Shown piece after piece: positions 1 to 64,000 of a DNA stretch of 64,000 nucleotides (its first letter is position 1; each line of letters opens with the position of its first letter). Origin of the DNA: Pseudomonas sp. FP198 (GTDB taxonomy: Bacteria > Pseudomonadota > Gammaproteobacteria > Pseudomonadales > Pseudomonadaceae); NCBI RefSeq assembly GCF_030687895.1, contig NZ_CP117452.1:1071501-1135500 (forward strand). Direction: 5' to 3'. The notes below the pieces were generated by a model that was not told where the DNA came from, did not search any database, and saw only the letters and a program-made list of their open reading frames with translations. The translations under genes were made by a program, and so were the position numbers.

Positions 1-1359
1 TTCCTGCCGGCGCCGTCGGCCACCGCGCAAAAATCCATGCTCGCCCAGTGGCTGGCCCTGAGCGGCATCGTCGCCCGCGGGCGTGGCGACCGGGAGGCCA
101 CGCTGCGCTATTGCACCGAAGCCCTGGAAAGCCTGCCGCAGAAACGCTATGGCCAGCGCCTGATGTGCTTGTCCACCCTGTCGAACCTGGCGATTGCCGA
201 CGGTGACCTGTGGCGCGCCCGCGCGCTGAACCGCGACTCCCTCGAACTGGCGCAGCGGGTCGGCAATCCGTTGTTCGAGGCGCTGGCCCATTACGATCGT
301 GCGCGGGTGTTGCAGGCGCGAGGGGAGATCCTGCGCGCGCTCGATGAAGTGAAGCAAGGGTTGCAGCGGCTGCATGGATTGTCGCCGCAACGGCTGTATG
401 CGGTGCGCGCGCGATTGGTGCTGTACGAGGGTTTCCTGTTGACGCTGCGCATGCAGTCCCAGGCCGGATTGACACGGCTGCAGGCCGGCCTGACCGAAGC
501 CCGGGCCTGCCGCGATATCAGCGTGTTGATCGGCCACTGCGTGATTGCCCGGGTCGAAGGCTATAACGGCGAATTCGCCCGGGCCTTCGCCGAGCTGGCC
601 GAGGCCGAGCGGCTGATGCACATCTGGGATGTGCCACCGGTCTACTACCTGGCGATGATTACCCTGGTCAAATGCGAGCTCTGGCTGGCCCAGGGCCGTA
701 CCGAGCTGGCCGAAGCCTGGCTGGCGCGGCTGGGCCAGACCTACACCGGCGAACGGGCCGCCGCGCCACCGGAATTCCACCCGCAGTTGCCGTTGCATGT
801 CGAGCTGCAGCAGGCGTTGCTGGAATCCATAAAGGGCCAACCGATGCAGGCCGAGGGGCGCCTCGATGCCTTGCTTGAGCACGCCCAGCAAACCGGGCGG
901 CAGATGCTCAGTGTGATGGTGCTCAACCAGAAGGTGGCCTTGCTGCTGCGCCTGGGCCGCGAACCCGAGGCCCGCAGCACCCTGGCCCAGGCGTTCGATG
1001 CCGCCATCGGCGGCGTGTTGCAGCCTTTCGAATGGTTGTTTCGGGAGCATCGTGAATGGTTGCGCGAACAGTTGCTGCACGCGCCGCCCAGCGACGTGCG
1101 TCAGCACTTGCTCGAATGCTTGCCGTCGGCCGCGACGCCAGCGATCGAACCCTCGGTCCCGGTCGAAACCCTCAGCAGCCGCGAGAGGGCAGTGCTGCAG
1201 CTGATCGCCCAGGGCTGTTCCAACCAGGAAATAAGCGAGCAGTTGTTCATCTCGCTGCACACGGTAAAAACCCATGCCAGCCATATCAACAGCAAACTCG
1301 GGGTCGAACGCCGCACCCAGGCCGTGGCGCGGGCGAAGGCCTTGGGGTTGTTGGGCTGA
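1..1359 (+). CDS. LuxR-family transcriptional regulator, MalT-like (5' end outside window)
   Basis: The frame is open from base 1, so the gene starts upstream and only its C-terminal ~450 residues are seen. Most of this is alpha-helical, Ala/Leu/Arg-rich repeat sequence of the TPR type found in MalT-like (LAL) regulators. The last ~60 residues form a LuxR/GerE helix-turn-helix beginning LSSRERAVLQLIAQG, with the recognition-helix motif LFISLHTVKTHASHI. Such proteins usually carry an N-terminal STAND ATPase that senses an inducer; that part is not visible, so ligand and targets are unknown. It ends at TGA, followed directly by a REP-type repeat. Confidence 0.85.
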   Translation, partial: FLPAPSATAQKSMLAQWLALSGIVARGRGDREATLRYCTEALESLPQKRYGQRLMCLSTLSNLAIADGDLWRARALNRDSLELAQRVGNPLFEALAHYDRARVLQARGEILRALDEVKQGLQRLHGLSPQRLYAVRARLVLYEGFLLTLRMQSQAGLTRLQAGLTEARACRDISVLIGHCVIARVEGYNGEFARAFAELAEAERLMHIWDVPPVYYLAMITLVKCELWLAQGRTELAEAWLARLGQTYTGERAAAPPEFHPQLPLHVELQQALLESIKGQPMQAEGRLDALLEHAQQTGRQMLSVMVLNQKVALLLRLGREPEARSTLAQAFDAAIGGVLQPFEWLFREHREWLREQLLHAPPSDVRQHLLECLPSAATPAIEPSVPVETLSSRERAVLQLIAQGCSNQEISEQLFISLHTVKTHASHINSKLGVERRTQAVARAKALGLLG

Positions 1360-1374
1360 GTTCTTTACTTGACC

Positions 1375-1488
1375 CGTGGCGAGGGAGCTTGCTCCCGCTG
1401 GGGCGCGAAGCGGCCCTGAGACCTGACAGCGCGGTGTGGCAAGCTATGAGTTGCTCCGCAACTCAGCGGGGATAAATCCCCTCGCCAC
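1375..1488. repeat. Pseudomonas intergenic palindromic repeat pair
   Basis: GTGGCGAGGGAGCTTGCTCCC is followed about 70 bases later by the inverted module GGGGATAAATCCCCTCGCCAC. This two-arm element recurs in at least seven intergenic places in the window. Here it fills the gap between the LuxR-type regulator and the methyltransferase gene. Confidence 0.8.
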
Positions 1489-1523
1489 AAAAGCCAATGA
1501 GCGTGAGCCAAGGAACCACTTGA

Positions 1524-2024
1524 ATGCTGCCCCTGTACCAAACCATCCAATCCCCCGTAGGCGAGCTGATCCTTGTCGCCCGCGGCACGAAGCTGGCGGC
1601 CATCCTGTGGCAGAACGAGCGGCTCAATCGGGTGCGCCTCGGACCGTTGGAGCCGGACAGTGATCATCCGACACTCAAGGAAACCGAGCGTCAACTGCTG
1701 GAATATTTCTCTGGCCAACGCCGCCGTTTCGAACTGGAACTGGATTTCGCCGGCACCGACTTCCAGGTGCGGGTCTGGCAGGCTCTGCTGACCATCCCGT
1801 TCGGCGAAACCCGCAGCTATCGCGACATTGCCATCCAGATCGGCCAACCGACCGCGACGCGCGCGGTCGGTGCCGCCAACGGACGCAATCCCATCTCGAT
1901 CATCGCGCCCTGCCATCGGGTCATCGGCACCTCCGGCAGCCTCACCGGTTTTGCCGGCGGCCTTGCCGCCAAACAGTTCCTGCTGAGCCTCGAAGGCCAA
2001 CAGAGCCTGCAACTGACGTTCTGA
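1524..2024 (+). CDS. ogt: Methylated-DNA--[protein]-cysteine S-methyltransferase
   Basis: 166 aa, the usual length for Ogt. The active-site motif PCHRVIG (acceptor Cys130) is intact. It is preceded by the DNA-binding helix segment SYRDIAIQIGQPTATRAVG and the Asn-Gly turn AANGRNP. The enzyme directly reverses O6-alkylguanine or O4-alkylthymine by transferring the alkyl group to its own cysteine, in a suicidal reaction. It lacks the Ada N-terminal zinc/DNA-binding domain, so it is a stand-alone repair protein. It is flanked by repeats and appears monocistronic. Confidence 0.93.
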   Translation: MLPLYQTIQSPVGELILVARGTKLAAILWQNERLNRVRLGPLEPDSDHPTLKETERQLLEYFSGQRRRFELELDFAGTDFQVRVWQALLTIPFGETRSYRDIAIQIGQPTATRAVGAANGRNPISIIAPCHRVIGTSGSLTGFAGGLAAKQFLLSLEGQQSLQLTF

Positions 2025-2042
2025 ACCCTGACCCTGCCCAAT

Positions 2043-2077
2043 CCCTGTAGCAGCGAGCCTGCTCGCGAAAGTAGCCG
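2043..2077. repeat. Short REP element
   Basis: CTGTAGCAGCGAGCCTGCTC followed by GCGAAAG is a degenerate single copy of the GTGGGAGCGAGC...GCTCGCGAA REP family. It lies between the convergent ogt and PhoD-like genes. Confidence 0.6.
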
Positions 2078-2078
2078 T

Positions 2079-3986
2079 TCAGCTCAAGGGCGACTTCGGC
2101 GCGAGCATGCGCGTGGGCGGCTTGCCGTTGGCGTTGTGCTGGTAGATCTGCGCCGGTTGCCCCTGTTCGTTGAAAAACACCTGGCCGATCCCCGCCGAGT
2201 TCCACAGCCGTTCCCCGGCTTCGGCGTGTTCCGGGACATGGGGGACGATGCGCATGCTGCGGCGCTTGGTGAACCAGTTCAACGGCGAGCGGGGTGAATA
2301 GAGCCAGCGGTTCAGGCGATCGAACCATTCCAGCAGCGCCGGCGGGAACTCGTTCTTGATACCGCTGCTGGTGATCTGCCAGACCCGTGGGCCGCCCTTG
2401 CGGTGCGGGATCAGCACCTCATAGACGAAGGAATAATGCACATCGCCGGACAACACCACGTAGCTTCCGGGCGTGCGCGAGTGGCGGAAAATATTCAGGA
2501 TCACCTGGGCCGCGCCACGGTGGGCCATCCAGTTCTCCGCATCCACCAACAGCGGGTAGCCGCACCAGCTGAACAGCCGCTGCACGGTCTCGATCAGCTT
2601 GACGCCAAAGATCGGCGCCGGCGAGACGATGATCGCCGAGGGATGGTCCAGCAGTTCCTGCTGCAGTTCGCTCAGGGCTTCCCAGTCCAGCAGGCCCGAC
2701 GGCTGCTTGAGGCTGTTCTCGCTGCGCCAGCGACGGGTGCGGGTGTCGAGCACCACCAACGCCGGCGTGCTCGGCAACACGTAATGCCATTGCTGGAAAC
2801 CGAGCAGGGTGTCGATCAACGCATCCTGGGGCCCGCTGTCGATGTAGCGGTCCCGGGCGGTGTCGCTCAAGGCCATGGTCTGCTCGATCACTTCGCCAAA
2901 GGCATCCGGGTTGTTGCCCCAGCCTTGGCAGAGCAGGTAGGCGATCAGCGCGTTGCCGATGATGCGTTTGGAGAAGGGATGGCCGTAGGCCGTTTCCTCC
3001 CATTGCGCGGACAGATTCCAGTCATCGGTGATGTCGTGATCGTCGAAAATCATCAGGCACGACAGATGGGCAAACACCCGTGCCACGCCATCCAGCCCAG
3101 TCTTGAATGCCTCGATGCGCTGCTGTTCAAGGTCGTAGCGCTGGCGCCGTTCGGCGGTCAATTCAGGCGGTTGTGGATCGATCAGCGTCCACGGCACGGG
3201 CGACCACACCAGCAGGTACATTGCCATGACTTCGGCGAAGGTCACCAGATGGTTGTCGGCGCTGCTGCTGGTGAAGATCGGCTTGCGCGCCCCGCCGAAA
3301 AAGCGTTCGCGCAGAGTTTCGTTGCTCTCCAGTGCCGGTAACAGATCCGCGCGGTGATAATAACTGGCCGGGTGTTGGTAGAGTCTGGCGCTGTCCTCCA
3401 CCACCGCACCTTCCAGGCACTCCTCGAACAGGCCCAAGCGCTCGATCAGGGCATGAATCGCCCGCAACATCGGCCCGGCGACATCGTCGGCGTACACCTG
3501 GTCGCCGCTCATCATCAGCAATGCCGGACGCTGTTCGGGAGACTGCGCCAACAAGCGATCGACACAGAGCAGACCATCATTGGCCGGGTAATGAGGCTTG
3601 CGGCAGGAGCCGTGGACCAGCTGTTCGATACGCGAATGCAGCATGAAGCTCGGACGTCTGCCATCGCCATACAACAGATGCGGCGCCCACTCGGCGATGG
3701 GGGCGCCGTCCACCAGCAGGTCGTAGTCAATCGCCACGTCCTGGGGCAGGGGCATATCGAGTGTCACATCGATCAAATGCACAAACGCTCGTTGCCCCAC
3801 CGGCACCACGGTGCAGCGCGACGCATCCAGCGCCAGGTCGCCGACGCCGTCGATACTCAGCGTCAACACCAACGCTCGTGTCCCCACCAGCCACATCACC
3901 AGCCGCGTCGGCTCCAGTCGTCGCAAGAGCGGGCCGACAAGGACGGGGGGGAGGGTGATCGGGGTATCGGAAGGGGCCGGCAACAT
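2079..3986 (-). CDS. Alkaline phosphatase D (PhoD)-like metallophosphatase family protein
   Basis: 635 aa. The metal-site motifs of the PhoD/calcineurin-like fold are visible: SGDQVYADD in the first third, IFDDHDITDDWN in the middle and LSGDVHYSF near the end. There is an N-terminal beta-rich segment of about 110 residues and no signal peptide or Tat motif, so the protein is probably cytoplasmic. That distinguishes it from the secreted PhoD phosphodiesterases. It is monocistronic and convergent with ogt. The substrate is not evident. Confidence 0.85.
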   Translation of the reverse strand: MLPAPSDTPITLPPVLVGPLLRRLEPTRLVMWLVGTRALVLTLSIDGVGDLALDASRCTVVPVGQRAFVHLIDVTLDMPLPQDVAIDYDLLVDGAPIAEWAPHLLYGDGRRPSFMLHSRIEQLVHGSCRKPHYPANDGLLCVDRLLAQSPEQRPALLMMSGDQVYADDVAGPMLRAIHALIERLGLFEECLEGAVVEDSARLYQHPASYYHRADLLPALESNETLRERFFGGARKPIFTSSSADNHLVTFAEVMAMYLLVWSPVPWTLIDPQPPELTAERRQRYDLEQQRIEAFKTGLDGVARVFAHLSCLMIFDDHDITDDWNLSAQWEETAYGHPFSKRIIGNALIAYLLCQGWGNNPDAFGEVIEQTMALSDTARDRYIDSGPQDALIDTLLGFQQWHYVLPSTPALVVLDTRTRRWRSENSLKQPSGLLDWEALSELQQELLDHPSAIIVSPAPIFGVKLIETVQRLFSWCGYPLLVDAENWMAHRGAAQVILNIFRHSRTPGSYVVLSGDVHYSFVYEVLIPHRKGGPRVWQITSSGIKNEFPPALLEWFDRLNRWLYSPRSPLNWFTKRRSMRIVPHVPEHAEAGERLWNSAGIGQVFFNEQGQPAQIYQHNANGKPPTRMLAPKSPLS

Positions 3987-4117
3987 GCGTGGGAAAAGCT
4001 CTGCTTCAGAATAAAGCAGGGATCATAACGCATGCGCACGCTGGGAGGGGGCATGCGCACCTGCGGCAATGGAGCATTGCTCCCTCACCACAGGGCGGTA
4101 TGTTCAGCTCGGAATAA

Positions 4118-5401
4118 TCAGCTCATCCCCAACCAGTTAGGCAGCGCGAGCGAGATCCACGGTACATAGGTAATCAGCACCAGGAACGCCAGCAGAATCA
4201 TCAGCCACGGCATGGCTGCACGGATGGTGGCCGTCAGCGACATGCCGGTCACCGCCGAAGTGACGAACAGATTCAAGCCCACCGGCGGCGTGATCAGCCC
4301 GATCTCCAGGTTCACCACCATGATGATCCCCAAGTGGATCGGGTCGATGCCCAGCTTCATGGCGATAGGGAACAGGATCGGCGCCAGGATCAGGATGATC
4401 GCCGACGGCTCCATGAACGCACCGGCAATCAGCAGCACAATGTTGACCACCAGCAGGAACGTTACTGGCGTCAGCCCGGCCTCGATCACCCACGCAGTGA
4501 TTTGCTGCGGCAGTTGCTCGGTGGTCAGCACGTGGGCGAAGAGCATGGCGTTGGCGATGATGAACATCAGCATGATGCTCAGCTTGGCCGACTCCAGCAG
4601 CACCTTGGGGGTTTCGCGGAACGTCAGGTCCTTGTAGACGAACAGCGCGATAAACGCTGAGTAGACCGCCGCCACTGCTGCTGCTTCGGTGGGTGTGAAC
4701 ATCCCCGAATAGATCCCGCCGAGGATGATGACCATCAGCAGCAAGCCCCAGATCGCCTGGCGTGCCGTGCTCAGCCATTCCCGCAGCGTCGCCCGAGGCA
4801 TCGCCGGGAGTTTTTTCTTAACCGCGACGATATAGATCGCCACCATCAAGAAGAAACCCAGTAGCAGGCCCGGTATCACACCGGCCATGAACAGTTTGCC
4901 TACCGAGGTTTCGGTCGCGGCGGCATACACCACCATGACGATCGACGGCGGAATCAGGATGCCCAGGGTCCCGGCGTTGCAGACGATACCGGCACCAAAC
5001 GCCTGCGGATAACCTGAGCGCACCATGCCGGCGATGGCAATCGAACCCACCGCTGCCACCGTCGCGGGACTGGAACCGGACAACGCGGCAAACAGCATGC
5101 ACGCCAGCACCGCCGCAATCGCCAGGCCACCGCGGACGTGTCCGACGCAGGCGTTGGCAAAGTCGATCAACCGTCGCGCCACGCCACCTGTGGTCATGAA
5201 CGCACCGGCCAGCAGGAAGAACGGAATCGCCAGTAGGGTGTAGTGCTCGGATGTCTCGAACAGCTTGATTGCCAGGGAGCGCACGGAGTCGGGGCTGAAG
5301 AAGATGATCGTCAGCGAACCGGCCAGCCCGAGGGAAATGGCGATGGGCACGCCAATGAACATCAGCACGAACAGCGCGAGAAAGAGGAAGGCAATGGTCA
5401 T
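4118..5401 (-). CDS. dctM: TRAP transporter large permease (DctM family)
   Basis: 427 aa, very hydrophobic, with about 12 predicted membrane segments and the long Gly/Ile/Pro-rich stretches typical of DctM (for example IGLITPPVGLNLFVTSA). It forms the sodium-coupled transmembrane channel of a tripartite ATP-independent periplasmic transporter. Its start overlaps the stop of the small permease gene by four bases (ATGA-type junction at 5398-5401), so the two are translationally coupled. Confidence 0.93.
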   Translation of the reverse strand: MTIAFLFLALFVLMFIGVPIAISLGLAGSLTIIFFSPDSVRSLAIKLFETSEHYTLLAIPFFLLAGAFMTTGGVARRLIDFANACVGHVRGGLAIAAVLACMLFAALSGSSPATVAAVGSIAIAGMVRSGYPQAFGAGIVCNAGTLGILIPPSIVMVVYAAATETSVGKLFMAGVIPGLLLGFFLMVAIYIVAVKKKLPAMPRATLREWLSTARQAIWGLLLMVIILGGIYSGMFTPTEAAAVAAVYSAFIALFVYKDLTFRETPKVLLESAKLSIMLMFIIANAMLFAHVLTTEQLPQQITAWVIEAGLTPVTFLLVVNIVLLIAGAFMEPSAIILILAPILFPIAMKLGIDPIHLGIIMVVNLEIGLITPPVGLNLFVTSAVTGMSLTATIRAAMPWLMILLAFLVLITYVPWISLALPNWLGMS

Positions 5402-6039
5402 GGCTTGTCTTCCTCGATCTCGGTCAGTTTGATCGCTTCGGCCGCTTCATCGGCCAGCCCCAGGCCCGTCTGACGGTTCATCAGGATGCGCACCAGGATT
5501 TCCGCGAAGCGGATAAACACCAAGGCAAAACCTACTGGCACGATCAGCCCTACGTGCCATTGCATGATGCCGAAATGGCCGAGGTCTTCCGCGCCGATCT
5601 GGGCAATCATCAAGGTATTGATCCATTCGTAACTCGCTACGGCCAGCAACCCGGCGTAGGCCAGGCAGCACAGGCAGGCGATCACGCCGATAATGCGCTG
5701 CAGCGGTTTGCTCGCCAGTTTCACCAACGCGTCGACGCCGATGTGCCCGGCCGTGCGCACGCCATACGACAGGCCAAAGAAAATCAGCCAGCCAAACAGC
5801 GCCTTGGTCAGCGCGCTGCTCCAGGTCATGGCCTGGGCCATGCCCATGATGCCGTCGCCAATGGCGAACATCGGTTCGCTGGCGGCTGGCCAGTTATCGC
5901 CAAGGCTGTAGAACACTGCATAAAGGTTATTGAGGACCACGTAGACGAAAGTGACCAACGTCATGGCGGCCAGAAGGAAGGCAATGAAACCTTCCTCGAA
6001 ATGTTCCCAGGTGCGCCGAAGGGCGTTCATGGATGGCAT
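5398..6039 (-). CDS. dctQ: TRAP transporter small permease (DctQ family)
   Basis: 213 aa with four hydrophobic segments, the DctQ layout. It pairs with DctM and the periplasmic binding protein encoded just upstream. It is somewhat longer than minimal DctQ proteins because of an extended first loop. It lies 57 bases downstream of the first dctP paralogue, so the order is dctP-dctP-dctQ-dctM. Confidence 0.9.
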   Translation of the reverse strand: MPSMNALRRTWEHFEEGFIAFLLAAMTLVTFVYVVLNNLYAVFYSLGDNWPAASEPMFAIGDGIMGMAQAMTWSSALTKALFGWLIFFGLSYGVRTAGHIGVDALVKLASKPLQRIIGVIACLCCLAYAGLLAVASYEWINTLMIAQIGAEDLGHFGIMQWHVGLIVPVGFALVFIRFAEILVRILMNRQTGLGLADEAAEAIKLTEIEEDKP

Positions 6040-6096
6040 CTCCTGCAGGGAGGACGACAGGTCGGCGCTGCCACGGCGGCAGCGCCGACCAACCCA

Positions 6097-8288
<2,192 letters not shown>

Positions 8289-8410
8289 AGCAAAAAGTGC
8301 GGGCTGCCGGAAAGTTGCGGATCCTGAAGGAGAACCAGCCGCGCCTGTCAGGCTTGGGCTCCGGGATCACTGGACAGGACGTTTCAAAAAACTCAACAAG
8401 GGACTCAACA

Positions 8411-8782
8411 ATGATCGACTTCAACAACAAAGGCTTCTTCAAGCTCAAGCAAAACAACGAGTACGCCGAACGCGTCTCGGATCTGTTGCTGGACGGTGAA
8501 CAGGTGATCGACGCCTACAAGTCGATGCGCGATGGCGTGGTCTTCACCAACAAACGCATCATCGCGGTAAACGTGCAGGGCATCACCGGCAGCAAGAAGG
8601 ATTTCACCTCGCTGCCCTACAAGAATATCGTTGCGTACTCGGTGGAAACCTCCGGCACCTTCGATCTGGATTCCGAACTGGAGATTTATTTTTCGTCCTT
8701 GGGCAAGGTGAAGTTCGAGTTCACCGGCAAGACCGGCATCGTCGAAATCTCCAAGGTCATTTCCCGGCACCTTTTGGTCTGA
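8411..8782 (+). CDS. PH domain-containing protein (bacterial pleckstrin-like)
   Basis: 123 aa, starting at ATG 8411 (MIDFNNKGFFKL). The features that resemble the bacterial PH-domain family are DGVVFTNKRIIAVNVQG, the SLPYKNIVAYSVET strand and a C-terminal helix EISKVISRHLL. These are small cytoplasmic proteins of unknown role. The frame is open upstream to about 8297, but that part reads like shadow sequence. Confidence 0.8.
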   Translation: MIDFNNKGFFKLKQNNEYAERVSDLLLDGEQVIDAYKSMRDGVVFTNKRIIAVNVQGITGSKKDFTSLPYKNIVAYSVETSGTFDLDSELEIYFSSLGKVKFEFTGKTGIVEISKVISRHLLV

Positions 8783-8824
8783 GTCGATACAAGCGCACCC
8801 CGGCAGCGTAAGTCCCGCTGGAGC

Positions 8825-9241
8825 TCAAGGCTCCAGCGCCGGCCCCTTCAACTCGATCTGGTTGCCATCCGGGTCGAAGCAATAGATCGACCAGCCTTGC
8901 CCCTCCGCGCCATAGCGCATCTGTGCCTTCTCGACATCCAGCCCGGCTGCGCCCAGATGAGCGAGCAGGGCCTGTTCGTCAAACGGTTCGACGCGCAGGC
9001 AGAAGTGATCGACGTTGTGCCCCTGCCTGCCCGACGCCGCGCCACCCTGACGGCCGAGCGGCCCTTCGACATCCACCAGATCGATCATCGACGCACCGGC
9101 GCCGAGATGGACCAACCCCAGATCGTCCCGCCGCTTCTTCAGTTCGCAACCGAGCACCGAGGTGTAGAAGGCGAGGCTGCGCTCGATGTTCGTCACGCGC
9201 AGTACGACGTGGTCGATGCGCTCGATGGTGAAATTTTTCAT
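8825..9241 (-). CDS. VOC family protein (glyoxalase/bleomycin-resistance fold)
   Basis: 138 aa from MKNFTIERIDHVVLRV. Two beta-alpha-beta-beta-beta modules are visible. Candidate metal ligands are His in the N-terminal IDHVVLRV strand, His in NVDHFCLRV and Glu in NQIELKG. The fold supports lactoylglutathione-lyase, dioxygenase or antibiotic-sequestering functions, and the sequence alone does not choose between them. The gene is divergent from the dehydratase gene, with a 260-base shared upstream region. Confidence 0.85.
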   Translation of the reverse strand: MKNFTIERIDHVVLRVTNIERSLAFYTSVLGCELKKRRDDLGLVHLGAGASMIDLVDVEGPLGRQGGAASGRQGHNVDHFCLRVEPFDEQALLAHLGAAGLDVEKAQMRYGAEGQGWSIYCFDPDGNQIELKGPALEP

Positions 9242-9335
9242 ACCAGTCTCCACAAGGCGGGCATAAATGGGCCACGTCACTGTAGCCAGAATTCCCCAGG
9301 GGAAACGAGCCGATCATCAGCAAGGGCAAGCGGCG

Positions 9336-9353
9336 TGGTATGACGACATTTTA
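9336..9353. promoter_or_regulatory. GntR-type operator-like site, upstream copy
   Basis: TGGTATGACGACATTTTA repeats the core GTATGACGACAT of the perfect palindrome at 9456-9473. It lies between the VOC gene and the dehydratase gene, about 95 bases before the VOC start codon. A regulator could contact both copies. Confidence 0.4.
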
Positions 9354-9417
9354 AGTTGTCATCTTTCAAAAATAGAGCTTATCCGAAAAAAACCTCATAT
9401 TTACCTGAATGTAAGGG

Positions 9418-9447
9418 TTGACAGCTTGGAGTGACCGTACGAATAAT
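9418..9447 (+). promoter_or_regulatory. Sigma-70-like promoter of the dehydratase/ABC operon
   Basis: TTGACA at 9418-9423 and AATAAT at 9442-9447 are separated by 18 bases. The elements are close to consensus. The palindromic operator begins eight bases after the -10 box, so the expected transcription start would fall inside or just before it. Confidence 0.5.
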
Positions 9448-9455
9448 CCGCTACG

Positions 9456-9473
9456 TTGTATGACGACATACAA
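9456..9473. promoter_or_regulatory. Palindromic operator, probably for a FadR-type GntR regulator
   Basis: TTGTATGACGACATACAA has perfect 7-base arms, TTGTATG and CATACAA, around ACGA. FadR-subfamily regulators of sugar-acid genes bind palindromes of this type. Two such regulators are encoded at 17-18.5 kb, so one of them is the natural candidate. The position just downstream of the promoter suggests repression relieved by a ligand. Confidence 0.55.
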
Positions 9474-9503
9474 ATAAAAATAACCACACGGTGGCTCCTT
9501 CCT

Positions 9504-10658
9504 ATGAGAATCACAGGCGTTCACGTCGAAATCTTTTCCACCCCGTCGCGCCGCGCCCAGGACAGCGCCGGCCACGCCCATCCAGGCGACGAAGTCATGA
9601 TCAAGATGGCCCTGCTGCGCATCAGCTGCGACGATGGCTCGGAGGGTTACGCCTTCGGTACGCCCGAGTTGATTCGTCCACACATCATCGAATCGTTCGT
9701 GCGCAAGGTGCTGATCGGCCGCGACCCGATGGACCGTGAGAGCATCTGGCAAGACCTTGCGCACTGGCAGCGCGGCAGCGCCGGCCAGTTCACCGACCGC
9801 GCGCTGGCACTGGTCGAGCAAGCCTTGTGGGACTTGGCCGGGCGCAAGCTGAAGTTGCCGGTGCACAAGCTCATCGGCGGTTACCGTGACAAAGTCCTGG
9901 CCTACGGCTCGACCATGTGCGGCGACGATTTGCCAGGCGGTCTGTCGACGCCGGATGAGTACGGCCAGTTCGCCGAAAAGCTCGTCAAGCGCGGCTACAA
10001 GGCGATCAAGCTGCACACCTGGATGCCGCCGATTTCCTTCGCGCCGAATCCGCAAATGGACATCCAGGCCTGCGCCGCCGTGCGCGAGGCGGTCGGCCCG
10101 GACATCGCCCTGATGCTCGATGGCTATCACTGGTACAGCCGCATGGATGCACTGACCATCGGCAAGGCCCTGGAAAAACTCGATTTCGCCTGGTTCGAAG
10201 AACCGATGATGGAAGACTCCGCCGAGTCATATGCCTGGCTGGCCGCCAACCTGGACATCCCGGTGCTGGGCCCGGAAAGCATTGCCGGAAAATTCCACAG
10301 CCGCGCCAGTTGGGTGACGCAGAAGTCCTGTGACATCCTGCGCGCCGGCGTGGCTGGCGTCGGCGGTATCGGCCCTTGCCTGAAAGTGGCGCACCTGGCC
10401 GAGTCGTTCGGCATGGATTGCGAGGTCCACGGCAACGGCGCGGCGAACCTGGCGGTGGTGGGCGCGATCAGCAACTGCCGGTGGTACGAGCGCGGCCTGC
10501 TGCACCCGTTCCTCGATTACGAGGAAGTGCCGGCGCACCTCAACAGTATTGTCGACCCGATGGATACCGACGGTTACGTGCATCTGTCTGATCGGCCGGG
10601 GTTGGGCGAGGACATCAACTTCGCGTATATCGAAGCCAACACGTTGTCTCGACACTGA
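9504..10658 (+). CDS. Enolase-superfamily (mandelate racemase/muconate lactonizing) dehydratase-like enzyme
   Basis: 384 aa from MRITGVHVEIF. An N-terminal capping domain (residues 1-125) is followed by the TIM barrel. Catalytic residues of the mandelate racemase subgroup can be placed: KxH at K169/H171 (AIKLHTW), metal ligands D206, E232 and E258, and the Asp-His dyad D277 and H309 (CEVHGNG). Members abstract the alpha-proton of an acid, and many are sugar-acid dehydratases. The exact substrate cannot be read. Its location before an ABC importer and a KdgM-like porin supports uptake and dehydration of a sugar acid or uronate-type compound. Confidence 0.88.
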   Translation: MRITGVHVEIFSTPSRRAQDSAGHAHPGDEVMIKMALLRISCDDGSEGYAFGTPELIRPHIIESFVRKVLIGRDPMDRESIWQDLAHWQRGSAGQFTDRALALVEQALWDLAGRKLKLPVHKLIGGYRDKVLAYGSTMCGDDLPGGLSTPDEYGQFAEKLVKRGYKAIKLHTWMPPISFAPNPQMDIQACAAVREAVGPDIALMLDGYHWYSRMDALTIGKALEKLDFAWFEEPMMEDSAESYAWLAANLDIPVLGPESIAGKFHSRASWVTQKSCDILRAGVAGVGGIGPCLKVAHLAESFGMDCEVHGNGAANLAVVGAISNCRWYERGLLHPFLDYEEVPAHLNSIVDPMDTDGYVHLSDRPGLGEDINFAYIEANTLSRH

Positions 10659-10727
10659 TGGCGCACCGCGTCCGAGGCTGAGCGGCCCGGGCGACAAGTC
10701 TTTATAAATATAAGAAAGGACTGAACC

Positions 10728-12350
10728 ATGAAACTCTGGCCCAAGCGCCTGACCAGGCTGCTGTGTGTCATAGTGGCCCTGTGCGCAGTGCAGGTGCCCG
10801 TCAGCCTGGCCCAAGGCGAAACGCCCGCCGACCAATTGGTGGTGGGCATGAGCATGATCAACCTGCTGTCCCTGGACCCGGCGGCCGCGACCGGCCTGGA
10901 AGTGGCCGAGGTCAACGCCAACGTCTACGACATGCTCCTGGAGCAGGACGCGGCGCAGCCGGACACGCTGGTGCCGGCCCTGGCGAAAAGCTGGGAAGTC
11001 AGCCCGGACCGCATGCGTCTTACCTTCCAGTTGCGTGATGACGTTCGTTTTCACTCTGGTGCGCCGCTCACTGCGCAAGATGTCGCCTGGTCCTTGCAAC
11101 GTGTGGTCACCCTCAACCGCGCCCTGGCGTCCACCTGGAAAGCCTACGGTTTCACCGCCGACAACGTCGCCCGGCTGATGCGCGCCGAAGGGCCGCACAC
11201 CTTCGTCATGGAGCTGCCACGCGTCACCGACCCGCTGTTGGTACTCAACACCCTGGCCACCTCGCCGAGTGCGTTCATCATCGATCGCTCGGTGGCCTTG
11301 CAGCATCAGGTCGGTGACGACCAGGGCGCGGCCTGGCTGGCGACGCACACGGCCGGGTCCGGTGCGTTCAAGCTGGATATCTGGCGCGCCAACGACGTGA
11401 TCCTGATGAGTCGCAACGAGGACTACTGGCGCGGCGCGCCGAAGTTGCGCCGGGTGATCATGCGCAACATGACCGAGTCCCAGGCCCTGCGCCTGATGGT
11501 CGAGCGCGGTGACCTGGATGTCGCCCGCGGCATGGCGGCCACCGACATCAAGGCGCTGGGCAAGGTGGATGCGGTGCGCATCCAGAGCATCGCCCGCGGC
11601 ACGCTGTACTACGTCGCGATGAGCATGCAGCAGCCGTTGTTCCAGGACATCCGGGTGCGCCAGGCGATCCGTCTGTTGATCGACTACCAGGGCATCAACG
11701 ACGTGGTGATGCCGCACTACGGCGTGATCAACCAGCGCCCGATGCAACTGGGCTTGCCGGCACGCCTGGACGATCCGGGTTATCGCCTGGACGTGGCCGA
11801 GGCTCGCCGCCTGCTGGCAGAAGCCGGTCACGCCGAGGGTTTCAAGGTGAGCATCCGTTCGTTGACCGACCCGCCCTTCATCAACATCGCCACCAGCCTG
11901 CAAGCGACGCTGGCCCAGGCGGGCATCCAGGCGACGATCATCACCGGCACCGGCAACCAGATCTACGGGGCGATGCGCGACCGCCAGTTCGACATTCTCG
12001 TGGGGCGTGGCGGTGGCGGGGCGGAGCGCCATCCGCATTCGAGCCTGCGGGCCCTGGTGTACAACCCGGACAACCGCAGCGAGGCCAAGTTGAGCAACTT
12101 CCAGGGCTGGCGCACCTCGTTCTTCAACCCGCAGCTCAACCAGTTGATCGAACAGGCCGAGCGCGAGCGCGACCCCGAACGGCAGCGGCAGATGTATGCC
12201 CAGATCCAGACCCTCTATGACCAGCAGGCCGGGGCAATCATGCCGGTCTCGCAGATGGTGGACGAGGTGGTGATTCACGCCGACGTGCGCAACTACATCG
12301 GCCACACCGCCGCTACCACGCGTCTTCGCGACGTCTACAAGCAGCGCTGA
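10728..12350 (+). CDS. ABC transporter substrate-binding protein, family 5 (Dpp/Opp/Nik type)
   Basis: 540 aa with a Sec signal peptide ending near VSLAQG. Family-5 features include LAKSWEVSPDRMRLTFQLRD and the DVAWSLQRV segment. The family binds peptides, nickel, opines and some oligosaccharides. It heads a five-gene transporter operon (binding protein, two permeases, two ATPases) with gaps of 30 bases or fewer, 70 bases after the dehydratase gene. Confidence 0.93.
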   Translation: MKLWPKRLTRLLCVIVALCAVQVPVSLAQGETPADQLVVGMSMINLLSLDPAAATGLEVAEVNANVYDMLLEQDAAQPDTLVPALAKSWEVSPDRMRLTFQLRDDVRFHSGAPLTAQDVAWSLQRVVTLNRALASTWKAYGFTADNVARLMRAEGPHTFVMELPRVTDPLLVLNTLATSPSAFIIDRSVALQHQVGDDQGAAWLATHTAGSGAFKLDIWRANDVILMSRNEDYWRGAPKLRRVIMRNMTESQALRLMVERGDLDVARGMAATDIKALGKVDAVRIQSIARGTLYYVAMSMQQPLFQDIRVRQAIRLLIDYQGINDVVMPHYGVINQRPMQLGLPARLDDPGYRLDVAEARRLLAEAGHAEGFKVSIRSLTDPPFINIATSLQATLAQAGIQATIITGTGNQIYGAMRDRQFDILVGRGGGGAERHPHSSLRALVYNPDNRSEAKLSNFQGWRTSFFNPQLNQLIEQAERERDPERQRQMYAQIQTLYDQQAGAIMPVSQMVDEVVIHADVRNYIGHTAATTRLRDVYKQR

Positions 12351-12379
12351 AATCGACGGCCTCAAGGCCAAGGCAGGAA

Positions 12380-13423
12380 ATGAACATGTCGACTGCATCC
12401 TTTTCAATCTGGACAACCCGGGCCGCTTCGGCGACCCGGCGCGGCGGTTCGGTGGCGGTGACGCTGCTGGGGTTGCTGCTGCTGACCTTTTTTATCGGCC
12501 GGGTGATGCCGCTGGACCCGGTGCTGGCAATCGTTGGCCCGGACGCCGACGCCTCGGCCTACGCCCAGGTCTATCAGGAACTGGGCCTGGACAAGCCGCT
12601 GTGGACCCAGTTCGCGATCTACCTCGGCGACCTGCTCCACGGTGACTTCGGCATGGCCTTGCTGACCGGTAACCCGGTTATCAGCGACATCGCCCGGGTC
12701 TTCCCGGCCACCTTGGAACTGGCGACCCTGGCCATTCTGTTCGGCGTGCTGGCGGGCCTGCCGCTGGGTGTCTACGCGGCGACTCATCAGGGCCGCGCCG
12801 GTGATCATGTCGCGCGGTTGATCACGCTGTTCGGCTATTCCACGCCAATCTTCTGGATCGGCATGATGGCTTTCCTGGTGTTCTACGCCTGGTTGGGCTG
12901 GGCCGGTGGCGTCGGGCGAATCGGCCTGGCCTACGACGGGCTGATCCCGAGGCACACCGGGCTGCTGTTGATCGACACCGCCTGGTCCGGCGATTGGGAA
13001 GCCTTTCGCAGTGCGCTGCGGCACATCCTGCTGCCGGCGGTGATCCTCAGTTTCAACTCGGTCGCCTACATCAGCCGCATGACCCGCAGCTTCATGCTCG
13101 AGCAGCTGTCCCAGGAGTACATCATCACTGCCCGGGTCAAGGGGTTGTCCCAACGCAAGATTGTCTGGGGCCACGCCTTCGGCAACATCCGCGTGCAGCT
13201 GTTGACCATCGTCGCGCTGGCCTACGGCGGGCTGCTGGAGGGCGCGGTGCTGATCGAAACCGTGTTCGCCTGGCCGGGTTTCGGCCAATACCTGACGAGC
13301 AGTCTGTTGCTCGGCGACATGAACGCAGTGATGGCCTGCGTGCTGCTGATCGGCCTCATCTTCGTGACGCTGAACCTGATCAGCGATGCGCTGTACAAGA
13401 TCTTCGACCCGAGGACTCGCTAA
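12380..13423 (+). CDS. ABC transporter permease, DppB family
   Basis: 347 aa with six membrane segments. The DppB-type loop VKGLSQRKIVWGHAFGN (EAA loop for contact with the ATPase) and the C-terminal LIETVFAWPGFGQYL are visible. A second in-frame ATG six bases later has the better-spaced AGGAA ribosome site, so the true start may be 12386. The stop overlaps the next start by one base (TAATG). Confidence 0.92.
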   Translation: MNMSTASFSIWTTRAASATRRGGSVAVTLLGLLLLTFFIGRVMPLDPVLAIVGPDADASAYAQVYQELGLDKPLWTQFAIYLGDLLHGDFGMALLTGNPVISDIARVFPATLELATLAILFGVLAGLPLGVYAATHQGRAGDHVARLITLFGYSTPIFWIGMMAFLVFYAWLGWAGGVGRIGLAYDGLIPRHTGLLLIDTAWSGDWEAFRSALRHILLPAVILSFNSVAYISRMTRSFMLEQLSQEYIITARVKGLSQRKIVWGHAFGNIRVQLLTIVALAYGGLLEGAVLIETVFAWPGFGQYLTSSLLLGDMNAVMACVLLIGLIFVTLNLISDALYKIFDPRTR

Positions 13424-14331
13424 TGAATCTGCCCCTTGCTTCCAGTGCAGCCGGCAGTGCCGCGCTGCCCGCTTCGAGTACGGCAGCACTGGTCGCCAGC
13501 GCCGCACGGCTGCTGCGCTTTCTGCTGCGCAACCCGATGACGTTCGCCGGCCTGGTTGTCGTCGCGACCTTGATGGTGGTCGCGGCGTTCGCGCCATGGA
13601 TCGCCGGTCACGATCCGTTGCTGCAGAACCTCGCCGGTGCGTTGCAAGCGCCCAGCAGCGCGCACTGGTTCGGCACCGATGAATACGGTCGCGATGTATT
13701 CGCCCGGTTGGTGTACGGCTCGCGCATCACCTTGTACATCGTCTTGCTGGTGACGGTGATCGTCGGCCCCATCGGCCTGTTGGTCGGGACCATCTCCGGC
13801 TACTTCGGCGGCTGGGTCGACAGCCTGTTCATGCGCATCACCGACATCTTCATCTCGTTTCCGAGCCTGGTGCTGGCGCTGGCCTTCATCGCGGCGCTTG
13901 GCCCGGGCCTGGAGCACGCGGTGATTGCCATCGCGCTGACGGCCTGGCCGCCGATCGCCCGATTGGCTCGCGCAGAAACCCTGCCGCTGCGCAACGCCGA
14001 CTTTGTCGTCGCGGTGCAGCTCCAAGGCGCGTCGAGTACCCGGATCATCCTGCGCCATATCATCCCGATGTGCCTGTCGTCGGTGATCATCCGCCTGACC
14101 ATGAACATGGCCAGCATCATCCTCACCGCCGCCGCCCTGGGCTTTCTCGGCCTCGGCGCCCAGGCACCGCTGCCGGAGTGGGGCGCGATGATCTCCACCG
14201 GCCGGCGCTACATGCTCGAAAGCTGGTGGCTGGTGGCGGCGCCGGGTGCGGCGATCATGCTGGTCAGCCTGGCCTTCAACCTGTTGGGCGACGGCTTGCG
14301 CGACGTCCTCGACCCCCGCAGCCAATCCTGA
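13423..14331 (+). CDS. ABC transporter permease, DppC family
   Basis: 302 aa starting MNLPLASSAAGSAALPA, immediately at the TAATG junction with the dppB-like gene. The N-terminal DppC motif WFGTDEYGRDVFARLVYG and the EAA loop VAVQLQGASSTRIILRHI are intact. It has about six membrane segments and forms the heterodimeric channel with the preceding permease. The frame is open far upstream, but only this start gives the family N-terminus. Confidence 0.93.
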   Translation: MNLPLASSAAGSAALPASSTAALVASAARLLRFLLRNPMTFAGLVVVATLMVVAAFAPWIAGHDPLLQNLAGALQAPSSAHWFGTDEYGRDVFARLVYGSRITLYIVLLVTVIVGPIGLLVGTISGYFGGWVDSLFMRITDIFISFPSLVLALAFIAALGPGLEHAVIAIALTAWPPIARLARAETLPLRNADFVVAVQLQGASSTRIILRHIIPMCLSSVIIRLTMNMASIILTAAALGFLGLGAQAPLPEWGAMISTGRRYMLESWWLVAAPGAAIMLVSLAFNLLGDGLRDVLDPRSQS

Positions 14332-14341
14332 GGAACCTCCC

Positions 14342-15181
14342 ATGACTGAGATAAAACTGGCTGTGCAGGATTTGTGCGTGGAGTTTCGCAACGCCGGCAA
14401 AACCTCCCCGGCGGTGCGTGATGTGTCGTTCAACCTGAGGCGGGAAAAACTCGCCATCGTCGGTGAATCCGGCTCGGGCAAATCCACCGTCGGCCGCAGC
14501 CTGTTGCGCTTGCATCCGCCGACGGCGCGGGTCACCGCCAAGACCCTGCGTTTTGCCGATATCGATTTGCTGAAGGCCAGCGAAAAGCAGATCCAGGCGA
14601 TTCGTGGCGCGCGCATGTCGATGATCATGCAAGATCCGAAGTACTCGCTGAACCCGGTGGTGCGAGTCGGCGAGCAAATCGCCGAAGCCTATCTCGCCCA
14701 TCACAAGGTGCCCCATCACCAAGCCCGGGAACGGGCCCTGGATATGCTCGGCAAGGTACACATTCGAGACCCTCGACGAGTCTATGACCTGTACCCCCAT
14801 GAAGTCTCGGGTGGCATGGGGCAGCGGATCATGATCGCCATGATGGTCATCACCGATCCCCAGGTGATCATCGCCGACGAGCCCACCTCGGCGCTGGACG
14901 TGTCGGTGCGCCGGCAGGTGCTCAATGTATTGGAGGAGCTGGTCAGCGAGCGTGACCTGGGACTGATCTTCATCAGCCATGACCTGAACCTGGTGCGGCA
15001 TTTCTGCGACCGCGTGCTGGTGATGTATGCCGGCCGGGTGGTCGAGTCGATTGCCGCCGCCGATCTGGATAACGCCACCCATCCCTATACCCGAGGCCTG
15101 TTGGCCGCGTTGCCAAGCCTGGATCACCGGCGCGCCACGCTGCCGGTGCTGCAGCGCGACCCACGTTGGTTGAACGCTTGA
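14342..15181 (+). CDS. ABC transporter ATP-binding protein, DppD type
   Basis: 279 aa from MTEIKLAVQDLCVEF. It has Walker A GESGSGKS, Q-loop MIMQDPKYSLNP, signature VSGGMGQR, Walker B VIIADEPTS and switch His in FISHDLN. The C-terminal extension (HPYTRGLLAALPSL) is typical of the oligopeptide-type ATPases. It is shorter than usual DppD proteins (~325 aa) and has no cysteine-rich iron-sulphur tail. Confidence 0.93.
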   Translation: MTEIKLAVQDLCVEFRNAGKTSPAVRDVSFNLRREKLAIVGESGSGKSTVGRSLLRLHPPTARVTAKTLRFADIDLLKASEKQIQAIRGARMSMIMQDPKYSLNPVVRVGEQIAEAYLAHHKVPHHQARERALDMLGKVHIRDPRRVYDLYPHEVSGGMGQRIMIAMMVITDPQVIIADEPTSALDVSVRRQVLNVLEELVSERDLGLIFISHDLNLVRHFCDRVLVMYAGRVVESIAAADLDNATHPYTRGLLAALPSLDHRRATLPVLQRDPRWLNA

Positions 15182-15191
15182 GGAGCCTGTC

Positions 15192-15959
15192 ATGAACATG
15201 ATCGAAATCGCCGGCCTGAACCTCAGTTTCGGCACCGGCGCGGCACTGAACGCGGTACTGCACGACGTCGACCTGAGCGTTGGCGAGGGCGAGGCATTCG
15301 GCCTGGTGGGGGAGTCCGGTTCGGGCAAGACCACCGTGCTCCGTTGCCTGGCCGGACAGTACCAGCACTGGGCGGGACGGTTGCAGATCGCGGGGCGGGC
15401 GGTGACGCGCAAGTTGCCGCTGGATCATTACCGCACCGTGCAGATGGTTTTCCAGGATCCCTACGCTTCATTGCATCCGCGCTACACCATTGACGCCGCG
15501 TTGCAGGAACCATTGCGCATCCACGGCATCGACGGGCGCGGGCAAAAAGTCAGCGAGATCCTGCGCAAGGTCGGCCTGAACGACAGCTTCCGCTTTCGTT
15601 ATCCGCATCAGTTGTCCGGCGGCCAGCGCCAGCGCGTGGCGATTGCCCGGGCGCTGATCCTGCGCCCGCGGGTACTGCTGCTGGACGAGCCAACCTCGGC
15701 TTTGGACGTCTCGGTGCAGGCGGAAATTCTCAACTTGCTGGCTGATCTGCGTCGTCAGGAAGGTCTGACCTACCTGATGGTGACCCACGATCTTGCCGTC
15801 GTTGCGCACTTGTGTGATCGGCTGGCGGTGATGCAACAGGGCCGAGTGGTGGAAACCCTCGACAGCCAGCTGCTGGCGAGCGATGGCGCCGCCCACGAGT
15901 ACACCCGTTTGCTGGTGCAAGCCAGTCGCGACCTACAGCGAATACCCATCGCCGTATGA
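15192..15959 (+). CDS. ABC transporter ATP-binding protein, DppF type
   Basis: 255 aa. AGGAGCC lies seven bases before the ATG. It carries Walker A GESGSGKT, Q-loop MVFQDPYASLHP, signature LSGGQRQR and Walker B VLLLDEPTS. It pairs with the DppD-like ATPase and closes the importer operon. Confidence 0.93.
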   Translation: MNMIEIAGLNLSFGTGAALNAVLHDVDLSVGEGEAFGLVGESGSGKTTVLRCLAGQYQHWAGRLQIAGRAVTRKLPLDHYRTVQMVFQDPYASLHPRYTIDAALQEPLRIHGIDGRGQKVSEILRKVGLNDSFRFRYPHQLSGGQRQRVAIARALILRPRVLLLDEPTSALDVSVQAEILNLLADLRRQEGLTYLMVTHDLAVVAHLCDRLAVMQQGRVVETLDSQLLASDGAAHEYTRLLVQASRDLQRIPIAV

Positions 15960-16089
15960 AGTAACCAAGCCGCTGTAACTGTTTTAAACCGCAGCACACG
16001 TTGAACCGCAAGTTTCAATGCGCGCACGCGCTCGCCTGCGATTTGACGTTCACCCCAACTATTGATTTCAACCAACAAGAATAAAAAAC

Positions 16090-16812
16090 ATGAAAAAGAT
16101 ACTCACCGCTTTGTCGATCGCTTCATTGTTCACTTCGGTGGTCGTTCAGGCCGATACCGGTTACATCAACGTTCGCCATCAATACGCCGAAAAGACCCGC
16201 ATGCATGCCGACCGCGCCAAGTTCGGCATCAGGCTGGATAACGGTGTGGGCCTGGAAGGCGAACTCAAATACAAGACCGCCGGGGATCGGGAAGACGTCG
16301 CCTTCGACAACACTGTCGGCAGCGGCCATGAGTTCACGGTCAACTACCAGCACAAGATCGACGACCGCTGGACGCTGACGCCTTCGTTCGCCATGGAAAG
16401 CGACGAGGAGTCCACCACCTACAAGATGGGCTTGCGCCTGGGCTACAAGATCACCAAGGAACTGAGCATCGCCGGGCGTTACCGTTATGACGCCAGCAAA
16501 CTGGACCGCGACAAGGTGGATCACGACGTGCCGGACAATGGCCAGGACGACCAGACGATCCATCGCTACGACGTCTATATCAACTATGCGAACCAGGGGC
16601 CGTGGGCCTATGAATACCAACTGACTTACTTCGATGCCGATTACATTCGCTACAACGGCGGTACGGACGACTATGAGCAGAATGCCGTGGTCAAGTACAA
16701 GTGGGATAAGCGTTGGGCACCGTTCTTTGAGGTCGGTGACATCAAGGTCAATTCGGTGGACAGTGATCGGCAGTTGCGCTTGCGGGTGGGCATTCAATAC
16801 AACTTTTTCTGA
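16090..16812 (+). CDS. KdgM-family outer-membrane porin (oligogalacturonate-specific type)
   Basis: 240 aa with a signal peptide MKKILTALSIASLFTSVVVQA. The mature protein is made of short amphipathic strands and ends in aromatic VGIQYNFF, the terminal beta-signal of outer-membrane barrels. The opening YINVRHQYAEKTRMHADR is characteristic of KdgM/NanC-like 12-strand porins, which pass acidic oligosaccharides. Its position directly after the importer suggests it admits the substrate of that pathway. Confidence 0.85.
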   Translation: MKKILTALSIASLFTSVVVQADTGYINVRHQYAEKTRMHADRAKFGIRLDNGVGLEGELKYKTAGDREDVAFDNTVGSGHEFTVNYQHKIDDRWTLTPSFAMESDEESTTYKMGLRLGYKITKELSIAGRYRYDASKLDRDKVDHDVPDNGQDDQTIHRYDVYINYANQGPWAYEYQLTYFDADYIRYNGGTDDYEQNAVVKYKWDKRWAPFFEVGDIKVNSVDSDRQLRLRVGIQYNFF

Positions 16813-16852
16813 GTCGCAGGGAGTACAAAGTACTCAAGGGATCGATGAAACC

Positions 16853-16941
16853 GTGGCGAGGGAGCTTGCTCCCGCTTGGGTGCGAAGCGCCCACAAAGAA
16901 GGACTGCTACGCAGCCCAGCGGGAGCAAGCTCCCTCGCCAC
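16853..16941. repeat. Pseudomonas intergenic palindromic repeat pair
   Basis: GTGGCGAGGGAGCTTGCTCC and its inverse GGGAGCAAGCTCCCTCGCCAC flank a 45-base centre. It sits between convergent kdgM-like and gntR genes and could act as a bidirectional hairpin. Confidence 0.85.
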
Positions 16942-16992
16942 CATGAATTGCGCCTTTGATATAGATGCACCACAGGAGGGCTGTGGAGCGTT

Positions 16993-17736
16993 TTATTCGT
17001 TGTAGAACGCCTGGCGTTGTTGGGTTTCACACAGGCGCATGCGGCTGTTGCTCAAGTGCAGGTACATGGCCGCCCGCGCCGCGTCGGCATTGCGGCTGGC
17101 GATAGCATCGAAAATCTGCTGGTGTTCGGCGTTGATCCCCTGCAGGTAGGCGCTGCGATCACTTTGCCCGGAGTAGGCGGAGTTCATCCGCGTACGCGGG
17201 ATCAGCTTTGTACCCAGGTGCTTCATGATGTCGATCAGGTAGTAATTGCCGGCCGCCTTGGCGATTTTCAGATGGAACTGGAAGTCGGCGTTGATCGTGG
17301 TGCCGGATTTTTCCGGCCCTTGCAGCAACGCCTCCAGCGCCTGGGCCAGTTCGGCCAGGGCTTGGGGCGTGGCGCGTTCGGCGGCCATGCCGGCGGCCTG
17401 CACTTCCAGGCTCAGGCGAAACTCCAGCAAATTGAGTACGTCCGACAACGTCGCAATCGTCGCCGGCCCGAGGGTGAACCCCTCCGGCGCCGGCATATCC
17501 AGGACAAACGTACCGACGCCATGGCGGGTCTCGACCAACCCCGCCGCCTGCAGGCGCGACAGCGCCTCGCGCACCACCGAACGGCTGACACCCTCGGCTT
17601 CCATGATGTGCACTTCGGTGGGGAGCTTTTCGCCGCATTTCAGGATGCCGTCGCGCATGCGCTGGGCAAAACGGTCGACCAGTGTTTCGGCCAGGCGGCG
17701 CGGCTTGTTCAATGGAGATAACGCTTGGTCCGTCAT
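16993..17736 (-). CDS. FadR-subfamily GntR transcriptional regulator
   Basis: 247 aa. The N-terminal winged helix (LVDRFAQRMRDGILKCGEKL ... VSRSVVREALSRLQAAGLV) is followed by an FCD domain with candidate metal/ligand residues in INADFQFHLKIA, AEHQQIFDAI and YLHLSNSR. Such proteins usually repress catabolic operons and release DNA on binding an organic acid. It is divergent from a paralogue 96 bases away. It is a candidate for binding the TTGTATG/CATACAA operator. Confidence 0.92.
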   Translation of the reverse strand: MTDQALSPLNKPRRLAETLVDRFAQRMRDGILKCGEKLPTEVHIMEAEGVSRSVVREALSRLQAAGLVETRHGVGTFVLDMPAPEGFTLGPATIATLSDVLNLLEFRLSLEVQAAGMAAERATPQALAELAQALEALLQGPEKSGTTINADFQFHLKIAKAAGNYYLIDIMKHLGTKLIPRTRMNSAYSGQSDRSAYLQGINAEHQQIFDAIASRNADAARAAMYLHLSNSRMRLCETQQRQAFYNE

Positions 17737-17832
17737 CGGCGTGCTCTAGTGTGATCAGCGGGCATTATAGTGAGTTTTGGCCCAAGGTCGCGGCTATAAT
17801 GCCGCGATCGTCTGGCTTGATGGATAGGTGCA

Positions 17833-18547
17833 ATGGAGCGTGTCACAACCGATCGACGCCTGAGCATGACTCAGCAACTGGTGGTCGACCTGACGCAGCA
17901 GATACTCGCGGGCGAGCTGCCGGCGGGCAGCAAACTGCCAACCGAACAGGTGATCATCAAAGAGCGCGGCGTCAGTCGGACCGTGGTCCGCGAAGCCATG
18001 TCACGGCTCCAGGCCGAAGGCTTGGTCGAGACGCGCCATGGCATCGGCACCTTCGTCGTCGACACCGCGCGCCCGGGTGATTTCCAGGGCGGCAAGCACA
18101 TCAAGGGCGGCGCCCATGACGCGCTGGCCGTCATCGAACTGCGCCTGAGCCTGGAAGTGGAAGCGGCCGGCATCGCTGCGCAACGCGCCACGCCGGAGCA
18201 GTTGCTGGCCATGCGCGAAGCGCTGAATGCGGCGAATGCCGTCGACGCAACGGACGACAACAGCGCCCGGACGGATTTCGAATTTCATCGGCAGATTGCC
18301 CAATGCACCGGCAACAGCTTTTTTTATCGACGCGATGGCGCACGTCGGCAATACCCTGATTGCCGTGGTCCAGCAGGCGATGCCAGCGATGGCGACTGAA
18401 AATCGAGCATTGGTGGTGCGTGAACGCGAGCAGGTCTACGCGGCATTGGCGCGACGGGACGGCGAAGCGGCGCGGGCGTCGATGCGGTTGCATCTGATCA
18501 ACATGCAGCAGCGGGTCCGGGGCGCAGTAGAATTGGCGAAGCAATAA
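17833..18547 (+). pseudogene. FadR-subfamily GntR regulator, interrupted by a one-base frameshift
   Basis: The first frame (17833-18399) encodes the winged helix and most of the FCD domain up to RQIAQCTGNSFF. There the frame changes and the natural continuation IDAMAHVGNTLIAVVQQAM is in the next frame, ending at 18547. The join is a run of seven T at 18319-18325; six T would restore one ~237-aa protein like its neighbour. As written, translation ends after about 25 foreign residues. It may be a real null allele, a slippage-prone tract or a sequencing error. Confidence 0.82.
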
Positions 18548-18558
18548 TTCGCACCACA

Positions 18559-18605
18559 GACCCTGTGGGGGCGGGCGGGCGGGCTTGCTCGCGAAGGCGG
18601 CGGCC
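18559..18605. repeat. REP element between two convergent genes
   Basis: CTGTGGGGGCGGGCGGGCGG runs into GCTTGCTCGCGAAGGCGG, a member of the GTGGGAGCGAGC...GCTCGCGAA family. It separates the 3' ends of the frameshifted gntR and the lipoprotein gene. Confidence 0.7.
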
Positions 18606-18615
18606 CATCCTCTTG

Positions 18616-19666
18616 CTAATTGCGCTTCCAGCACTCCGCAAACCGCGTACATACCCCCGTAATGCTCGTCCATCTGCGCCATCCTTTCCAGGTGACGAGT
18701 TACCGCTTCGACCGTCACCCCATTCCCGATCCGGAAGTACTCCACCATCATCGCAACGTCCAGGTCGATCTCGGCTTTCTCCGGCTTGGCATTGGCGGTT
18801 TTGGGTAACGCCCATTGCTCCAACTGCTCGTCCTTCAGCTGTCGCAGACGCGTCTGGTATTCCTCCTTGAAACGTTCCATCGAGTGCGTCTTGTTCTGCG
18901 CCATGTCATCGCCAAACGTCTGCAGATTTTCCCGGTACAGCGTCCAGTAGTCAGCCGGCAGATCGAAACCGAGCTTGGCCTTGCGTTCGCTGATCAGGGT
19001 GTCCAGTTTCTCGGGTGAATAACTCTCGACTTTTTCCTTGGCCGGATCCGTCTTCACCGTGACGACCAGGCTTTTATCGATGACCCGGCTCATCAGTTCC
19101 AGGCGATGGGGTGTGTCCGGGTAGGTCTTGGGGAACAGCGCATTGCGGCCGGAGCAGGCGGGAAAGTCTTTTTTCAGGATCGGGATCGGTGTGCGCACGT
19201 CCTTGCCGTCGACCCGTTGCAAGCGTTGCAATTGAGTCAGGCAGAAGTTCTTCTCGGACTTGAACGTCACCTCGTATTCGGCATTGGCCTCGGGTGTGAA
19301 GTTGAAGCCCTTGCCACACACGGCATAACCGCTGTTCATGTTGGTGCGCAGGTGAATCTGCTCGCCGGGCTTGAGCTTGACCTCCAGATAACCCCTGGCA
19401 TCCTTGGGCGCCGGAACGCTCATTCCCACCCGCCGCGCGGTATCGCTTAACAGCATATTGTTGAGGATGCCCGTGGTTTGTCCGTCACAATGGGCCGCGT
19501 CGAAATAATCCAGCGTGGCGTTGCTGGTATTGGCGACGAACCTCAACTTGGCGGCGTCCGGTTCGACGGCATCGGGGTAGCTGCCATTGACGCTGCAACC
19601 GCCGAGCAATACAAACAACGCGGACAATGCTAGCAACGGGGCAGGACAGCGAGGCAGGGCGAGCAT
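18616..19666 (-). CDS. Putative lipoprotein of unknown function with disrupted 3' end
   Basis: The N-terminus has a lipoprotein signal peptide with lipobox LLGGC (MLALPRCPAPLLALSALFVLLGGC). The rest is about 330 residues, rich in charged residues in the second half, with several cysteines, and of no recognised family. In the frame as written there is no stop at the expected place; it runs to 18131, antisense to the gntR gene. A one-base change near 18643-18647 would give an ending RFAECWKRN and a TAG at 18616-18618. I therefore place the original end there and regard the extension as an artefact of a frameshift. Confidence 0.65.
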
Positions 19667-19799
19667 AGGTCATCCTTGAAGGATCGATAAAGTGACGAAT
19701 GCTACTAAAATGCCATTATCGCGTCCATCACCTGCCGCTGGACAGCAGGCGATACCCTCCTCTTTTCCGAAAATGACTCCAAAAATGAATGCAGCAAAC

Positions 19800-19830
19800 C
19801 GTGGAGCGAGCAAGCTCGCTCCCGCAGGTC
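19800..19830. repeat. REP element after aceE
   Basis: GTGGAGCGAGCAAGCTCGCTCCCGC is a perfect hairpin version of the REP family. It lies 12 bases beyond the aceE stop and may serve as 3' end stabiliser. Confidence 0.65.
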
Positions 19831-19841
19831 TTTCGTGGAGA

Positions 19842-22511
19842 TCAAACCTTCGCAGGGTTCTGCTTTTGCGGATCGATACCGTAGAGCCTGATTGCCTCCG
19901 CTACTTTTTCCCGGGGAATTCTCCCGTCATCGGCCAAGGCCTTCAACGCCGCCAGTGCGATGAAGTGACGATCCACTTCGAAAAACCTGCGCAGTGACTC
20001 CCGGGTATCCGATTGGCCGAAACCGTCGGTGCCGAGGGCCACGAAGCGTCGATTGGATACGAACGGGCGGATCTGGTCGGCGAATATCTTCATGTAGTCA
20101 GTCGCGACCACCACCGGCCCCTGTTTGTCCTGCAGGCAACTTTCCACATAACCGATACGCGGCGCGTGCTCGGGATGCAGCAGGTTCCAGCGTTCGGCTT
20201 CCTGGCCGTCGCGACGCAGTTCGGTCAGGCTGGTTACGCTCCAGACTTCGCTGCTGACGCCGAAATCCTGCTCTAGCAACTGCGCCGCCGCGACCACTTC
20301 CTGAAGAATCGAACCGCAGCCCATCAGTTGGACATGCTTGCCTTCGACAGGCTTTTCAGGCGCCGAGAGCCGGTACATGCCCTTGAGAATGCCTTGCTCG
20401 ACACCTTCGGGCATTGCAGGGTGGGCGTAGTTTTCGTTGAGTACGGTGATGTAATAGAAGATGTCTTCGTTTTCGGCATACATCCGTCGCATGCCGTCCT
20501 GGATGATCACGGCCAATTCATAGGCGTAGGTCGGGTCGTAGGACACGCAGCAGGGGATGGTCGAGGACAGCACATGGCTGTGGCCGTCGTCATGTTGCAG
20601 GCCTTCGCCCATCAGCGTGGTCCTGCCGGAGGTGGCGCCGAGCAGGAAGCCGCGAGCCCGGGCGTCACCGGCGGCCCAGGCGAGGTCGCCGACGCGCTGG
20701 AAGCCGAACATCGAATAAAAGATGTAGAAGGGCACCGTCATCACGCCGTGGGTGCTGTAGGACGTACTCGCGGCGATCCATGAAGAAATCCCGCCGGACT
20801 CGTTCAGCCCCTCCTGCATGATCTGGCCGTCCCGGGCTTCCTTGTAATAGCTCAACTGGCCGGCGTCTTGCGGCGTATACAGCTGGCCTACATGGGAATG
20901 GATACCGATCTGGCGGAACAGGCTTTCCATGCCGAAGGTCCGTGATTCGTCCGGGACAATGGGCACGATCAGCTTGCCGATGTTCGGATCCTTGAGCAGC
21001 GTGCCGAGGATGCGCACGAACGCCATGGTGGTGGAGATCGCCCGTTCGCCAGTGCCTTTGAGTTGGGTATCCAGCGACGACAAAGGCGGGACCTGCAACG
21101 GCGCCACGGCATTAAAACGGGCCGGGATATAGCCGCCCAACTGGCTGCGCCTGGCTTGCAGGTACAGCGCCTCGACGCTGTCCGCGCCCGGCTTGAGGTA
21201 AGGCATGTCGCCCAGCTGGTCATCGCTGAGTTCCAGGCCGAACCGATCACGGAACGCCTTGACCGCATCGTCGCCCATTTTCTTGAGCTGGTGGTTGATG
21301 TTCTGGCCTTCACCGGCTTCGCCCATGCCGAAACCCTTCACGGTCTTGGCCAGGATCACGGTTGGCCCGCCGGTGTGGCGCATGGCGGCGGCATAGGCGT
21401 TGTGGACTTTTTCCGGGTCGTGGCCGCCGCGAGACAGCTTCCAGATATCGTCGTCGCTCAGGTCGCTGACCAGCTCCAGCAGCTCTGGATACTTGCCGAA
21501 GAAGTGCTCGCGTACATAGGCGCCGTTCTGGGATTTATAGTTCTGATAATCGCCGTCCACGCACTCCATCATCCGCTGGCGCAGCAGGCCGCTCTTGTCC
21601 TTCTCGAGCAGGGCATCCCAGCCGCTGCCCCAGATCACCTTGATCACATTCCAGCCGGCCGCCCGGTACAGGCTTTCGAATTCCTGGATCACCTTGCTGT
21701 TGCCACGCACCGGGCCGTCCAGGCGTTGCAGGTTGCAGTTGACGACAAAGATGATGTTGTCGAGCTTCTCCCGGCCCGCCAGGGAAATCGCCGCCAGGGA
21801 TTCCGGCTGGTCCATTTCACCGTCACCGAGAAACGCCCAGACCTTGCGGCCCTGGTGTTCCTTCAGGCCGCGATCTTCCAGGTAGCGCATGAACCGGGCC
21901 TGATACGCGGCCGTGATAGGGCCCAGCCCCATCGACACCGTCGGGAATTGCCAGAAGTCAGGCATCAGCCGTGGATGCGGATAGGACGAAACGCCATCGC
22001 GGTCGGTCTCGCGGCGAAAGTTGTCCAACTGTTCTTCGCTCAGGCGTCCTTCCAGATAGGCGCGTGCATAGATGCCTGGTGACGAGTGGCCCTGGATGTA
22101 CACCATGTCACCGGCGAACTGCTCGGTGCGACCACGGAAAAAATGCTCGAAGCCGACGTCATACAAAACCGCCGCCGACGCGTAGGACGCGATGTGCCCG
22201 CCGACGTTCGAATGTTTGCCGGCGCGCAGCACCATGGCCAGCGCGTTCCAGCGGATATAGGCATTGATCCGGCGCTCCACGGCCAGGTCGCCGGGGTAGG
22301 GCTGCTGGCGGTCGGCCGGGATGGTATTGACGTAGGGCGTCGTCACGCGCCCGTAGAAATCACCGTGGCGGTTGGCGTCGAAATCAAGCATCTGATCGAT
22401 CAGGTAGTGGGCACGAGAGCGCCCTTCGACACTCGCCACCGATTCAATGGATTCGAGCCATTCGCGAGTCTCTTGTGGATCCTCGTCGAGAAACATGGAT
22501 TGTTGTGCCAT
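19842..22511 (-). CDS. aceE: Pyruvate dehydrogenase E1 component, homodimeric type
   Basis: 889 aa, the normal length for homodimeric E1. The thiamine diphosphate motif is seen as FLGDGEMDQPES ... FVVNCN around residues 230-260. The catalytic EGLNESGGISSW segment, whose Glu activates the cofactor, is present. The enzyme decarboxylates pyruvate and acetylates the E2 lipoyl domain. No E2 (aceF) follows, so this is probably a second, accessory aceE that uses E2 from elsewhere or has a different role. It is divergent from a marR gene, with a palindromic operator between them. Confidence 0.93.
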   Translation of the reverse strand: MAQQSMFLDEDPQETREWLESIESVASVEGRSRAHYLIDQMLDFDANRHGDFYGRVTTPYVNTIPADRQQPYPGDLAVERRINAYIRWNALAMVLRAGKHSNVGGHIASYASAAVLYDVGFEHFFRGRTEQFAGDMVYIQGHSSPGIYARAYLEGRLSEEQLDNFRRETDRDGVSSYPHPRLMPDFWQFPTVSMGLGPITAAYQARFMRYLEDRGLKEHQGRKVWAFLGDGEMDQPESLAAISLAGREKLDNIIFVVNCNLQRLDGPVRGNSKVIQEFESLYRAAGWNVIKVIWGSGWDALLEKDKSGLLRQRMMECVDGDYQNYKSQNGAYVREHFFGKYPELLELVSDLSDDDIWKLSRGGHDPEKVHNAYAAAMRHTGGPTVILAKTVKGFGMGEAGEGQNINHQLKKMGDDAVKAFRDRFGLELSDDQLGDMPYLKPGADSVEALYLQARRSQLGGYIPARFNAVAPLQVPPLSSLDTQLKGTGERAISTTMAFVRILGTLLKDPNIGKLIVPIVPDESRTFGMESLFRQIGIHSHVGQLYTPQDAGQLSYYKEARDGQIMQEGLNESGGISSWIAASTSYSTHGVMTVPFYIFYSMFGFQRVGDLAWAAGDARARGFLLGATSGRTTLMGEGLQHDDGHSHVLSSTIPCCVSYDPTYAYELAVIIQDGMRRMYAENEDIFYYITVLNENYAHPAMPEGVEQGILKGMYRLSAPEKPVEGKHVQLMGCGSILQEVVAAAQLLEQDFGVSSEVWSVTSLTELRRDGQEAERWNLLHPEHAPRIGYVESCLQDKQGPVVVATDYMKIFADQIRPFVSNRRFVALGTDGFGQSDTRESLRRFFEVDRHFIALAALKALADDGRIPREKVAEAIRLYGIDPQKQNPAKV

Positions 22512-22599
22512 CGTTGTCGTCTCCTGGACAGTGCAGCAGCACCGAGTCGTTTGGTGCCTGACTAAGGGGCGTGGGTCGACGCCAACCTTCGAGAATTTT

Positions 22600-22619
22600 G
22601 TAGTTGCACTTGCAACTAC
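22600..22619. promoter_or_regulatory. MarR-type operator between aceE and marR
   Basis: GTAGTTGCACTTGCAACTAC is a 20-base palindrome with 9-base arms. Its core TTGCA-N2-TGCAA occurs again at 24306-24317. A half-site, TTGCAACTA, is at 22651-22659, close to the marR start. MarR proteins typically autoregulate and control the divergent gene through such sites. Confidence 0.6.
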
Positions 22620-22685
22620 GTGCGAGAACTTAGCCTGCCACGCGCTACAATTGCAACTAAATCGATTTCTTGAGAAAGGTGCTGC

Positions 22686-23138
22686 ATGTCATCCAGCGAG
22701 CCGGATACCTGGTTCAGATTCGTCAGGGCCCACCGTTGCCTGATCCGCGAAATCGAGCGTCGGCTGGCGGCCGCCGGGCTGCCGGCCTACGCCTGGTACG
22801 ACGCGTTATGGGGCCTGGAAAGCGGCCCCGACGGCGCCCGGCGGATGAGCGAACTGGCCGACGTCATGGCCATCGAGCGCTACAACCTCACCCGCCTGGT
22901 GGACCGCCTGGAGGCGGAAGGCCTGGTCACCCGCAGCCGCGCCAGCGATGACGGCCGAGGGGCGTACGCCGCCATCACCGAGAGCGGGAAAGTGCTGCGC
23001 AAGAAAATGTGGAAAATCTACGAAGGGGCGGTGGACGAATTGTTCCTGGCGCAGTTCGACGACGACCAGCAGCGAGTCTTCAGCGAAGCGCTGGAGCGTG
23101 CGGCCACAGCGGCGCGCAGCAGTGGTCGAGGGAAATAG
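22686..23138 (+). CDS. MarR-family transcriptional regulator
   Basis: 150 aa. The winged helix is seen in MSELADVMAIERYNLTRLVD and the wing in RLEAEGLVTRSRASDDGRG, followed by a C-terminal dimerisation helix. It is divergent from aceE across a perfect palindrome and ends 10 bases from the convergent E1-like gene. Likely targets are aceE, itself, the E1-like gene and the GST gene, because the same core palindrome lies before the last two. Confidence 0.9.
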   Translation: MSSSEPDTWFRFVRAHRCLIREIERRLAAAGLPAYAWYDALWGLESGPDGARRMSELADVMAIERYNLTRLVDRLEAEGLVTRSRASDDGRGAYAAITESGKVLRKKMWKIYEGAVDELFLAQFDDDQQRVFSEALERAATAARSSGRGK

Positions 23139-23148
23139 GCGCGGGCTG

Positions 23149-24249
23149 TCATTGCAGCAGGTACCGACTCATCGCTTGCTTGACGCAGGCCTGTTCGATG
23201 ACGCCCTCCTGAGCCAGCGCCTGCAAGGCCAACACCACGATCCAGTGTTTATCCACGGCTTGCGCGGAGACTCCGGTCGAATCGGCGCCGAGTGCCACGA
23301 ACCGTGACGTGAGGTGCGCGCCAATCTGATCGGCAACGTGTTGGGCGTAACCCGTCACCGCGACGACCGGGCTGCCCGTTTTGCCCAGGCAATCGAGCAA
23401 ATGCGACGAGCGCTTCGGCTTCTCGGGATGCAGTCGATTCCAGCGTCGTGCGGTGTCCGCATCACGGGCCAGGCGGGTGTAGCTGGGGCAACTCCACAAC
23501 TCACTTGCCACTCCCCAGTGTTCAGCCAGCATTTGCGCCGCGTTCGCCACCGACTGCAATGCCAGCCCGGCACCCAGCAAGCGAACCCGGGGCGCCCCGA
23601 CCTCCGTCTCGATCTCGGTGAGCTTGTACATCCCCTTGAGCGCCTGGCTTGCACTGATGTTGCCAACAGGGCCGAGGAAATCGTTGGGCTCGTCGTGAAG
23701 CGCCATGTAATAAAAACCGTCGTTGCCCTCCACGTAAAGGCTCTCCAAAGCGGCCAGGGCAATGGCGTGCGCTTCGGCACCGCTGGCCGGATCGAATGGC
23801 AGGCATTGTGGGTTGGCCGCCAGCCAGAGCGGTAACCACGGGTGAGCCCCCTTGGGCCATCGCGAGGGCAGGGTCTCGATGTCGTTACACAAGATTCCCC
23901 GGTTCGCGGACTCGTTCGACAGCGCGCAAAGTTCGGCCGATGTCGCCGAGCTGGTCAGGTAGAGCAACGGTTTTTCACTGGCACGGGCGTCGGGGCTCAG
24001 GCGCAGGGGCCAGGCGCTGATGCGGGTGTGACAGTGCTCGACCTGGGGTTGCTTGTTGGCGCGGATCACCCAGACATGCCTGGCTGTTCCAGGGTCCCTT
24101 TCGAGGCGATTGGCGATATCGATCATGGTGTAGAGCGGCGAGGAGAAACCATCCATGTGCAGCGCTGAAAGCGTTCGGATCTTATCGATACAGGCCTGAG
24201 CGGCCAGGCGGGTCTCTGGTGTTTTACTGAAGCTGGAAAAGCCGATCAT
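23149..24249 (-). CDS. Stand-alone pyruvate dehydrogenase E1 C-terminal-domain paralogue
   Basis: 366 aa from MIGFSSFSKTPETRLAAQ. Residues from about 190 on align with the C-terminal part of the neighbouring AceE: GNDGFYYMALHDEP against EDIFYYITVLNE, ALKGMYKLTE against ILKGMYRLSA, RRWNRLHPEKPKRS against ERWNLLHPEHAPRI, and SRFVALGADSTGVSAQ against RRFVALGTDGFGQSDT. The thiamine-diphosphate domain (GDG...NCN) is absent. The N-terminal ~180 residues are only vaguely E1-like. It therefore cannot catalyse decarboxylation alone and may be a regulatory partner. The upstream frame extension to 24300 looks non-coding. Confidence 0.75.
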   Translation of the reverse strand: MIGFSSFSKTPETRLAAQACIDKIRTLSALHMDGFSSPLYTMIDIANRLERDPGTARHVWVIRANKQPQVEHCHTRISAWPLRLSPDARASEKPLLYLTSSATSAELCALSNESANRGILCNDIETLPSRWPKGAHPWLPLWLAANPQCLPFDPASGAEAHAIALAALESLYVEGNDGFYYMALHDEPNDFLGPVGNISASQALKGMYKLTEIETEVGAPRVRLLGAGLALQSVANAAQMLAEHWGVASELWSCPSYTRLARDADTARRWNRLHPEKPKRSSHLLDCLGKTGSPVVAVTGYAQHVADQIGAHLTSRFVALGADSTGVSAQAVDKHWIVVLALQALAQEGVIEQACVKQAMSRYLLQ

Positions 24250-24305
24250 TCCACAATCTCCGTGCGTTCCGTCGTGCTTGCACCATACGGCACGGCTCAA
24301 TATGA

Positions 24306-24317
24306 TTGCAAATGCAA
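24306..24317. promoter_or_regulatory. TTGCA-N2-TGCAA palindrome shared with the aceE/marR operator
   Basis: TTGCAAATGCAA lies between the divergent E1-like and GST genes, 27 bases before the GST ATG. Its core matches the palindrome at 22604-22615 exactly except for the two centre bases, which suggests one MarR regulon. Confidence 0.55.
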
Positions 24318-24344
24318 TGAAATTGACCTGGAATGGAGTTCCTC

Positions 24345-24983
24345 ATGAACGCGGCTTCCCCCATCACGCTGTATACGGCTGATACACCCAATGGGCAGAA
24401 AATCAGTATTTTCCTGAAAGAGGCGGGCATCGATTACCAATTGGTGAAGCTCAACCTGGCTGAAGGACGGCAGCATTCAGCGGAGTTCCTCGCCATAAAC
24501 CCCAACGGGAAAATACCCGCCATCGTCGATCACCAAGCTGGGGTTTCGGTTTTCGAATCCGCCGCCATCCTGGGTTATCTGTCGCAGAAGTACGCTTGCC
24601 TGCTGCCTGATACAGCTGCCGACCAGCTTGCAGTCCAGCAGTGGCTGTTCTTCCAGGTAGGGGCCATCGGCCCTATGCTCGGCCAGCTCTGGTGGTTCTT
24701 GCACGGCAGCACCACGCATAACGAGGAAGCGATCGCGCGTTATCGCAAAGAAGCCTTGCGTCTGTATGGCGTGGTGGACAAGCAATTGGCCGAGCGCAGC
24801 TACCTGGCGTGCAACCAGTATTCCATTGCCGATATCGCGGCGTTCCCCTGGCTGCGAACTTCTGAAGAACTGGAACTGGATATCACGCCGTTCCCTCACG
24901 TGCTGCGCTGGCTCAAAATGATCGAGTCCCGCCCTGCCGTGCAAGCCGGGCTGGCAGAGTCTCGAGAAACACCTGCAAGTTGA
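24345..24983 (+). CDS. Glutathione S-transferase family protein
   Basis: 212 aa if started at the ATG that follows GGAG by six bases (MNAASPITLYTADTPNGQ). The thioredoxin-like domain has TPNGQKISIFLKEAG, the cis-Pro motif GKIPAIVDH and the ES pair FESAAILGYL that binds the glutathione gamma-glutamyl group. The C-terminal helical domain ends VLRWLKMIESRPAVQ. The TPNGxK motif points to the YfcG/YghU (Nu) class, which has disulphide-reductase activity. It is probably controlled by the adjacent palindrome. Confidence 0.9.
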   Translation: MNAASPITLYTADTPNGQKISIFLKEAGIDYQLVKLNLAEGRQHSAEFLAINPNGKIPAIVDHQAGVSVFESAAILGYLSQKYACLLPDTAADQLAVQQWLFFQVGAIGPMLGQLWWFLHGSTTHNEEAIARYRKEALRLYGVVDKQLAERSYLACNQYSIADIAAFPWLRTSEELELDITPFPHVLRWLKMIESRPAVQAGLAESRETPAS

Positions 24984-25195
24984 TGGCTTGCTGCGCCGGA
25001 GCGAGTCGCCTGATCGGCAAGAAAAGGTGACTCCGCCTGAGAGTTGAGCCGCGTCAAGTCTTGCTTCGTTCGGATCACCGAGTATGTAGTAGTGATTTTG
25101 GCTTTACTACGAATTGATACTTGGATTGAATGCTCTTCATCACGCGACAACAGGAAAAACAAGACAATAAGTAATCCATAAAAAAGGGAATTTTT

Positions 25196-25924
25196 ATGAG
25201 CAGTCAAGCTGTAAAAGGCCGGCGAGTCATAAATACCGGGTCTGAATTGGATGAAAGACTCAAGAGTACATTTGAGAAATGCCTGCGTCCGTTGGACGGC
25301 TGCCATTATGCTTACTTTGTCATGTACAAGGGGCGAGAGGTAAAACCGAGGATTTTCTCCAACTACCCCAAACGCTGGCTCGATGTGTACAAGGCCGAGA
25401 ATTATCATCTTGTCGACCCGGTCATCAAGCACGGTTTGAAGTGCATAGCACCTTTCTTCTGGCATGAAGCGCTTGAGTCCAAGGCGACTGATCAAGGCCA
25501 GGCGGTATTTGCATCCTCGGAAAAATATCAGATATCCGACGGCTTCACGTTCAACTTGCATGATGCCAATGGCCTGTTCGCTGCACTGAGCATCAGCAAC
25601 ACCGAGCGGCGTAAGGATTTTGAGCAAACCATGATGCGCAGGGCGGCCGAGATCCAGATGACGCTCATTCAGTTTCAACACAGGTTGACTGATTGTTTTT
25701 CCTTGAGCGAGCTGTTTCCCGAGTTGACTGAGGCCGGTCTGTCGGACAGGGAACTTGGCGTATTGAAATGGGTGGTCATGGGCAAGGCCTACAGCGAAAT
25801 CGCCGCCATTCATGCCATTTCCGTGCGCACCGTGAAATTCCATATGGCCAACATTGTCGACAAGCTTAGCGTTTGCAACGCCAAGCAAGCCGTCTACAAA
25901 GCGGTCAGCCTGGGGTTGGTCTGA
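25196..25924 (+). CDS. LuxR-family acyl-homoserine-lactone receptor
   Basis: 242 aa, the usual size. The autoinducer-binding domain keeps the family residues W61, Y65, D74, P75, W89 and G126 (NYPKRWLDVYKAENYHLVDP). The GerE helix-turn-helix occupies residues 183-242 (LSDRELGVLKWVVMGKAYSE ... VRTVKFHMANIVDKL). It should bind an N-acyl-homoserine lactone made by the neighbouring synthase and activate through lux-box palindromes. It is convergent with the synthase, and their 3' ends overlap by 31 bases. Confidence 0.93.
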   Translation: MSSQAVKGRRVINTGSELDERLKSTFEKCLRPLDGCHYAYFVMYKGREVKPRIFSNYPKRWLDVYKAENYHLVDPVIKHGLKCIAPFFWHEALESKATDQGQAVFASSEKYQISDGFTFNLHDANGLFAALSISNTERRKDFEQTMMRRAAEIQMTLIQFQHRLTDCFSLSELFPELTEAGLSDRELGVLKWVVMGKAYSEIAAIHAISVRTVKFHMANIVDKLSVCNAKQAVYKAVSLGLV

Positions 25925-26562
25925 ATCTGGCAGGTCAACGGCGGTTTTTCGGCAGCGGATACGCCACGACGCTGCCTTGCCTCTATCGTTTGCCTGAGGC
26001 TCCAGTCGTTCTCGGGGCGCACCGGCATTCTGAGCAGCAGAACCTTTTCGCCGGGGGAAGCTTCGCCGGTATCCAACACCTCGTAGTGCCAACCCGCTCT
26101 TTGGACGATGCGCGACATGGCGTGGCTGACCACCGTTATGATCGAATCCAGGTTCTGCCGAGCAGCATGGTCGTGCATGGCCAGAAGCAGCATCTCGGTC
26201 AGCGGCACCTGACTCAGTCCCATGGCTCGGGAGCGGGTCTTATCAACAAAAAAACGACTGGACTCGGCGATCGCCTGGTCTTTAGGAAGTTCGCAGTTGA
26301 AGAAGTTTCGGAATGGACCTTCGACCATATAAGGATTCAACGTATTGATCAGGCGCAAACTACTCAGGGGGCGGCCCGCATAAAAACCTACCAGGTAAGT
26401 TGCGCAGACAGTGTCATACTCATCAATCTCCCTGCCCAGGTGAGTGGTGACGCGCCAGTCAAGTCGATCGGAAAAAACTTCCTTCCTCAAGCCATACAGG
26501 TCAGCCAGTAAGTCTTCCGAGGCGTCTGAGTAGTTGATGGCGTGAAAGCTGACCTTGTCCAT
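25894..26562 (-). CDS. Acyl-homoserine-lactone synthase (LuxI family)
   Basis: 222 aa. The conserved LuxI residues are present: R26, F30 and W36 (LRKEVFSDRLDW), E45, D48 and D50 (REIDEYD), R70, F84, E100 and R103 (ESSRFFVD). The enzyme makes the signal from S-adenosylmethionine and an acyl-ACP; the acyl chain cannot be predicted here. The C-terminus is slightly longer than usual and reaches into the 3' end of the convergent luxR-type gene. Transcription starts from the region holding two lux-box-like palindromes. Confidence 0.94.
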   Translation of the reverse strand: MDKVSFHAINYSDASEDLLADLYGLRKEVFSDRLDWRVTTHLGREIDEYDTVCATYLVGFYAGRPLSSLRLINTLNPYMVEGPFRNFFNCELPKDQAIAESSRFFVDKTRSRAMGLSQVPLTEMLLLAMHDHAARQNLDSIITVVSHAMSRIVQRAGWHYEVLDTGEASPGEKVLLLRMPVRPENDWSLRQTIEARQRRGVSAAEKPPLTCQIQTNPRLTAL

Positions 26563-26642
26563 ATGCCCTGCAATGTCCTTGCGTATTTGATATTTGAACT
26601 GTTAGCGCGCGCAGAGCATGGCACACCATTCAAAAAAAGCAG

Positions 26643-26658
26643 CTGTACCTAGATACAG
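26643..26658. promoter_or_regulatory. lux-box-like palindrome 1
   Basis: CTGTACCTAGATACAG is a 16-base near-palindrome with CTGTA/TACAG arms, 81 bases upstream of the AHL synthase start. It resembles the CTG...CAG architecture of LuxR/LasR sites. It is paired with a second copy 31 bases away. Confidence 0.6.
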
Positions 26659-26673
26659 GCGCAAAAATTAAAG

Positions 26674-26689
26674 CTGCACCCAAGTACAG
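26674..26689. promoter_or_regulatory. lux-box-like palindrome 2
   Basis: CTGCACCCAAGTACAG has the same CTG-N-AC...GTACAG layout as palindrome 1 and is offset by 31 bases, about three helical turns. It lies 105 bases before the first biosynthetic gene. The pair could activate both the synthase (minus strand) and the operon (plus strand). Confidence 0.6.
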
Positions 26690-26793
26690 TTGTCGGACAA
26701 TAAAACAATGATAACTATAGAACAGGGTTTATCCACGGCGCCGTGAGCCAGCCAAATGGGATAAGCATCTTTAGCACCTATAGGAATAACAAC

Positions 26794-27969
26794 ATGAGTG
26801 TCATGACCCGTCTGGATGATAAAGAAGATATCACCCAACATGAAATTTCTGCCTTGAAGACCCGCTTCAATCTGGCTGACGCCCACACCCATCAGGACCA
26901 AAGTGTCACCCAACAAGAGATCGTCAATCGGCTTCCCGAACTCTGGTATCGCGCTCAAGGCCAAAGCCAGTACCAGAGCGAGCAGGAATTCATCCAGGCG
27001 TTCTTTACCTTTCATGGCCAGGAGCACGCGCTCAAGCGCCATGATGAAATCTATCTGGTTTACGCAGCCTCGATCGCGATGCACATCACCGCGACCTACC
27101 TGCGCAAACGCAACATGAGTGTCGGCTTGATCGAACCATGCTTCGACAACCTGCATGACCTGCTCAAACACATGGAAGTGCCGTTGACGCCGCTGGACGA
27201 AGCCCTTTTGCAATCGTCAACCGATGTCTATGCGAAGCTTCAATCGGCGGCCGCAAATGTCGATGCGATTTTCCTGGTCGACCCCAACAACCCGACCGGT
27301 ACCAGCATGTTCGCCGAGGGCGCCGACACCTTTGTCGAAGTGGCGCGCTATTGCAAGGACCACGGCAAGCTGCTCATCCTGGACTTCTGCTTCGCGGCGT
27401 TTATCAAGGCGGCCGGGGGCAGTCGCGTTGATGCCTATGCCATCCTCGATGACATCGGTACCCAGTACATCATCATGGAAGACACCGGGAAAACCTGGCC
27501 GCTACAGGACACCAAATGCGCCACGATCATGTCCAGCCAGGCCATCAACGCTGACATCTACAGCATCGTGACCAGCGTATTGTTGAACGTGTCGCCCTTC
27601 ATCCTGAATGTCGTGACTCAATACATTCGCGATAGCAGTGATGATGATTTCGAATCGGTGCGCTCGGTACTTGACGTTAACCGCGCTGCCGCCCGACGCC
27701 ATCTGCAGGGCAGCTTCCTGAATTACCTGACGCCCAAGATCGAAACCAGTGTCGCCTGGTTCGAGATCCTGCGTGACGGTGTTACTGCCGATGATCTGCA
27801 GGCCTACCTGATGGCGTACGAAGTCTACGTCCTGCCGGGCAAGTACTTTTATTGGAGCCAGCCGCAGGCGGGGCAGAAATATATCCGCCTGGCACTGGCA
27901 CGCAAACCCGAGGAGTTCGAACAGGCGGTCGAAACCATCGCACGCGCTTTGGAGAACTATCATGGCTGA
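26794..27969 (+). CDS. PLP-dependent aminotransferase class I/II-like enzyme
   Basis: 391 aa from the ATG preceded by AGGAA. Fold-type I landmarks are the DPNNPTG motif (163-169), Asp197 in LILDFCF, the likely Schiff-base Lys233 in EDTGKTWPLQD and a C-terminal Arg in YIRLALARK. The DTGKTWP context differs from classical aminotransferases (SxSK) and resembles divergent biosynthetic PLP enzymes that do not always transaminate. It is first in a five-gene operon with overlapping junctions, so it probably commits an amino acid to the product. Confidence 0.85.
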   Translation: MSVMTRLDDKEDITQHEISALKTRFNLADAHTHQDQSVTQQEIVNRLPELWYRAQGQSQYQSEQEFIQAFFTFHGQEHALKRHDEIYLVYAASIAMHITATYLRKRNMSVGLIEPCFDNLHDLLKHMEVPLTPLDEALLQSSTDVYAKLQSAAANVDAIFLVDPNNPTGTSMFAEGADTFVEVARYCKDHGKLLILDFCFAAFIKAAGGSRVDAYAILDDIGTQYIIMEDTGKTWPLQDTKCATIMSSQAINADIYSIVTSVLLNVSPFILNVVTQYIRDSSDDDFESVRSVLDVNRAAARRHLQGSFLNYLTPKIETSVAWFEILRDGVTADDLQAYLMAYEVYVLPGKYFYWSQPQAGQKYIRLALARKPEEFEQAVETIARALENYHG

Positions 27970-28480
27970 AGCTTCCATGGCGGTTATCGACGCTACTGTT
28001 TTCATGGGCATGCACCATAGCGACCCTGAGATTCGGGCCAGGTCGCTGGGTTTTTTCGGCGCGTTTTATTCGCGTCAGGTGCAGATGAGTTTCGGTCAGA
28101 TTGGTATCTGTGATGCCATTATCTGGAAAAAAAGCCGGCACTTGCAGGACGTCTATTACCCCTTCATGGATGTCCTCCATACAGACATGGATATCCAGCG
28201 TCAGGGCTATTGCAACAAGGTTCTGAAACGCGCCTGCCTGGAGCCTGACTGGGCGCACCTGAGCGTGGAAAAAAAGTTATTGGTGGCTCATGTCGTTGAG
28301 CACCAACAACCTTTTTTCACCCATGACGAGTCGCTGCGCGAGGTGGGTTTACTCAAGCCATTCCTGAAGACGTTTCCGCCCTCGGTTTCGCAATCCGCAT
28401 TTCCTGAAAAACTTCAGCGCTTGTACGAGCAGTCCATGGAAATGACCATCGGCCAGGAGGACTTCCAGCATGTCGGCTAA
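27962..28480 (+). CDS. Small PIN-like protein of unknown function in the quorum-sensing operon
   Basis: 172 aa, overlapping the preceding gene by 8 bases. The N-terminus MAVIDATVFMGMHHSD (Asp10) and the late motif PFFTHDESLREVG (Asp122) resemble the first and third acidic positions of PIN-like folds. I cannot confirm a nuclease, and the pattern may instead represent a PIN-derived domain of unknown function such as DUF6190 (low-confidence recall). It is Cys/His-containing and has no membrane segment. Its retention inside a biosynthetic operon is unexplained. Confidence 0.7.
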   Translation: MAEASMAVIDATVFMGMHHSDPEIRARSLGFFGAFYSRQVQMSFGQIGICDAIIWKKSRHLQDVYYPFMDVLHTDMDIQRQGYCNKVLKRACLEPDWAHLSVEKKLLVAHVVEHQQPFFTHDESLREVGLLKPFLKTFPPSVSQSAFPEKLQRLYEQSMEMTIGQEDFQHVG

Positions 28481-29273
28481 GCACATCTATGTACCGTTGA
28501 TTACGCCCCTTGATGAGCATTCGCATGTCTGCGAAGCCAGCGTGCGCAAGTTGCTGCATAGTTCGCGGCCGTTTGTCGATGGCTACATCCCGTGCCTGAC
28601 ATCCGGTGAAGGTTGGCGGCTTGGGAAGCGCGACTGGCAGCGCATGCTGGAGCTGACGCTGGCGCACGCGCAAGATAAAACCGTCATCGCCGGCATTGAA
28701 CGGGCGACCACCGCCGAAGTCATCGAATATGCGCGGTTGGCGCAAACCCATGGGGCCCAGGCGGTCATGTTTACTTCGCCTTTCGCTTCAGGCACCAGCC
28801 AGCAAGACATGATCGATCACTACCGGGCGGTCCATGACGCCACGTCGCTGGATATCTTCATCTACAACGAGTCGGCCCTCTCAGGTAATGAAAAAAGCTT
28901 CGACACCTTGCTTGCCATCGCCCAGTTACCGAGAGTCATCGGCATCAAGGATTCACCTTCCCAGCCGCGCGTCCAGAGTGAAATCGAGCGCCTGCGCAAC
29001 GAGGGGCTGGATTACTTCATCGGTTGGGAAATGCTGTTGGCGAGAGAGCTGGAGTCCGACGGCAATGTCGTGTCGTTGGCCAATCTTGAGCCAGCGCTTT
29101 GCCGGCTGGCGATCAGTGCCCGACAAACCATGGTCGGTGGCCTGGTGGCGACGCTCAATGAGCAATTCGAACTGGCCGCGGACGATTGGTACGCTCATGT
29201 CAAAAAGGAACTCAAGGCACGCGGCGTCATCAGCACCGACCGAGTCTTCGCAGAGCAGGAGGTCATGGCATGA
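28470..29273 (+). CDS. Dihydrodipicolinate synthase/N-acetylneuraminate lyase-family protein
   Basis: 267 aa, starting inside the previous gene with AGGAGG nine bases upstream. The TIM-barrel class I aldolase motifs are present: TSGEG (44-48), catalytic Tyr132 in IFIYNESAL and Schiff-base Lys160 in VIGIKDSP. The family condenses or cleaves pyruvate-type ketoacids with aldehydes. It is shorter than housekeeping DapA (~292 aa) and sits in a secondary-metabolite context, so a dedicated C-C bond step is more likely than lysine synthesis. Confidence 0.85.
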   Translation: MSAKHIYVPLITPLDEHSHVCEASVRKLLHSSRPFVDGYIPCLTSGEGWRLGKRDWQRMLELTLAHAQDKTVIAGIERATTAEVIEYARLAQTHGAQAVMFTSPFASGTSQQDMIDHYRAVHDATSLDIFIYNESALSGNEKSFDTLLAIAQLPRVIGIKDSPSQPRVQSEIERLRNEGLDYFIGWEMLLARELESDGNVVSLANLEPALCRLAISARQTMVGGLVATLNEQFELAADDWYAHVKKELKARGVISTDRVFAEQEVMA

Positions 29274-30127
29274 GCGACCTGCAGAAACAACTGTTCCTGG
29301 CAAATCGCGCCTGCATCAAGCAGCTCAAGCCATTGGAAAGCCATATCCTGGCCTTCGAGCGTGACTGGATCGAGTCGACCATCGACAAGACGCGGACCGC
29401 CAATCCGCCGACTGATCTCGCCACGTTACGCAAGCAACTGGCTGAACTGGTGGAGATCGACCGCAGCGAGGTGCCGCCCAGCGCGGTGTATGTCAGCGAG
29501 CATATGAACCTTGAGGAATTCAAGATCCTGGTGCAGGAATTCGCCCTGGATGGCTTGACCGAGGCGCAGGTCTTTTACCACCTCATGCCCCGTCTCAGCC
29601 TGGCCGCGCAAATGCCGATGTTACGCATGATGATCGACGAGTTCGGGTCCGGTAACCTCAAGCGGTCCCACACCACGTTGTATATCGATCTGCTCAATGA
29701 GTTGCAGATGCCCACTGACCTGGCCTTCTATATCGACGTCAACGCGCCGGCCGGTTTCTCGTTTCCCAACATGTTCTGCTGGTTGACGATGAGGGCGGAT
29801 GATCCGTCGTACTTCGCCGGCGTCATCACCTACTTCGAAACCGTCGTGCCATTCTTTTTTGAATGCTACACGTCGATCTGCTCGCGGTTGCAGATCAAAG
29901 CCCACACCTACTATTCCGAGCATGTCCATATTGATGTTTTCCACGCCATTGAAGGCCAGCGGTTGCTCAAAGCGATGGACGTGGCGGGCGACCTCGATCC
30001 TGTCAAGGCGTGGGAGGGCATCTGCATGGGACGTGACATCACTAACGCCGCGTTTGATGCGGCCGTCGATAAGGCCAGGCGCCAAAAACACTTCGACAAG
30101 GAGCGCATGATTGAGCGAGCCATCTGA
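29270..30127 (+). CDS. Heme-oxygenase-like diiron oxidase (iron-containing redox enzyme family)
   Basis: 285 aa, ATGA overlap with the previous gene. The family signature DEFGSGNLKRSHTTLY (E124, H134) and the C-terminal ligand cluster YYSEHVHIDVFHA (H218, D222, H225) are clear, with an earlier Glu in EHMNLEEFKILVQEF. HDO enzymes such as UndA and BesC-type proteins use a diiron centre and O2 for C-C cleavage, N-oxygenation or desaturation. Which of these happens here is unknown. The Rieske protein encoded next is a plausible electron donor. Confidence 0.85.
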   Translation: MSDLQKQLFLANRACIKQLKPLESHILAFERDWIESTIDKTRTANPPTDLATLRKQLAELVEIDRSEVPPSAVYVSEHMNLEEFKILVQEFALDGLTEAQVFYHLMPRLSLAAQMPMLRMMIDEFGSGNLKRSHTTLYIDLLNELQMPTDLAFYIDVNAPAGFSFPNMFCWLTMRADDPSYFAGVITYFETVVPFFFECYTSICSRLQIKAHTYYSEHVHIDVFHAIEGQRLLKAMDVAGDLDPVKAWEGICMGRDITNAAFDAAVDKARRQKHFDKERMIERAI

Positions 30128-30347
30128 ATTCTATCGTCCGGGCACGTTCGCCGTCGTAATCGACGATCAGCACTTTGAAGTGCCGCATACTTGCCCACAC
30201 CGCGCCGGATGGCTGGAGCACGGGGTGATCAATCAGCAGCGTAAAAGCATCACCTGCCCCTTGCACTTTTCGGTGTTCAGCCTGGAAACGGGCGAGCAAC
30301 TCAGTGGACCGCCTTGTGGGCGCCTTGAGGTGAAGCGCTTGAGTTAG
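30111..30347 (+). CDS. Minimal Rieske [2Fe-2S] ferredoxin-like protein
   Basis: 78 aa. The cluster ligands are C28 and H30 (CPHRAGWLEHG) and C49 and H52 (CPLHFSVFSLETGE), the standard Rieske C-x-H / C-x2-H pattern. The start is TTG at 30111, with AAGGAG seven bases upstream and a 17-base overlap with the oxidase gene. No ATG fits the frame. It likely shuttles electrons to the upstream diiron oxidase. It closes the operon and is followed by a hairpin. Confidence 0.85.
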   Translation: MSEPSEFYRPGTFAVVIDDQHFEVPHTCPHRAGWLEHGVINQQRKSITCPLHFSVFSLETGEQLSGPPCGRLEVKRLS

Positions 30348-30380
30348 CACCCAAGTTGACGGTGCGGTATTACTGTCGTT

Positions 30381-30410
30381 CGCCGCGTCCTCTTGGGGAT
30401 GCGGCGGTTT
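30381..30410 (+). terminator. Putative terminator after the quorum-sensing operon
   Basis: CGCCGCGTCC-TCTT-GGGGATGCGGCG is a GC-rich stem-loop 34 bases past the Rieske stop, followed by a short T-run (GTTT). The weak U-tail lowers confidence. Confidence 0.45.
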
Positions 30411-30470
30411 CCGTCAAGGTTGGCAGTTGCGCGCCAGCCCACCGATTGCCCATGCCCGGATAGCCCACCC

Positions 30471-31172
30471 ATGATCAAATGGTTCAAGACCCTCACCCGA
30501 ACGGATGTCATTGCAACACTCGCCTTGGTCGTCTCCATTGCGTCCGCCTACTTCAGCTACCAGCAATACCAGGACGGCATCGCCAGTCGCAAGACGCCGA
30601 TCATTGTCCGTGTCGGTGCTGAACACGACAAAATTTCGTTCTTCAAGCCCCACGCCGACTTCCCGGTACTCTTCAAACAGCGTTACAAGATCATCCTGAC
30701 CAACAACAGCTTCAATCCGGAAAGCGTCATTGACTGGCGAATATGGGAGCGCCGGGAGGAGGGCGGCGGGCAGTACATCGGCATGAAATCCAAGCTGCTC
30801 GACTCCACGGGAATGCCGATGACCTTGCCATTCCTGATCGCTGCGAAAGAAAGCAAAGTGCTCTTCGTCGACGTTGGCCAGAAAGTCACGCCAGAGGCGT
30901 GGGCGGCGGTGGGACCCGCGGTGAACCTTGGAAGAGAACTGGACTGGTTCGACGCAGACAGGATTTTTGCCGACGCGGGTTATCCACAGTTCGGCCAGCT
31001 TGCGCCGGGAGAAAGCTCCCGGTATCAGGACCTGCAAGTCAACCGCTGGACCAAGGGCCCCGCGTACCAGGAATTCCAGTTGAACTTCACCAAGGCCGAT
31101 GGCTACGAAGTAGCTGCGCAGTTATCGCTGAATGTCAGTGATGTTTATCCACAGGGGGAGGCGGTGCGGTAG
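30471..31172 (+). CDS. Membrane-anchored protein of unknown function
   Basis: 233 aa from MIKWFKTLTRTDVIATLALV. One N-terminal transmembrane helix (about residues 13-32, ALVVSIASAYFSYQQYQ) anchors a soluble ~200-residue domain rich in beta strands with no recognised motif. The orientation suggests an inner-membrane anchor. It is co-directional with the quorum-sensing operon, but a terminator-like hairpin lies between, so it is probably separate. Confidence 0.7.
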   Translation: MIKWFKTLTRTDVIATLALVVSIASAYFSYQQYQDGIASRKTPIIVRVGAEHDKISFFKPHADFPVLFKQRYKIILTNNSFNPESVIDWRIWERREEGGGQYIGMKSKLLDSTGMPMTLPFLIAAKESKVLFVDVGQKVTPEAWAAVGPAVNLGRELDWFDADRIFADAGYPQFGQLAPGESSRYQDLQVNRWTKGPAYQEFQLNFTKADGYEVAAQLSLNVSDVYPQGEAVR

Positions 31173-31183
31173 ATGGACGCCAG

Positions 31184-31423
31184 CTAGGCTAGGACACCAA
31201 TAAACAAATCCAGATTTGTTGGGAGAGGTACGCCGATAATTTTAGAAATTTCTGTGACCTGTTCATTCGTCAGCAGCCATTCCCCTTCAGCCATTGCGTT
31301 AAGACTTCCATGGCCTAAAAGCTGCACGATTTGACCATTGAAGGATTCATCCAAATCGAGATCGAATTGAAGCGAATCATCTTCTTCCCCGTCCGGTAAG
31401 AATCCACTGATAGATAGGTACAT
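31184..31423 (-). CDS. Candidate immunity protein for the adjacent bacteriocin
   Basis: 79 aa, acidic (LPDGEEDDSLQFDLDLDESF), eight bases downstream of the ribonuclease bacteriocin gene in the same direction, with AGGAG before its ATG. Size, charge and position fit an immunity protein that would neutralise the strongly basic toxin domain. The sequence does not obviously match the classical colicin E3 immunity protein, so the assignment rests on context. Confidence 0.6.
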   Translation of the reverse strand: MYLSISGFLPDGEEDDSLQFDLDLDESFNGQIVQLLGHGSLNAMAEGEWLLTNEQVTEISKIIGVPLPTNLDLFIGVLA

Positions 31424-31431
31424 AAGAACTC

Positions 31432-32769
31432 CTATTTCTCTACTTTGCGGCCGGGTTTGGCCGGTTTGGTTTGCGCGCCGGTATCGGCGTTGTACTCCCC
31501 CAAATGCTCGCCCTGCTTGTTGTACAGTTCCACTCTACCGTTTTCAGAATCCCATTCGTAGATACGCCCCTTCTTATCTTTCCAACGCCTGCGAGAGCTG
31601 CCGCCACCTTGCACCCGTGATTTGAACCGGACATGACGTGCATCAGGAAACGCAGCCAGCAATTTTGGAGCAGGATGATAACTATGATCCCCACCAAAGG
31701 GCCGGGTAAACACTACATAAAGCGACTTCAGCCCCGTATCCGCCGGAAATACCAGAATCCAGTCTTCGGCCGTGATGTCTTCACCGGGCAACCCACCAAT
31801 CTGGCTGTCGACATCCTCCGCTATCGGATGGACGAAGATCGTGTCCAGCTGTTTGCCAATATCCTCCGGATAGGTCAGCGGCGGAAGCGAGCCATGCGGG
31901 GTCTCCTGGGGTGTCCAGATAAGGGTGACGTCGTTGAGCTTGGCTTCCATGGCGGTCTGGCCGGCGTTCCAGGTCACCTGTACGGTGCGCACCGAGTCGT
32001 CGCCGGACGGGCCGCTGTGGATGCCATATACCTGGAGCACGCCTTCGGCATCGCGGCGTAATTGGAAGCGCACGCGGGTGGTGGCGTGGCTCAGGCGGCG
32101 TAGCTGGTCATCGGTGTACAGCGTGCCGTCGTTCATCTTCGCCGGGAGCATGCCCAGGACGAAGACGCTGGCTGGGCCGCCGGCACCGCGTAGCGCCCAG
32201 GTCAGGCGCTGTTGCATGATCCCGCCGCCAGCGATGCGGCCCAGCGCCAGGTCAGCGCCGAGGGCCGAGGCAATGGCGGTACTCGCCGAGGGCATGAGCA
32301 TGGCGCCCGCCACCATGATCCGGCCGAAATTCGAGGCCGGTTCGCGGGTGGTGCCGGCGCCTGTGTTGCACCAGTTTTCCGCGCTGCAGGATTTGGCAAA
32401 CACCAGGTCTTCGCGTGGCTTGGGCTGCGGCCATCGTTCCGGGGGCCTGCGAACCGGTTCAGGCTCCGGTTTGTGGCGCGGCATCGAACCAGCGCCCGAG
32501 CCGACGAACGCCATGCTCACCAATAACAAGTCGCCGTTCCTGACGGCCTTGACGATATCGATGCCTCCGTGGACTCTCGAGTGTATTCGATACTGATCCG
32601 GCCCATAGACGGTGAGGCCGTTCATCAGCGCGCTCTCGACCGTAAGCGCGGCAACATCGGCAGCCACGGTCGACTCAAAGCTTTTTTCCCCCCACCTTAT
32701 CAAGCGCATTGCGTTCCTTTGCGTTTCAAGTAGGCGGGCCATTCTGGTGAGGCGTTCCCTGACCAGCAA
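31432..32769 (-). CDS. S-type pyocin-like bacteriocin with colicin E3-type ribonuclease domain
   Basis: 445 aa if started at TTG 32769; ATGs at 32742 and 32709 are alternatives. The central ~200 residues resemble the pyocin S translocation domain (LTWALRGAGGPASVFVLGML). The last ~85 match the colicin E3/cloacin 16S-rRNA nuclease: HSYHPAPK, GGGSSRRRWKDKKGRIYEWD, GEHLGEYNADTG, and basic KPGRKVEK. In E3 the catalytic set is D510, H513, E517, R545; here it reads D, N, E, R, so the His is Asn. No receptor-binding N-terminus is present. The open frame continues 20 codons upstream to a stop next to a repeat, so the gene may be 5'-truncated. Confidence 0.8.
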   Translation of the reverse strand: MLVRERLTRMARLLETQRNAMRLIRWGEKSFESTVAADVAALTVESALMNGLTVYGPDQYRIHSRVHGGIDIVKAVRNGDLLLVSMAFVGSGAGSMPRHKPEPEPVRRPPERWPQPKPREDLVFAKSCSAENWCNTGAGTTREPASNFGRIMVAGAMLMPSASTAIASALGADLALGRIAGGGIMQQRLTWALRGAGGPASVFVLGMLPAKMNDGTLYTDDQLRRLSHATTRVRFQLRRDAEGVLQVYGIHSGPSGDDSVRTVQVTWNAGQTAMEAKLNDVTLIWTPQETPHGSLPPLTYPEDIGKQLDTIFVHPIAEDVDSQIGGLPGEDITAEDWILVFPADTGLKSLYVVFTRPFGGDHSYHPAPKLLAAFPDARHVRFKSRVQGGGSSRRRWKDKKGRIYEWDSENGRVELYNKQGEHLGEYNADTGAQTKPAKPGRKVEK

Positions 32770-32837
32770 TGCAAGGACCTTTGCGGCATATGTCTGGCTT
32801 GGAAAAACGCTACAGATCTGAGCAGTACATCATCCCC

Positions 32838-32956
32838 GTGGCGAGGGAGCTTGCTCCCGCTGGGGTGCGCAGCAGCCCCCGGCGGTACGCAAGACGAAAA
32901 TGGTTGGCAGGTTATGCGACTGCTGCGCAGCCGAGCGGGAGCAAGCTCCCTCGCCA
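32838..32956. repeat. Pseudomonas intergenic palindromic repeat pair
   Basis: GTGGCGAGGGAGCTTGCTCC and the inverse GGGAGCAAGCTCCCTCGCC around a 70-base centre containing GGGTGCGCAGCAGCCC-like and GCTGCGCAGCC-like arms. It directly precedes the apparent 5' end of the bacteriocin gene. Confidence 0.85.
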
Positions 32957-33000
32957 GGGGATTGATGTGGTTCAACGGATCGCGGTGCGGCAGCGGTGGT

Positions 33001-34503
33001 TCACTCGAAGCTCAACACTTCACAGCCCTTGGCCTCGACCATGTCGCTGAAGACCGGCAAGCGCGCCACAAACTCCGTCTCGAACGCCAGATACCGATCC
33101 TGCGCCGGCACATAACGAATCTCCGGTTTGATTCGCGGCAGGTCCTTGGACGTCAGCTTCAGTACCTCGTTGCTCCGTTGGTTCCAGAACCACGCCAGCG
33201 TGTGTGTGCCGAAAGTGTTGGCGCGGTAGCTCCACACCCACCAGTCGCCATGCCCACGCGCGACGTGAAGTTGGCCATGAAACGTGCGCAAAGTGATCAC
33301 CTGTTTGGGCTGGGTGACCAGCAGGCGGGTGTCCTGGCGCAGCTCACTGCCGAAGCCGTCCAGCGTCGCCTGGGTCTTGGCGCCGGTGATGAAGTTGAAG
33401 CGCCACGCCAGCAACACTGTCTCCTGATACCCCGCGTGCTCGAGGTTCTGCCGCGCGCCTTCGCTGAACAGCAGAATCTCGTCACCGCCCAGATACGCCG
33501 TGGCTGGCCGCAGCTTGTAGGCTTCGGCTGGCATCGGTTTGGCGGGGACGGCCCGGTGCGGCGGGTCCAGGTTCCAGACCCAGCAGCGCTTGCCGTTGTG
33601 CTGCATGAACAACAAGCGGCGGGGGCCGATGGGCAGGATTGTCAGCTCCTCCGAATCCTCGAAGATCACCTCGCTGCTGTCCCCCGTGATCCGCCAGATT
33701 CGCGTCAGATGCTCGGGCTGGTAAATGCGCTGGCGCTCGAAAATCTCCTCGTCGACCACGACACAAGGCTCTTCGAATGCCTGCCAGTGCATTCCGGCAG
33801 GGCCGAACTCTTCGATGATATCGCCCCGGAGGACCTCGTATTTGAACCGATCATCCGCACTGTAATCGCCGTGTTTGACCTGGCGCCTCCACAGGCTGCG
33901 CTGGGCGTTGGCGTCGATCAGCCGCAGATCGGCGCCGTCCACGCCATCGGTGCGCTGTTCGAGCATGTCCTGTTCGGCGGGCGGCCATTGGTTGTAGTCG
34001 ATCAGAAAGCACAGCCAACGGTCTTCGTCCTGCTCGGTTATCGCGGCCCAACCGTTGCGGTAGTTGTATGCATGAACATAGGTGGGGCCGGGATAGTCAT
34101 GGACTTCCTGCAACCATTTGACTTTGCCGCGCTTGGGTTTGGCCGGTTTGCGCGCTTTCACCGCAGGTGGCTCGATCAACGTCGCCGTGATCCTCGGCTC
34201 CCCGTGGGGGCTTTGCCAATGCTGGGCAAACGCCTCACGCTGATCGGAAGGAAAAATCACCGGCCGATAATCGTCGCCACCGGCATCCAGGTTCCACAAG
34301 TCATAACCCTGACCCGCCAACACCGGTGCCAACGCCTCGAAGCAGACCTCGGGCATCTCGTTGGACAGCTCATCCAACAAAACCTCGAACCCCGGGCCGG
34401 CAAACACACCGACGTCGGGATAGTAATGCTGCAACAGCCCGAGCAAGTCGCTGCCCGGTGTTTTCCAATCGATATGAACCAATGGGTCAAAACGAGCTGC
34501 CAT
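33001..34503 (-). CDS. Protein of unknown function (500 aa)
   Basis: 500 aa from the second Met (ATG 34503; AAGGAAA is eight bases upstream). No signal peptide or membrane segment. The N-terminal ~110 residues (FDPLVHIDWKTPGSDLLGLL ... CFEALAPVLAGQGYDLWNLD) look like a compact alpha/beta module. A Lys/Pro-rich linker (KARKPAKPKRGK) follows, and then ~370 residues of aromatic-rich short strands that read like a beta-propeller. It is not recognised. Its proximity to a bacteriocin is the only contextual hint. Confidence 0.65.
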   Translation of the reverse strand: MAARFDPLVHIDWKTPGSDLLGLLQHYYPDVGVFAGPGFEVLLDELSNEMPEVCFEALAPVLAGQGYDLWNLDAGGDDYRPVIFPSDQREAFAQHWQSPHGEPRITATLIEPPAVKARKPAKPKRGKVKWLQEVHDYPGPTYVHAYNYRNGWAAITEQDEDRWLCFLIDYNQWPPAEQDMLEQRTDGVDGADLRLIDANAQRSLWRRQVKHGDYSADDRFKYEVLRGDIIEEFGPAGMHWQAFEEPCVVVDEEIFERQRIYQPEHLTRIWRITGDSSEVIFEDSEELTILPIGPRRLLFMQHNGKRCWVWNLDPPHRAVPAKPMPAEAYKLRPATAYLGGDEILLFSEGARQNLEHAGYQETVLLAWRFNFITGAKTQATLDGFGSELRQDTRLLVTQPKQVITLRTFHGQLHVARGHGDWWVWSYRANTFGTHTLAWFWNQRSNEVLKLTSKDLPRIKPEIRYVPAQDRYLAFETEFVARLPVFSDMVEAKGCEVLSFE

Positions 34504-34604
34504 CACCGCTGTTTCCTTGTGGTTTCTCTGCGTATCCTAGCTGCACACCACCCACCTCAAGCAAACCAATAAGCCGATTTGATTGATTGGTCGGGCACAG
34601 ACTA

Positions 34605-34696
34605 CTGTGGGAGCGAGCCTGCTCGCGAAAGCGGTGGGTCAGCTTGCAAAGGTGTTGGATGTACCGCCGCCTTCGCGAGCAGGCTCGCTCCCACAG
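34605..34696. repeat. Paired REP (REPIN-like) element
   Basis: CTGTGGGAGCGAGCCTGCTC followed by GCGAAAGCGG, and the inverted copy CCGCCTTCGCGAGCAGGCTC followed by GCTCCCACAG, separated by ~35 bases. Two inverted REPs form the structure of a REPIN, mobilised in trans by RAYT transposases. Confidence 0.85.
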
Positions 34697-34709
34697 GTAG
34701 TTCAGTGAC

Positions 34710-35150
34710 TCAAAACTCCGGAAACTCCCCCAGATAACAAACCGGCGAACTCGAATCCGCCTGCTTCTCCACCTCATCCTCCAGCCACTGCGCCAACACC
34801 ACCGCATTGTTCTCAACCGTCGACTTGGCCGCATACACCAACGTCAACGTCCCACACCGCGCAACATCTACCAGTTTCCACCAGTGTTCTGGCCGCGCCG
34901 CCAGCTGACCCCGATAGGCCGCGCTGAACTCGGCAAATGAAAGCGTCCCCGCTTTGAACGCCTTGCGTAACTCATGCGAAGGCCCCACCTCCGGCAGCCA
35001 GTCAGCAATTGCCAATGCGTCCTTGCGACAATTACGTGGCCACAAGCGGTCCACCAAAACCCGCACGCCGTCCTCGGCGCTGGCGGTTTCGTAGGCGCGC
35101 TTGCATCGGATCATCAACATCTGCCTGTCGAAGTGGGACCGCGTCAGCAT
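34710..35150 (-). CDS. DUF488 domain-containing protein
   Basis: About 146 aa. The DUF488 core starts MIRCKRAYETASAEDGVRVL and includes LVDRLWPRNCRKDALAIADW, HELRKAFKAG and LVYAAKSTVENNAVVL. The biochemical role of the family is unknown. Three Met codons (35150, 35120, 35114) could be the start and none has a strong ribosome site; the first is reported. Confidence 0.85.
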   Translation of the reverse strand: MLTRSHFDRQMLMIRCKRAYETASAEDGVRVLVDRLWPRNCRKDALAIADWLPEVGPSHELRKAFKAGTLSFAEFSAAYRGQLAARPEHWWKLVDVARCGTLTLVYAAKSTVENNAVVLAQWLEDEVEKQADSSSPVCYLGEFPEF

Positions 35151-35415
35151 AGGTCGCCCGCGACGAGGCGACCAGCCTCCATCCACTGCACTTTACCCAG
35201 CCTTTGTGAAAAAAAGTTCACTCGATCCCTTCAATCAAAAGCCGTGGGCGCTCAAGCAAAGGTGCGCTCCGCAGGCGGCAGAGATGATGACGCGGAGCAC
35301 TGTGGGGATTTTCGAGCCGTCATCCGTCCGGAGGCGGTTTTCCATTTGATTTGTCGACAGCGAACCGCCTGGTCGTCATGGCACGGCCCGCCGTATTAAG
35401 GATGAGTGAACAAAA

Positions 35416-38400
35416 ATGAACAGAGTTTACCGAGTCGTCTGGAATGCCGTGATGGGCGCATGGCAGGTGGCATCCGAGTTGGTCAAGAGCCACGGCAAGG
35501 ACAAAAGCCGTACCTCGCTCAGCCTCGTCATCGGCGTGGGCGGCGGACTTTTCGCCTCGGTAGCGGCGGCGGGAGCGTTGCCCACCGGAGGGAACATTGT
35601 CGCGGGTAACGGCAGCATTCAGCAGAATGGCAACAACATGTCCATTCATCAGGGCAGCGACAAGCTCGCGATCGACTGGCAGGGCTTTTCCATCGGCAAA
35701 GGCAACACCGTCGAATTCGTCCAGCCTGGCAAGGCGTCGGTCGCCTTGAACCGTGTGCTGGGCTCGGATGTATCGGTAATCCAGGGCGCGCTGAAAGCCA
35801 ACGGCCAGGTGTTCCTGGTCAACCCCAACGGCGTACTGTTTACCCCCGGCGCACAGGTTGATGTGGGCGGCCTGGTGGCCTCCACGCTCAACTTGAGCAC
35901 CGAAGATTTCCTCGCTGGCAACTACCGTTTCAGTGGCAACAGTGCCGCCTCGGTGGTCAACCAGGGCAACATCAATACAGCGCAGGGCGGCACCATTGCC
36001 TTGATCGCCGCAAAAATCGTCAACGAAGGCAACATCACCGCGCACAAGGGCAATGTACTGCTCGGCGCCGGCAGTGTCGTGACGCTCGACCTGGGCGGGC
36101 CGGTGCAACTGGAAGTGAAAGAAGGCGCGCTTCAAGCGTTGATCGAAAACGGCGGCGCCATTCGTGCCGATGCCGGGCGCATCCTGCTGACCGCCCGTGC
36201 GGCGGAAACCCTCGCAAGCACCGTCATCAACAACACCGGGTTGATCGAAGCGCGTTCCCTGGACATCGGTGAAAATGGCCTGGTCACGCTGATGGGGGAC
36301 CATGGCGATGTGCAAGTCGCTGGGCGTATCGATGTGTCCTCCGACACCGCCAAGGGCGGCAAGATCGTCGTGACCGGCGAGCGCGTGGCGATCAAGGCGG
36401 GTGCCGAGCTCGACGCCACCGGCGCCAAGGGTGGCGGCGAAATCAATGTGGGCGGCAGCTGGCAAGGCAAGGACCCGTCGATCAAACAGGCCAGCCAGAC
36501 CACCATCGCCGCAGGTGCCGTGCTCGACGCATCGGCCACCGACAACGGCAAGGGCGGTACCGTGGTGGCCTGGTCGGATGTCAAGAAGCCGGGCAGCGTG
36601 ACCCGCGTGGACGGCACCCTGAAAGCCACCGGCGGCGCCAAGGGCGGCGACGGCGGCAAGATCGAGACCAGCGGTGCGAAGCTGGCGGTGAGCAAGGCGG
36701 CCGATGCTTCGGCTAAAAACGGCAAGGGCGGCTTGTGGTTGCTCGACCCGGACAGCGTCACGGTGGGGCCGGGTGACGGAGGGTTGACCGGCGGCGCCAA
36801 CGGGACAGAAGCCACGGTTGGCTTCAACGCGATCGATACGGCCCTGGCCGGCGGCACCGATGTGGCGATCAAGGCTGACAACAGCATCCACTGGAATGGC
36901 GACTACACCCCGTCGAGCATCAGCGGCGAGCGGACGCTGACCTTGCAGTCCGGACACAACGACGGCGGAACCGGCCGCTACGTCTTCGGCAATATTTTCC
37001 TCAACGGTGATATCGACGCCAGTGGCGCCGGCAATGGCAACAGCCTGGCATTGATTCTCAACGGCAAAGTCGCGCTCAACACCGATGTGAGCCTGAAAAG
37101 CAACGGCGGCAACGTCGTGTTTGCCGGCGTGGTGGACTCCGACGCGGTAGCCAACAACCGCCAACTGCGCGTCGATGCAGGTTCAGGTTCGATCATCTTC
37201 AGCGACATGGTTGGCGGTAACAGCGCGTTGGGCGCGCTGTACGCGACCACCAGTGGCGCCGGCAAAACCTACATCAACGGCGCGAAAGCCTTCACCATTG
37301 GCGAACAGGTCTACACCGGTGCCGTCGAGCTGGGCACTTCGCAGTTCCTGAACGCCGACTTCGAGAACGGCCTGGTCGGTTGGCAGACGTCCATCGCCCA
37401 GTTCTTCACCGGCGTCACCGTGGTCGACGGCGTAGTATCGCCGGATGACCCGACGCTCCCGACCACCTCGCCCACCAACGGCAATGCGCCGAGTGTTTCG
37501 CCTGGCGACCAGGGCGACATGAACTACAAACCGCTCACCCCGGTTGCCGCCGCTGGCCAGGGCAAGGACGGCGGCGCTGCGCTGCTGCTGGGTACCGAGA
37601 ACAATTCCAACTGCCTCAACGCACCCGCCGGCTGCATCATGCGCGGCCCGTCGGTCGTGAGCGAGGGCACGGTTTCGCTGGCGGCAGGGGAGGCGGTCAG
37701 TTTTGATTACAAACCGGTCGCGGGCGGCGACACCTACGATGTCTTCGGCTATCTGTTGAACGTCAACACCGGCGAATACCAGATCATCCTGAACGAAACG
37801 GGGAACGGTACCGGCGCGGTGAATTGGCAAACCCGCACGGCAACGGCTGATAGGGCCGGCACGTACAAGTTCGTCTTCGTTTCCGGCAGCTTCGACCAGA
37901 CCGCCGGCAAGCAGGTCGGTGGCTCGCTGTACGTCGACAACATCAAGACCAACACTTCGGGCAGCAAAGGCCTGCAGGGCAGTTCAATCACGTTCAACGG
38001 CAGCCTCAACAGCACCGATAACAACCTGGCCATCAAGGCGGACGATATCAACTTCAACGGTGGCGTTGGCAGCGTCACCGGCAACGGCAGCATCGCCCTT
38101 GAAACCAACACCCCGAGCAAGAACATTGCCGTGGGTGGCAGCACCGGCGATGCCCCCGGAGCGTTGGAGCTGACCGGCACCGACATCGGCGCACTGAGCG
38201 ACGGGTTCACCTCCGTCAAGATCGGTGGCGCGGACATGACCGGTGACATCAACGTCATCGAGCAGACGCGCTTCAACGACAGCCTGGTCCTCGATGCCGG
38301 TACCGGCAATATCCACATCAATGACCAACTGACCGTGGCGGATGCACCGGGCACTGGTAACGACGACAACAAACCGGCTCCGGTGCTGGCGTTGCAAAGC

Positions 38401-41400
38401 AATGGCGGCAAGATCGACCAGACCGCTGGCGGCGCCATTACTGCCGATGGCCTGGTGCTGTTGGGTAACGGTGCCGTCCATGACCTGGACAACGCCGGCA
38501 ACGACGTCAATACCATCGCCAGCAACACCGGCACGGTCAGCTTTGCCGATGTCGATGACCTGACCGTCGGCGTCGTGACCATTCCCGACAGCCAGACTCC
38601 GGCAAACCCGCAAGGCGTACCGGTTGCCGGCATGACCCAGACCGGTGACCTGAACCTTGTCTCCGACACCCTCACAGTCGGCCAGGCCTTGGTCACCCAG
38701 GGCGATACCAGCCTGAGCGCCGACGAAATCGACCTCGCCGCGAGCGTCGCCGGTGGCGGAAGCCTCACCCTGCAGCAGAAGACCGATGGCCTGGATATCC
38801 ACCTGGGCGGCAGCGACGATCCGGAAGTGACCGGGCCAAACGATCCGCTGGTGCTGTCCGACGCCGACCTGGCCAATATCCAGGATGGCTTCGACAAGGT
38901 CGTCATCGGTAACGACAAGACGCGCAATATCACCGTCGACGACGAGGGCGCGACCTTCAAGGACGACCTGGCCCTGGTCGCCAACGGCGTCCTGGACCTG
39001 CTGGGCAATCTGGCGCTCAAGGATCCCGAAGGCACGGACGAGGACGGCGCCACCGGCAAGGGCCTGACCCTTAGCGTCGACGCGGGCAAAGGCGCGACCC
39101 AGGCAACTGGCGCGACCATCACTGCGGACGAACTGGCCTTGCGCGGCGAAGGTGATTTCAACCTGGGCAAGGGCGGGCATGACGTGAGTGTTATCGCCGC
39201 CGATGTCGGCAGCCTGAAATTCGCCGGTAACGGCGACCTGACCGTGGGCGTCGTGGACGGTACCGTGGGGATCACCTCCGATGAGGCGGTCACCCTGAAA
39301 ACCGATCACGACCTGACGCTGGCCAAAGGCATCACCATCGAAAACGGCCCACGCGATGACGCCAACAATGGCGAAACCCGTGCCGACGACATCATCACCC
39401 TGGAAGTAGGGGGCAACACCACCCAATCCAGCGACGTCGGGGCCAAGCTGGATGCCAGTGGCCTGGTGCTGCTGGGCGGCAACTACGCGCTGAACAACTC
39501 GGGCAACGTGATCGGCGATATCGCCAGCGAGGCGGGCAAAGTCCGCTTCGACAACAACGGCGACCTCAAGGTGGGCACGCTGACCGCGACCCATGCCGAC
39601 GGCACGCAGACCAGCCTCACCGGCGTGAACAACACGGGTGACGTGAGCATTGGCACCCAAGGCAATCTGGCAATCAACGAAGGGCTCGCCACCAGCGGCA
39701 ACGTGTTCCTCAACGTCGCTGGCAAAACCACTCAGGATGGCAACGGCAACATCACTGCAGACGGTCTCGCGCTCAACGGTGGCGACTTCGAGTTGCGCAA
39801 CAACGGCAACGTGGTGGGTGACATTGCGAGCGAGGCCGGCAAGGTCGCGTTCAACAACACCGGCAACCTGAAGGTCGGCACGCTGACTGAAACCGACGGC
39901 AGCGGCAACGTGGTCAAGACCACCACCGGCGTGAACAACACTGGCGACGTGAGCATCGGTACCCAAGGCGATCTGGCGATCAACGAAGGGCTCGCGACCA
40001 GTGGCAACGTGTTCCTCAACGTCGCTGGCAAAACCACCCAGGACGGCAACGGCAACATCACTGCCGATGGTTTGGCTCTCAACGGCGGCGATTTCGAGTT
40101 GCGCAACAACGGCAACGTGGTCGGTGATATCGCCAGCGAGGTGGGCAAGGTCGCCTTCAACAACACCGGTAACCTCAAGGTCGGCAAGCTGACTGAAACC
40201 GATGGCAACGGCACCGTGGTCAGGACCACCACCGGCGTCAACAACAGCGGTGACGTGAGCATCGGCACCCAAGGCGATCTGGCGATCAACGAAGGGCTCG
40301 CCACCAGCGGCAACGTGTTCCTGAACATCAGTGGCAAGACCACCCAGGACGCCAACGGCAACATCACCGCCGATGGCCTGGCACTCAAGGGCGGCGATTT
40401 CGACCTGCGCAATGCCAGCAACTGGGTCGGCGATATCGCCAGCCGCGCGAAGGACGTCAACTTCGTCAACCGCAGCGACGTCACCGTCGGCAGGTTGACC
40501 GAGACGGCGCTGGACGGCACCCAGCTGGACCAGATTGTCGGCATCGGCAACACCGGCAAGGTTCAGGTCGTTACGACGACCGGCAATATCACCCTGGCCG
40601 AGAGCGTCAGCACCACCAGCAACGCTTCCGATGCGATCGTGCTTAACGCCGGTCAATCGGCTTCGGCGGGCGTGGCCGCGGGCGGTGACGTGAAGGCTGA
40701 TGCCGGCGTGACGGTGTCTACCGGCGTTGGTGGTCGGGCAGTGATCTACACCGGCAGCCTCGCCGGCAGCACCCGCATGGTCGATGTGGTCGGCAGTGGC
40801 AGCGGCAATTTCCGCTACAACAGCGACGAGCAGCAGAGCAACTTCGGCAGGGCGCTGGGCAACAGCGGCGTGCATGCCGTGTACCGCGAGCAACCGACCC
40901 TGGTGGTTTCCACCAACGGTACGACCACCCAGACCAAGGTGTTCGACGGCAGCACCACCTTCGACGGCGGCGGTATCGGCGGTTATGACGCCAACGGTCT
41001 GTGGAACGGCGACACCAAGCAGATGCTTGGCAACCCGTTGTACTCGGTGGGGGCTTCCGGCCCGGGCTCGCACCTGATCAACATCGGTGGGCTGGCTGAC
41101 CTGGGTTACCTGATCGTCAGCAATCCGGCCAACGCCAACCTCACCGTGACCTCCTCCATTGACTATGAGGCCGTCCGGCAGAGCGTCGCCGATGCAACTC
41201 GCGTTGGCGCGCAGCAGAACTCGCCGCATGCCCCGGAGCTCGATCCGGCCCAGCCGAAACCGGCTGACTGGTCTGACTACGGCGTCGAGGACGGCGGTCT
41301 CCTGCTGGTGGACCAGGGCGGTACTCGGGCGAACGGCAATGCGGGCGACAGCGTTTCGGCCGCCCAGGCCGAGGACGCCGACAGCGAGCGGGAACTGGCC

Positions 41401-41520
41401 GGGAACGTCTGCTCCGACGGCGGGGTATCCGCCGGCGGCGCGTGTGCGGCCTATCCGCCGCAGACCGTGTTCGTCGTGCGTGGCGGTGTGCGCTTGCCAA
41501 GTCTGGCCATGCGTCCCTGA
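35416..41520 (+). CDS. Two-partner secretion adhesin, filamentous-haemagglutinin-like (TpsA)
   Basis: 2034 aa. The N-terminus has an extended signal peptide (MNRVYRVVWNAVMGAWQVAS) and a hydrophobic core ending SVAAAGA. It is followed by the TPS secretion domain with the NPNGV motif at 136-140. The remainder is Gly/Asn/Asp-rich beta-helical sequence. Three near-identical 102-residue units begin at 39622, 39928 and 40234. Near the end, C1999 and C2010 form a pair like the cysteine hook that tethers HMW1-type adhesins to their transporter. A larger open frame on the opposite strand is a codon-bias shadow. The secretion partner TpsB follows. Confidence 0.93.
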   Translation: MNRVYRVVWNAVMGAWQVASELVKSHGKDKSRTSLSLVIGVGGGLFASVAAAGALPTGGNIVAGNGSIQQNGNNMSIHQGSDKLAIDWQGFSIGKGNTVEFVQPGKASVALNRVLGSDVSVIQGALKANGQVFLVNPNGVLFTPGAQVDVGGLVASTLNLSTEDFLAGNYRFSGNSAASVVNQGNINTAQGGTIALIAAKIVNEGNITAHKGNVLLGAGSVVTLDLGGPVQLEVKEGALQALIENGGAIRADAGRILLTARAAETLASTVINNTGLIEARSLDIGENGLVTLMGDHGDVQVAGRIDVSSDTAKGGKIVVTGERVAIKAGAELDATGAKGGGEINVGGSWQGKDPSIKQASQTTIAAGAVLDASATDNGKGGTVVAWSDVKKPGSVTRVDGTLKATGGAKGGDGGKIETSGAKLAVSKAADASAKNGKGGLWLLDPDSVTVGPGDGGLTGGANGTEATVGFNAIDTALAGGTDVAIKADNSIHWNGDYTPSSISGERTLTLQSGHNDGGTGRYVFGNIFLNGDIDASGAGNGNSLALILNGKVALNTDVSLKSNGGNVVFAGVVDSDAVANNRQLRVDAGSGSIIFSDMVGGNSALGALYATTSGAGKTYINGAKAFTIGEQVYTGAVELGTSQFLNADFENGLVGWQTSIAQFFTGVTVVDGVVSPDDPTLPTTSPTNGNAPSVSPGDQGDMNYKPLTPVAAAGQGKDGGAALLLGTENNSNCLNAPAGCIMRGPSVVSEGTVSLAAGEAVSFDYKPVAGGDTYDVFGYLLNVNTGEYQIILNETGNGTGAVNWQTRTATADRAGTYKFVFVSGSFDQTAGKQVGGSLYVDNIKTNTSGSKGLQGSSITFNGSLNSTDNNLAIKADDINFNGGVGSVTGNGSIALETNTPSKNIAVGGSTGDAPGALELTGTDIGALSDGFTSVKIGGADMTGDINVIEQTRFNDSLVLDAGTGNIHINDQLTVADAPGTGNDDNKPAPVLALQSNGGKIDQTAGGAITADGLVLLGNGAVHDLDNAGNDVNTIASNTGTVSFADVDDLTVGVVTIPDSQTPANPQGVPVAGMTQTGDLNLVSDTLTVGQALVTQGDTSLSADEIDLAASVAGGGSLTLQQKTDGLDIHLGGSDDPEVTGPNDPLVLSDADLANIQDGFDKVVIGNDKTRNITVDDEGATFKDDLALVANGVLDLLGNLALKDPEGTDEDGATGKGLTLSVDAGKGATQATGATITADELALRGEGDFNLGKGGHDVSVIAADVGSLKFAGNGDLTVGVVDGTVGITSDEAVTLKTDHDLTLAKGITIENGPRDDANNGETRADDIITLEVGGNTTQSSDVGAKLDASGLVLLGGNYALNNSGNVIGDIASEAGKVRFDNNGDLKVGTLTATHADGTQTSLTGVNNTGDVSIGTQGNLAINEGLATSGNVFLNVAGKTTQDGNGNITADGLALNGGDFELRNNGNVVGDIASEAGKVAFNNTGNLKVGTLTETDGSGNVVKTTTGVNNTGDVSIGTQGDLAINEGLATSGNVFLNVAGKTTQDGNGNITADGLALNGGDFELRNNGNVVGDIASEVGKVAFNNTGNLKVGKLTETDGNGTVVRTTTGVNNSGDVSIGTQGDLAINEGLATSGNVFLNISGKTTQDANGNITADGLALKGGDFDLRNASNWVGDIASRAKDVNFVNRSDVTVGRLTETALDGTQLDQIVGIGNTGKVQVVTTTGNITLAESVSTTSNASDAIVLNAGQSASAGVAAGGDVKADAGVTVSTGVGGRAVIYTGSLAGSTRMVDVVGSGSGNFRYNSDEQQSNFGRALGNSGVHAVYREQPTLVVSTNGTTTQTKVFDGSTTFDGGGIGGYDANGLWNGDTKQMLGNPLYSVGASGPGSHLINIGGLADLGYLIVSNPANANLTVTSSIDYEAVRQSVADATRVGAQQNSPHAPELDPAQPKPADWSDYGVEDGGLLLVDQGGTRANGNAGDSVSAAQAEDADSERELAGNVCSDGGVSAGGACAAYPPQTVFVVRGGVRLPSLAMRP
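39622..40539 (+). repeat. Three 306-bp coding tandem repeats in the adhesin gene
   Basis: Copies start at 39622, 39928 and 40234 with exactly 306-base spacing, each opening GVNNTGDVSIGTQG or GVNNSGDVSIGTQG and continuing through GLATSGNVFLN and KTTQD. The third diverges in its second half. Copy number could change by recombination without loss of frame. Confidence 0.85.
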
Positions 41521-41559
41521 ACCCTGACATTCACCTTTTCATTTGAAGGAGCCCCCTGG

Positions 41560-41577
41560 CCACGTCCGCGGACGTGG
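41560..41577. promoter_or_regulatory. Perfect hairpin between tpsA and tpsB
   Basis: CCACGTCCGCGGACGTGG is a perfect 18-base palindrome, extended to about 24 bases with one mismatch, 40 bases after the tpsA stop and 40 before the tpsB start. There is no T-run, so it is more likely a partial attenuator, an mRNA stabiliser or an operator than a strong terminator. Confidence 0.5.
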
Positions 41578-41617
41578 TCATGGGCCCAGGCAAGCCGAAT
41601 TTTTCGAGATTGATCCA

Positions 41618-43282
41618 ATGCATAACAAACTGATGTCCTGCGCCGCCGGTCTGGCGTTGTTGTCCACCTCCCCGGCCTGGGCGGCGACTCTGCCGGCACG
41701 CCCGATCCCCGACGCCGGTCGTATCCTGCAGGAACTGCCGATTCCGCAGCAGGAGCTGCCGCAAAGCATTCGCCTGGATGTCGAGGCACCACAGCCGACA
41801 CAGGAAAAAGTCGGCGGCGCCAAAGTCCAGCTCAACGCCGTGCGCTTCACCGACAACACCCGCATCGACGAGGCCAGACTGCAACGCGTCGTCGCCCCGG
41901 CCATCGGTCAGGCCCTGGACCTGGATGCGCTGCGGGAAGTGGCCCGGCAGGTCACGCTTTACTACCGCGAGCAAGGCTACCCCTTCGCCCGCGCCTACCT
42001 GCCGGCACAACGGATGGAGAAAGGCGAGCTGACCATCGCCGTGATCGAAGGCCGCTATGGCAAAGTCACCGCCGTCAACAACGATGCAAAACTGGCCGCC
42101 CAGGCGCAGCCGTTCCTGGATGACTTGCAGCCGGGCGACGTGATCGAGCGTGAGCGCCTGGAGCGCAGCATATTGGTGCTTTCCGACTTGCCGGGCGTGG
42201 CGGTGCGTCCGGTCATCCGTCCGGGTGAAGCGCTTGGCACCGGTGACCTCAATGCCCAGGTAAGTAAAACCGAGACCTTCGAGGGCAAGGCCACGCTGGA
42301 CAACCACGGCAACCGTTATTCGGGGCGCAATCGCCTAACGGTACAAGGCGACTGGAACAGCCCGCTGATGTTGGGCGATCGCCTCAGCGCCGCGGTGATG
42401 GCCACCGATGAAGACTTGTATTTCGGCAGCCTCGGTTACTCGATGCCACTGGGCACCTCTGGCCTGCGTGGCAACGTCGGTTACGCCCAGAGCTCTTATG
42501 ACCTGGGCGCCGAATTCGCCGACCTGGGTGCGACCGGTACCGCCGAAGTCAGCAGCATCGGCCTGAGCTATCCACTGCTGCGCAGCAACCAGGCGAACCT
42601 CATGCTGGCCGGGCAGTACCAGCACAAGGACCTTGAAGACAAATACGAAGTGCTCGGCCTGAGCTTTGAGAAAAGCAGCAACTCGCTGCCCATCAGCTTG
42701 CAGTTTGACGTCAGGGACACGTTGTTCGGCGGCGGCATCACCTACGGCGGCGCAACGCTGACCTACGGTGACCTGAAGCTGGATTCGGCCCTGCGCGAAG
42801 GCGACCGTCAGACCGCCCAGACTGAAGGCGACTTCAGCAAAGTGAATGTCGACCTCGCCCGCCTGCAAGCGCTGCCAGCCAACTTCACGCTCTTCGCCCG
42901 TTTCCTTGGCCAGTGGAGCAAGGACAACCTCGACTCCTCCGAAGATTTCAGTCTCGGCGGTATCGATGGCGTACGCGCTTATCCACAAAGCGAAGGCTCG
43001 GGCGACGAAGGCATGCTGACCCAGATTGAGCTTCGCTACCCGATCGACAAGCTCACGCCGTACCTGTTCTGGGACGCCGGCAAGGTGCGCATCAACCACA
43101 ACGAGTGGGCCGACGAGGAGAACACCCGCAGCATCTCCGGCGGCGGTGTCGGCTTGCGCGCTCAATACGGCCAGCTGTCGTTCGACGCAACGGTCGCATG
43201 GCGCCACTCCGGCGGCGAAGCGCAAAGTGATACACGCCAGGAAAACCCGCAACTGCTCGCTCAGATCGGTTATTCGTTCTGA
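41618..43282 (+). CDS. Two-partner secretion outer-membrane transporter (TpsB; ShlB/FhaC/HecB family)
   Basis: 554 aa from MHNKLMSCAAGLALLSTSPA, a signal peptide ending AWA. POTRA-type sequence fills residues ~60-215 (VQLNAVRFTDNTRIDEARLQ; GELTIAVIEGRYGKV). The C-terminal barrel carries the conserved loop-6 motif GGIDGVRAYPQSEGSGDEG (VRGF/VRAY type) and a final strand LLAQIGYSF. It exports the TpsA adhesin encoded 97 bases upstream. The longer upstream frame was rejected because only this start gives a signal peptide. Confidence 0.93.
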   Translation: MHNKLMSCAAGLALLSTSPAWAATLPARPIPDAGRILQELPIPQQELPQSIRLDVEAPQPTQEKVGGAKVQLNAVRFTDNTRIDEARLQRVVAPAIGQALDLDALREVARQVTLYYREQGYPFARAYLPAQRMEKGELTIAVIEGRYGKVTAVNNDAKLAAQAQPFLDDLQPGDVIERERLERSILVLSDLPGVAVRPVIRPGEALGTGDLNAQVSKTETFEGKATLDNHGNRYSGRNRLTVQGDWNSPLMLGDRLSAAVMATDEDLYFGSLGYSMPLGTSGLRGNVGYAQSSYDLGAEFADLGATGTAEVSSIGLSYPLLRSNQANLMLAGQYQHKDLEDKYEVLGLSFEKSSNSLPISLQFDVRDTLFGGGITYGGATLTYGDLKLDSALREGDRQTAQTEGDFSKVNVDLARLQALPANFTLFARFLGQWSKDNLDSSEDFSLGGIDGVRAYPQSEGSGDEGMLTQIELRYPIDKLTPYLFWDAGKVRINHNEWADEENTRSISGGGVGLRAQYGQLSFDATVAWRHSGGEAQSDTRQENPQLLAQIGYSF

Positions 43283-43294
43283 TTGCATAAAGCG

Positions 43295-44211
43295 GTGGCG
43301 AGGGAGCTTGCTCCCGCTGGGCTGCGTAGCGGCCCTATGAAAAACAGTTCGGCAATTTGAGCGCCTTACCTCTGTGGCGAGGGGATTTATCCCCGTTGGG
43401 CTGCGCAGCGGCCCCTGAACCAGGCACCTCGGTGTGCCAGGAAAATTGGGTTTGCTGCTTTGGGGCTGCTGCGCAGCCCAGCGGGAGCAAGCTCCCTCGC
43501 CACGGGTTGAGTGAATGGCATCAACTGCGTCGGCCATCTCGCCTGTTGGCTTCAACCAAAACTCGCCTGGACTGAAGGCGCAGCCAATCTTGCCTGCCAT
43601 CCTCCACCGGATCTGAAATAGAAACCGAATCCCTGTGGGAGCGGGCCTGCCCGCGAATCGGCGGTGGTAACACTGTTCATCCAAGGATTCACACTAACCC
43701 CGTGGCGAGGGAGCTTGCTCCCGCTGGGCTGCGCAGCGGCCCTATGAAAAACAGTTCGGCAATTTGAGCGTCTTTCCTCTGTGGCGAGGGGATTTATCCC
43801 CGCTGGGCTGCGCAGCGGCCCCTGAACCAGGCACCTCGGTGTGTCAGGAAAATTGGGTTTGCTGCTTTGGGTCTGCTGCGCAGCCCAGCGGGGATAAATC
43901 CCCTCGCCACAAGGGGGCGTCGTTCGCTGTCAAAACTCGCCTGGGCTGATGTCCAGGCGCAGCCAATCTTGCTTGCCATCCTCCACCGGATCTGAAAATA
44001 GAAACCGAATCCCTGTGGGAGCGGGCCTGCCCGCGAATCGGCGGTGGTAATACCGTTCATTCAAGATTCACACAACCCCTGTGGCGAGGGGATTTATCCC
44101 CGCTGGGCTGCGCAGCGGCCCCTGAACCAGGCACCTCGGTGTGTTCAGGAAAATTGGGTTTGCTGCTTTGGGGCTGCTGCGCAGCCCAGCGGGAGCAAGC
44201 TCCCTCGCCAC
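43295..44211. repeat. Composite array of palindromic repeats, nearly three units
   Basis: Between tpsB and the response-regulator gene there is about 920 bases of repeats. A unit consists of GTGGCGAGGGAGC/GGGATTTATCCCC palindromes, a conserved CCTGAACCAGGCACCTCGGT segment, and a CTGTGGGAGCGGGCCTGCCC REP. Copies of GAACCAGGCACC are at 43417, 43824 and 44124, giving spacings of 407 and 300 bases. The third unit has lost its first module. No gene is seen here; short open frames all follow the repeat. Confidence 0.85.
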
Positions 44212-44406
44212 GGGGTTAGTGAACGGCAGCCCCCGCATCCTTGGTCGCCCGCAAACGAGACGACCGTTTATCGCCCCTCAAAAATTTGATAGCTTCAGTT
44301 CTCGCTTTACCTGCCGCTATATCGATTTGTTGCCGGCCCGGTACATAATTCCTCGCTTGGCAATTCGCGACAGTGACCTGGCTGAACACAACAAGAGACC
44401 TGGCGA

Positions 44407-45243
44407 ATGGACAACGGACGATACGAAAGGCCGGCAGCGGCGGCGGGGGGCTCGGCGGCGTCCGATGCGTTGCCGCATATTCTGCTGATCGACGATGTCC
44501 CTGAAGACATCCGCGCCACGCTCATCCTGTTGAAGACCCAGCCCTGGCGCATCTCGCTCGCCAGCGACGCCTATCAAGGCTATCAACGGGCACTTGCCCT
44601 GCGCCCGGACCTGATCGTGCTGGATGTGCACATGCCACAAATGGACGGCTTCAGCCTGTGCCGGCTGTTGCGCGAGGCACCGGCCACCCGGCATACGCCG
44701 ATCCTGTTCCTGTCGTCGGCGAATACTTCATTGGAGCGCCTCGAAGGGCTGACGGTCGGCGCGGTGGACTACATTCCCAAATCCTGCGCCCCCGAAGAAG
44801 TGCTGGCGCGGATCAAGATCCACCTGCAACTGACCTGGCGAGCGCCACCGGCCCTCCACGAAAGCCCGGCCGATCCGGAACCGCAAGGCGATGAAATCGT
44901 GCTGCGCGCGGCGATGCGCCTGATCGAAAACCAATTGGATGACATGCCGTCCCTCGGCATTCTCGCGCAAAAAGTCGGCACCCATGAAAAACGCCTCTCG
45001 GCGATTTTTCGCGAACACCTGGGGATGACCGTGTTTGCCTACATCCGCGACGCCCGCTTGCGGCGCGGCCAGGATCTGCTCGCCGAAAGCGCCATGAGCG
45101 TGCAAGACGTCGCCGAACTGGTGGGTTTTCGCAACGCCTGCAATTTCACCACGGCGTTCCGCCAGCGAATCGGCATGACGCCCAGTCAGTTTCGCCAGCA
45201 AACCCTGGGCCTTAGCGAAATCGAGTCGGCCGGGCGCGCCTGA
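44407..45243 (+). CDS. Response regulator with AraC-type DNA-binding output
   Basis: 278 aa. The receiver domain has acidic pair D29/D30, phospho-acceptor D73 (LIVLDVHMPQMDG), S103 and K125 (DYIPKS). The AraC/XylS double helix-turn-helix is in residues ~165-270 (VGTHEKRLSAIFREHLGMTV ... VGFRNACNFTTAFRQRIGMT). It is translationally coupled to the kinase gene (TGATG, one-base overlap). A linked TonB-dependent receptor gene is the obvious candidate target. Confidence 0.9.
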   Translation: MDNGRYERPAAAAGGSAASDALPHILLIDDVPEDIRATLILLKTQPWRISLASDAYQGYQRALALRPDLIVLDVHMPQMDGFSLCRLLREAPATRHTPILFLSSANTSLERLEGLTVGAVDYIPKSCAPEEVLARIKIHLQLTWRAPPALHESPADPEPQGDEIVLRAAMRLIENQLDDMPSLGILAQKVGTHEKRLSAIFREHLGMTVFAYIRDARLRRGQDLLAESAMSVQDVAELVGFRNACNFTTAFRQRIGMTPSQFRQQTLGLSEIESAGRA

Positions 45244-47630
45244 TGCGGCTACTACAGTTTTTCTTGCTGACGATAATGTTGTTATCCACAGGCCTGCTGC
45301 GCGCGGCGCCTGTGGATATCTGCCGGGCTGACCAGCTGGACCTGATGCCCTCGGCGCAGATTTTCGAAGACGCCCAGGCCAGCCTGAGCCTGGAACAAGT
45401 CGCCCAACTGCCCGAAAATGATTTCAACGCCGCAACTTCGCACTGGCCGACCCAAGGCTATAGCCGGTCCGCGTTCTGGTTGAAATGGCAGTTCACCAAT
45501 TCGAGTGTTGAGGCATGCTCGCGCATGCTGGTCGTCGGGGCGCCGCGCCTGGAAGACATTCGTGTCTACCAGCCGGGGCATGACGCCCATGCCGGCGGCG
45601 CCTATCCCTTGGCCGAATGGCCGCAGCCAGCGGCGCGTCAGCCGGCGTTCCCGGTAACGTTGGCGGCAGGGCAGAGCACCACGGTGTTCGTCCGGGCGAC
45701 AAGCAATTTCCAGATGCTGCTGGAGCCGGAGCTGTGGTCCGAACCGGCGCTGCTGCGCAGTCAGCAACAGACGTATCTGAGCGACGGGCTGACCCTCGGC
45801 ATCGTCCTGCTGGTCGTCCCGTTCGGCCTGATCGTCGGCGGGATCCTCCGTTCGCGACTGCTCAGCGTGAACGCCGGCGCGGTCCTCAGCTACATCCTGC
45901 TGACCTGCATCCTCAACGGCTACCTGATCTACTGGCCCAGCGCGCTGGGCTGGACGCGTGAGCTACTGACCTGTGCCAGCGCGATCGCCTTCGTACTGTT
46001 CCTGGCCTACTTCCGCGTGTTGCTGCAGGTGTCGCAACTGCCCAGGATCATCGCTTGGAGCTATTGGGTGCCGCTGTTGGGTTGTGTTTTCGGCCGACTC
46101 TGGTGGTTGAAGATCGATCCGGTCCAGGGCGCGCTGTTAGTCCAGATAGCCCTGTTCAGTTTTTATGGCGTGCTGCTCGCCACGCTGTTCATGGCCTGGC
46201 GCAGACGCCTGAGCTACAGCTGGATGGCCTGGCTGGTCCCGGCGCTATTGCTTGGGCAACTGCTGATGCGGATCTTTTTCCCTCAGGAACAATTGCCCTG
46301 GCAGTCGCCGCAAAGCAAGTACAGCTTGTCGTCCACCCTGCCGGGCGTGGTGTTGCTGGTGTGCACGTTGATCATGGAAGTCAGCCGCAGCCGCCACCGC
46401 GAGAAGCACGCCCTGTCCACCCTCGAACAACAACGCCAGGCCGAACACGAGCGCCTGGAAAGCACCGTGGCGCTGCGCACCTCGCAACTGCGTGAATCCC
46501 TGGCGGCCCGCAGCGCGTTGATGGCGCGGATCAGCCACGACCTGCGCTCGCCGCTGGTGCGCATCATCGACTACGCGCGCCTGCTGCACGCCGGGCCCAA
46601 CCGCGACTATCAAGCGACGATCGAACGCAACGCCCGCCAGCAACTGGAGTTGATTGACGAGATGCTCGAATTCTCCCGGGGCGAGCTGGAGCAAATGCAA
46701 CTGACCCTCGCGCCGGGCTACCTGTACGGCTTCCTCAAAGAGATCGCCGACGAGGCGGGTTTCCTCGCCGCGCGCCAGGGCAACAGTTTCGAGGCGGACT
46801 TGGCCGATGACCTGCCGCCGCTGGTGGAGGCCGATTTCAAACGCCTTCGCCAGGTCCTCATGAACCTGCTGGCGAACGCGGCAAAATTCACCCGCAACGG
46901 CCAGATTCGCTTCGAAGTGAGCGCGGGTCCAGGCGCCAGCGCAGACACCGTGGAACTGCACTTCAACGTGATCGACAGCGGCATCGGCATCGACCCGCAA
47001 GAATTCGAACAACTGCTGCAACCGTTCCGCCGCGGCCGCAATGCGCAGCGCTACGAAGGCAGCGGGCTCGGTCTGTCCATCGTCACGCAATTGCTCGAAC
47101 GCATGGACAGTCGCCTCGAGCCCCAGGCCACCGGGCAGGGCAGTCACTTCAGTTTTCGCCTGCAACTCAAATGTGCCGAGGAGCACGACCTCGAAAACGG
47201 CATCGTCGACAACAACGCCACGCCGTTCGACGGCCAGGGCAAGCATGTGCTGCTGGTGGACGACATCGAGCAGAACAGCGAATGGCTCTACGACCTGCTG
47301 GCCGGCTACGGGTTTGACGTGAGCATGGCGACCAGCGGCGAAGCGGCTTTGGCCTGCCTGGCCGAACAACCGGTCGACCTGCTGATCAGCGACCAGATGA
47401 TGCCCGGGATGGACGGTTGGGAACTGCTGCGACAGGTGCGCAAGCGCCGGCACCCTCTGCCCGTGATGCTTTATTCGGCGGTGCCGCCACGCAGGCCGCA
47501 GGATTATCCAGAGGACCTGGAGTTCAACGCGGTACTGCTCAAACCCGCCGACAGCCGCGAACTGCTGGCGTGGGTCAAGGCGCTGGCCTGCCCGGACACA
47601 ACGCGTCGTGCGTTGGCTCGGGAGTTCTAG
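45243..47630 (+). CDS. Hybrid sensor histidine kinase with 7TMR-DISM sensor
   Basis: 795 aa. A signal peptide and an extracellular DISM-type domain (to ~residue 170; YSRSAFWLKWQFTN) are followed by seven transmembrane segments (~180-385) and a short coiled coil. The HisKA domain has H432 (MARISHDLRSPLVR), the ATPase domain has DSGIGIDPQEF and GSGLGLSI, and the C-terminal receiver has D717 (LLISDQMMPGMDGW). The signal sensed is probably extracellular, as in other 7TMR-DISM kinases that see carbohydrates or envelope signals. Confidence 0.92.
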   Translation: MRLLQFFLLTIMLLSTGLLRAAPVDICRADQLDLMPSAQIFEDAQASLSLEQVAQLPENDFNAATSHWPTQGYSRSAFWLKWQFTNSSVEACSRMLVVGAPRLEDIRVYQPGHDAHAGGAYPLAEWPQPAARQPAFPVTLAAGQSTTVFVRATSNFQMLLEPELWSEPALLRSQQQTYLSDGLTLGIVLLVVPFGLIVGGILRSRLLSVNAGAVLSYILLTCILNGYLIYWPSALGWTRELLTCASAIAFVLFLAYFRVLLQVSQLPRIIAWSYWVPLLGCVFGRLWWLKIDPVQGALLVQIALFSFYGVLLATLFMAWRRRLSYSWMAWLVPALLLGQLLMRIFFPQEQLPWQSPQSKYSLSSTLPGVVLLVCTLIMEVSRSRHREKHALSTLEQQRQAEHERLESTVALRTSQLRESLAARSALMARISHDLRSPLVRIIDYARLLHAGPNRDYQATIERNARQQLELIDEMLEFSRGELEQMQLTLAPGYLYGFLKEIADEAGFLAARQGNSFEADLADDLPPLVEADFKRLRQVLMNLLANAAKFTRNGQIRFEVSAGPGASADTVELHFNVIDSGIGIDPQEFEQLLQPFRRGRNAQRYEGSGLGLSIVTQLLERMDSRLEPQATGQGSHFSFRLQLKCAEEHDLENGIVDNNATPFDGQGKHVLLVDDIEQNSEWLYDLLAGYGFDVSMATSGEAALACLAEQPVDLLISDQMMPGMDGWELLRQVRKRRHPLPVMLYSAVPPRRPQDYPEDLEFNAVLLKPADSRELLAWVKALACPDTTRRALAREF

Positions 47631-47631
47631 G

Positions 47632-49983
47632 ATGCCGGGTTTGCGTTACCGGTTGCTCCTGATCGGCAGTCTTTCGGCATGGCCCTGGGCGTCGGTGACC
47701 GCTGGCGAAGAGGCGCCCAGCGCCCTCACGCTCGACGAAACCACGGTGACTGCCCGACGCCGCGAAGAGGACCCGCAGGACGTGCCCATCCCGATCAACG
47801 TCCTCTACGGCGAGCAACTCGACGAGGCCGGCCTGCACTCGCTTCGAGACATTCAACAGCGCGTGCCCGGCCTGATTGTCTCTGGTCACGACGCCCGCTA
47901 CGCCGGTGTCGGCCTGCGCGGCTTCGGTGCGACCGCGTACAACGATGGCCTGGAAGGCAGCGTCGGCACCTATGTCGATGGCGTCTACCAGGCGCGCCAG
48001 GGCATGGCCTTCACCGAGCTGATGGACATCGAGCGCATCGAAGTCCTGCGCGGGCCGCAAGGCACCTTGTTCGGCAAGAACACCACCGCCGGCGCCCTGA
48101 ACATAATCACTCGCCAGCCGACCTTCCAGCCCGAAGCCAACCTCGAAGCCAGCTATGGCGAGCGCGGTTTGCGTGAGTTTCGCGGGACGATTTCCGGGCC
48201 GCTGCAGGACGACGTGCTGGCCGGGCGGCTCAACGTTTTCGACAGCGCCGCCGAGGGCAGCGTCGAAAACCTGCAAGACGGCAGCCGCCTCGGCGACGCC
48301 GACAGCCAGGGCCTGCGCGGCCAACTGTTGTGGACGCCGAACGCCGATTTCAGCGCTCGCCTGATCGCCGACTACGCCGAGCAAAACGAAGCCGGCAACG
48401 TCCTGTTGGCCAATCACTACAGCCAGCAAACCCGCAAGCGCGCCCAGTTCGTCGGTTATCCGCTGGCGGAGCCCGATCCTTACAAACGCGAGACCCGCAT
48501 CGACGCGCCGGGCCGTCCGCGAACCCTGCAGAACGGCGTGTCGCTGGAATTGAACTGGGACCTCGACGAGGCGCTGCGCTTCACCAGCATCACCGCCTAC
48601 CGCGACTGGGACTACCGCGCCACCCGTGACGGCGACAGCACCGCGCTGGCGGTGGCGCAGTCCGAAACCGAGCTCGGCCATCGGCAGTTCAGCCAGGAAT
48701 GGCGCCTGTCCGGCACGGCCGGTTCGTCCGTCGACTATGTCGCCGGCCTCTACTATCTGCGCCAGCAGCTCGACCGTGAGATCGACGCCGAATTCGGCAA
48801 GGACGCCGCACCCTGGTTCGTCGGCGATCAGCTCGACCAACTGAAAAAACTCTTCGGCATCAATTTCACTAATCCAGGGCAGGTGCCTTCGATGCTGCTC
48901 AACGGCGCCCGACAACGTTTCGACGGCGAGCAGAAGGGCGACAGCCGAGCGATCTTCGGCCAGCTTTCCTGGCGTCCGATCGACCCGCTGGAACTCACCG
49001 GTGGCCTGCGCTACAGCCATGAGCGCAAGGACGGCTGGATCTCCCGGGACGTCAGTAATCTCGCCCCGCTGACCGGCTTGCCCCCGGTGTTCCAGGCCGG
49101 TGGTCAACTGCTGCGCGACATCGCCCTCGGCCGTGGTTACTACCGCGAGGACTCGATCGAAGAACACAACGTCTCCAGCCTCGCCAGCGCCAGCTACCGT
49201 TTCAGCGACGCGGTGATGGGCTACGTCAGTTGGTCGCGGGGCTACAAGGCCGGCGGCATCAACTTCGACGTGGTCGGCCCGTTCACCGCGCCGACCTTCG
49301 AGCCGGAGAGGGCCACGTCCCTGGAGTTGGGCGTGAAAACGCGCTTCTGGGATGAGCGAGCGTTGCTCGACCTTGCCGTCTACCAGACCGACGTCGACAA
49401 CTACCAGGCGCTCACCTACAGCCCGCCGACCTCGCTGTTCGCGCCGCCGCTGCGGGACAACCTGATCAATGTCGGCAAAGTCCGCCTGCGCGGCATCGAA
49501 CTGGATTCCGCCTGGCAACTCACCTCGCAACTCACCGGGCGCCTCGGCCTGGCCTGGAGCGATGCGCGCTACCGCAGCTTCCCCAACGCGCCGTGCCCGC
49601 CGGCCTCGGGCCAATGGACCTGCGACCTCAGCGGCGACCGCCTCTACAACGCACCGGAATGGAGCCTCAGCAGCGGCCTCGACCACAGCCATCCGCTGCC
49701 CTATGGTTTGGAAGCTTTCAGCGGCATCGACTACAGCTTTCGCACCGGCTACTACGGCACCCTCGAAGGCGGCGAAGGCAGCTATCAACCGAGCTACGGC
49801 CTGACCAACCTGCGCCTTGGCCTGCGCAGCCAGGACCGCGCGTGGGAAGTGGAAGGCTGGGTGCGCAACGTCTTCGACCGCCACTACATCACCGCCGTCT
49901 ATTCACTGCTCGGCGCTGGCGACTACGGCGTCATGACCGGCAGCGAACGCACCCTCGGCACCACCGTCAGACTTCGCTATTGA
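47632..49983 (+). CDS. TonB-dependent outer-membrane receptor
   Basis: 783 aa from the ATG one base after the kinase stop; a GTG further upstream lies inside the kinase gene. Signal peptide MPGLRYRLLLIGSLSAWPWA. TonB-box-like ALTLDETTVTARRR, plug domain with LRGFGATAYNDG and VLRGPQGTLFGKNTTAGALN, then a 22-strand barrel ending GTTVRLRY. Iron complexes, vitamin B12 or sugars are typical substrates. The linkage to a sensory kinase and AraC-type regulator suggests that the regulated output is uptake of one specific compound. Confidence 0.93.
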   Translation: MPGLRYRLLLIGSLSAWPWASVTAGEEAPSALTLDETTVTARRREEDPQDVPIPINVLYGEQLDEAGLHSLRDIQQRVPGLIVSGHDARYAGVGLRGFGATAYNDGLEGSVGTYVDGVYQARQGMAFTELMDIERIEVLRGPQGTLFGKNTTAGALNIITRQPTFQPEANLEASYGERGLREFRGTISGPLQDDVLAGRLNVFDSAAEGSVENLQDGSRLGDADSQGLRGQLLWTPNADFSARLIADYAEQNEAGNVLLANHYSQQTRKRAQFVGYPLAEPDPYKRETRIDAPGRPRTLQNGVSLELNWDLDEALRFTSITAYRDWDYRATRDGDSTALAVAQSETELGHRQFSQEWRLSGTAGSSVDYVAGLYYLRQQLDREIDAEFGKDAAPWFVGDQLDQLKKLFGINFTNPGQVPSMLLNGARQRFDGEQKGDSRAIFGQLSWRPIDPLELTGGLRYSHERKDGWISRDVSNLAPLTGLPPVFQAGGQLLRDIALGRGYYREDSIEEHNVSSLASASYRFSDAVMGYVSWSRGYKAGGINFDVVGPFTAPTFEPERATSLELGVKTRFWDERALLDLAVYQTDVDNYQALTYSPPTSLFAPPLRDNLINVGKVRLRGIELDSAWQLTSQLTGRLGLAWSDARYRSFPNAPCPPASGQWTCDLSGDRLYNAPEWSLSSGLDHSHPLPYGLEAFSGIDYSFRTGYYGTLEGGEGSYQPSYGLTNLRLGLRSQDRAWEVEGWVRNVFDRHYITAVYSLLGAGDYGVMTGSERTLGTTVRLRY

Positions 49984-51052
49984 CCGAAATGAACCGCGTC
50001 GGACAAAACGCCAGACGATTGCCGCCAGCCTTCTTCGACAGGTACATGGCCTGATCCGCCTTGCTGATCAGCGCATCGACCTCCAGCCCATGCTCCGGAT
50101 AAAACGCCACGCCGATACTCGCGGCAATCTCCACCGTCTGCGCACCAATCAGGATCGGCGCATTCGCCGCCGCCAGCATCCGCTTGAGCAACGACTCGCT
50201 GTCCTCCACCTCCTGCAAACCCACCAGCCCGGCGACAAACTCGTCACCGCCGAGGCGCGCCAGCGTGTCGCCTTCACGCAACGTCGCGTTGATCCGCGCC
50301 GCGACAATCTGCAACACCCGATCGCCCCAGTCATGGCCATAACTGTCGTTCAGCGCCTTGAACCCATCCAGGTCAATAAACGCGATCGCCACCTTCTGCT
50401 GATGCAGGCGCGCCTTGCCCAACGCCTGGCGCATCCGCTCGGCCAGCAACAAGCGATTGGGCAATTGCGTGAGCGCGTCATACCGCGCATCCCGCTCCAG
50501 CAACTGCAAGCGCTGCTTCATCTGCGTCATGTCGCTGCACAGCGCCACATAGTGCTGAACGTTGCCGTGACGGTCATGCACCGCACTGATGCTGATCCGC
50601 GACGTCATCTCCCGGCCGTCCTTGTGGCTGCTTTGAATCTCACCGGACCAATGCCCGTGGAAATCCAGCGCATTCTTCATCGGTGCATAAAACGCCGCGA
50701 GCCGCCGCACCATGCGATGAGAATTCAACTCCCGCCCCTGCACCTCGTCCTGCGCGTAACCGGTAAGCCGCGTAAACGCCTCGTTCACGCCGATGATCCG
50801 ACCAAACGCATCGACCATGATCACCCCGTCGCGGGCATGGCTGAACACCGTCGCGGCCAGCTCCGGGCAAACGTCGCTGAGGTAACGGTCCAGCGCACCT
50901 TCGTCACGGGGCGCGGGCCAGGTCCTGGAATCAAAACCCTGCTGCGCCAGATAGGCGGCCAGGGAAGAAAGGAATTTATGCAGGCGGGTCAGGGCATTCG
51001 TAGCGAGCCTGGAGTTGAGGCAGTAGCTGCGAATGAAGGTGCGTAGGTTCAT
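49967..51052 (-). CDS. PAS-domain diguanylate cyclase
   Basis: 361 aa, placed at MNLRTFIRSYCLNSRLAT (other Met codons upstream at 51106 and beyond lie in low-complexity sequence). A PAS domain (residues ~75-195, VIMVDAFGRIIGVNEAF) precedes a GGDEF domain with the intact active site RLGGDEF and an RxxD inhibitory site (REGD) five residues before it. It should make cyclic di-GMP from two GTP and be product-inhibited. It is convergent with the TonB receptor gene, with 17 bases of 3' overlap. Confidence 0.9.
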   Translation of the reverse strand: MNLRTFIRSYCLNSRLATNALTRLHKFLSSLAAYLAQQGFDSRTWPAPRDEGALDRYLSDVCPELAATVFSHARDGVIMVDAFGRIIGVNEAFTRLTGYAQDEVQGRELNSHRMVRRLAAFYAPMKNALDFHGHWSGEIQSSHKDGREMTSRISISAVHDRHGNVQHYVALCSDMTQMKQRLQLLERDARYDALTQLPNRLLLAERMRQALGKARLHQQKVAIAFIDLDGFKALNDSYGHDWGDRVLQIVAARINATLREGDTLARLGGDEFVAGLVGLQEVEDSESLLKRMLAAANAPILIGAQTVEIAASIGVAFYPEHGLEVDALISKADQAMYLSKKAGGNRLAFCPTRFISVNSEV

Positions 51053-51241
51053 GGGAGGTACACGGTGCTCGGGTTGCAGCGGTTGGGGGTGAGTGGAGGG
51101 GGGCATTATCGGGGTGGGGGAGTGGAGGGGCGTTTGCTGGAGGGGATGGGGGCTTTGCGGGAGGGGAAAGGTTAGGAAGATTTTTGCGTGGGTTGTATCA
51201 GCGCCAGTCGGCGCTCCTCGGCTAGTCGAGTGCCTTCCTTT

Positions 51242-51369
51242 GTGGCGAGGGGATTTATCCCCGTTGGGCTGCGAAGTAGCCCTCAAACCAGACAACTCAG
51301 TGTGTCAGGGAGACTGGCTTCATTTTTAGGGCAGCTGCGCAGCCCAACGGGGATAAATCCCCTCGCCAC
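51242..51369. repeat. Pseudomonas intergenic palindromic repeat pair
   Basis: GTGGCGAGGGGATTTATCCC and the inverse GGGGATAAATCCCCTCGCC with inner arms GTTGGGCTGCGAAG / CTGCGCAGCCCAAC. A single REP (TGTGGGAGCGAGCTTGCTCG) follows at 51478-51497. The stretch 51053-51580 otherwise shows no gene. Confidence 0.85.
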
Positions 51370-51580
51370 AGGGCCCGGTTCGGTGCGCGATAGCCCAGTG
51401 GCTCGGACGCGGTGGATACTCCCTCGTCACAGGTAACTGGAAGTCTACTGAGTCCCAGGCACAACACTCACCCCTTTGTGGGAGCGAGCTTGCTCGCGAT
51501 AGCGGTGCTTCAGTCAACGAATATTCAAGCGGGTCCGGCCTTTCAGGACGCAATCCGCCCTGTGGGACCTATGCACAACT

Positions 51581-51862
51581 TCAAAGGGCGGCGTGACCAT
51601 CCACCGCCAGCACAACCCGGCCAAACCTGGCGTGCTTATCCAGCGGTGTAATCGCCAACAAGCGATCGAGGCGAATCTCCTGGCAACCGTCAGCGGTTTC
51701 GACTTCGAGAAATTCCTCCCGTGTGCTGGCGGTTCGTGTGGTGATCGCGCGGGCCGTCAGGTGCTGGCGGTCGATCAGCTCAATATCCAGCATGTAGCCG
51801 CACAGGCAAGCGATCTCCACATAGTCATGCAGGTCGCAGTGCAGCGGTTTATAGGTATCCAT
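51581..51862 (-). CDS. rof: Rho-binding antiterminator (Rof/YaeO family)
   Basis: 93 aa from MDTYKPLHCDLHDYVEIACL. GGGAGG lies seven bases before this ATG. The opening MDTYxPxxCDxxDxxExAC matches Rof, a small protein that binds Rho and inhibits termination. The following beta strands (MLDIELIDRQHLTARAI and QEIRLDRLLAITPL) fit the family's Sm-like fold. The frame is open to 51955 but the upstream part is not Rof-like. Confidence 0.88.
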   Translation of the reverse strand: MDTYKPLHCDLHDYVEIACLCGYMLDIELIDRQHLTARAITTRTASTREEFLEVETADGCQEIRLDRLLAITPLDKHARFGRVVLAVDGHAAL

Positions 51863-52054
51863 TTCACGCCTCCCAGCCTCGCAGTTCCAGGATGAACAAG
51901 CCCTGCCTGCCGACACGCGCGCAGGATTGGGCGAAGTCCAAGTCGTGGCAGTCAATCAGCACGCCGAAGTGTAAGCATCGCCGCTTCTGAGGGCATACCG
52001 ATCACCCACCATTCCCCAAGAGAAACCACTGTCCTCAAGAAAAACACCAAGCCC

Positions 52055-52184
52055 GTGGCGAGGGAGCTTGCTCCCGCTGGGCCGCGAAGCGGGCCCAAAA
52101 CCTGCCAAATGCTGAGCATCAGGCACGACGCCCCCGCCGGTTGCGACTGCTTCGCAGCCGAGCGGGAGCAAGCTCCCTCGCCAC
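52055..52184. repeat. Pseudomonas intergenic palindromic repeat pair
   Basis: GTGGCGAGGGAGCTTGCTCC / GGGAGCAAGCTCCCTCGCCAC around a 75-base centre. It is the only structured feature in the gene-free stretch 51863-52374. Confidence 0.85.
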
Positions 52185-52374
52185 AGGTACATCATTCTCT
52201 CAAGTGAACCGCATTGCGTGTACAGCGGGACCTTTCTTATCCGAAGAGCACCAGTCCTCCTGATCTCCCATCCCCGGCGCCCTGACAAAAGGGGCGAAGC
52301 ACGGACTCAAAATTCAAGTAGTCGGATCGGACGCCGATAGTGTTGCGCAAGAAACATCAAACGAAGGATCGAGC

Positions 52375-52860
52375 ATGTTCTACCCACGTGAAGCTGAAAA
52401 AGATCATCTCTATAACCGAATAGTTCTGCTGACCGTGGCTTGCTGTGTGTTGCTGCTCCTGGCCTCCTTGGCAAAACACTCCGGGACCATCTATGGGGCC
52501 ATTCAATGGAGTGCTGTCGAGGTGAAAGGCACCGTGACGCAACTTGAAAGCATTCCGATGAATGAAAACGGCATGATCATTCACTACCGCTATACCGACA
52601 GTGATCAGCAAGTCCACGAAGACGATTACGCGGACCAACGCTATAACGAACACCATCAGTTCGAAGTAGGCGGGGACGCTCCGCTGCTTTACTCACGCTG
52701 GCTTCCTCGAATCAGCAGCATCGCCACCGAGCTTCATACGTATCGCTCTGGCTTCATCATCATGGCTGGCGGGGTGTTGCTGACGTTAGTGTTTCTCGGG
52801 ATCTCCTTCATGACGTTCGGTCAGATTTATCGGATGAAGGAAGAAGACCGCCTCTATTGA
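52375..52860 (+). CDS. DUF3592-like membrane protein
   Basis: 161 aa with GAAGGAT upstream. Two transmembrane helices (residues ~17-35 and ~128-150) bracket a ~90-residue extracytoplasmic domain whose strands (VEVKGTVTQLESIPM, MIIHYRYTDSDQQVHEDDY, LLYSRWLPRISSI) follow the DUF3592 pattern. The function is unknown. Confidence 0.78.
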   Translation: MFYPREAEKDHLYNRIVLLTVACCVLLLLASLAKHSGTIYGAIQWSAVEVKGTVTQLESIPMNENGMIIHYRYTDSDQQVHEDDYADQRYNEHHQFEVGGDAPLLYSRWLPRISSIATELHTYRSGFIIMAGGVLLTLVFLGISFMTFGQIYRMKEEDRLY

Positions 52861-52921
52861 AAGACTGGTAGGTCTTGCACCCCAGGGCTTTCATTCATCC
52901 ATGTAATCGGTTTTCCCTCCC

Positions 52922-53617
52922 ATGAAAAAGCTGTTTCTCGCGTTGCTTTCGGTCGCCCTGCTTTCCGGGTGTGTCACCAAGTCGTTGAGTGTCGAAGACC
53001 GCCACCAGATCAAAACCATCAAGATCCTTCCGGTGTACTTTGCGGTGCAGAACTTCAAGTACACCAGCATGACTCAGGCCTGGGGAGCAGGCTTGGGTGC
53101 CGGAGCAGGTGCCGCAACCGGCATGGCGGCCGGAGCATCCAGCGCTGCCACCAGCGCATTGACCGGCGCCGGATCGGTCGCGGGCACCAAGGCGGCAGAC
53201 GGCACGACGGCGGATATTTCCCAAGCGATCCTGAACAACATGCAGGCCCACGGTATCGATGTGGGCACGCTGGTGCGTGAAAGCTTCGAAAGGCGCATCA
53301 AGCAAGAAGGGCTGTTCACCATTGTGGCTGAAGGCGAGAAAGCGGATGCCGACGTCGAAATTATGGTCATGCAGTGGGGGCTGAGCCTGAAAAACTACAG
53401 CACCGTGCTTTACCCGGTCATTGGCGTGAACGGATTCATGAAGCGCGGCGCTACATCGGTTTGGCGCAACTTCAATACCATCTCGCCCTTCAATGAAAGC
53501 AATACCCTCGCTTACACCCCTGAACAATACGCCACCGATCCCGAAGCACTGCGCGCGGCGTTTTCCCGCGTGTCCGATCTGGCAGTCGGCAAGCTGATTG
53601 AAGACCTGAAACAGTAA
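52922..53617 (+). CDS. Putative lipoprotein of unknown function
   Basis: 231 aa. Lipobox LLSGC in MKKLFLALLSVALLSGCVTK. A Gly/Ala-rich segment (WGAGLGAGAGAATGMAAG) at residues ~58-85 could insert into a membrane. The rest, VRESFERRIKQEGLFTIV and ADVEIMVMQWGLSL, resembles envelope lipoproteins that build on a ferritin-like or TolB-N-type fold, but this is not a firm match. It is 61 bases downstream of the DUF3592-like gene and co-directional. Confidence 0.75.
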   Translation: MKKLFLALLSVALLSGCVTKSLSVEDRHQIKTIKILPVYFAVQNFKYTSMTQAWGAGLGAGAGAATGMAAGASSAATSALTGAGSVAGTKAADGTTADISQAILNNMQAHGIDVGTLVRESFERRIKQEGLFTIVAEGEKADADVEIMVMQWGLSLKNYSTVLYPVIGVNGFMKRGATSVWRNFNTISPFNESNTLAYTPEQYATDPEALRAAFSRVSDLAVGKLIEDLKQ

Positions 53618-54023
53618 CTGCCCAGGTGAACCGGAGTGCTGCCTCATGGTTCAGGGGCGATGGATTGCCGTTGCGTCAGCCGGGTCTGTCAGACACCGGA
53701 CGCCCCCCGCCCGTAAGCCCACATCACCTTGCGCCTTTACCTACAACTACGCCAGAATCCGCCGGCTTGTGCGCCCCGGGCCGCGTCGGTAGTCTGAGTC
53801 CTGTCACTGCTCATCAGTGATCGGGTTTAGCAGCTCGTGGTGAAACAGGTTGTGCAAGGCGTCATCCAGTCAGGAATCTCCTTCCTGCACTTGATGGTGG
53901 CTGTGCGCAGGGCGTCCCCGGACGCGCCGGTTTCTTGTTTCCCCGGTCTGCTAACCTGCGTACAGCTGCCTCCCATCGTTTAGCAGCGAGCGGGTGATGG
54001 CTCCAAATACAGGAAGCAAGACG
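53618..54023. other. Intergenic region without recognised gene
   Basis: About 400 bases between the lipoprotein and the DUF6124 gene. Short open frames exist on both strands but none has a ribosome site or codon pattern like its neighbours. I see no repeat family here. Confidence 0.5.
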
Positions 54024-54383
54024 ATGGCAAAAGTCACCCCAAACCCACCTGCGGCAGACGAATCCGTATCCCGCGCCCAATCCGCCCCCAACAAGAAACT
54101 CGAAGACGCCACCAACCGCGCGTTGAATTTCTATCTGAAACCCAAGCCTGAGGGTGAAGCCTCCGGCAACTACAGCACGCTTTTCCTTATTGATCCGGAT
54201 GTGGATACGGAGTGCTTGCTTGCGAATCTGAGCGAGAGCCTGGCTTCGGCGAATGCGATGATCAGTGATTTGGCGTTTGATCTGGAAGGGTCGAGGCGGC
54301 ATGTTGCGTTGGGGATTTTGCAGGTGATTGAGTTGAGTGAGCTGTTGGCGAATAGGGCTTTGGATATTGTGGAGGAGAGGTAG
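54024..54383 (+). CDS. DUF6124 family protein
   Basis: 119 aa from MAKVTPNPPAADES, with AGGAA nine bases upstream. The core FLIDPDVDTECLLANLSESL ... ALGILQVIELSELLANRAL is characteristic of a small family seen almost only in Pseudomonas. Its function is unknown. Its codon bias shifts to TTG/GTG-rich in the 3' half, and a strong terminator follows. Confidence 0.85.
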   Translation: MAKVTPNPPAADESVSRAQSAPNKKLEDATNRALNFYLKPKPEGEASGNYSTLFLIDPDVDTECLLANLSESLASANAMISDLAFDLEGSRRHVALGILQVIELSELLANRALDIVEER

Positions 54384-54412
54384 GCGGCAGCGTCACGCGC
54401 AATCTAGATTCG

Positions 54413-54442
54413 AAAAGGTCTTGCCCGGCAAGACCTTTTTTG
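54413..54442 (+). terminator. Rho-independent terminator after DUF6124 gene
   Basis: AAAAGGTCTTG-CCCG-GCAAGACCTTTTTT forms a strong 11-base stem and ends in a T-run. It lies 30 bases past the stop and marks the left edge of the low-GC island. Confidence 0.9.
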
Positions 54443-54544
54443 TGCCCGAGGAAGACTCGAGCGTTTCATATAATTCGTGCCTTGTAGCGGAATTATACTA
54501 TTAGGGATACAGGTAGGGATACATGCTGCTAGCTCCTGACGCAC

Positions 54545-55882
54545 TCAGGCTTGAGGCACAACACGTTGACGCTCACGTTGCCGTTCACGCACGAGGTACT
54601 CCATGCGATTGTTACCCAGTAACGTATCCAGTTCTGCTTCTGGGATGATTCCCGTGCGACTTACCTGGTCGATGAATTGTTCGAATCTGTTGGAGCCAAT
54701 TAGATCCGCGGTCGTTTCAGTAGGCATGCGGATCACTCTCTCGATGTCATCCCTTGTCAGATGGGAAAACAAAGGCGAAACCAACCGATCAAAGACGTCG
54801 TTCGTCTCGTGCCAGTTGCTGGATTCTGAAATTATGACAAATACGCGTTCCTTTGCTAGGTCAGCGAGCTCGTATTCCTGAATAGCGGTCACGAGCAAAC
54901 CTGTCCCAAAACGAAGAATCCTGGCTCGGACAATTTCGATTATTAACGGATGACGTCCCAATCCCGCCATTGCTGGGAGAACGTCTAGGTCTGGACCTAC
55001 CCGCACAAACTCACGCAGCCGGAGGCGCGCTGCCTCGTCGATGAGAGCAACTGCTTCGGGTATTGCCGCAATAAGACGTGCTACGGCAGGAAGTCCGTTG
55101 TCGTCAACACGGCGAACAAGTGTGCTCAACTTTTGGGCAATTCTGGTTTCTGCAATGTCCCGGTGGGTATCCAGCAGTGAAGATAAGGCAGCCCCGACCT
55201 GAATTTTTCCATACAAAGGGCTATCTGCCTCAGCGTATTTAAATACTAATTCGTCAACGAGTCCCCGAACCAATGCTTCTGAGGGATTGGCCAAAGGTGT
55301 CTGGCGCAACGCGGTCGCAGCCTGATATCGATCTTTAGGAAAATACTCTGATGCGATGGTTGTGATGATCTCTGCGATAGCAGGACGACCCTGGATCGGA
55401 GGTTGGGAGAGCACGTGTTCGACTGCGTTTCTGAGATGTAGTCTGGCTAGCTCGGCTGAGGGGCGATGCGGCACGCCGGCTCTTTGGAACGAAGGGTGTG
55501 CGCACTGGTGACGGTCTTCACGCAGGCGCTCAAGATCCGTAATTTGTTGGTGGTTGAAAAAATCCAACTCTCTTCTGCATATCGACAGAATCGTACGTTC
55601 GAACTCAAGTGCATTTTTGACCCCCTGATCATTACCTTGGTTGATCTGGGTAATGTAGGTTTCGTACTTTGCATTGATACGAACCGCAATGGGATCGTTG
55701 GCTAGAGCAAGCTCTCTGATCTTGTCCACCAGATCGAATACTACGGCGATCCAGGTGTGAACAATGGAGGAGCGATAAGCCCCAGCTCGATAACACTGAA
55801 TAGATTCTGCAATGTAGTCCCGAGAGCGTTCCGCTCTGCACTTCAACGCTAAAGCGTCGATGTCAGCTAGAGAGTCAGTCAT
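54545..55882 (-). CDS. HEPN-motif protein of unknown function
   Basis: 445 aa, with AAGAAGG before the ATG. The N-terminal ~145 residues are helical and contain RHQCAH (R124-x4-H129), the RX4-6H active-site motif of HEPN ribonucleases, preceded by the usual long helix pair (YIAESIQCYRAGAYRSSIVH). The remaining ~300 residues are helical repeats (ARLIAAIPEAVALIDEAARL) of no recognised family. The base composition is lower in GC than the left-hand neighbours. HEPN RNases are common in toxin-antitoxin and anti-phage systems, and this island context supports that reading. Confidence 0.72.
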   Translation of the reverse strand: MTDSLADIDALALKCRAERSRDYIAESIQCYRAGAYRSSIVHTWIAVVFDLVDKIRELALANDPIAVRINAKYETYITQINQGNDQGVKNALEFERTILSICRRELDFFNHQQITDLERLREDRHQCAHPSFQRAGVPHRPSAELARLHLRNAVEHVLSQPPIQGRPAIAEIITTIASEYFPKDRYQAATALRQTPLANPSEALVRGLVDELVFKYAEADSPLYGKIQVGAALSSLLDTHRDIAETRIAQKLSTLVRRVDDNGLPAVARLIAAIPEAVALIDEAARLRLREFVRVGPDLDVLPAMAGLGRHPLIIEIVRARILRFGTGLLVTAIQEYELADLAKERVFVIISESSNWHETNDVFDRLVSPLFSHLTRDDIERVIRMPTETTADLIGSNRFEQFIDQVSRTGIIPEAELDTLLGNNRMEYLVRERQRERQRVVPQA

Positions 55883-56777
55883 GGTGCACCTTCTTCCAAG
55901 TAGGTGGATGGACGGTAATATCCATTTACGAGCTGGGTGCGATTTTTAGCACACCACGTCGATTTCGTATGCGGGAAAGACGCCGGGGACCCTGGGGATT
56001 TACGTGGTTCACGGGGTCGGTAACCCGCGGGATCTTGGTAGCGACAGAGATTGCAGCTTACTGAAATTTCAACGTTGAAATTGAAAGGATCCTGACGAAA
56101 AAAGGGGATCGTTACCGCAACGGTAAAGGTGAGCCATTGTGTTGTTGATAGCGAACGGTTGAACCCGGTCAACCTTGGGGGCGCTGTCAACCACGTCAAC
56201 CTGTCAACCGACGTAAAAAACTCGGTCGCTAACAAGATGCTGCGGGTTCTTTGCCCCGTATCCATTCGAGATGCCCAGGGTCCCCGGAGCTACCAAACGA
56301 TAGGGCAAATGCTCAGGTGAACCACCAGTTCACTAAGCTGTGCACTTTTTCGCTAACACGATCACGCGGATTTCCGACCCCGTGTGATACTGCCTCAGGG
56401 ACCCCGATTCCTGCTGGAATTTCTCCGCTGATGGACCCCATTGCTTACGGGGGGCGGGAAGGTACCTATGGAGTGTCGTGTAACAGGTGTAACAGGTGTA
56501 ACAGAATCGATTAACCCATTGAATTTAATAGATAATTTTAGAGTTACACATGCTGGAAGCTCCCGGCGTGTAAGGTGTAACGATGTCGAGCGGTGTAACG
56601 CTATAGTCAATCCAGGCTCGAAGGAAAATTAGCGAAAGGTTTGCAGCCGGTTAAACGCAGAGGTTGCCACGGTCTACTATCGGCCAAAAGCATTTATTTT
56701 AAGGGTCTATAGCAGCACAGGAGATCTAGTGCACCGCATGCACTTGTTCAAATTCGAATCCATATGGTCATTGACGA
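55883..56777. other. Non-coding island segment with inverted repeats and iteron-like repeats
   Basis: About 900 bases without a convincing gene. An inverted repeat CCGGGGACCCTGGG (55983-55996) / CCCAGGGTCCCCGG (56274-56287) brackets 277 bases. Then GTGTAACA is repeated in 9-base steps (56478-56504), with further GGTGTAAC copies at 56574-56581 and 56592-56599. Similar TGTAAC repeats occur near replication genes of phage satellites, so this may be a remnant or an origin-like region. A 128-aa minus-strand frame here looks spurious. Confidence 0.55.
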
Positions 56778-57974
56778 TTGCAGCCTATCAAACCAACGCT
56801 CGTCTACCTCGATAGTTGCGATTACTCCGCCTTGAGTAAACCTCACCTCAGTGAGTCGGAAGCGGAGCACTTGGCAACTCTAAAAGCGCTCAGGCTTAGT
56901 GGAGAGGTCTTTTTCGTGTTCTCCGGAGCACACATCTCAGAGATGTCTCCTTTGGATCAGCAGTATTCCGCTGCCGCAGTGGCGCGCACTAGCTTGATGG
57001 TGGACCTATGCGGACGTAATACATTGATCTCGTTTGATCGGCTTATGAAGGCTGAGCTTTCCAGATTGGTCATGCGAAGCTCGCAACCTGTGAACGCTCT
57101 TGATAGAAATGGTGAGTGGTTTCCAGAAATGGGGTCACTCATGAACCCTATCGATGAGCTAGACGTTGCTGGAAAATTACGGCAGGAAATGGAAAAACAT
57201 GTGCTCAATCGCAAAATGCGGAGGATGGTCAAGGCAGGCACAACCAACAAAAATGGCAGACTTCGTGGCGATGTTGAAAAACGCTTCGGTCAGGCGGATT
57301 ACAGCGAGCTGATCAGTAAGGCGCCGATGCGACCTCGTGATTTTGCGGTGCTTAAGAACTACGTTTTAGGCCGAGCGACTCGGGAGGAAGCCGATAAAGC
57401 TTTCCTAGAAAGCCTGCGCGACCCCAGTTACATGGTCCAATGGTTTATCCACCATCATCAGCAATTGGGCCCTATCGTGGAATGGGTGAGGCGTCCTGCT
57501 CGGCAACTGATGGAGAGCTGCGGCGTGACGATCACGGAATTACGGGAGCAAATGGCCAGACTGCCAGAGAGTGATCGTGCTGCAGCCATTAAAGGCGTAA
57601 GCGGCACAAGGTGGGAGAAATTGAAACAACAAGGATTGATCGACATAGTGAACCGCTTGCTCACACTTCTTGTGCCCGGTGCATCGGCATGCCATAACAC
57701 AAAAGATATTGAGGATTATTGTCCTGGCCTTTATGTCTGCATCAATACGTTCTATGACTCGCTTCAGAACTCTTTTAAAGAACGTCCCCGCGTGATGAAA
57801 GCCAGCGACTTCGTGGATATCATTCACGCTATCTACACCCCTTACGTTTCCTATTTCAGGGCTGACAGATACATGTGCAGTGTTGTACAGCCGATTATCC
57901 CCAAACAGTTTGGGACGCAGGTTGTGGCCTCTCTAGGGAAGCTACTCACGGCGATGGGAGTTCAGGGGGGGTAA
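56778..57974 (+). CDS. PIN-like domain protein of unknown function
   Basis: 398 aa, starting at TTG 56778 because an in-frame stop lies six bases upstream and the first ATG is 56 codons later. The N-terminus LVYLDSCDYSALSKP provides the first acidic pair (D12, D15). The C-terminal MKASDFVDIIHAIYTPYVSY and FRADRYMCSV supply the later Asp residues, as in PIN-like nucleases with a large insert. No strong ribosome site precedes the TTG, so a lost 5' end is possible. It sits between the HEPN gene and the large nuclease-type gene. Confidence 0.7.
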   Translation: MQPIKPTLVYLDSCDYSALSKPHLSESEAEHLATLKALRLSGEVFFVFSGAHISEMSPLDQQYSAAAVARTSLMVDLCGRNTLISFDRLMKAELSRLVMRSSQPVNALDRNGEWFPEMGSLMNPIDELDVAGKLRQEMEKHVLNRKMRRMVKAGTTNKNGRLRGDVEKRFGQADYSELISKAPMRPRDFAVLKNYVLGRATREEADKAFLESLRDPSYMVQWFIHHHQQLGPIVEWVRRPARQLMESCGVTITELREQMARLPESDRAAAIKGVSGTRWEKLKQQGLIDIVNRLLTLLVPGASACHNTKDIEDYCPGLYVCINTFYDSLQNSFKERPRVMKASDFVDIIHAIYTPYVSYFRADRYMCSVVQPIIPKQFGTQVVASLGKLLTAMGVQGG

Positions 57975-58191
57975 GGATCCTCGATAAATAGGCATATGAC
58001 TAGGAAAAAAAGCTCGTTCGCACCTTCCCCACTGGCCTTGCTACCAAGTATGCGCTATAGGTAGTTCTTCTTAACTGAATGCCTGTGCGAGGTACTGATT
58101 AGGTTGTTATATGGACTTGGTGCTATCTCTCCATGCGAGCCACGTTATTGGGCATCGAGTATTGGGCGAAAAAATCTAGGAGCAGGCAGGG

Positions 58192-61100
58192 ATGATCCTC
58201 ACCGAAAATCAGCTGGACGAATGGGTTCGTGGAAACGCTCGTGATGCTCAGGGAGTAATAGTTGAATTAATTTGGCGTTTGGTGGCTGCGTCATGTCCGG
58301 CCCCGCTGGAGCGCCGGTTTCCATTGGGAGATAGCATCGGTCAACACGGTCCGGATGGTGTGTTGCGTGTGAATCTATCTTTTGATCCGTTCGTACCGGA
58401 AGGAAGATCATTTTGGGAGGTAGGCACTGGGCTCAAAGCGCGGGTGATAAAGCTACCGCTGACTACAACGGCTTGGTCGAGGCAATCCCCGAAAATATTC
58501 GGCGACAGTCGAGCTTTGTATTTGTCACGCCCCTCTCTGGCAGAAGGGATTGGGAACACACTTGGAAGGAGGACGCTCAAGGGCGGTGGCTAGAGGATCG
58601 AATAGCCAGAGATGAATGGGCCGAAGTAAGAGTCATTGACGGCACAAAGCTAATTGACTGGATTTGCCAGTTCCCGGCGGTGGAGCTATGGCTTGCAAAT
58701 ATAATCAATGGGTTGCCCCAAGCCATCGAGACACCCGACCAGCGCTGGAACTCGATTCGCTCTATTGGTGAGCCACCATCCTTGACGCCCCGCGTCTTTC
58801 TTACAGGCAGGGATGAAGCCTGCTCAAAAATTCATGAAATTTTTGTTGGGAATGCAATTCAATTAAAACTCACCACGCGCTACCCAGATCAGGTTGTGGA
58901 TTTTGTCTCTGCATATTTGGCTGAGCAGAGTGACGAGTTCAGAGCTGATGCCGCTGGACGCTGTCTCGTTGTGTCGACGGTGGAAAGTTGGAAGGCTTTA
59001 TCCTTTCAGAGAGAAAAACTCTTCTTGATTGCAGACTCAGGGCTAGATCTGAGCGGAGATTCAGGCACCAGGTTGATCCAAATGGCAAGGCGTGCAGGAC
59101 ACGCAGTTATTTTTGGAGGCGCCGCGGGCGGTATTCCAGACCCTGCGAGTGCGTCGTTGCCCAATCCTCGTTCGCAGGATGTTAAAGAAGCACTCACTCT
59201 CTCGGGATACGCAGAGGAACGAGCGCGCTCGTTGGCCCAAAAGTGTGCCGGAAATCTCGGATCCTTACTCCGGTGCCTCCAAAACCTTTCATTGATGCCT
59301 GAATGGGCTGAAGGATCTGTCGCATCGGAATTAGCAGTTGCGATGATGCTTGGGACTTGGGCTGATGAATGCTCCGCTGATCGTACTATTGTGGAAAACC
59401 TAACGGGAAAATTTTACGGGGAGTGGATTGAGTTAATGCGAATTGCAGCACTCGCCTCGGGCACTCCCCTAATTCATCAATATGGAGATTGGAAATTTAG
59501 CTTACGCTTTGAAGGCTGGTATGCGTTAGGTCCAAGAATATTTGACGAACATCTCGAGCGTTTTAGAACGGTCGCTGTTTCGGTATTCACAGAGGCAGAT
59601 CCTCAGTTTGATCTTCCGGTTGAGGAACGTTACGCGGCAGCTGTTCACGGAAAGGTTTTACTTCATTCGCAAGAGCTGAGAAGAGGGTTGGCCGAAACCC
59701 TGGCTCTATTAGGTAATCATGCTAAAGCGTTGATTTCTTGTAAGCCTAATAAAGCGGAGGTAACTGTCTCTAGTATCGTTTATGAAACGCTATCCGGTGC
59801 TGGCTGGGTACAGTGGGCTAGTTTAGGGGGTTTATTGCCCTTGTTTGCGGAAGCTGCACCCAGTATTTTTCTCAAGGCTGTTGAGGATGCATTGGCACAT
59901 GAAAATGGTCCGCTCGAGATATTGTTTCGCCAAGAGGGTGACGGAATAACGGGTCAAAATTATATTAGCGCCTTGTTGTGGTCGTTAGAGACTTTAGCAT
60001 GGGATCCTGTTTATTTAAATAGGGCGGTATGTTGCCTTGCAGAATTATGCATGCTCGACCCAGGTAGTCAGTGGGCAAATCGTCCAGCAAACTCACTAAG
60101 AGATATTTTTCTCCCTTGGTATCCACAAACCTGTGCTTTTTTAAAACAAAGATATGTAGCAGTATTACTTATAGTAAATGAACAGCCCGTCGTGGGCTGG
60201 AAGCTTCTATTGGCTCTCTTGCCTAGCTCCCACTCATCATCTTCGGGCACTCGGAAACCTGAGTGGAGAGAAACGATTCCAGATGACTGGGCGGATGGAG
60301 TAAGAACATCAGAATACCATTCTCAGGTTCTACGATATGCAGATATGCTCGTGGACGAAGTGACAAGTGACCCTGCAAGATTTTTAGATGTACTAGATTG
60401 CATTGAACGCCTGCCTACAGAGGCCGGTGAAAGGTTTCTAAGTTGTTTAGAAAACGAGGCGCCTACACTTTTGTCTGAGGACGATATCGTTGTTTTGTGG
60501 AACAAGTTGGTTGATGTCGTTTCTAAACATCGAAGATTCAGTGATTCTGAATGGGCAATGTCATTGGAACGAATCAATAGAATTGCTGGCACGGCGGAAA
60601 AACTATCTCCAACATCGCCAGCCTTTATCCATCGCCGCCTATTCAGTGAAAGGGATTTTGATTTTTATGAGGAAGAAGGGAGCTTTGAAGAAAAAAGCCA
60701 GCGCCTTAGTCTAAGCCGTGAAAATGCTTTGGTCGAAATCGAAACTTTAGGTGGTTATGCATCCATCATAAATTTTGCTTTAGTTGTAAAGTCTTCTTGG
60801 CGAGTGGGGCTCGCATATGGAAAAATTGCTTCTGGTCAAGTGGATTCGATAATTCTCCCCGACTTAATAAGTGGCAGTGATAGCAAGATTGTAAGTTTTG
60901 TCGAAGGGTTTGTGTTGAGTCGGTTTAACTCGCTAGGTTGGTCTTGGGTTGACAAGCTTGATTTGTCGAAATGGACACCATTTGACAAGGGGCTTTTCTT
61001 ATCATATTTACCTTTCAATGAAAAAACTTGGGAGTACGTGACGCGATTACTCGCATCTGACGATGGTGAGTATTGGCGGACCACTTCTGCTCATTTTTTT

Positions 61101-62003
61101 GAGGAGTCTGAAAATATTGATTTTGCCATTGAGAAGCTCATCATTAATGATCGCCCGAACGCAGCTTTAAGGTGTATTAGTGTTTGCATCCATAGAAAAT
61201 CGCCATTCAATCCTCAATTAGCAGTGAAAGCACTTTTGGCAGCACTTCGCTCAGACGAGCCTCAAAGTTCTAATGACTCATATCAGACTACGAAAGTTAT
61301 TAAAGCGCTACAGTGTCATTCTGGCGTGAATTTGAATGATGTAATTAGTGTCGAATGGGCATACTTGCCGTTGCTGGACAAACATAGCGATGCCTCACCT
61401 GTTTTTTTGTGGAAAAAACTCGCCCAAGAACCTGATTTTTTTTGTGAGGTCATACGTCTTGTTTTCAAACCTAAGAATCAGAACGAGACTGATGAATCAA
61501 CTCCTCTTGATGAAGGGCAGCAAAGGGTCGCGACCAATGCCTACCGTCTTTTAAATAATTGGCAGCATCTGCCGGGGTTGGTGCTAGACGATGAATTTGA
61601 CGGAGACTTTTTCAAGAATTGGATTATCTCCGTGAAAGAGATATGCACCACGTCTGGGCATCTGGAAGTGGCAATGTCCATGACCGGCCATTGTCTCATC
61701 TATGCACCGCAGGATCCCGATGGACTTTGGATTCATCGCTCGGTAGCCACTGTATTAAACGCAAAATATGCAGAGCCCATGAGGGATGGTTATAGAACCG
61801 CTTTGTACAATCAGCGCGGAGCGCATTGGGTTGATCCTACGGGTGCAGGGGAGAAGGTTTTAGCCGAAGGGTGCAGGTCCAAAGCAAGCGATTTAGAGGA
61901 GGCAGGGTATCATCGCCTTTCAACCTCGCTGCGTGATATGGCGGAGTCGTATGAGCGTGAAGCTGAATTTGTTGTAGCGAGAAGCATCAAGAGAGATTTA
62001 TGA
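58192..62003 (+). pseudogene. PD-(D/E)XK nuclease-STAND-like large protein, frameshifted
   Basis: The first frame gives MILTENQLDEWVRGNARDAQ and the nuclease-like core HGPDGVLR (D55) ... RSFWEVGTGLKA (E76). The expected continuation GDKATADYNGLVEAI is in another frame that stays open to 62003. One missing base in CGGG at 58441-58444 (four G would restore the frame) joins them into ~1270 aa. After the nuclease, RVFLTGRDEACSKIHEIF opens a STAND-like module, but no GxxxxGK[ST] P-loop is seen. The last ~700 residues are helical repeat-like. Low GC. It resembles large anti-phage sensor-effector proteins, but no family is assigned. Confidence 0.7.
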
Positions 62004-62036
62004 AGCTGCCATTCACAAGTTGCTTTGTGAGTTTTT

Positions 62037-62066
62037 TTTAAAAAAGGCCCACTTGGGCCCTTTTTG
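62037..62066 (+). terminator. Terminator after the large island gene
   Basis: AAAAAAAGGCCCA-CT-TGGGCCCTTTTTGG, a GC-rich stem flanked by A- and T-runs, 35 bases past the stop. It lies close to the right edge of the low-GC island. Confidence 0.75.
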
Positions 62067-62219
62067 GTGTGGCTCTTTTACTTCTTTCGCCATCTCTCAA
62101 CGACGTCAGTACCGTGCTTTGCTTTCCATTCTTTCAAAGCTTGTGATTTCCACCGTTACTTTCGATGACCTATCCGGTATTGGGAAAAGGGGCAGATTTA
62201 TTTATGTGCCATGTCCTGC

Positions 62220-62549
62220 TCAAAGAACATCGCGCAGATAACTCCTAAGCATGACAGCCGGAGCGTAAAGTCCGTCCATCGTGTGCACAGCCGCTAAATC
62301 CTGCGCCAACCGCCCCAACTCCCGCCCCAACACCGAATCCACCCCACCAACCGCCCCCAACGCCAAATCCAAACACCGCCCAATCTCCCTCTGAATCCCA
62401 ACCAAATCCCCCCGCCGCACCAACAACCCAAAAATCTCCCGATCACAACCCCCCATCAACGGATCATCCCGCAGAATCGGGCTATGACCCTCCGTCTCAT
62501 AAGCCAGCTTGAGCGAGTAAAGAGCGACCGTTTCCAGCAGCAATTCCAT
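62220..62549 (-). CDS. Small hypothetical protein
   Basis: 109 aa with AAGGAT eight bases before the ATG. Mostly helical (MELLLETVALYSLKLAYETE ... LGRELGRLAQDLAAVHTMDG), no signal peptide or cofactor motif. GC3 is very high with C-runs on the plus strand, in contrast to the neighbouring island, so it belongs to the core genome. The family is not recognised. Confidence 0.55.
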   Translation of the reverse strand: MELLLETVALYSLKLAYETEGHSPILRDDPLMGGCDREIFGLLVRRGDLVGIQREIGRCLDLALGAVGGVDSVLGRELGRLAQDLAAVHTMDGLYAPAVMLRSYLRDVL

Positions 62550-62644
62550 GGGGTGAGATCCTTGGTGACTGGTTGAGGAGGGTGGGGTGGTGGTTATGCC
62601 TTGGCCATGGCAACTCGGAGTATCGGTGTGGGCAGTGACTTTTT

Positions 62645-62791
62645 TGTGAGCGCTTTGCGCTCAAGCGGGAGCAAGCTCCCTCGCCACGGGTTTTCCCTAT
62701 CACCAGTTCTTCTTGCCACAGATCCTTTCACATTAGGGGTTGGGTATTTGGGGCTGCTTTGCAGCCCAGCGGGGATAAATCCCCTCGCCAC
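62645..62791. repeat. Pseudomonas intergenic palindromic repeat pair (diverged)
   Basis: GCTCAAGCGGGAGCAAGCTC followed by CCTCGCCAC, then GGGGCTGCTTTGCAGCCCAG and GGGGATAAATCCCCTCGCCAC. Here the two arms lie in the same orientation rather than inverted. Confidence 0.7.
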
Positions 62792-62856
62792 AAAAGGCGG
62801 CGCCCTGAGGTGGGATTTGCGCTGATCACAGCCAAGCCACTTTCCTGCAGACGAAA

Positions 62857-62888
62857 AAAAAGACCTTGAATTTCAAGGTCTTTCTTTA
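62857..62888 (-). terminator. Terminator of the tRNA-Leu gene
   Basis: Read on the minus strand, AAAGACCTTGAA / TTCAAGGTCTTT forms a stem followed by eight T. It begins just after the tRNA 3' end. Confidence 0.85.
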
Positions 62889-62891
62889 AGA

Positions 62892-62976
62892 TGGTGCCCC
62901 GAGGGAGACTCGAACTCCCACTCCTTTCGAAAACGGATTTTGAATCCGCCGCGTCTACCAATTCCGCCATCAGGGC
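62892..62976 (-). tRNA. tRNA-Leu (anticodon CAA)
   Basis: 85 nucleotides including an encoded CCA. The acceptor arms GCCCTGA and TCGGGGC pair with one G-U. The D-loop GGTAGACGCG, the anticodon loop TTCAAAA with CAA, a long variable arm and the T-loop GTTCGAGTC are all present, as expected of a class II tRNA. It reads UUG leucine codons. It lies just upstream of and divergent from queA. Confidence 0.95.
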
Positions 62977-63084
62977 TCAATGGCGGCGAAGTATAGAGAG
63001 GTGCCTACCGTTGGTCAATCACGTTTCATGGTGAATTTTTGATAATTCCGCTAGACTTTCCGGCCCTGCTAGACGAACCCCATC

Positions 63085-64000
63085 ATGCGTGTTGCTGACT
63101 TTACCTTCGAACTCCCGGATTCGCTGATCGCTCGCCACCCTCTGGCCGAGCGTCGCGCCAGTCGACTGTTGACCCTGGACGGGGTCAGCGGTGCCATGGC
63201 TCACCGTCAATTCACTGATTTGCTTGAGCATTTGCGCCCGGGCGATTTGATGGTGTTCAACAATACCCGAGTCATTCCGGCGCGGTTGTTTGGCCAGAAG
63301 GCCTCCGGCGGCAAGCTGGAGATTCTGGTGGAGCGGGTGCTGGACGGGCATCGGGTGCTGGCCCATGTGCGGTCGAGCAAGTCGCCCAAGCCGGGCTCGT
63401 CGATCTTGATCGACGGCGGCGGTGAGGCGCGGATGGTGGCGCGGCATGATGCGTTGTTCGAGCTGGAGTTTGCCGAAGAGGTGTTGCCCCTGCTCGACCG
63501 TGTCGGGCACATGCCGTTGCCTCCTTATATAGACCGCCCGGACGAAGGTTCGGACCGCGAGCGTTATCAGACCGTGTACGCCGAGCGCCTGGGGGCGGTG
63601 GCGGCGCCGACGGCGGGGCTGCATTTTGATCAGCCGTTGCTGGAGGCGATTGCCGCCAAGGGCGTGGAGACGGCTTTCGTGACGCTGCACGTCGGCGCCG
63701 GCACGTTCCAGCCGGTGCGCGTGGAGCGCATCGAAGATCACCACATGCACAACGAATGGCTGGAAGTGAGCCAGGAAGTGGTCGATGCCGTGGCGGCGTG
63801 TCGCGCCCGCGGTGGCCGGGTGGTGGCGGTGGGGACCACCAGCGTGCGTTCGCTGGAAAGCGCCGCGCGCGATGGCGTGCTCAAGCCGTTCAGTGGCGAC
63901 ACCGATATCTTTATCTACCCGGGCCGGCCGTTTCACGTGGTCGATGCCCTGGTCACCAACTTTCATTTGCCCGAATCCACGCTGTTGATGCTGGTTTCGG
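63085..64000 (+). CDS. queA: S-adenosylmethionine:tRNA ribosyltransferase-isomerase (3' end outside window)
   Basis: The ATG at 63085 opens [20 protein letters not shown], the QueA N-terminus, and the frame stays open to the window edge (305 codons of about 349). Family motifs are [60 protein letters not shown] and [10 protein letters not shown]. The enzyme transfers and isomerises the ribosyl part of SAM to preQ1-tRNA, giving epoxyqueuosine in the wobble base. tgt would be expected next. Confidence 0.97.

Follow-up and report, generated by a model that had tools for sequence, protein, structure and literature searches.

A predicted azomycin operon (rohPQRST) beside luxR and luxI in Pseudomonas sp. 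FP198 and its context across Pseudomonas

The five genes and their enzymes

The window, that is, the whole stretch of 64,000 nucleotides analysed from Pseudomonas sp. FP198 (NZ_CP117452.1), holds five co-directional genes in the order P-Q-R-S-T next to a luxR/luxI pair and a glutathione S-transferase (GST) gene. The features are as follows, with functions as predicted from the matches given.

24333..24983, + strand: GST, roh-linked (Pfam GST_N/GST_C)
25196..25924, + strand: luxR-type AHL receptor, convergent with luxI (Pfam Autoind_bind 9.4e-30, GerE 1.5e-14)
25894..26562, - strand: luxI-type AHL synthase, divergent from rohP (Pfam Autoind_synth 4.9e-43)
26643..26658, no strand assigned: luxI-proximal lux box CTGTACCTAGATACAG, 1 mismatch to the consensus CTGTACCTAGGTACAG
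26674..26689, + strand: rohP-proximal lux box CTGCACCCAAGTACAG, 3 mismatches to the same consensus
26794..27969, + strand: rohP, O2- and PLP-dependent L-arginine oxidase/hydroxylase, 391 aa (PDB 6c3a, 416 bits, residues 12-387)
27962..28480, + strand: rohQ, cyclodehydratase with a PIN fold, 172 aa, Pfam DUF6190 (PDB 9c5w/9oq8)
28470..29273, + strand: rohR, DapA-like class I retro-aldolase, 267 aa (Pfam DHDPS 1.4e-24, residues 4-254)
29270..30127, + strand: rohS, haem-oxygenase-like diiron N-oxygenase for 2-aminoimidazole to 2-nitroimidazole, 285 aa (PDB 9pfx)
30111..30347, + strand: rohT, minimal Rieske [2Fe-2S] protein, 78 aa, TTG start (Pfam Rieske 1.2e-07)

The genes overlap tightly, with junctions of -8, -11, -4 and -17 bases that follow from the starts adopted here (the list of open reading frames itself gives the longest frames) and agree exactly with those in an earlier note on this DNA. 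The Pfam families, in gene order Aminotran_1_2, DUF6190, DHDPS, Haem_oxygenas_2 and Rieske, also agree with its labels of a PLP enzyme, a DapA-like aldolase, a heme-oxygenase-fold protein and a Rieske protein. RohP, RohQ and RohS have near full-length matches to named or solved relatives, and RohR and RohT were assigned by family and conserved residues. RohP has the motif EDTGKTWP in common with 6c3a, an entry titled 'Uncharacterized protein' in the PDB listing that we take to be RohP; it was aligned to MppP (5dj1) with 216 bits, and MppP was its top NCBIfam family with a score under the cut-off of that family. RohQ matched 9c5w and 9oq8 ('Cyclodehydratase RohQ' and 'RohQ') with 360 and 359 bits over residues 1-172, at 87-90% identity across the chains of solved RohQ, and the best structural match of its model was 9c5w (TM 0.95, 90% identity), followed by PIN/VapC-type folds. 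The description of the second gene as PIN-like was true at the level of the fold, with VapC/PIN-domain proteins among the next Foldseek matches beyond its own crystal structures (E 4e-4 to about 1e-2, TM about 0.5). RohS matched 9pfx ('PbrRohS') with 619 bits over residues 1-285. No solved RohR was among the best 60 PDB matches listed, and no close solved match bearing a Roh name was found for RohR or RohT. Lys160 of RohR, presumably the Schiff-base lysine from what we know of the family, was invariant in all 21 relatives compared, and so were the CPH and CPLH motifs of RohT. RohT is read here as a Rieske protein from its sequence; its nature is not stated in the excerpts of PMC12713392.

By these matches, the whole five-gene set is rohPQRST, the operon for azomycin (2-nitroimidazole) from L-arginine, which is published and not new. 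A luxRI-adjacent rohPQRST has already been described in Pseudomonas, and its deletion abolished azomycin in Pseudomonas sp. DF41 (PMC12713392; this paper and PMC10724926 are cited from excerpts throughout). This naming settles the question, and the window strain very probably carries azomycin genes. The earlier note, which recognised no product and supposed an undescribed pathway, was wrong on this point because the whole set is the published rohPQRST (PMC12713392, PMC10724926). A new pathway might be favoured by the unusual combination of genes and by current databases, which keep RohQ as DUF6190, but this idea was abandoned when three of the five proteins (RohP, RohQ and RohS) turned out to match named or solved entries and the Pseudomonas operon proved to have been published. 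The whole set corresponds to a described cluster, which is the outcome that the note itself had named as a refutation; with the DF41 deletion and the closeness of RohQ and RohS to proteins of those names as well, the new-pathway reading has practically no chance of being right.

Retro-aldolase, diiron N-oxygenase and cyclodehydratase steps of the azomycin route have been published, the last being the role of the PIN-like protein (PMC10724926). In the window strain, L-arginine would be oxidised by RohP with O2 and PLP, the product would be cleaved by the retro-aldolase RohR, the ring would be closed to 2-aminoimidazole by RohQ, and the amine would be converted to the nitro group by RohS with electrons probably supplied by RohT, its presumed donor. 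The small amino-acid-derived metabolite that had been envisaged, made with a PLP enzyme, an aldolase and O2-dependent oxidation, holds in outline, and its density dependence is plausible, but the details of the steps differ: the aldolase acts in the direction of retro-aldol cleavage, and the diiron oxidase is more exactly an N-oxygenase making a nitro group (PMC10724926).

Quorum-sensing genes and lux boxes at roh loci

The AHL synthase noticed earlier beside the operon is real and is the sole PF00765 match in its genome, and the LuxR that accompanies it is real as well. The two lux-box-like sites were also recovered; in 100 shuffled versions the mean number of such sites was 0.09 per window, and no version had two. 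AHL from LuxI would load the neighbouring LuxR, and LuxR-AHL most likely binds the two boxes in the luxI-rohP gap and activates luxI as well as the operon, which would tie antibiotic production to high cell density. We estimate a probability of about 0.96 for the azomycin operon, RohT feeding RohS and LuxR/AHL activation via the two lux boxes, taken together as one explanation, in which the enzyme identities come from sequence matches, the pathway comes from published work on other strains, and AHL control and the role of RohT are what we infer.

The neighbourhood check proposed earlier gave the five-gene set in 21 of the 398 Pseudomonas genomes searched, with the order P-Q-R-S-T kept in every one. 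Nineteen loci have an unbroken rohP frame, with P and Q overlapping by 8 or 4 bases, and in the other two the frame is interrupted. A phylum-wide draw of 398 genomes contained DUF6190 once, in the window's own genome; at the protein level only, the named matches include Burkholderia, Salinisphaera, Actinoalloteichus and Saccharothrix. It is reported that luxRI is adjacent to roh 'in all cases' (PMC12713392); this is qualified by our counts, namely 11 loci with luxRI, eight with luxR and no adjacent luxI, and two with neither.

A lux box (at most four mismatches, range 0-4) lies upstream of rohP in 19/21 roh-bearing genomes, the same 19 in which luxR adjoins roh, and the two most diverged loci are without luxR and without a box. 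At two or fewer mismatches, 18 of 24 sites found genome-wide lie upstream of rohP, where matches arise partly by construction because the consensus was derived from roh promoters; the other six compare with five for the reversed-pattern control, so that off-target sites are about at the control level. By shuffles and by this control, the box in the roh promoter is above chance. Three roh promoters (G237, G269 and G376) had no box at two or fewer mismatches. The main groups of the LuxR tree recur in the Roh tree, in which four proteins stand as gaps: RohP of G080 and of G117, whose frames are interrupted, RohR of G212, whose frame is joined to that of RohS, and RohT of G171, whose frame extends far beyond the usual length. 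The context counts include all 21 genomes.

If the luxRI neighbourhood were incidental and roh controlled otherwise, the two clusters without luxR and box would be expected, and DF41 was reported to make azomycin in planta only with an oomycete pathogen present (PMC12713392). Moreover, no experiment on roh regulation, including AHL control, was found in the literature searched, including passages of P. syringae papers without mention of roh, and the subject of the DF41 literature, as excerpted, is a second, lipopeptide-linked system, PdfRI. On the other hand, the coincidence of luxR and box in 19 clusters, the control-level frequency of off-target boxes and the main groups common to both trees argue against incidental proximity, which we regard as improbable.

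Loci with luxR alone and the linked GST

Among the eight luxR-only assemblies, six gave no LuxI match, and the other two possess LuxI genes at other sites of the genome; four carry a perfect lux box, and two have an interrupted rohP frame, one being the P. parafulva type. W, Y, D, P, W and G at aligned positions, which we take to be the canonical AHL pocket residues, are kept in all eight solo LuxR proteins. A plant-signal LuxR solo with altered pocket residues was rejected because these positions are unchanged. GST, luxR and roh occur together with no luxI in P. graminis DSM 11363, P. parafulva NBRC 16636, P. entomophila 4A7 and strain MWU15-20650. We tentatively suggest, at somewhat less than even odds, that one clade keeps the azomycin operon under a LuxR solo after loss of luxI, with the AHL-binding domain, the pocket residues and a lux box retained, so that AHLs of other bacteria would trigger the toxic antibiotic and the linked GST would protect the producer. 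In this eavesdropping, relatives of the clade would answer to their own AHL. The interrupted rohP in two of the eight and LuxI elsewhere in two speak against it. In excerpts of the LuxR-solo literature, the sole mention of a glutathione gene is unrelated, beside a different LuxR.

A GST gene, from one of two distant subfamilies, lies near roh in 16/21 loci, and in 14/21 it is at least 54% identical to the window GST and upstream of luxR; that of G293 has a stop inside the aligned stretch. With three GSTs as queries, none was found near the other five clusters (in G212 the contig covers some 190 bases beyond luxR on the upstream side). Of 377 genomes that lack roh, two (G104 and G110) were also found to have the window type, with at most seven candidates scored per genome; there, 12.6 kb around the gene gave no roh gene, and the only LuxR-type match was a partial DNA-binding one, in G104 (open reading frames were listed for G110 only). 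Strict membership of GST in the cluster was not upheld, with none found near five clusters and its subfamily also in the roh-less G104 and G110. No lux box at two or fewer mismatches adjoins the GST gene. Self-protection of the producer by GST is possible. A transferase near most clusters could also modify the product, and azomycin was undetectable in cultures of P. syringae DC3000 and B728a, which bear the operon (PMC12713392), so that the end product might be 2-aminoimidazole or a further-modified relative. However, the intact RohS very closely resembles the crystallised PbrRohS, two operon-bearing strains of the P. fluorescens complex do make azomycin (PMC12713392), and GST stands outside the operon and is missing from the surroundings of five clusters as searched; we consider such an end product very unlikely and azomycin the very probable product.

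Implications and comparison with known systems

What is added here beyond the published operon is the lux box upstream of rohP in 19/21 genomes, the absence of luxI from eight luxR loci and the GST linkage in 16/21. The comparison makes AHL control of azomycin, which is reported to be active on oomycetes and pea plants (PMC12713392), directly testable, as well as the response of luxR-only strains to the signals of neighbours. For DUF6190 (PF19689), it also points to a possible name, that of a cyclodehydratase with a PIN-type fold.

By the published description of their operons, DF41 and CMR5c share with the window all five genes, their order and the luxR and luxI beside them; azomycin is made by both and lost on the DF41 deletion (PMC12713392). 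MppP (enduracididine) and GntC (guanitoxin) are PLP enzymes related to RohP that act on arginine or its derivatives, but the window RohP is much closer to 6c3a than to MppP and falls under both NCBIfam cut-offs. SznF and other haem-oxygenase-like diiron N-oxygenases have stretches resembling a metal site in common with RohS, namely IDE.G..H and EH.HID..H, presumably the metal-ligand positions of RohS, while SznF is a longer protein that includes a cupin domain and is weakly similar overall (30 bits). The rohPQRST genes of Streptomyces eurocidicus were reportedly described by Hedges and Ryan in 2019. They encode the same five enzymes and pathway (via PMC12713392, PMC10724926), and the Roh proteins of CMR5c and S. 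eurocidicus are 36-55% identical (PMC12713392).

Identity of the operon and its pathway

The five tightly overlapping open reading frames described in the earlier note, with their coordinates and overlaps (-8, -11, -4 and -17 bases), were all reproduced exactly downstream of a luxR/luxI pair:

25196-25924, + strand: LuxR, upstream of the operon
25894-26562, - strand: LuxI, convergent with luxR and upstream of the operon
26794-30347, + strand: five-gene operon

The first gene (rohP) scored 416 bits against PDB 6c3a and 216 bits against the arginine hydroxylase MppP, and the second (rohQ) matched two crystal structures named RohQ over its full length (360 and 359 bits). The third (rohR) is a DHDPS-type aldolase by family, the fourth (rohS) aligned weakly with SznF and, along its entire length of 285 residues, with "PbrRohS" (9pfx; 619 bits), and the fifth (rohT) is a minimal Rieske protein. 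Together they are rohPQRST, the azomycin operon. In PMC12713392 this operon is reported from Pseudomonas, next to luxRI, and azomycin was lost when it was deleted from strain DF41. Thus, the operon thought to have no recognised product had already been described: the finding is real and already explained, and the interest left over lies in a signal-less variant (luxR without luxI) and a linked glutathione transferase (GST).

According to an excerpt of PMC10724926, RohP is the arginine oxidase of the azomycin pathway, the retro-aldolase RohR and the cyclodehydratase RohQ lead to 2-aminoimidazole, and the N-oxygenase RohS converts this to azomycin. Since that work used PMS and NADH to drive RohS, we only infer that RohT is its natural electron donor. 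The "PIN-like" fold call for gene 2 was right: the RohQ structure model (mean pLDDT 93.3) matched its own crystal structures first, and named VapC/PIN domains were among the next, far weaker matches (E 4e-4 and above, TM about 0.5). The function given in the excerpt is not that of a nuclease, and the Pfam name is still DUF6190 (PF19689). In Pseudomonas, this family could be renamed RohQ cyclodehydratase, because it occurs in 21 of 398 genomes, the same 21 that carry RohS. In a phylum-wide draw of 398 genomes, RohQ was found solely in the window's own genome.

Conservation and neighbouring genes

The conserved gene order that the earlier note had proposed to look for was present at all 21 loci (P, Q, R, S, T). 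The P-Q junction was -8 in 18 and -4 in one of the 19 loci with an unbroken rohP frame; the frame is interrupted in L047 (genome G117) and L054 (G080), both clusters without luxI, so either the assembly is wrong there or the gene has decayed. Moreover, rohR and rohS share one open reading frame in L043 (G212), with no stop to separate them; either the two may be made as a fusion, or the assembly may be faulty.

A GST gene lies upstream of luxR at 14 of the 21 loci. The two loci without luxR, L055 (G288) and L056 (G171), have close-by GSTs that belong to a different subfamily and share 22.7 and 25.6% identity with the window's, which brings the total near roh to 16. With three GSTs as queries, none was found near the other five (the contig of G212 breaks off a short distance upstream of luxR). 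Across its 5.86 Mb, the window's genome carries 19 GST_N matches, a density of about 0.04 per 12 kb. A GST with at least 54% identity to the window's occurs in 16 genomes, 14 of which carry roh, though these co-occurrences represent few independent events because the loci are related. In an excerpt of PMC9038562, reduced 2-nitroimidazoles bound glutathione and proteins, treatment of hypoxic human cells lowered their GST activity, total glutathione was unchanged, and depletion of GSTP1 and GAPDH did not affect viability. A putative protective role for the roh-linked GST is plausible.

About 1.1 kb past rohT is a bacteriocin gene, followed by a small open reading frame placed like an immunity gene:

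31432-32769, - strand: S-type pyocin-like bacteriocin ("Cytotoxic" C-terminal domain, Pfam 6.1e-31; Pyocin_S, 1.9e-28)
31184-31423, - strand: 79-aa open reading frame just after the bacteriocin gene, no Pfam family match at E 0.01

The lux box and the signal-less variant

Two 16-bp lux-box-like sites noticed earlier between luxI and the operon were recovered at 26643 and 26674; 100 shuffles of the window gave a mean of 0.09 sites with three mismatches or fewer, and none had two. A match to CTGTACCTAGGTACAG, the consensus derived from these roh promoters, with at most four mismatches was found in the 330 bases upstream of rohP at 19/19 loci with luxR and at 0/2 without it. At two mismatches or fewer, the 21 genomes held 24 sites. 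Six lay outside roh promoters and 18 within those of 16 genomes, the latter partly by construction because the consensus came from them; the roh promoters of G237, G269 and G376 were missed. The reversed pattern gave 5 sites. The sites outside roh promoters are thus about background, which suggests that the box serves luxI and roh as a dedicated local switch.

A tblastn search with the window's proteins placed both luxR and luxI next to roh at 11 of the 21 loci, luxR without luxI at 8 ("solo") and neither at 2. These last, L055 and L056, are the two most diverged clusters and lack the box; a LysR-type gene, named by eye, is nearby. An assembly-wide search for LuxI (PF00765) gave no match in six solo genomes, and G395 and G080 have LuxI genes elsewhere. 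The autoinducer-binding domain is kept in the one solo LuxR tested, which within the window's genome scores highest against the roh-linked LuxR (133.5 bits; next, 45.1). The W, Y, D, P, W and G positions, which we take to be the canonical AHL pocket residues, are kept in all eight solo proteins.

In a concatenated Roh tree, rooted by our choice on the two loci without luxR, the solo group stands beside two luxRI genomes (support 86), apart from other luxRI groups. With this root, losing luxI explains the pattern more simply than gaining it twice, at moderate support; the main groups recur in the LuxR tree, also moderately supported.

In a separate, overlapping set of 12 named roh loci, 7 have luxRI, 4 (L007-L010) have luxR without luxI, and one is on a contig too short for a luxI call. 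The three-group picture of roh loci is new here, and the loci without luxI, in a genome set different from the published one, are at odds with the statement in an excerpt of PMC12713392 that roh clusters adjoin luxRI "in all cases".
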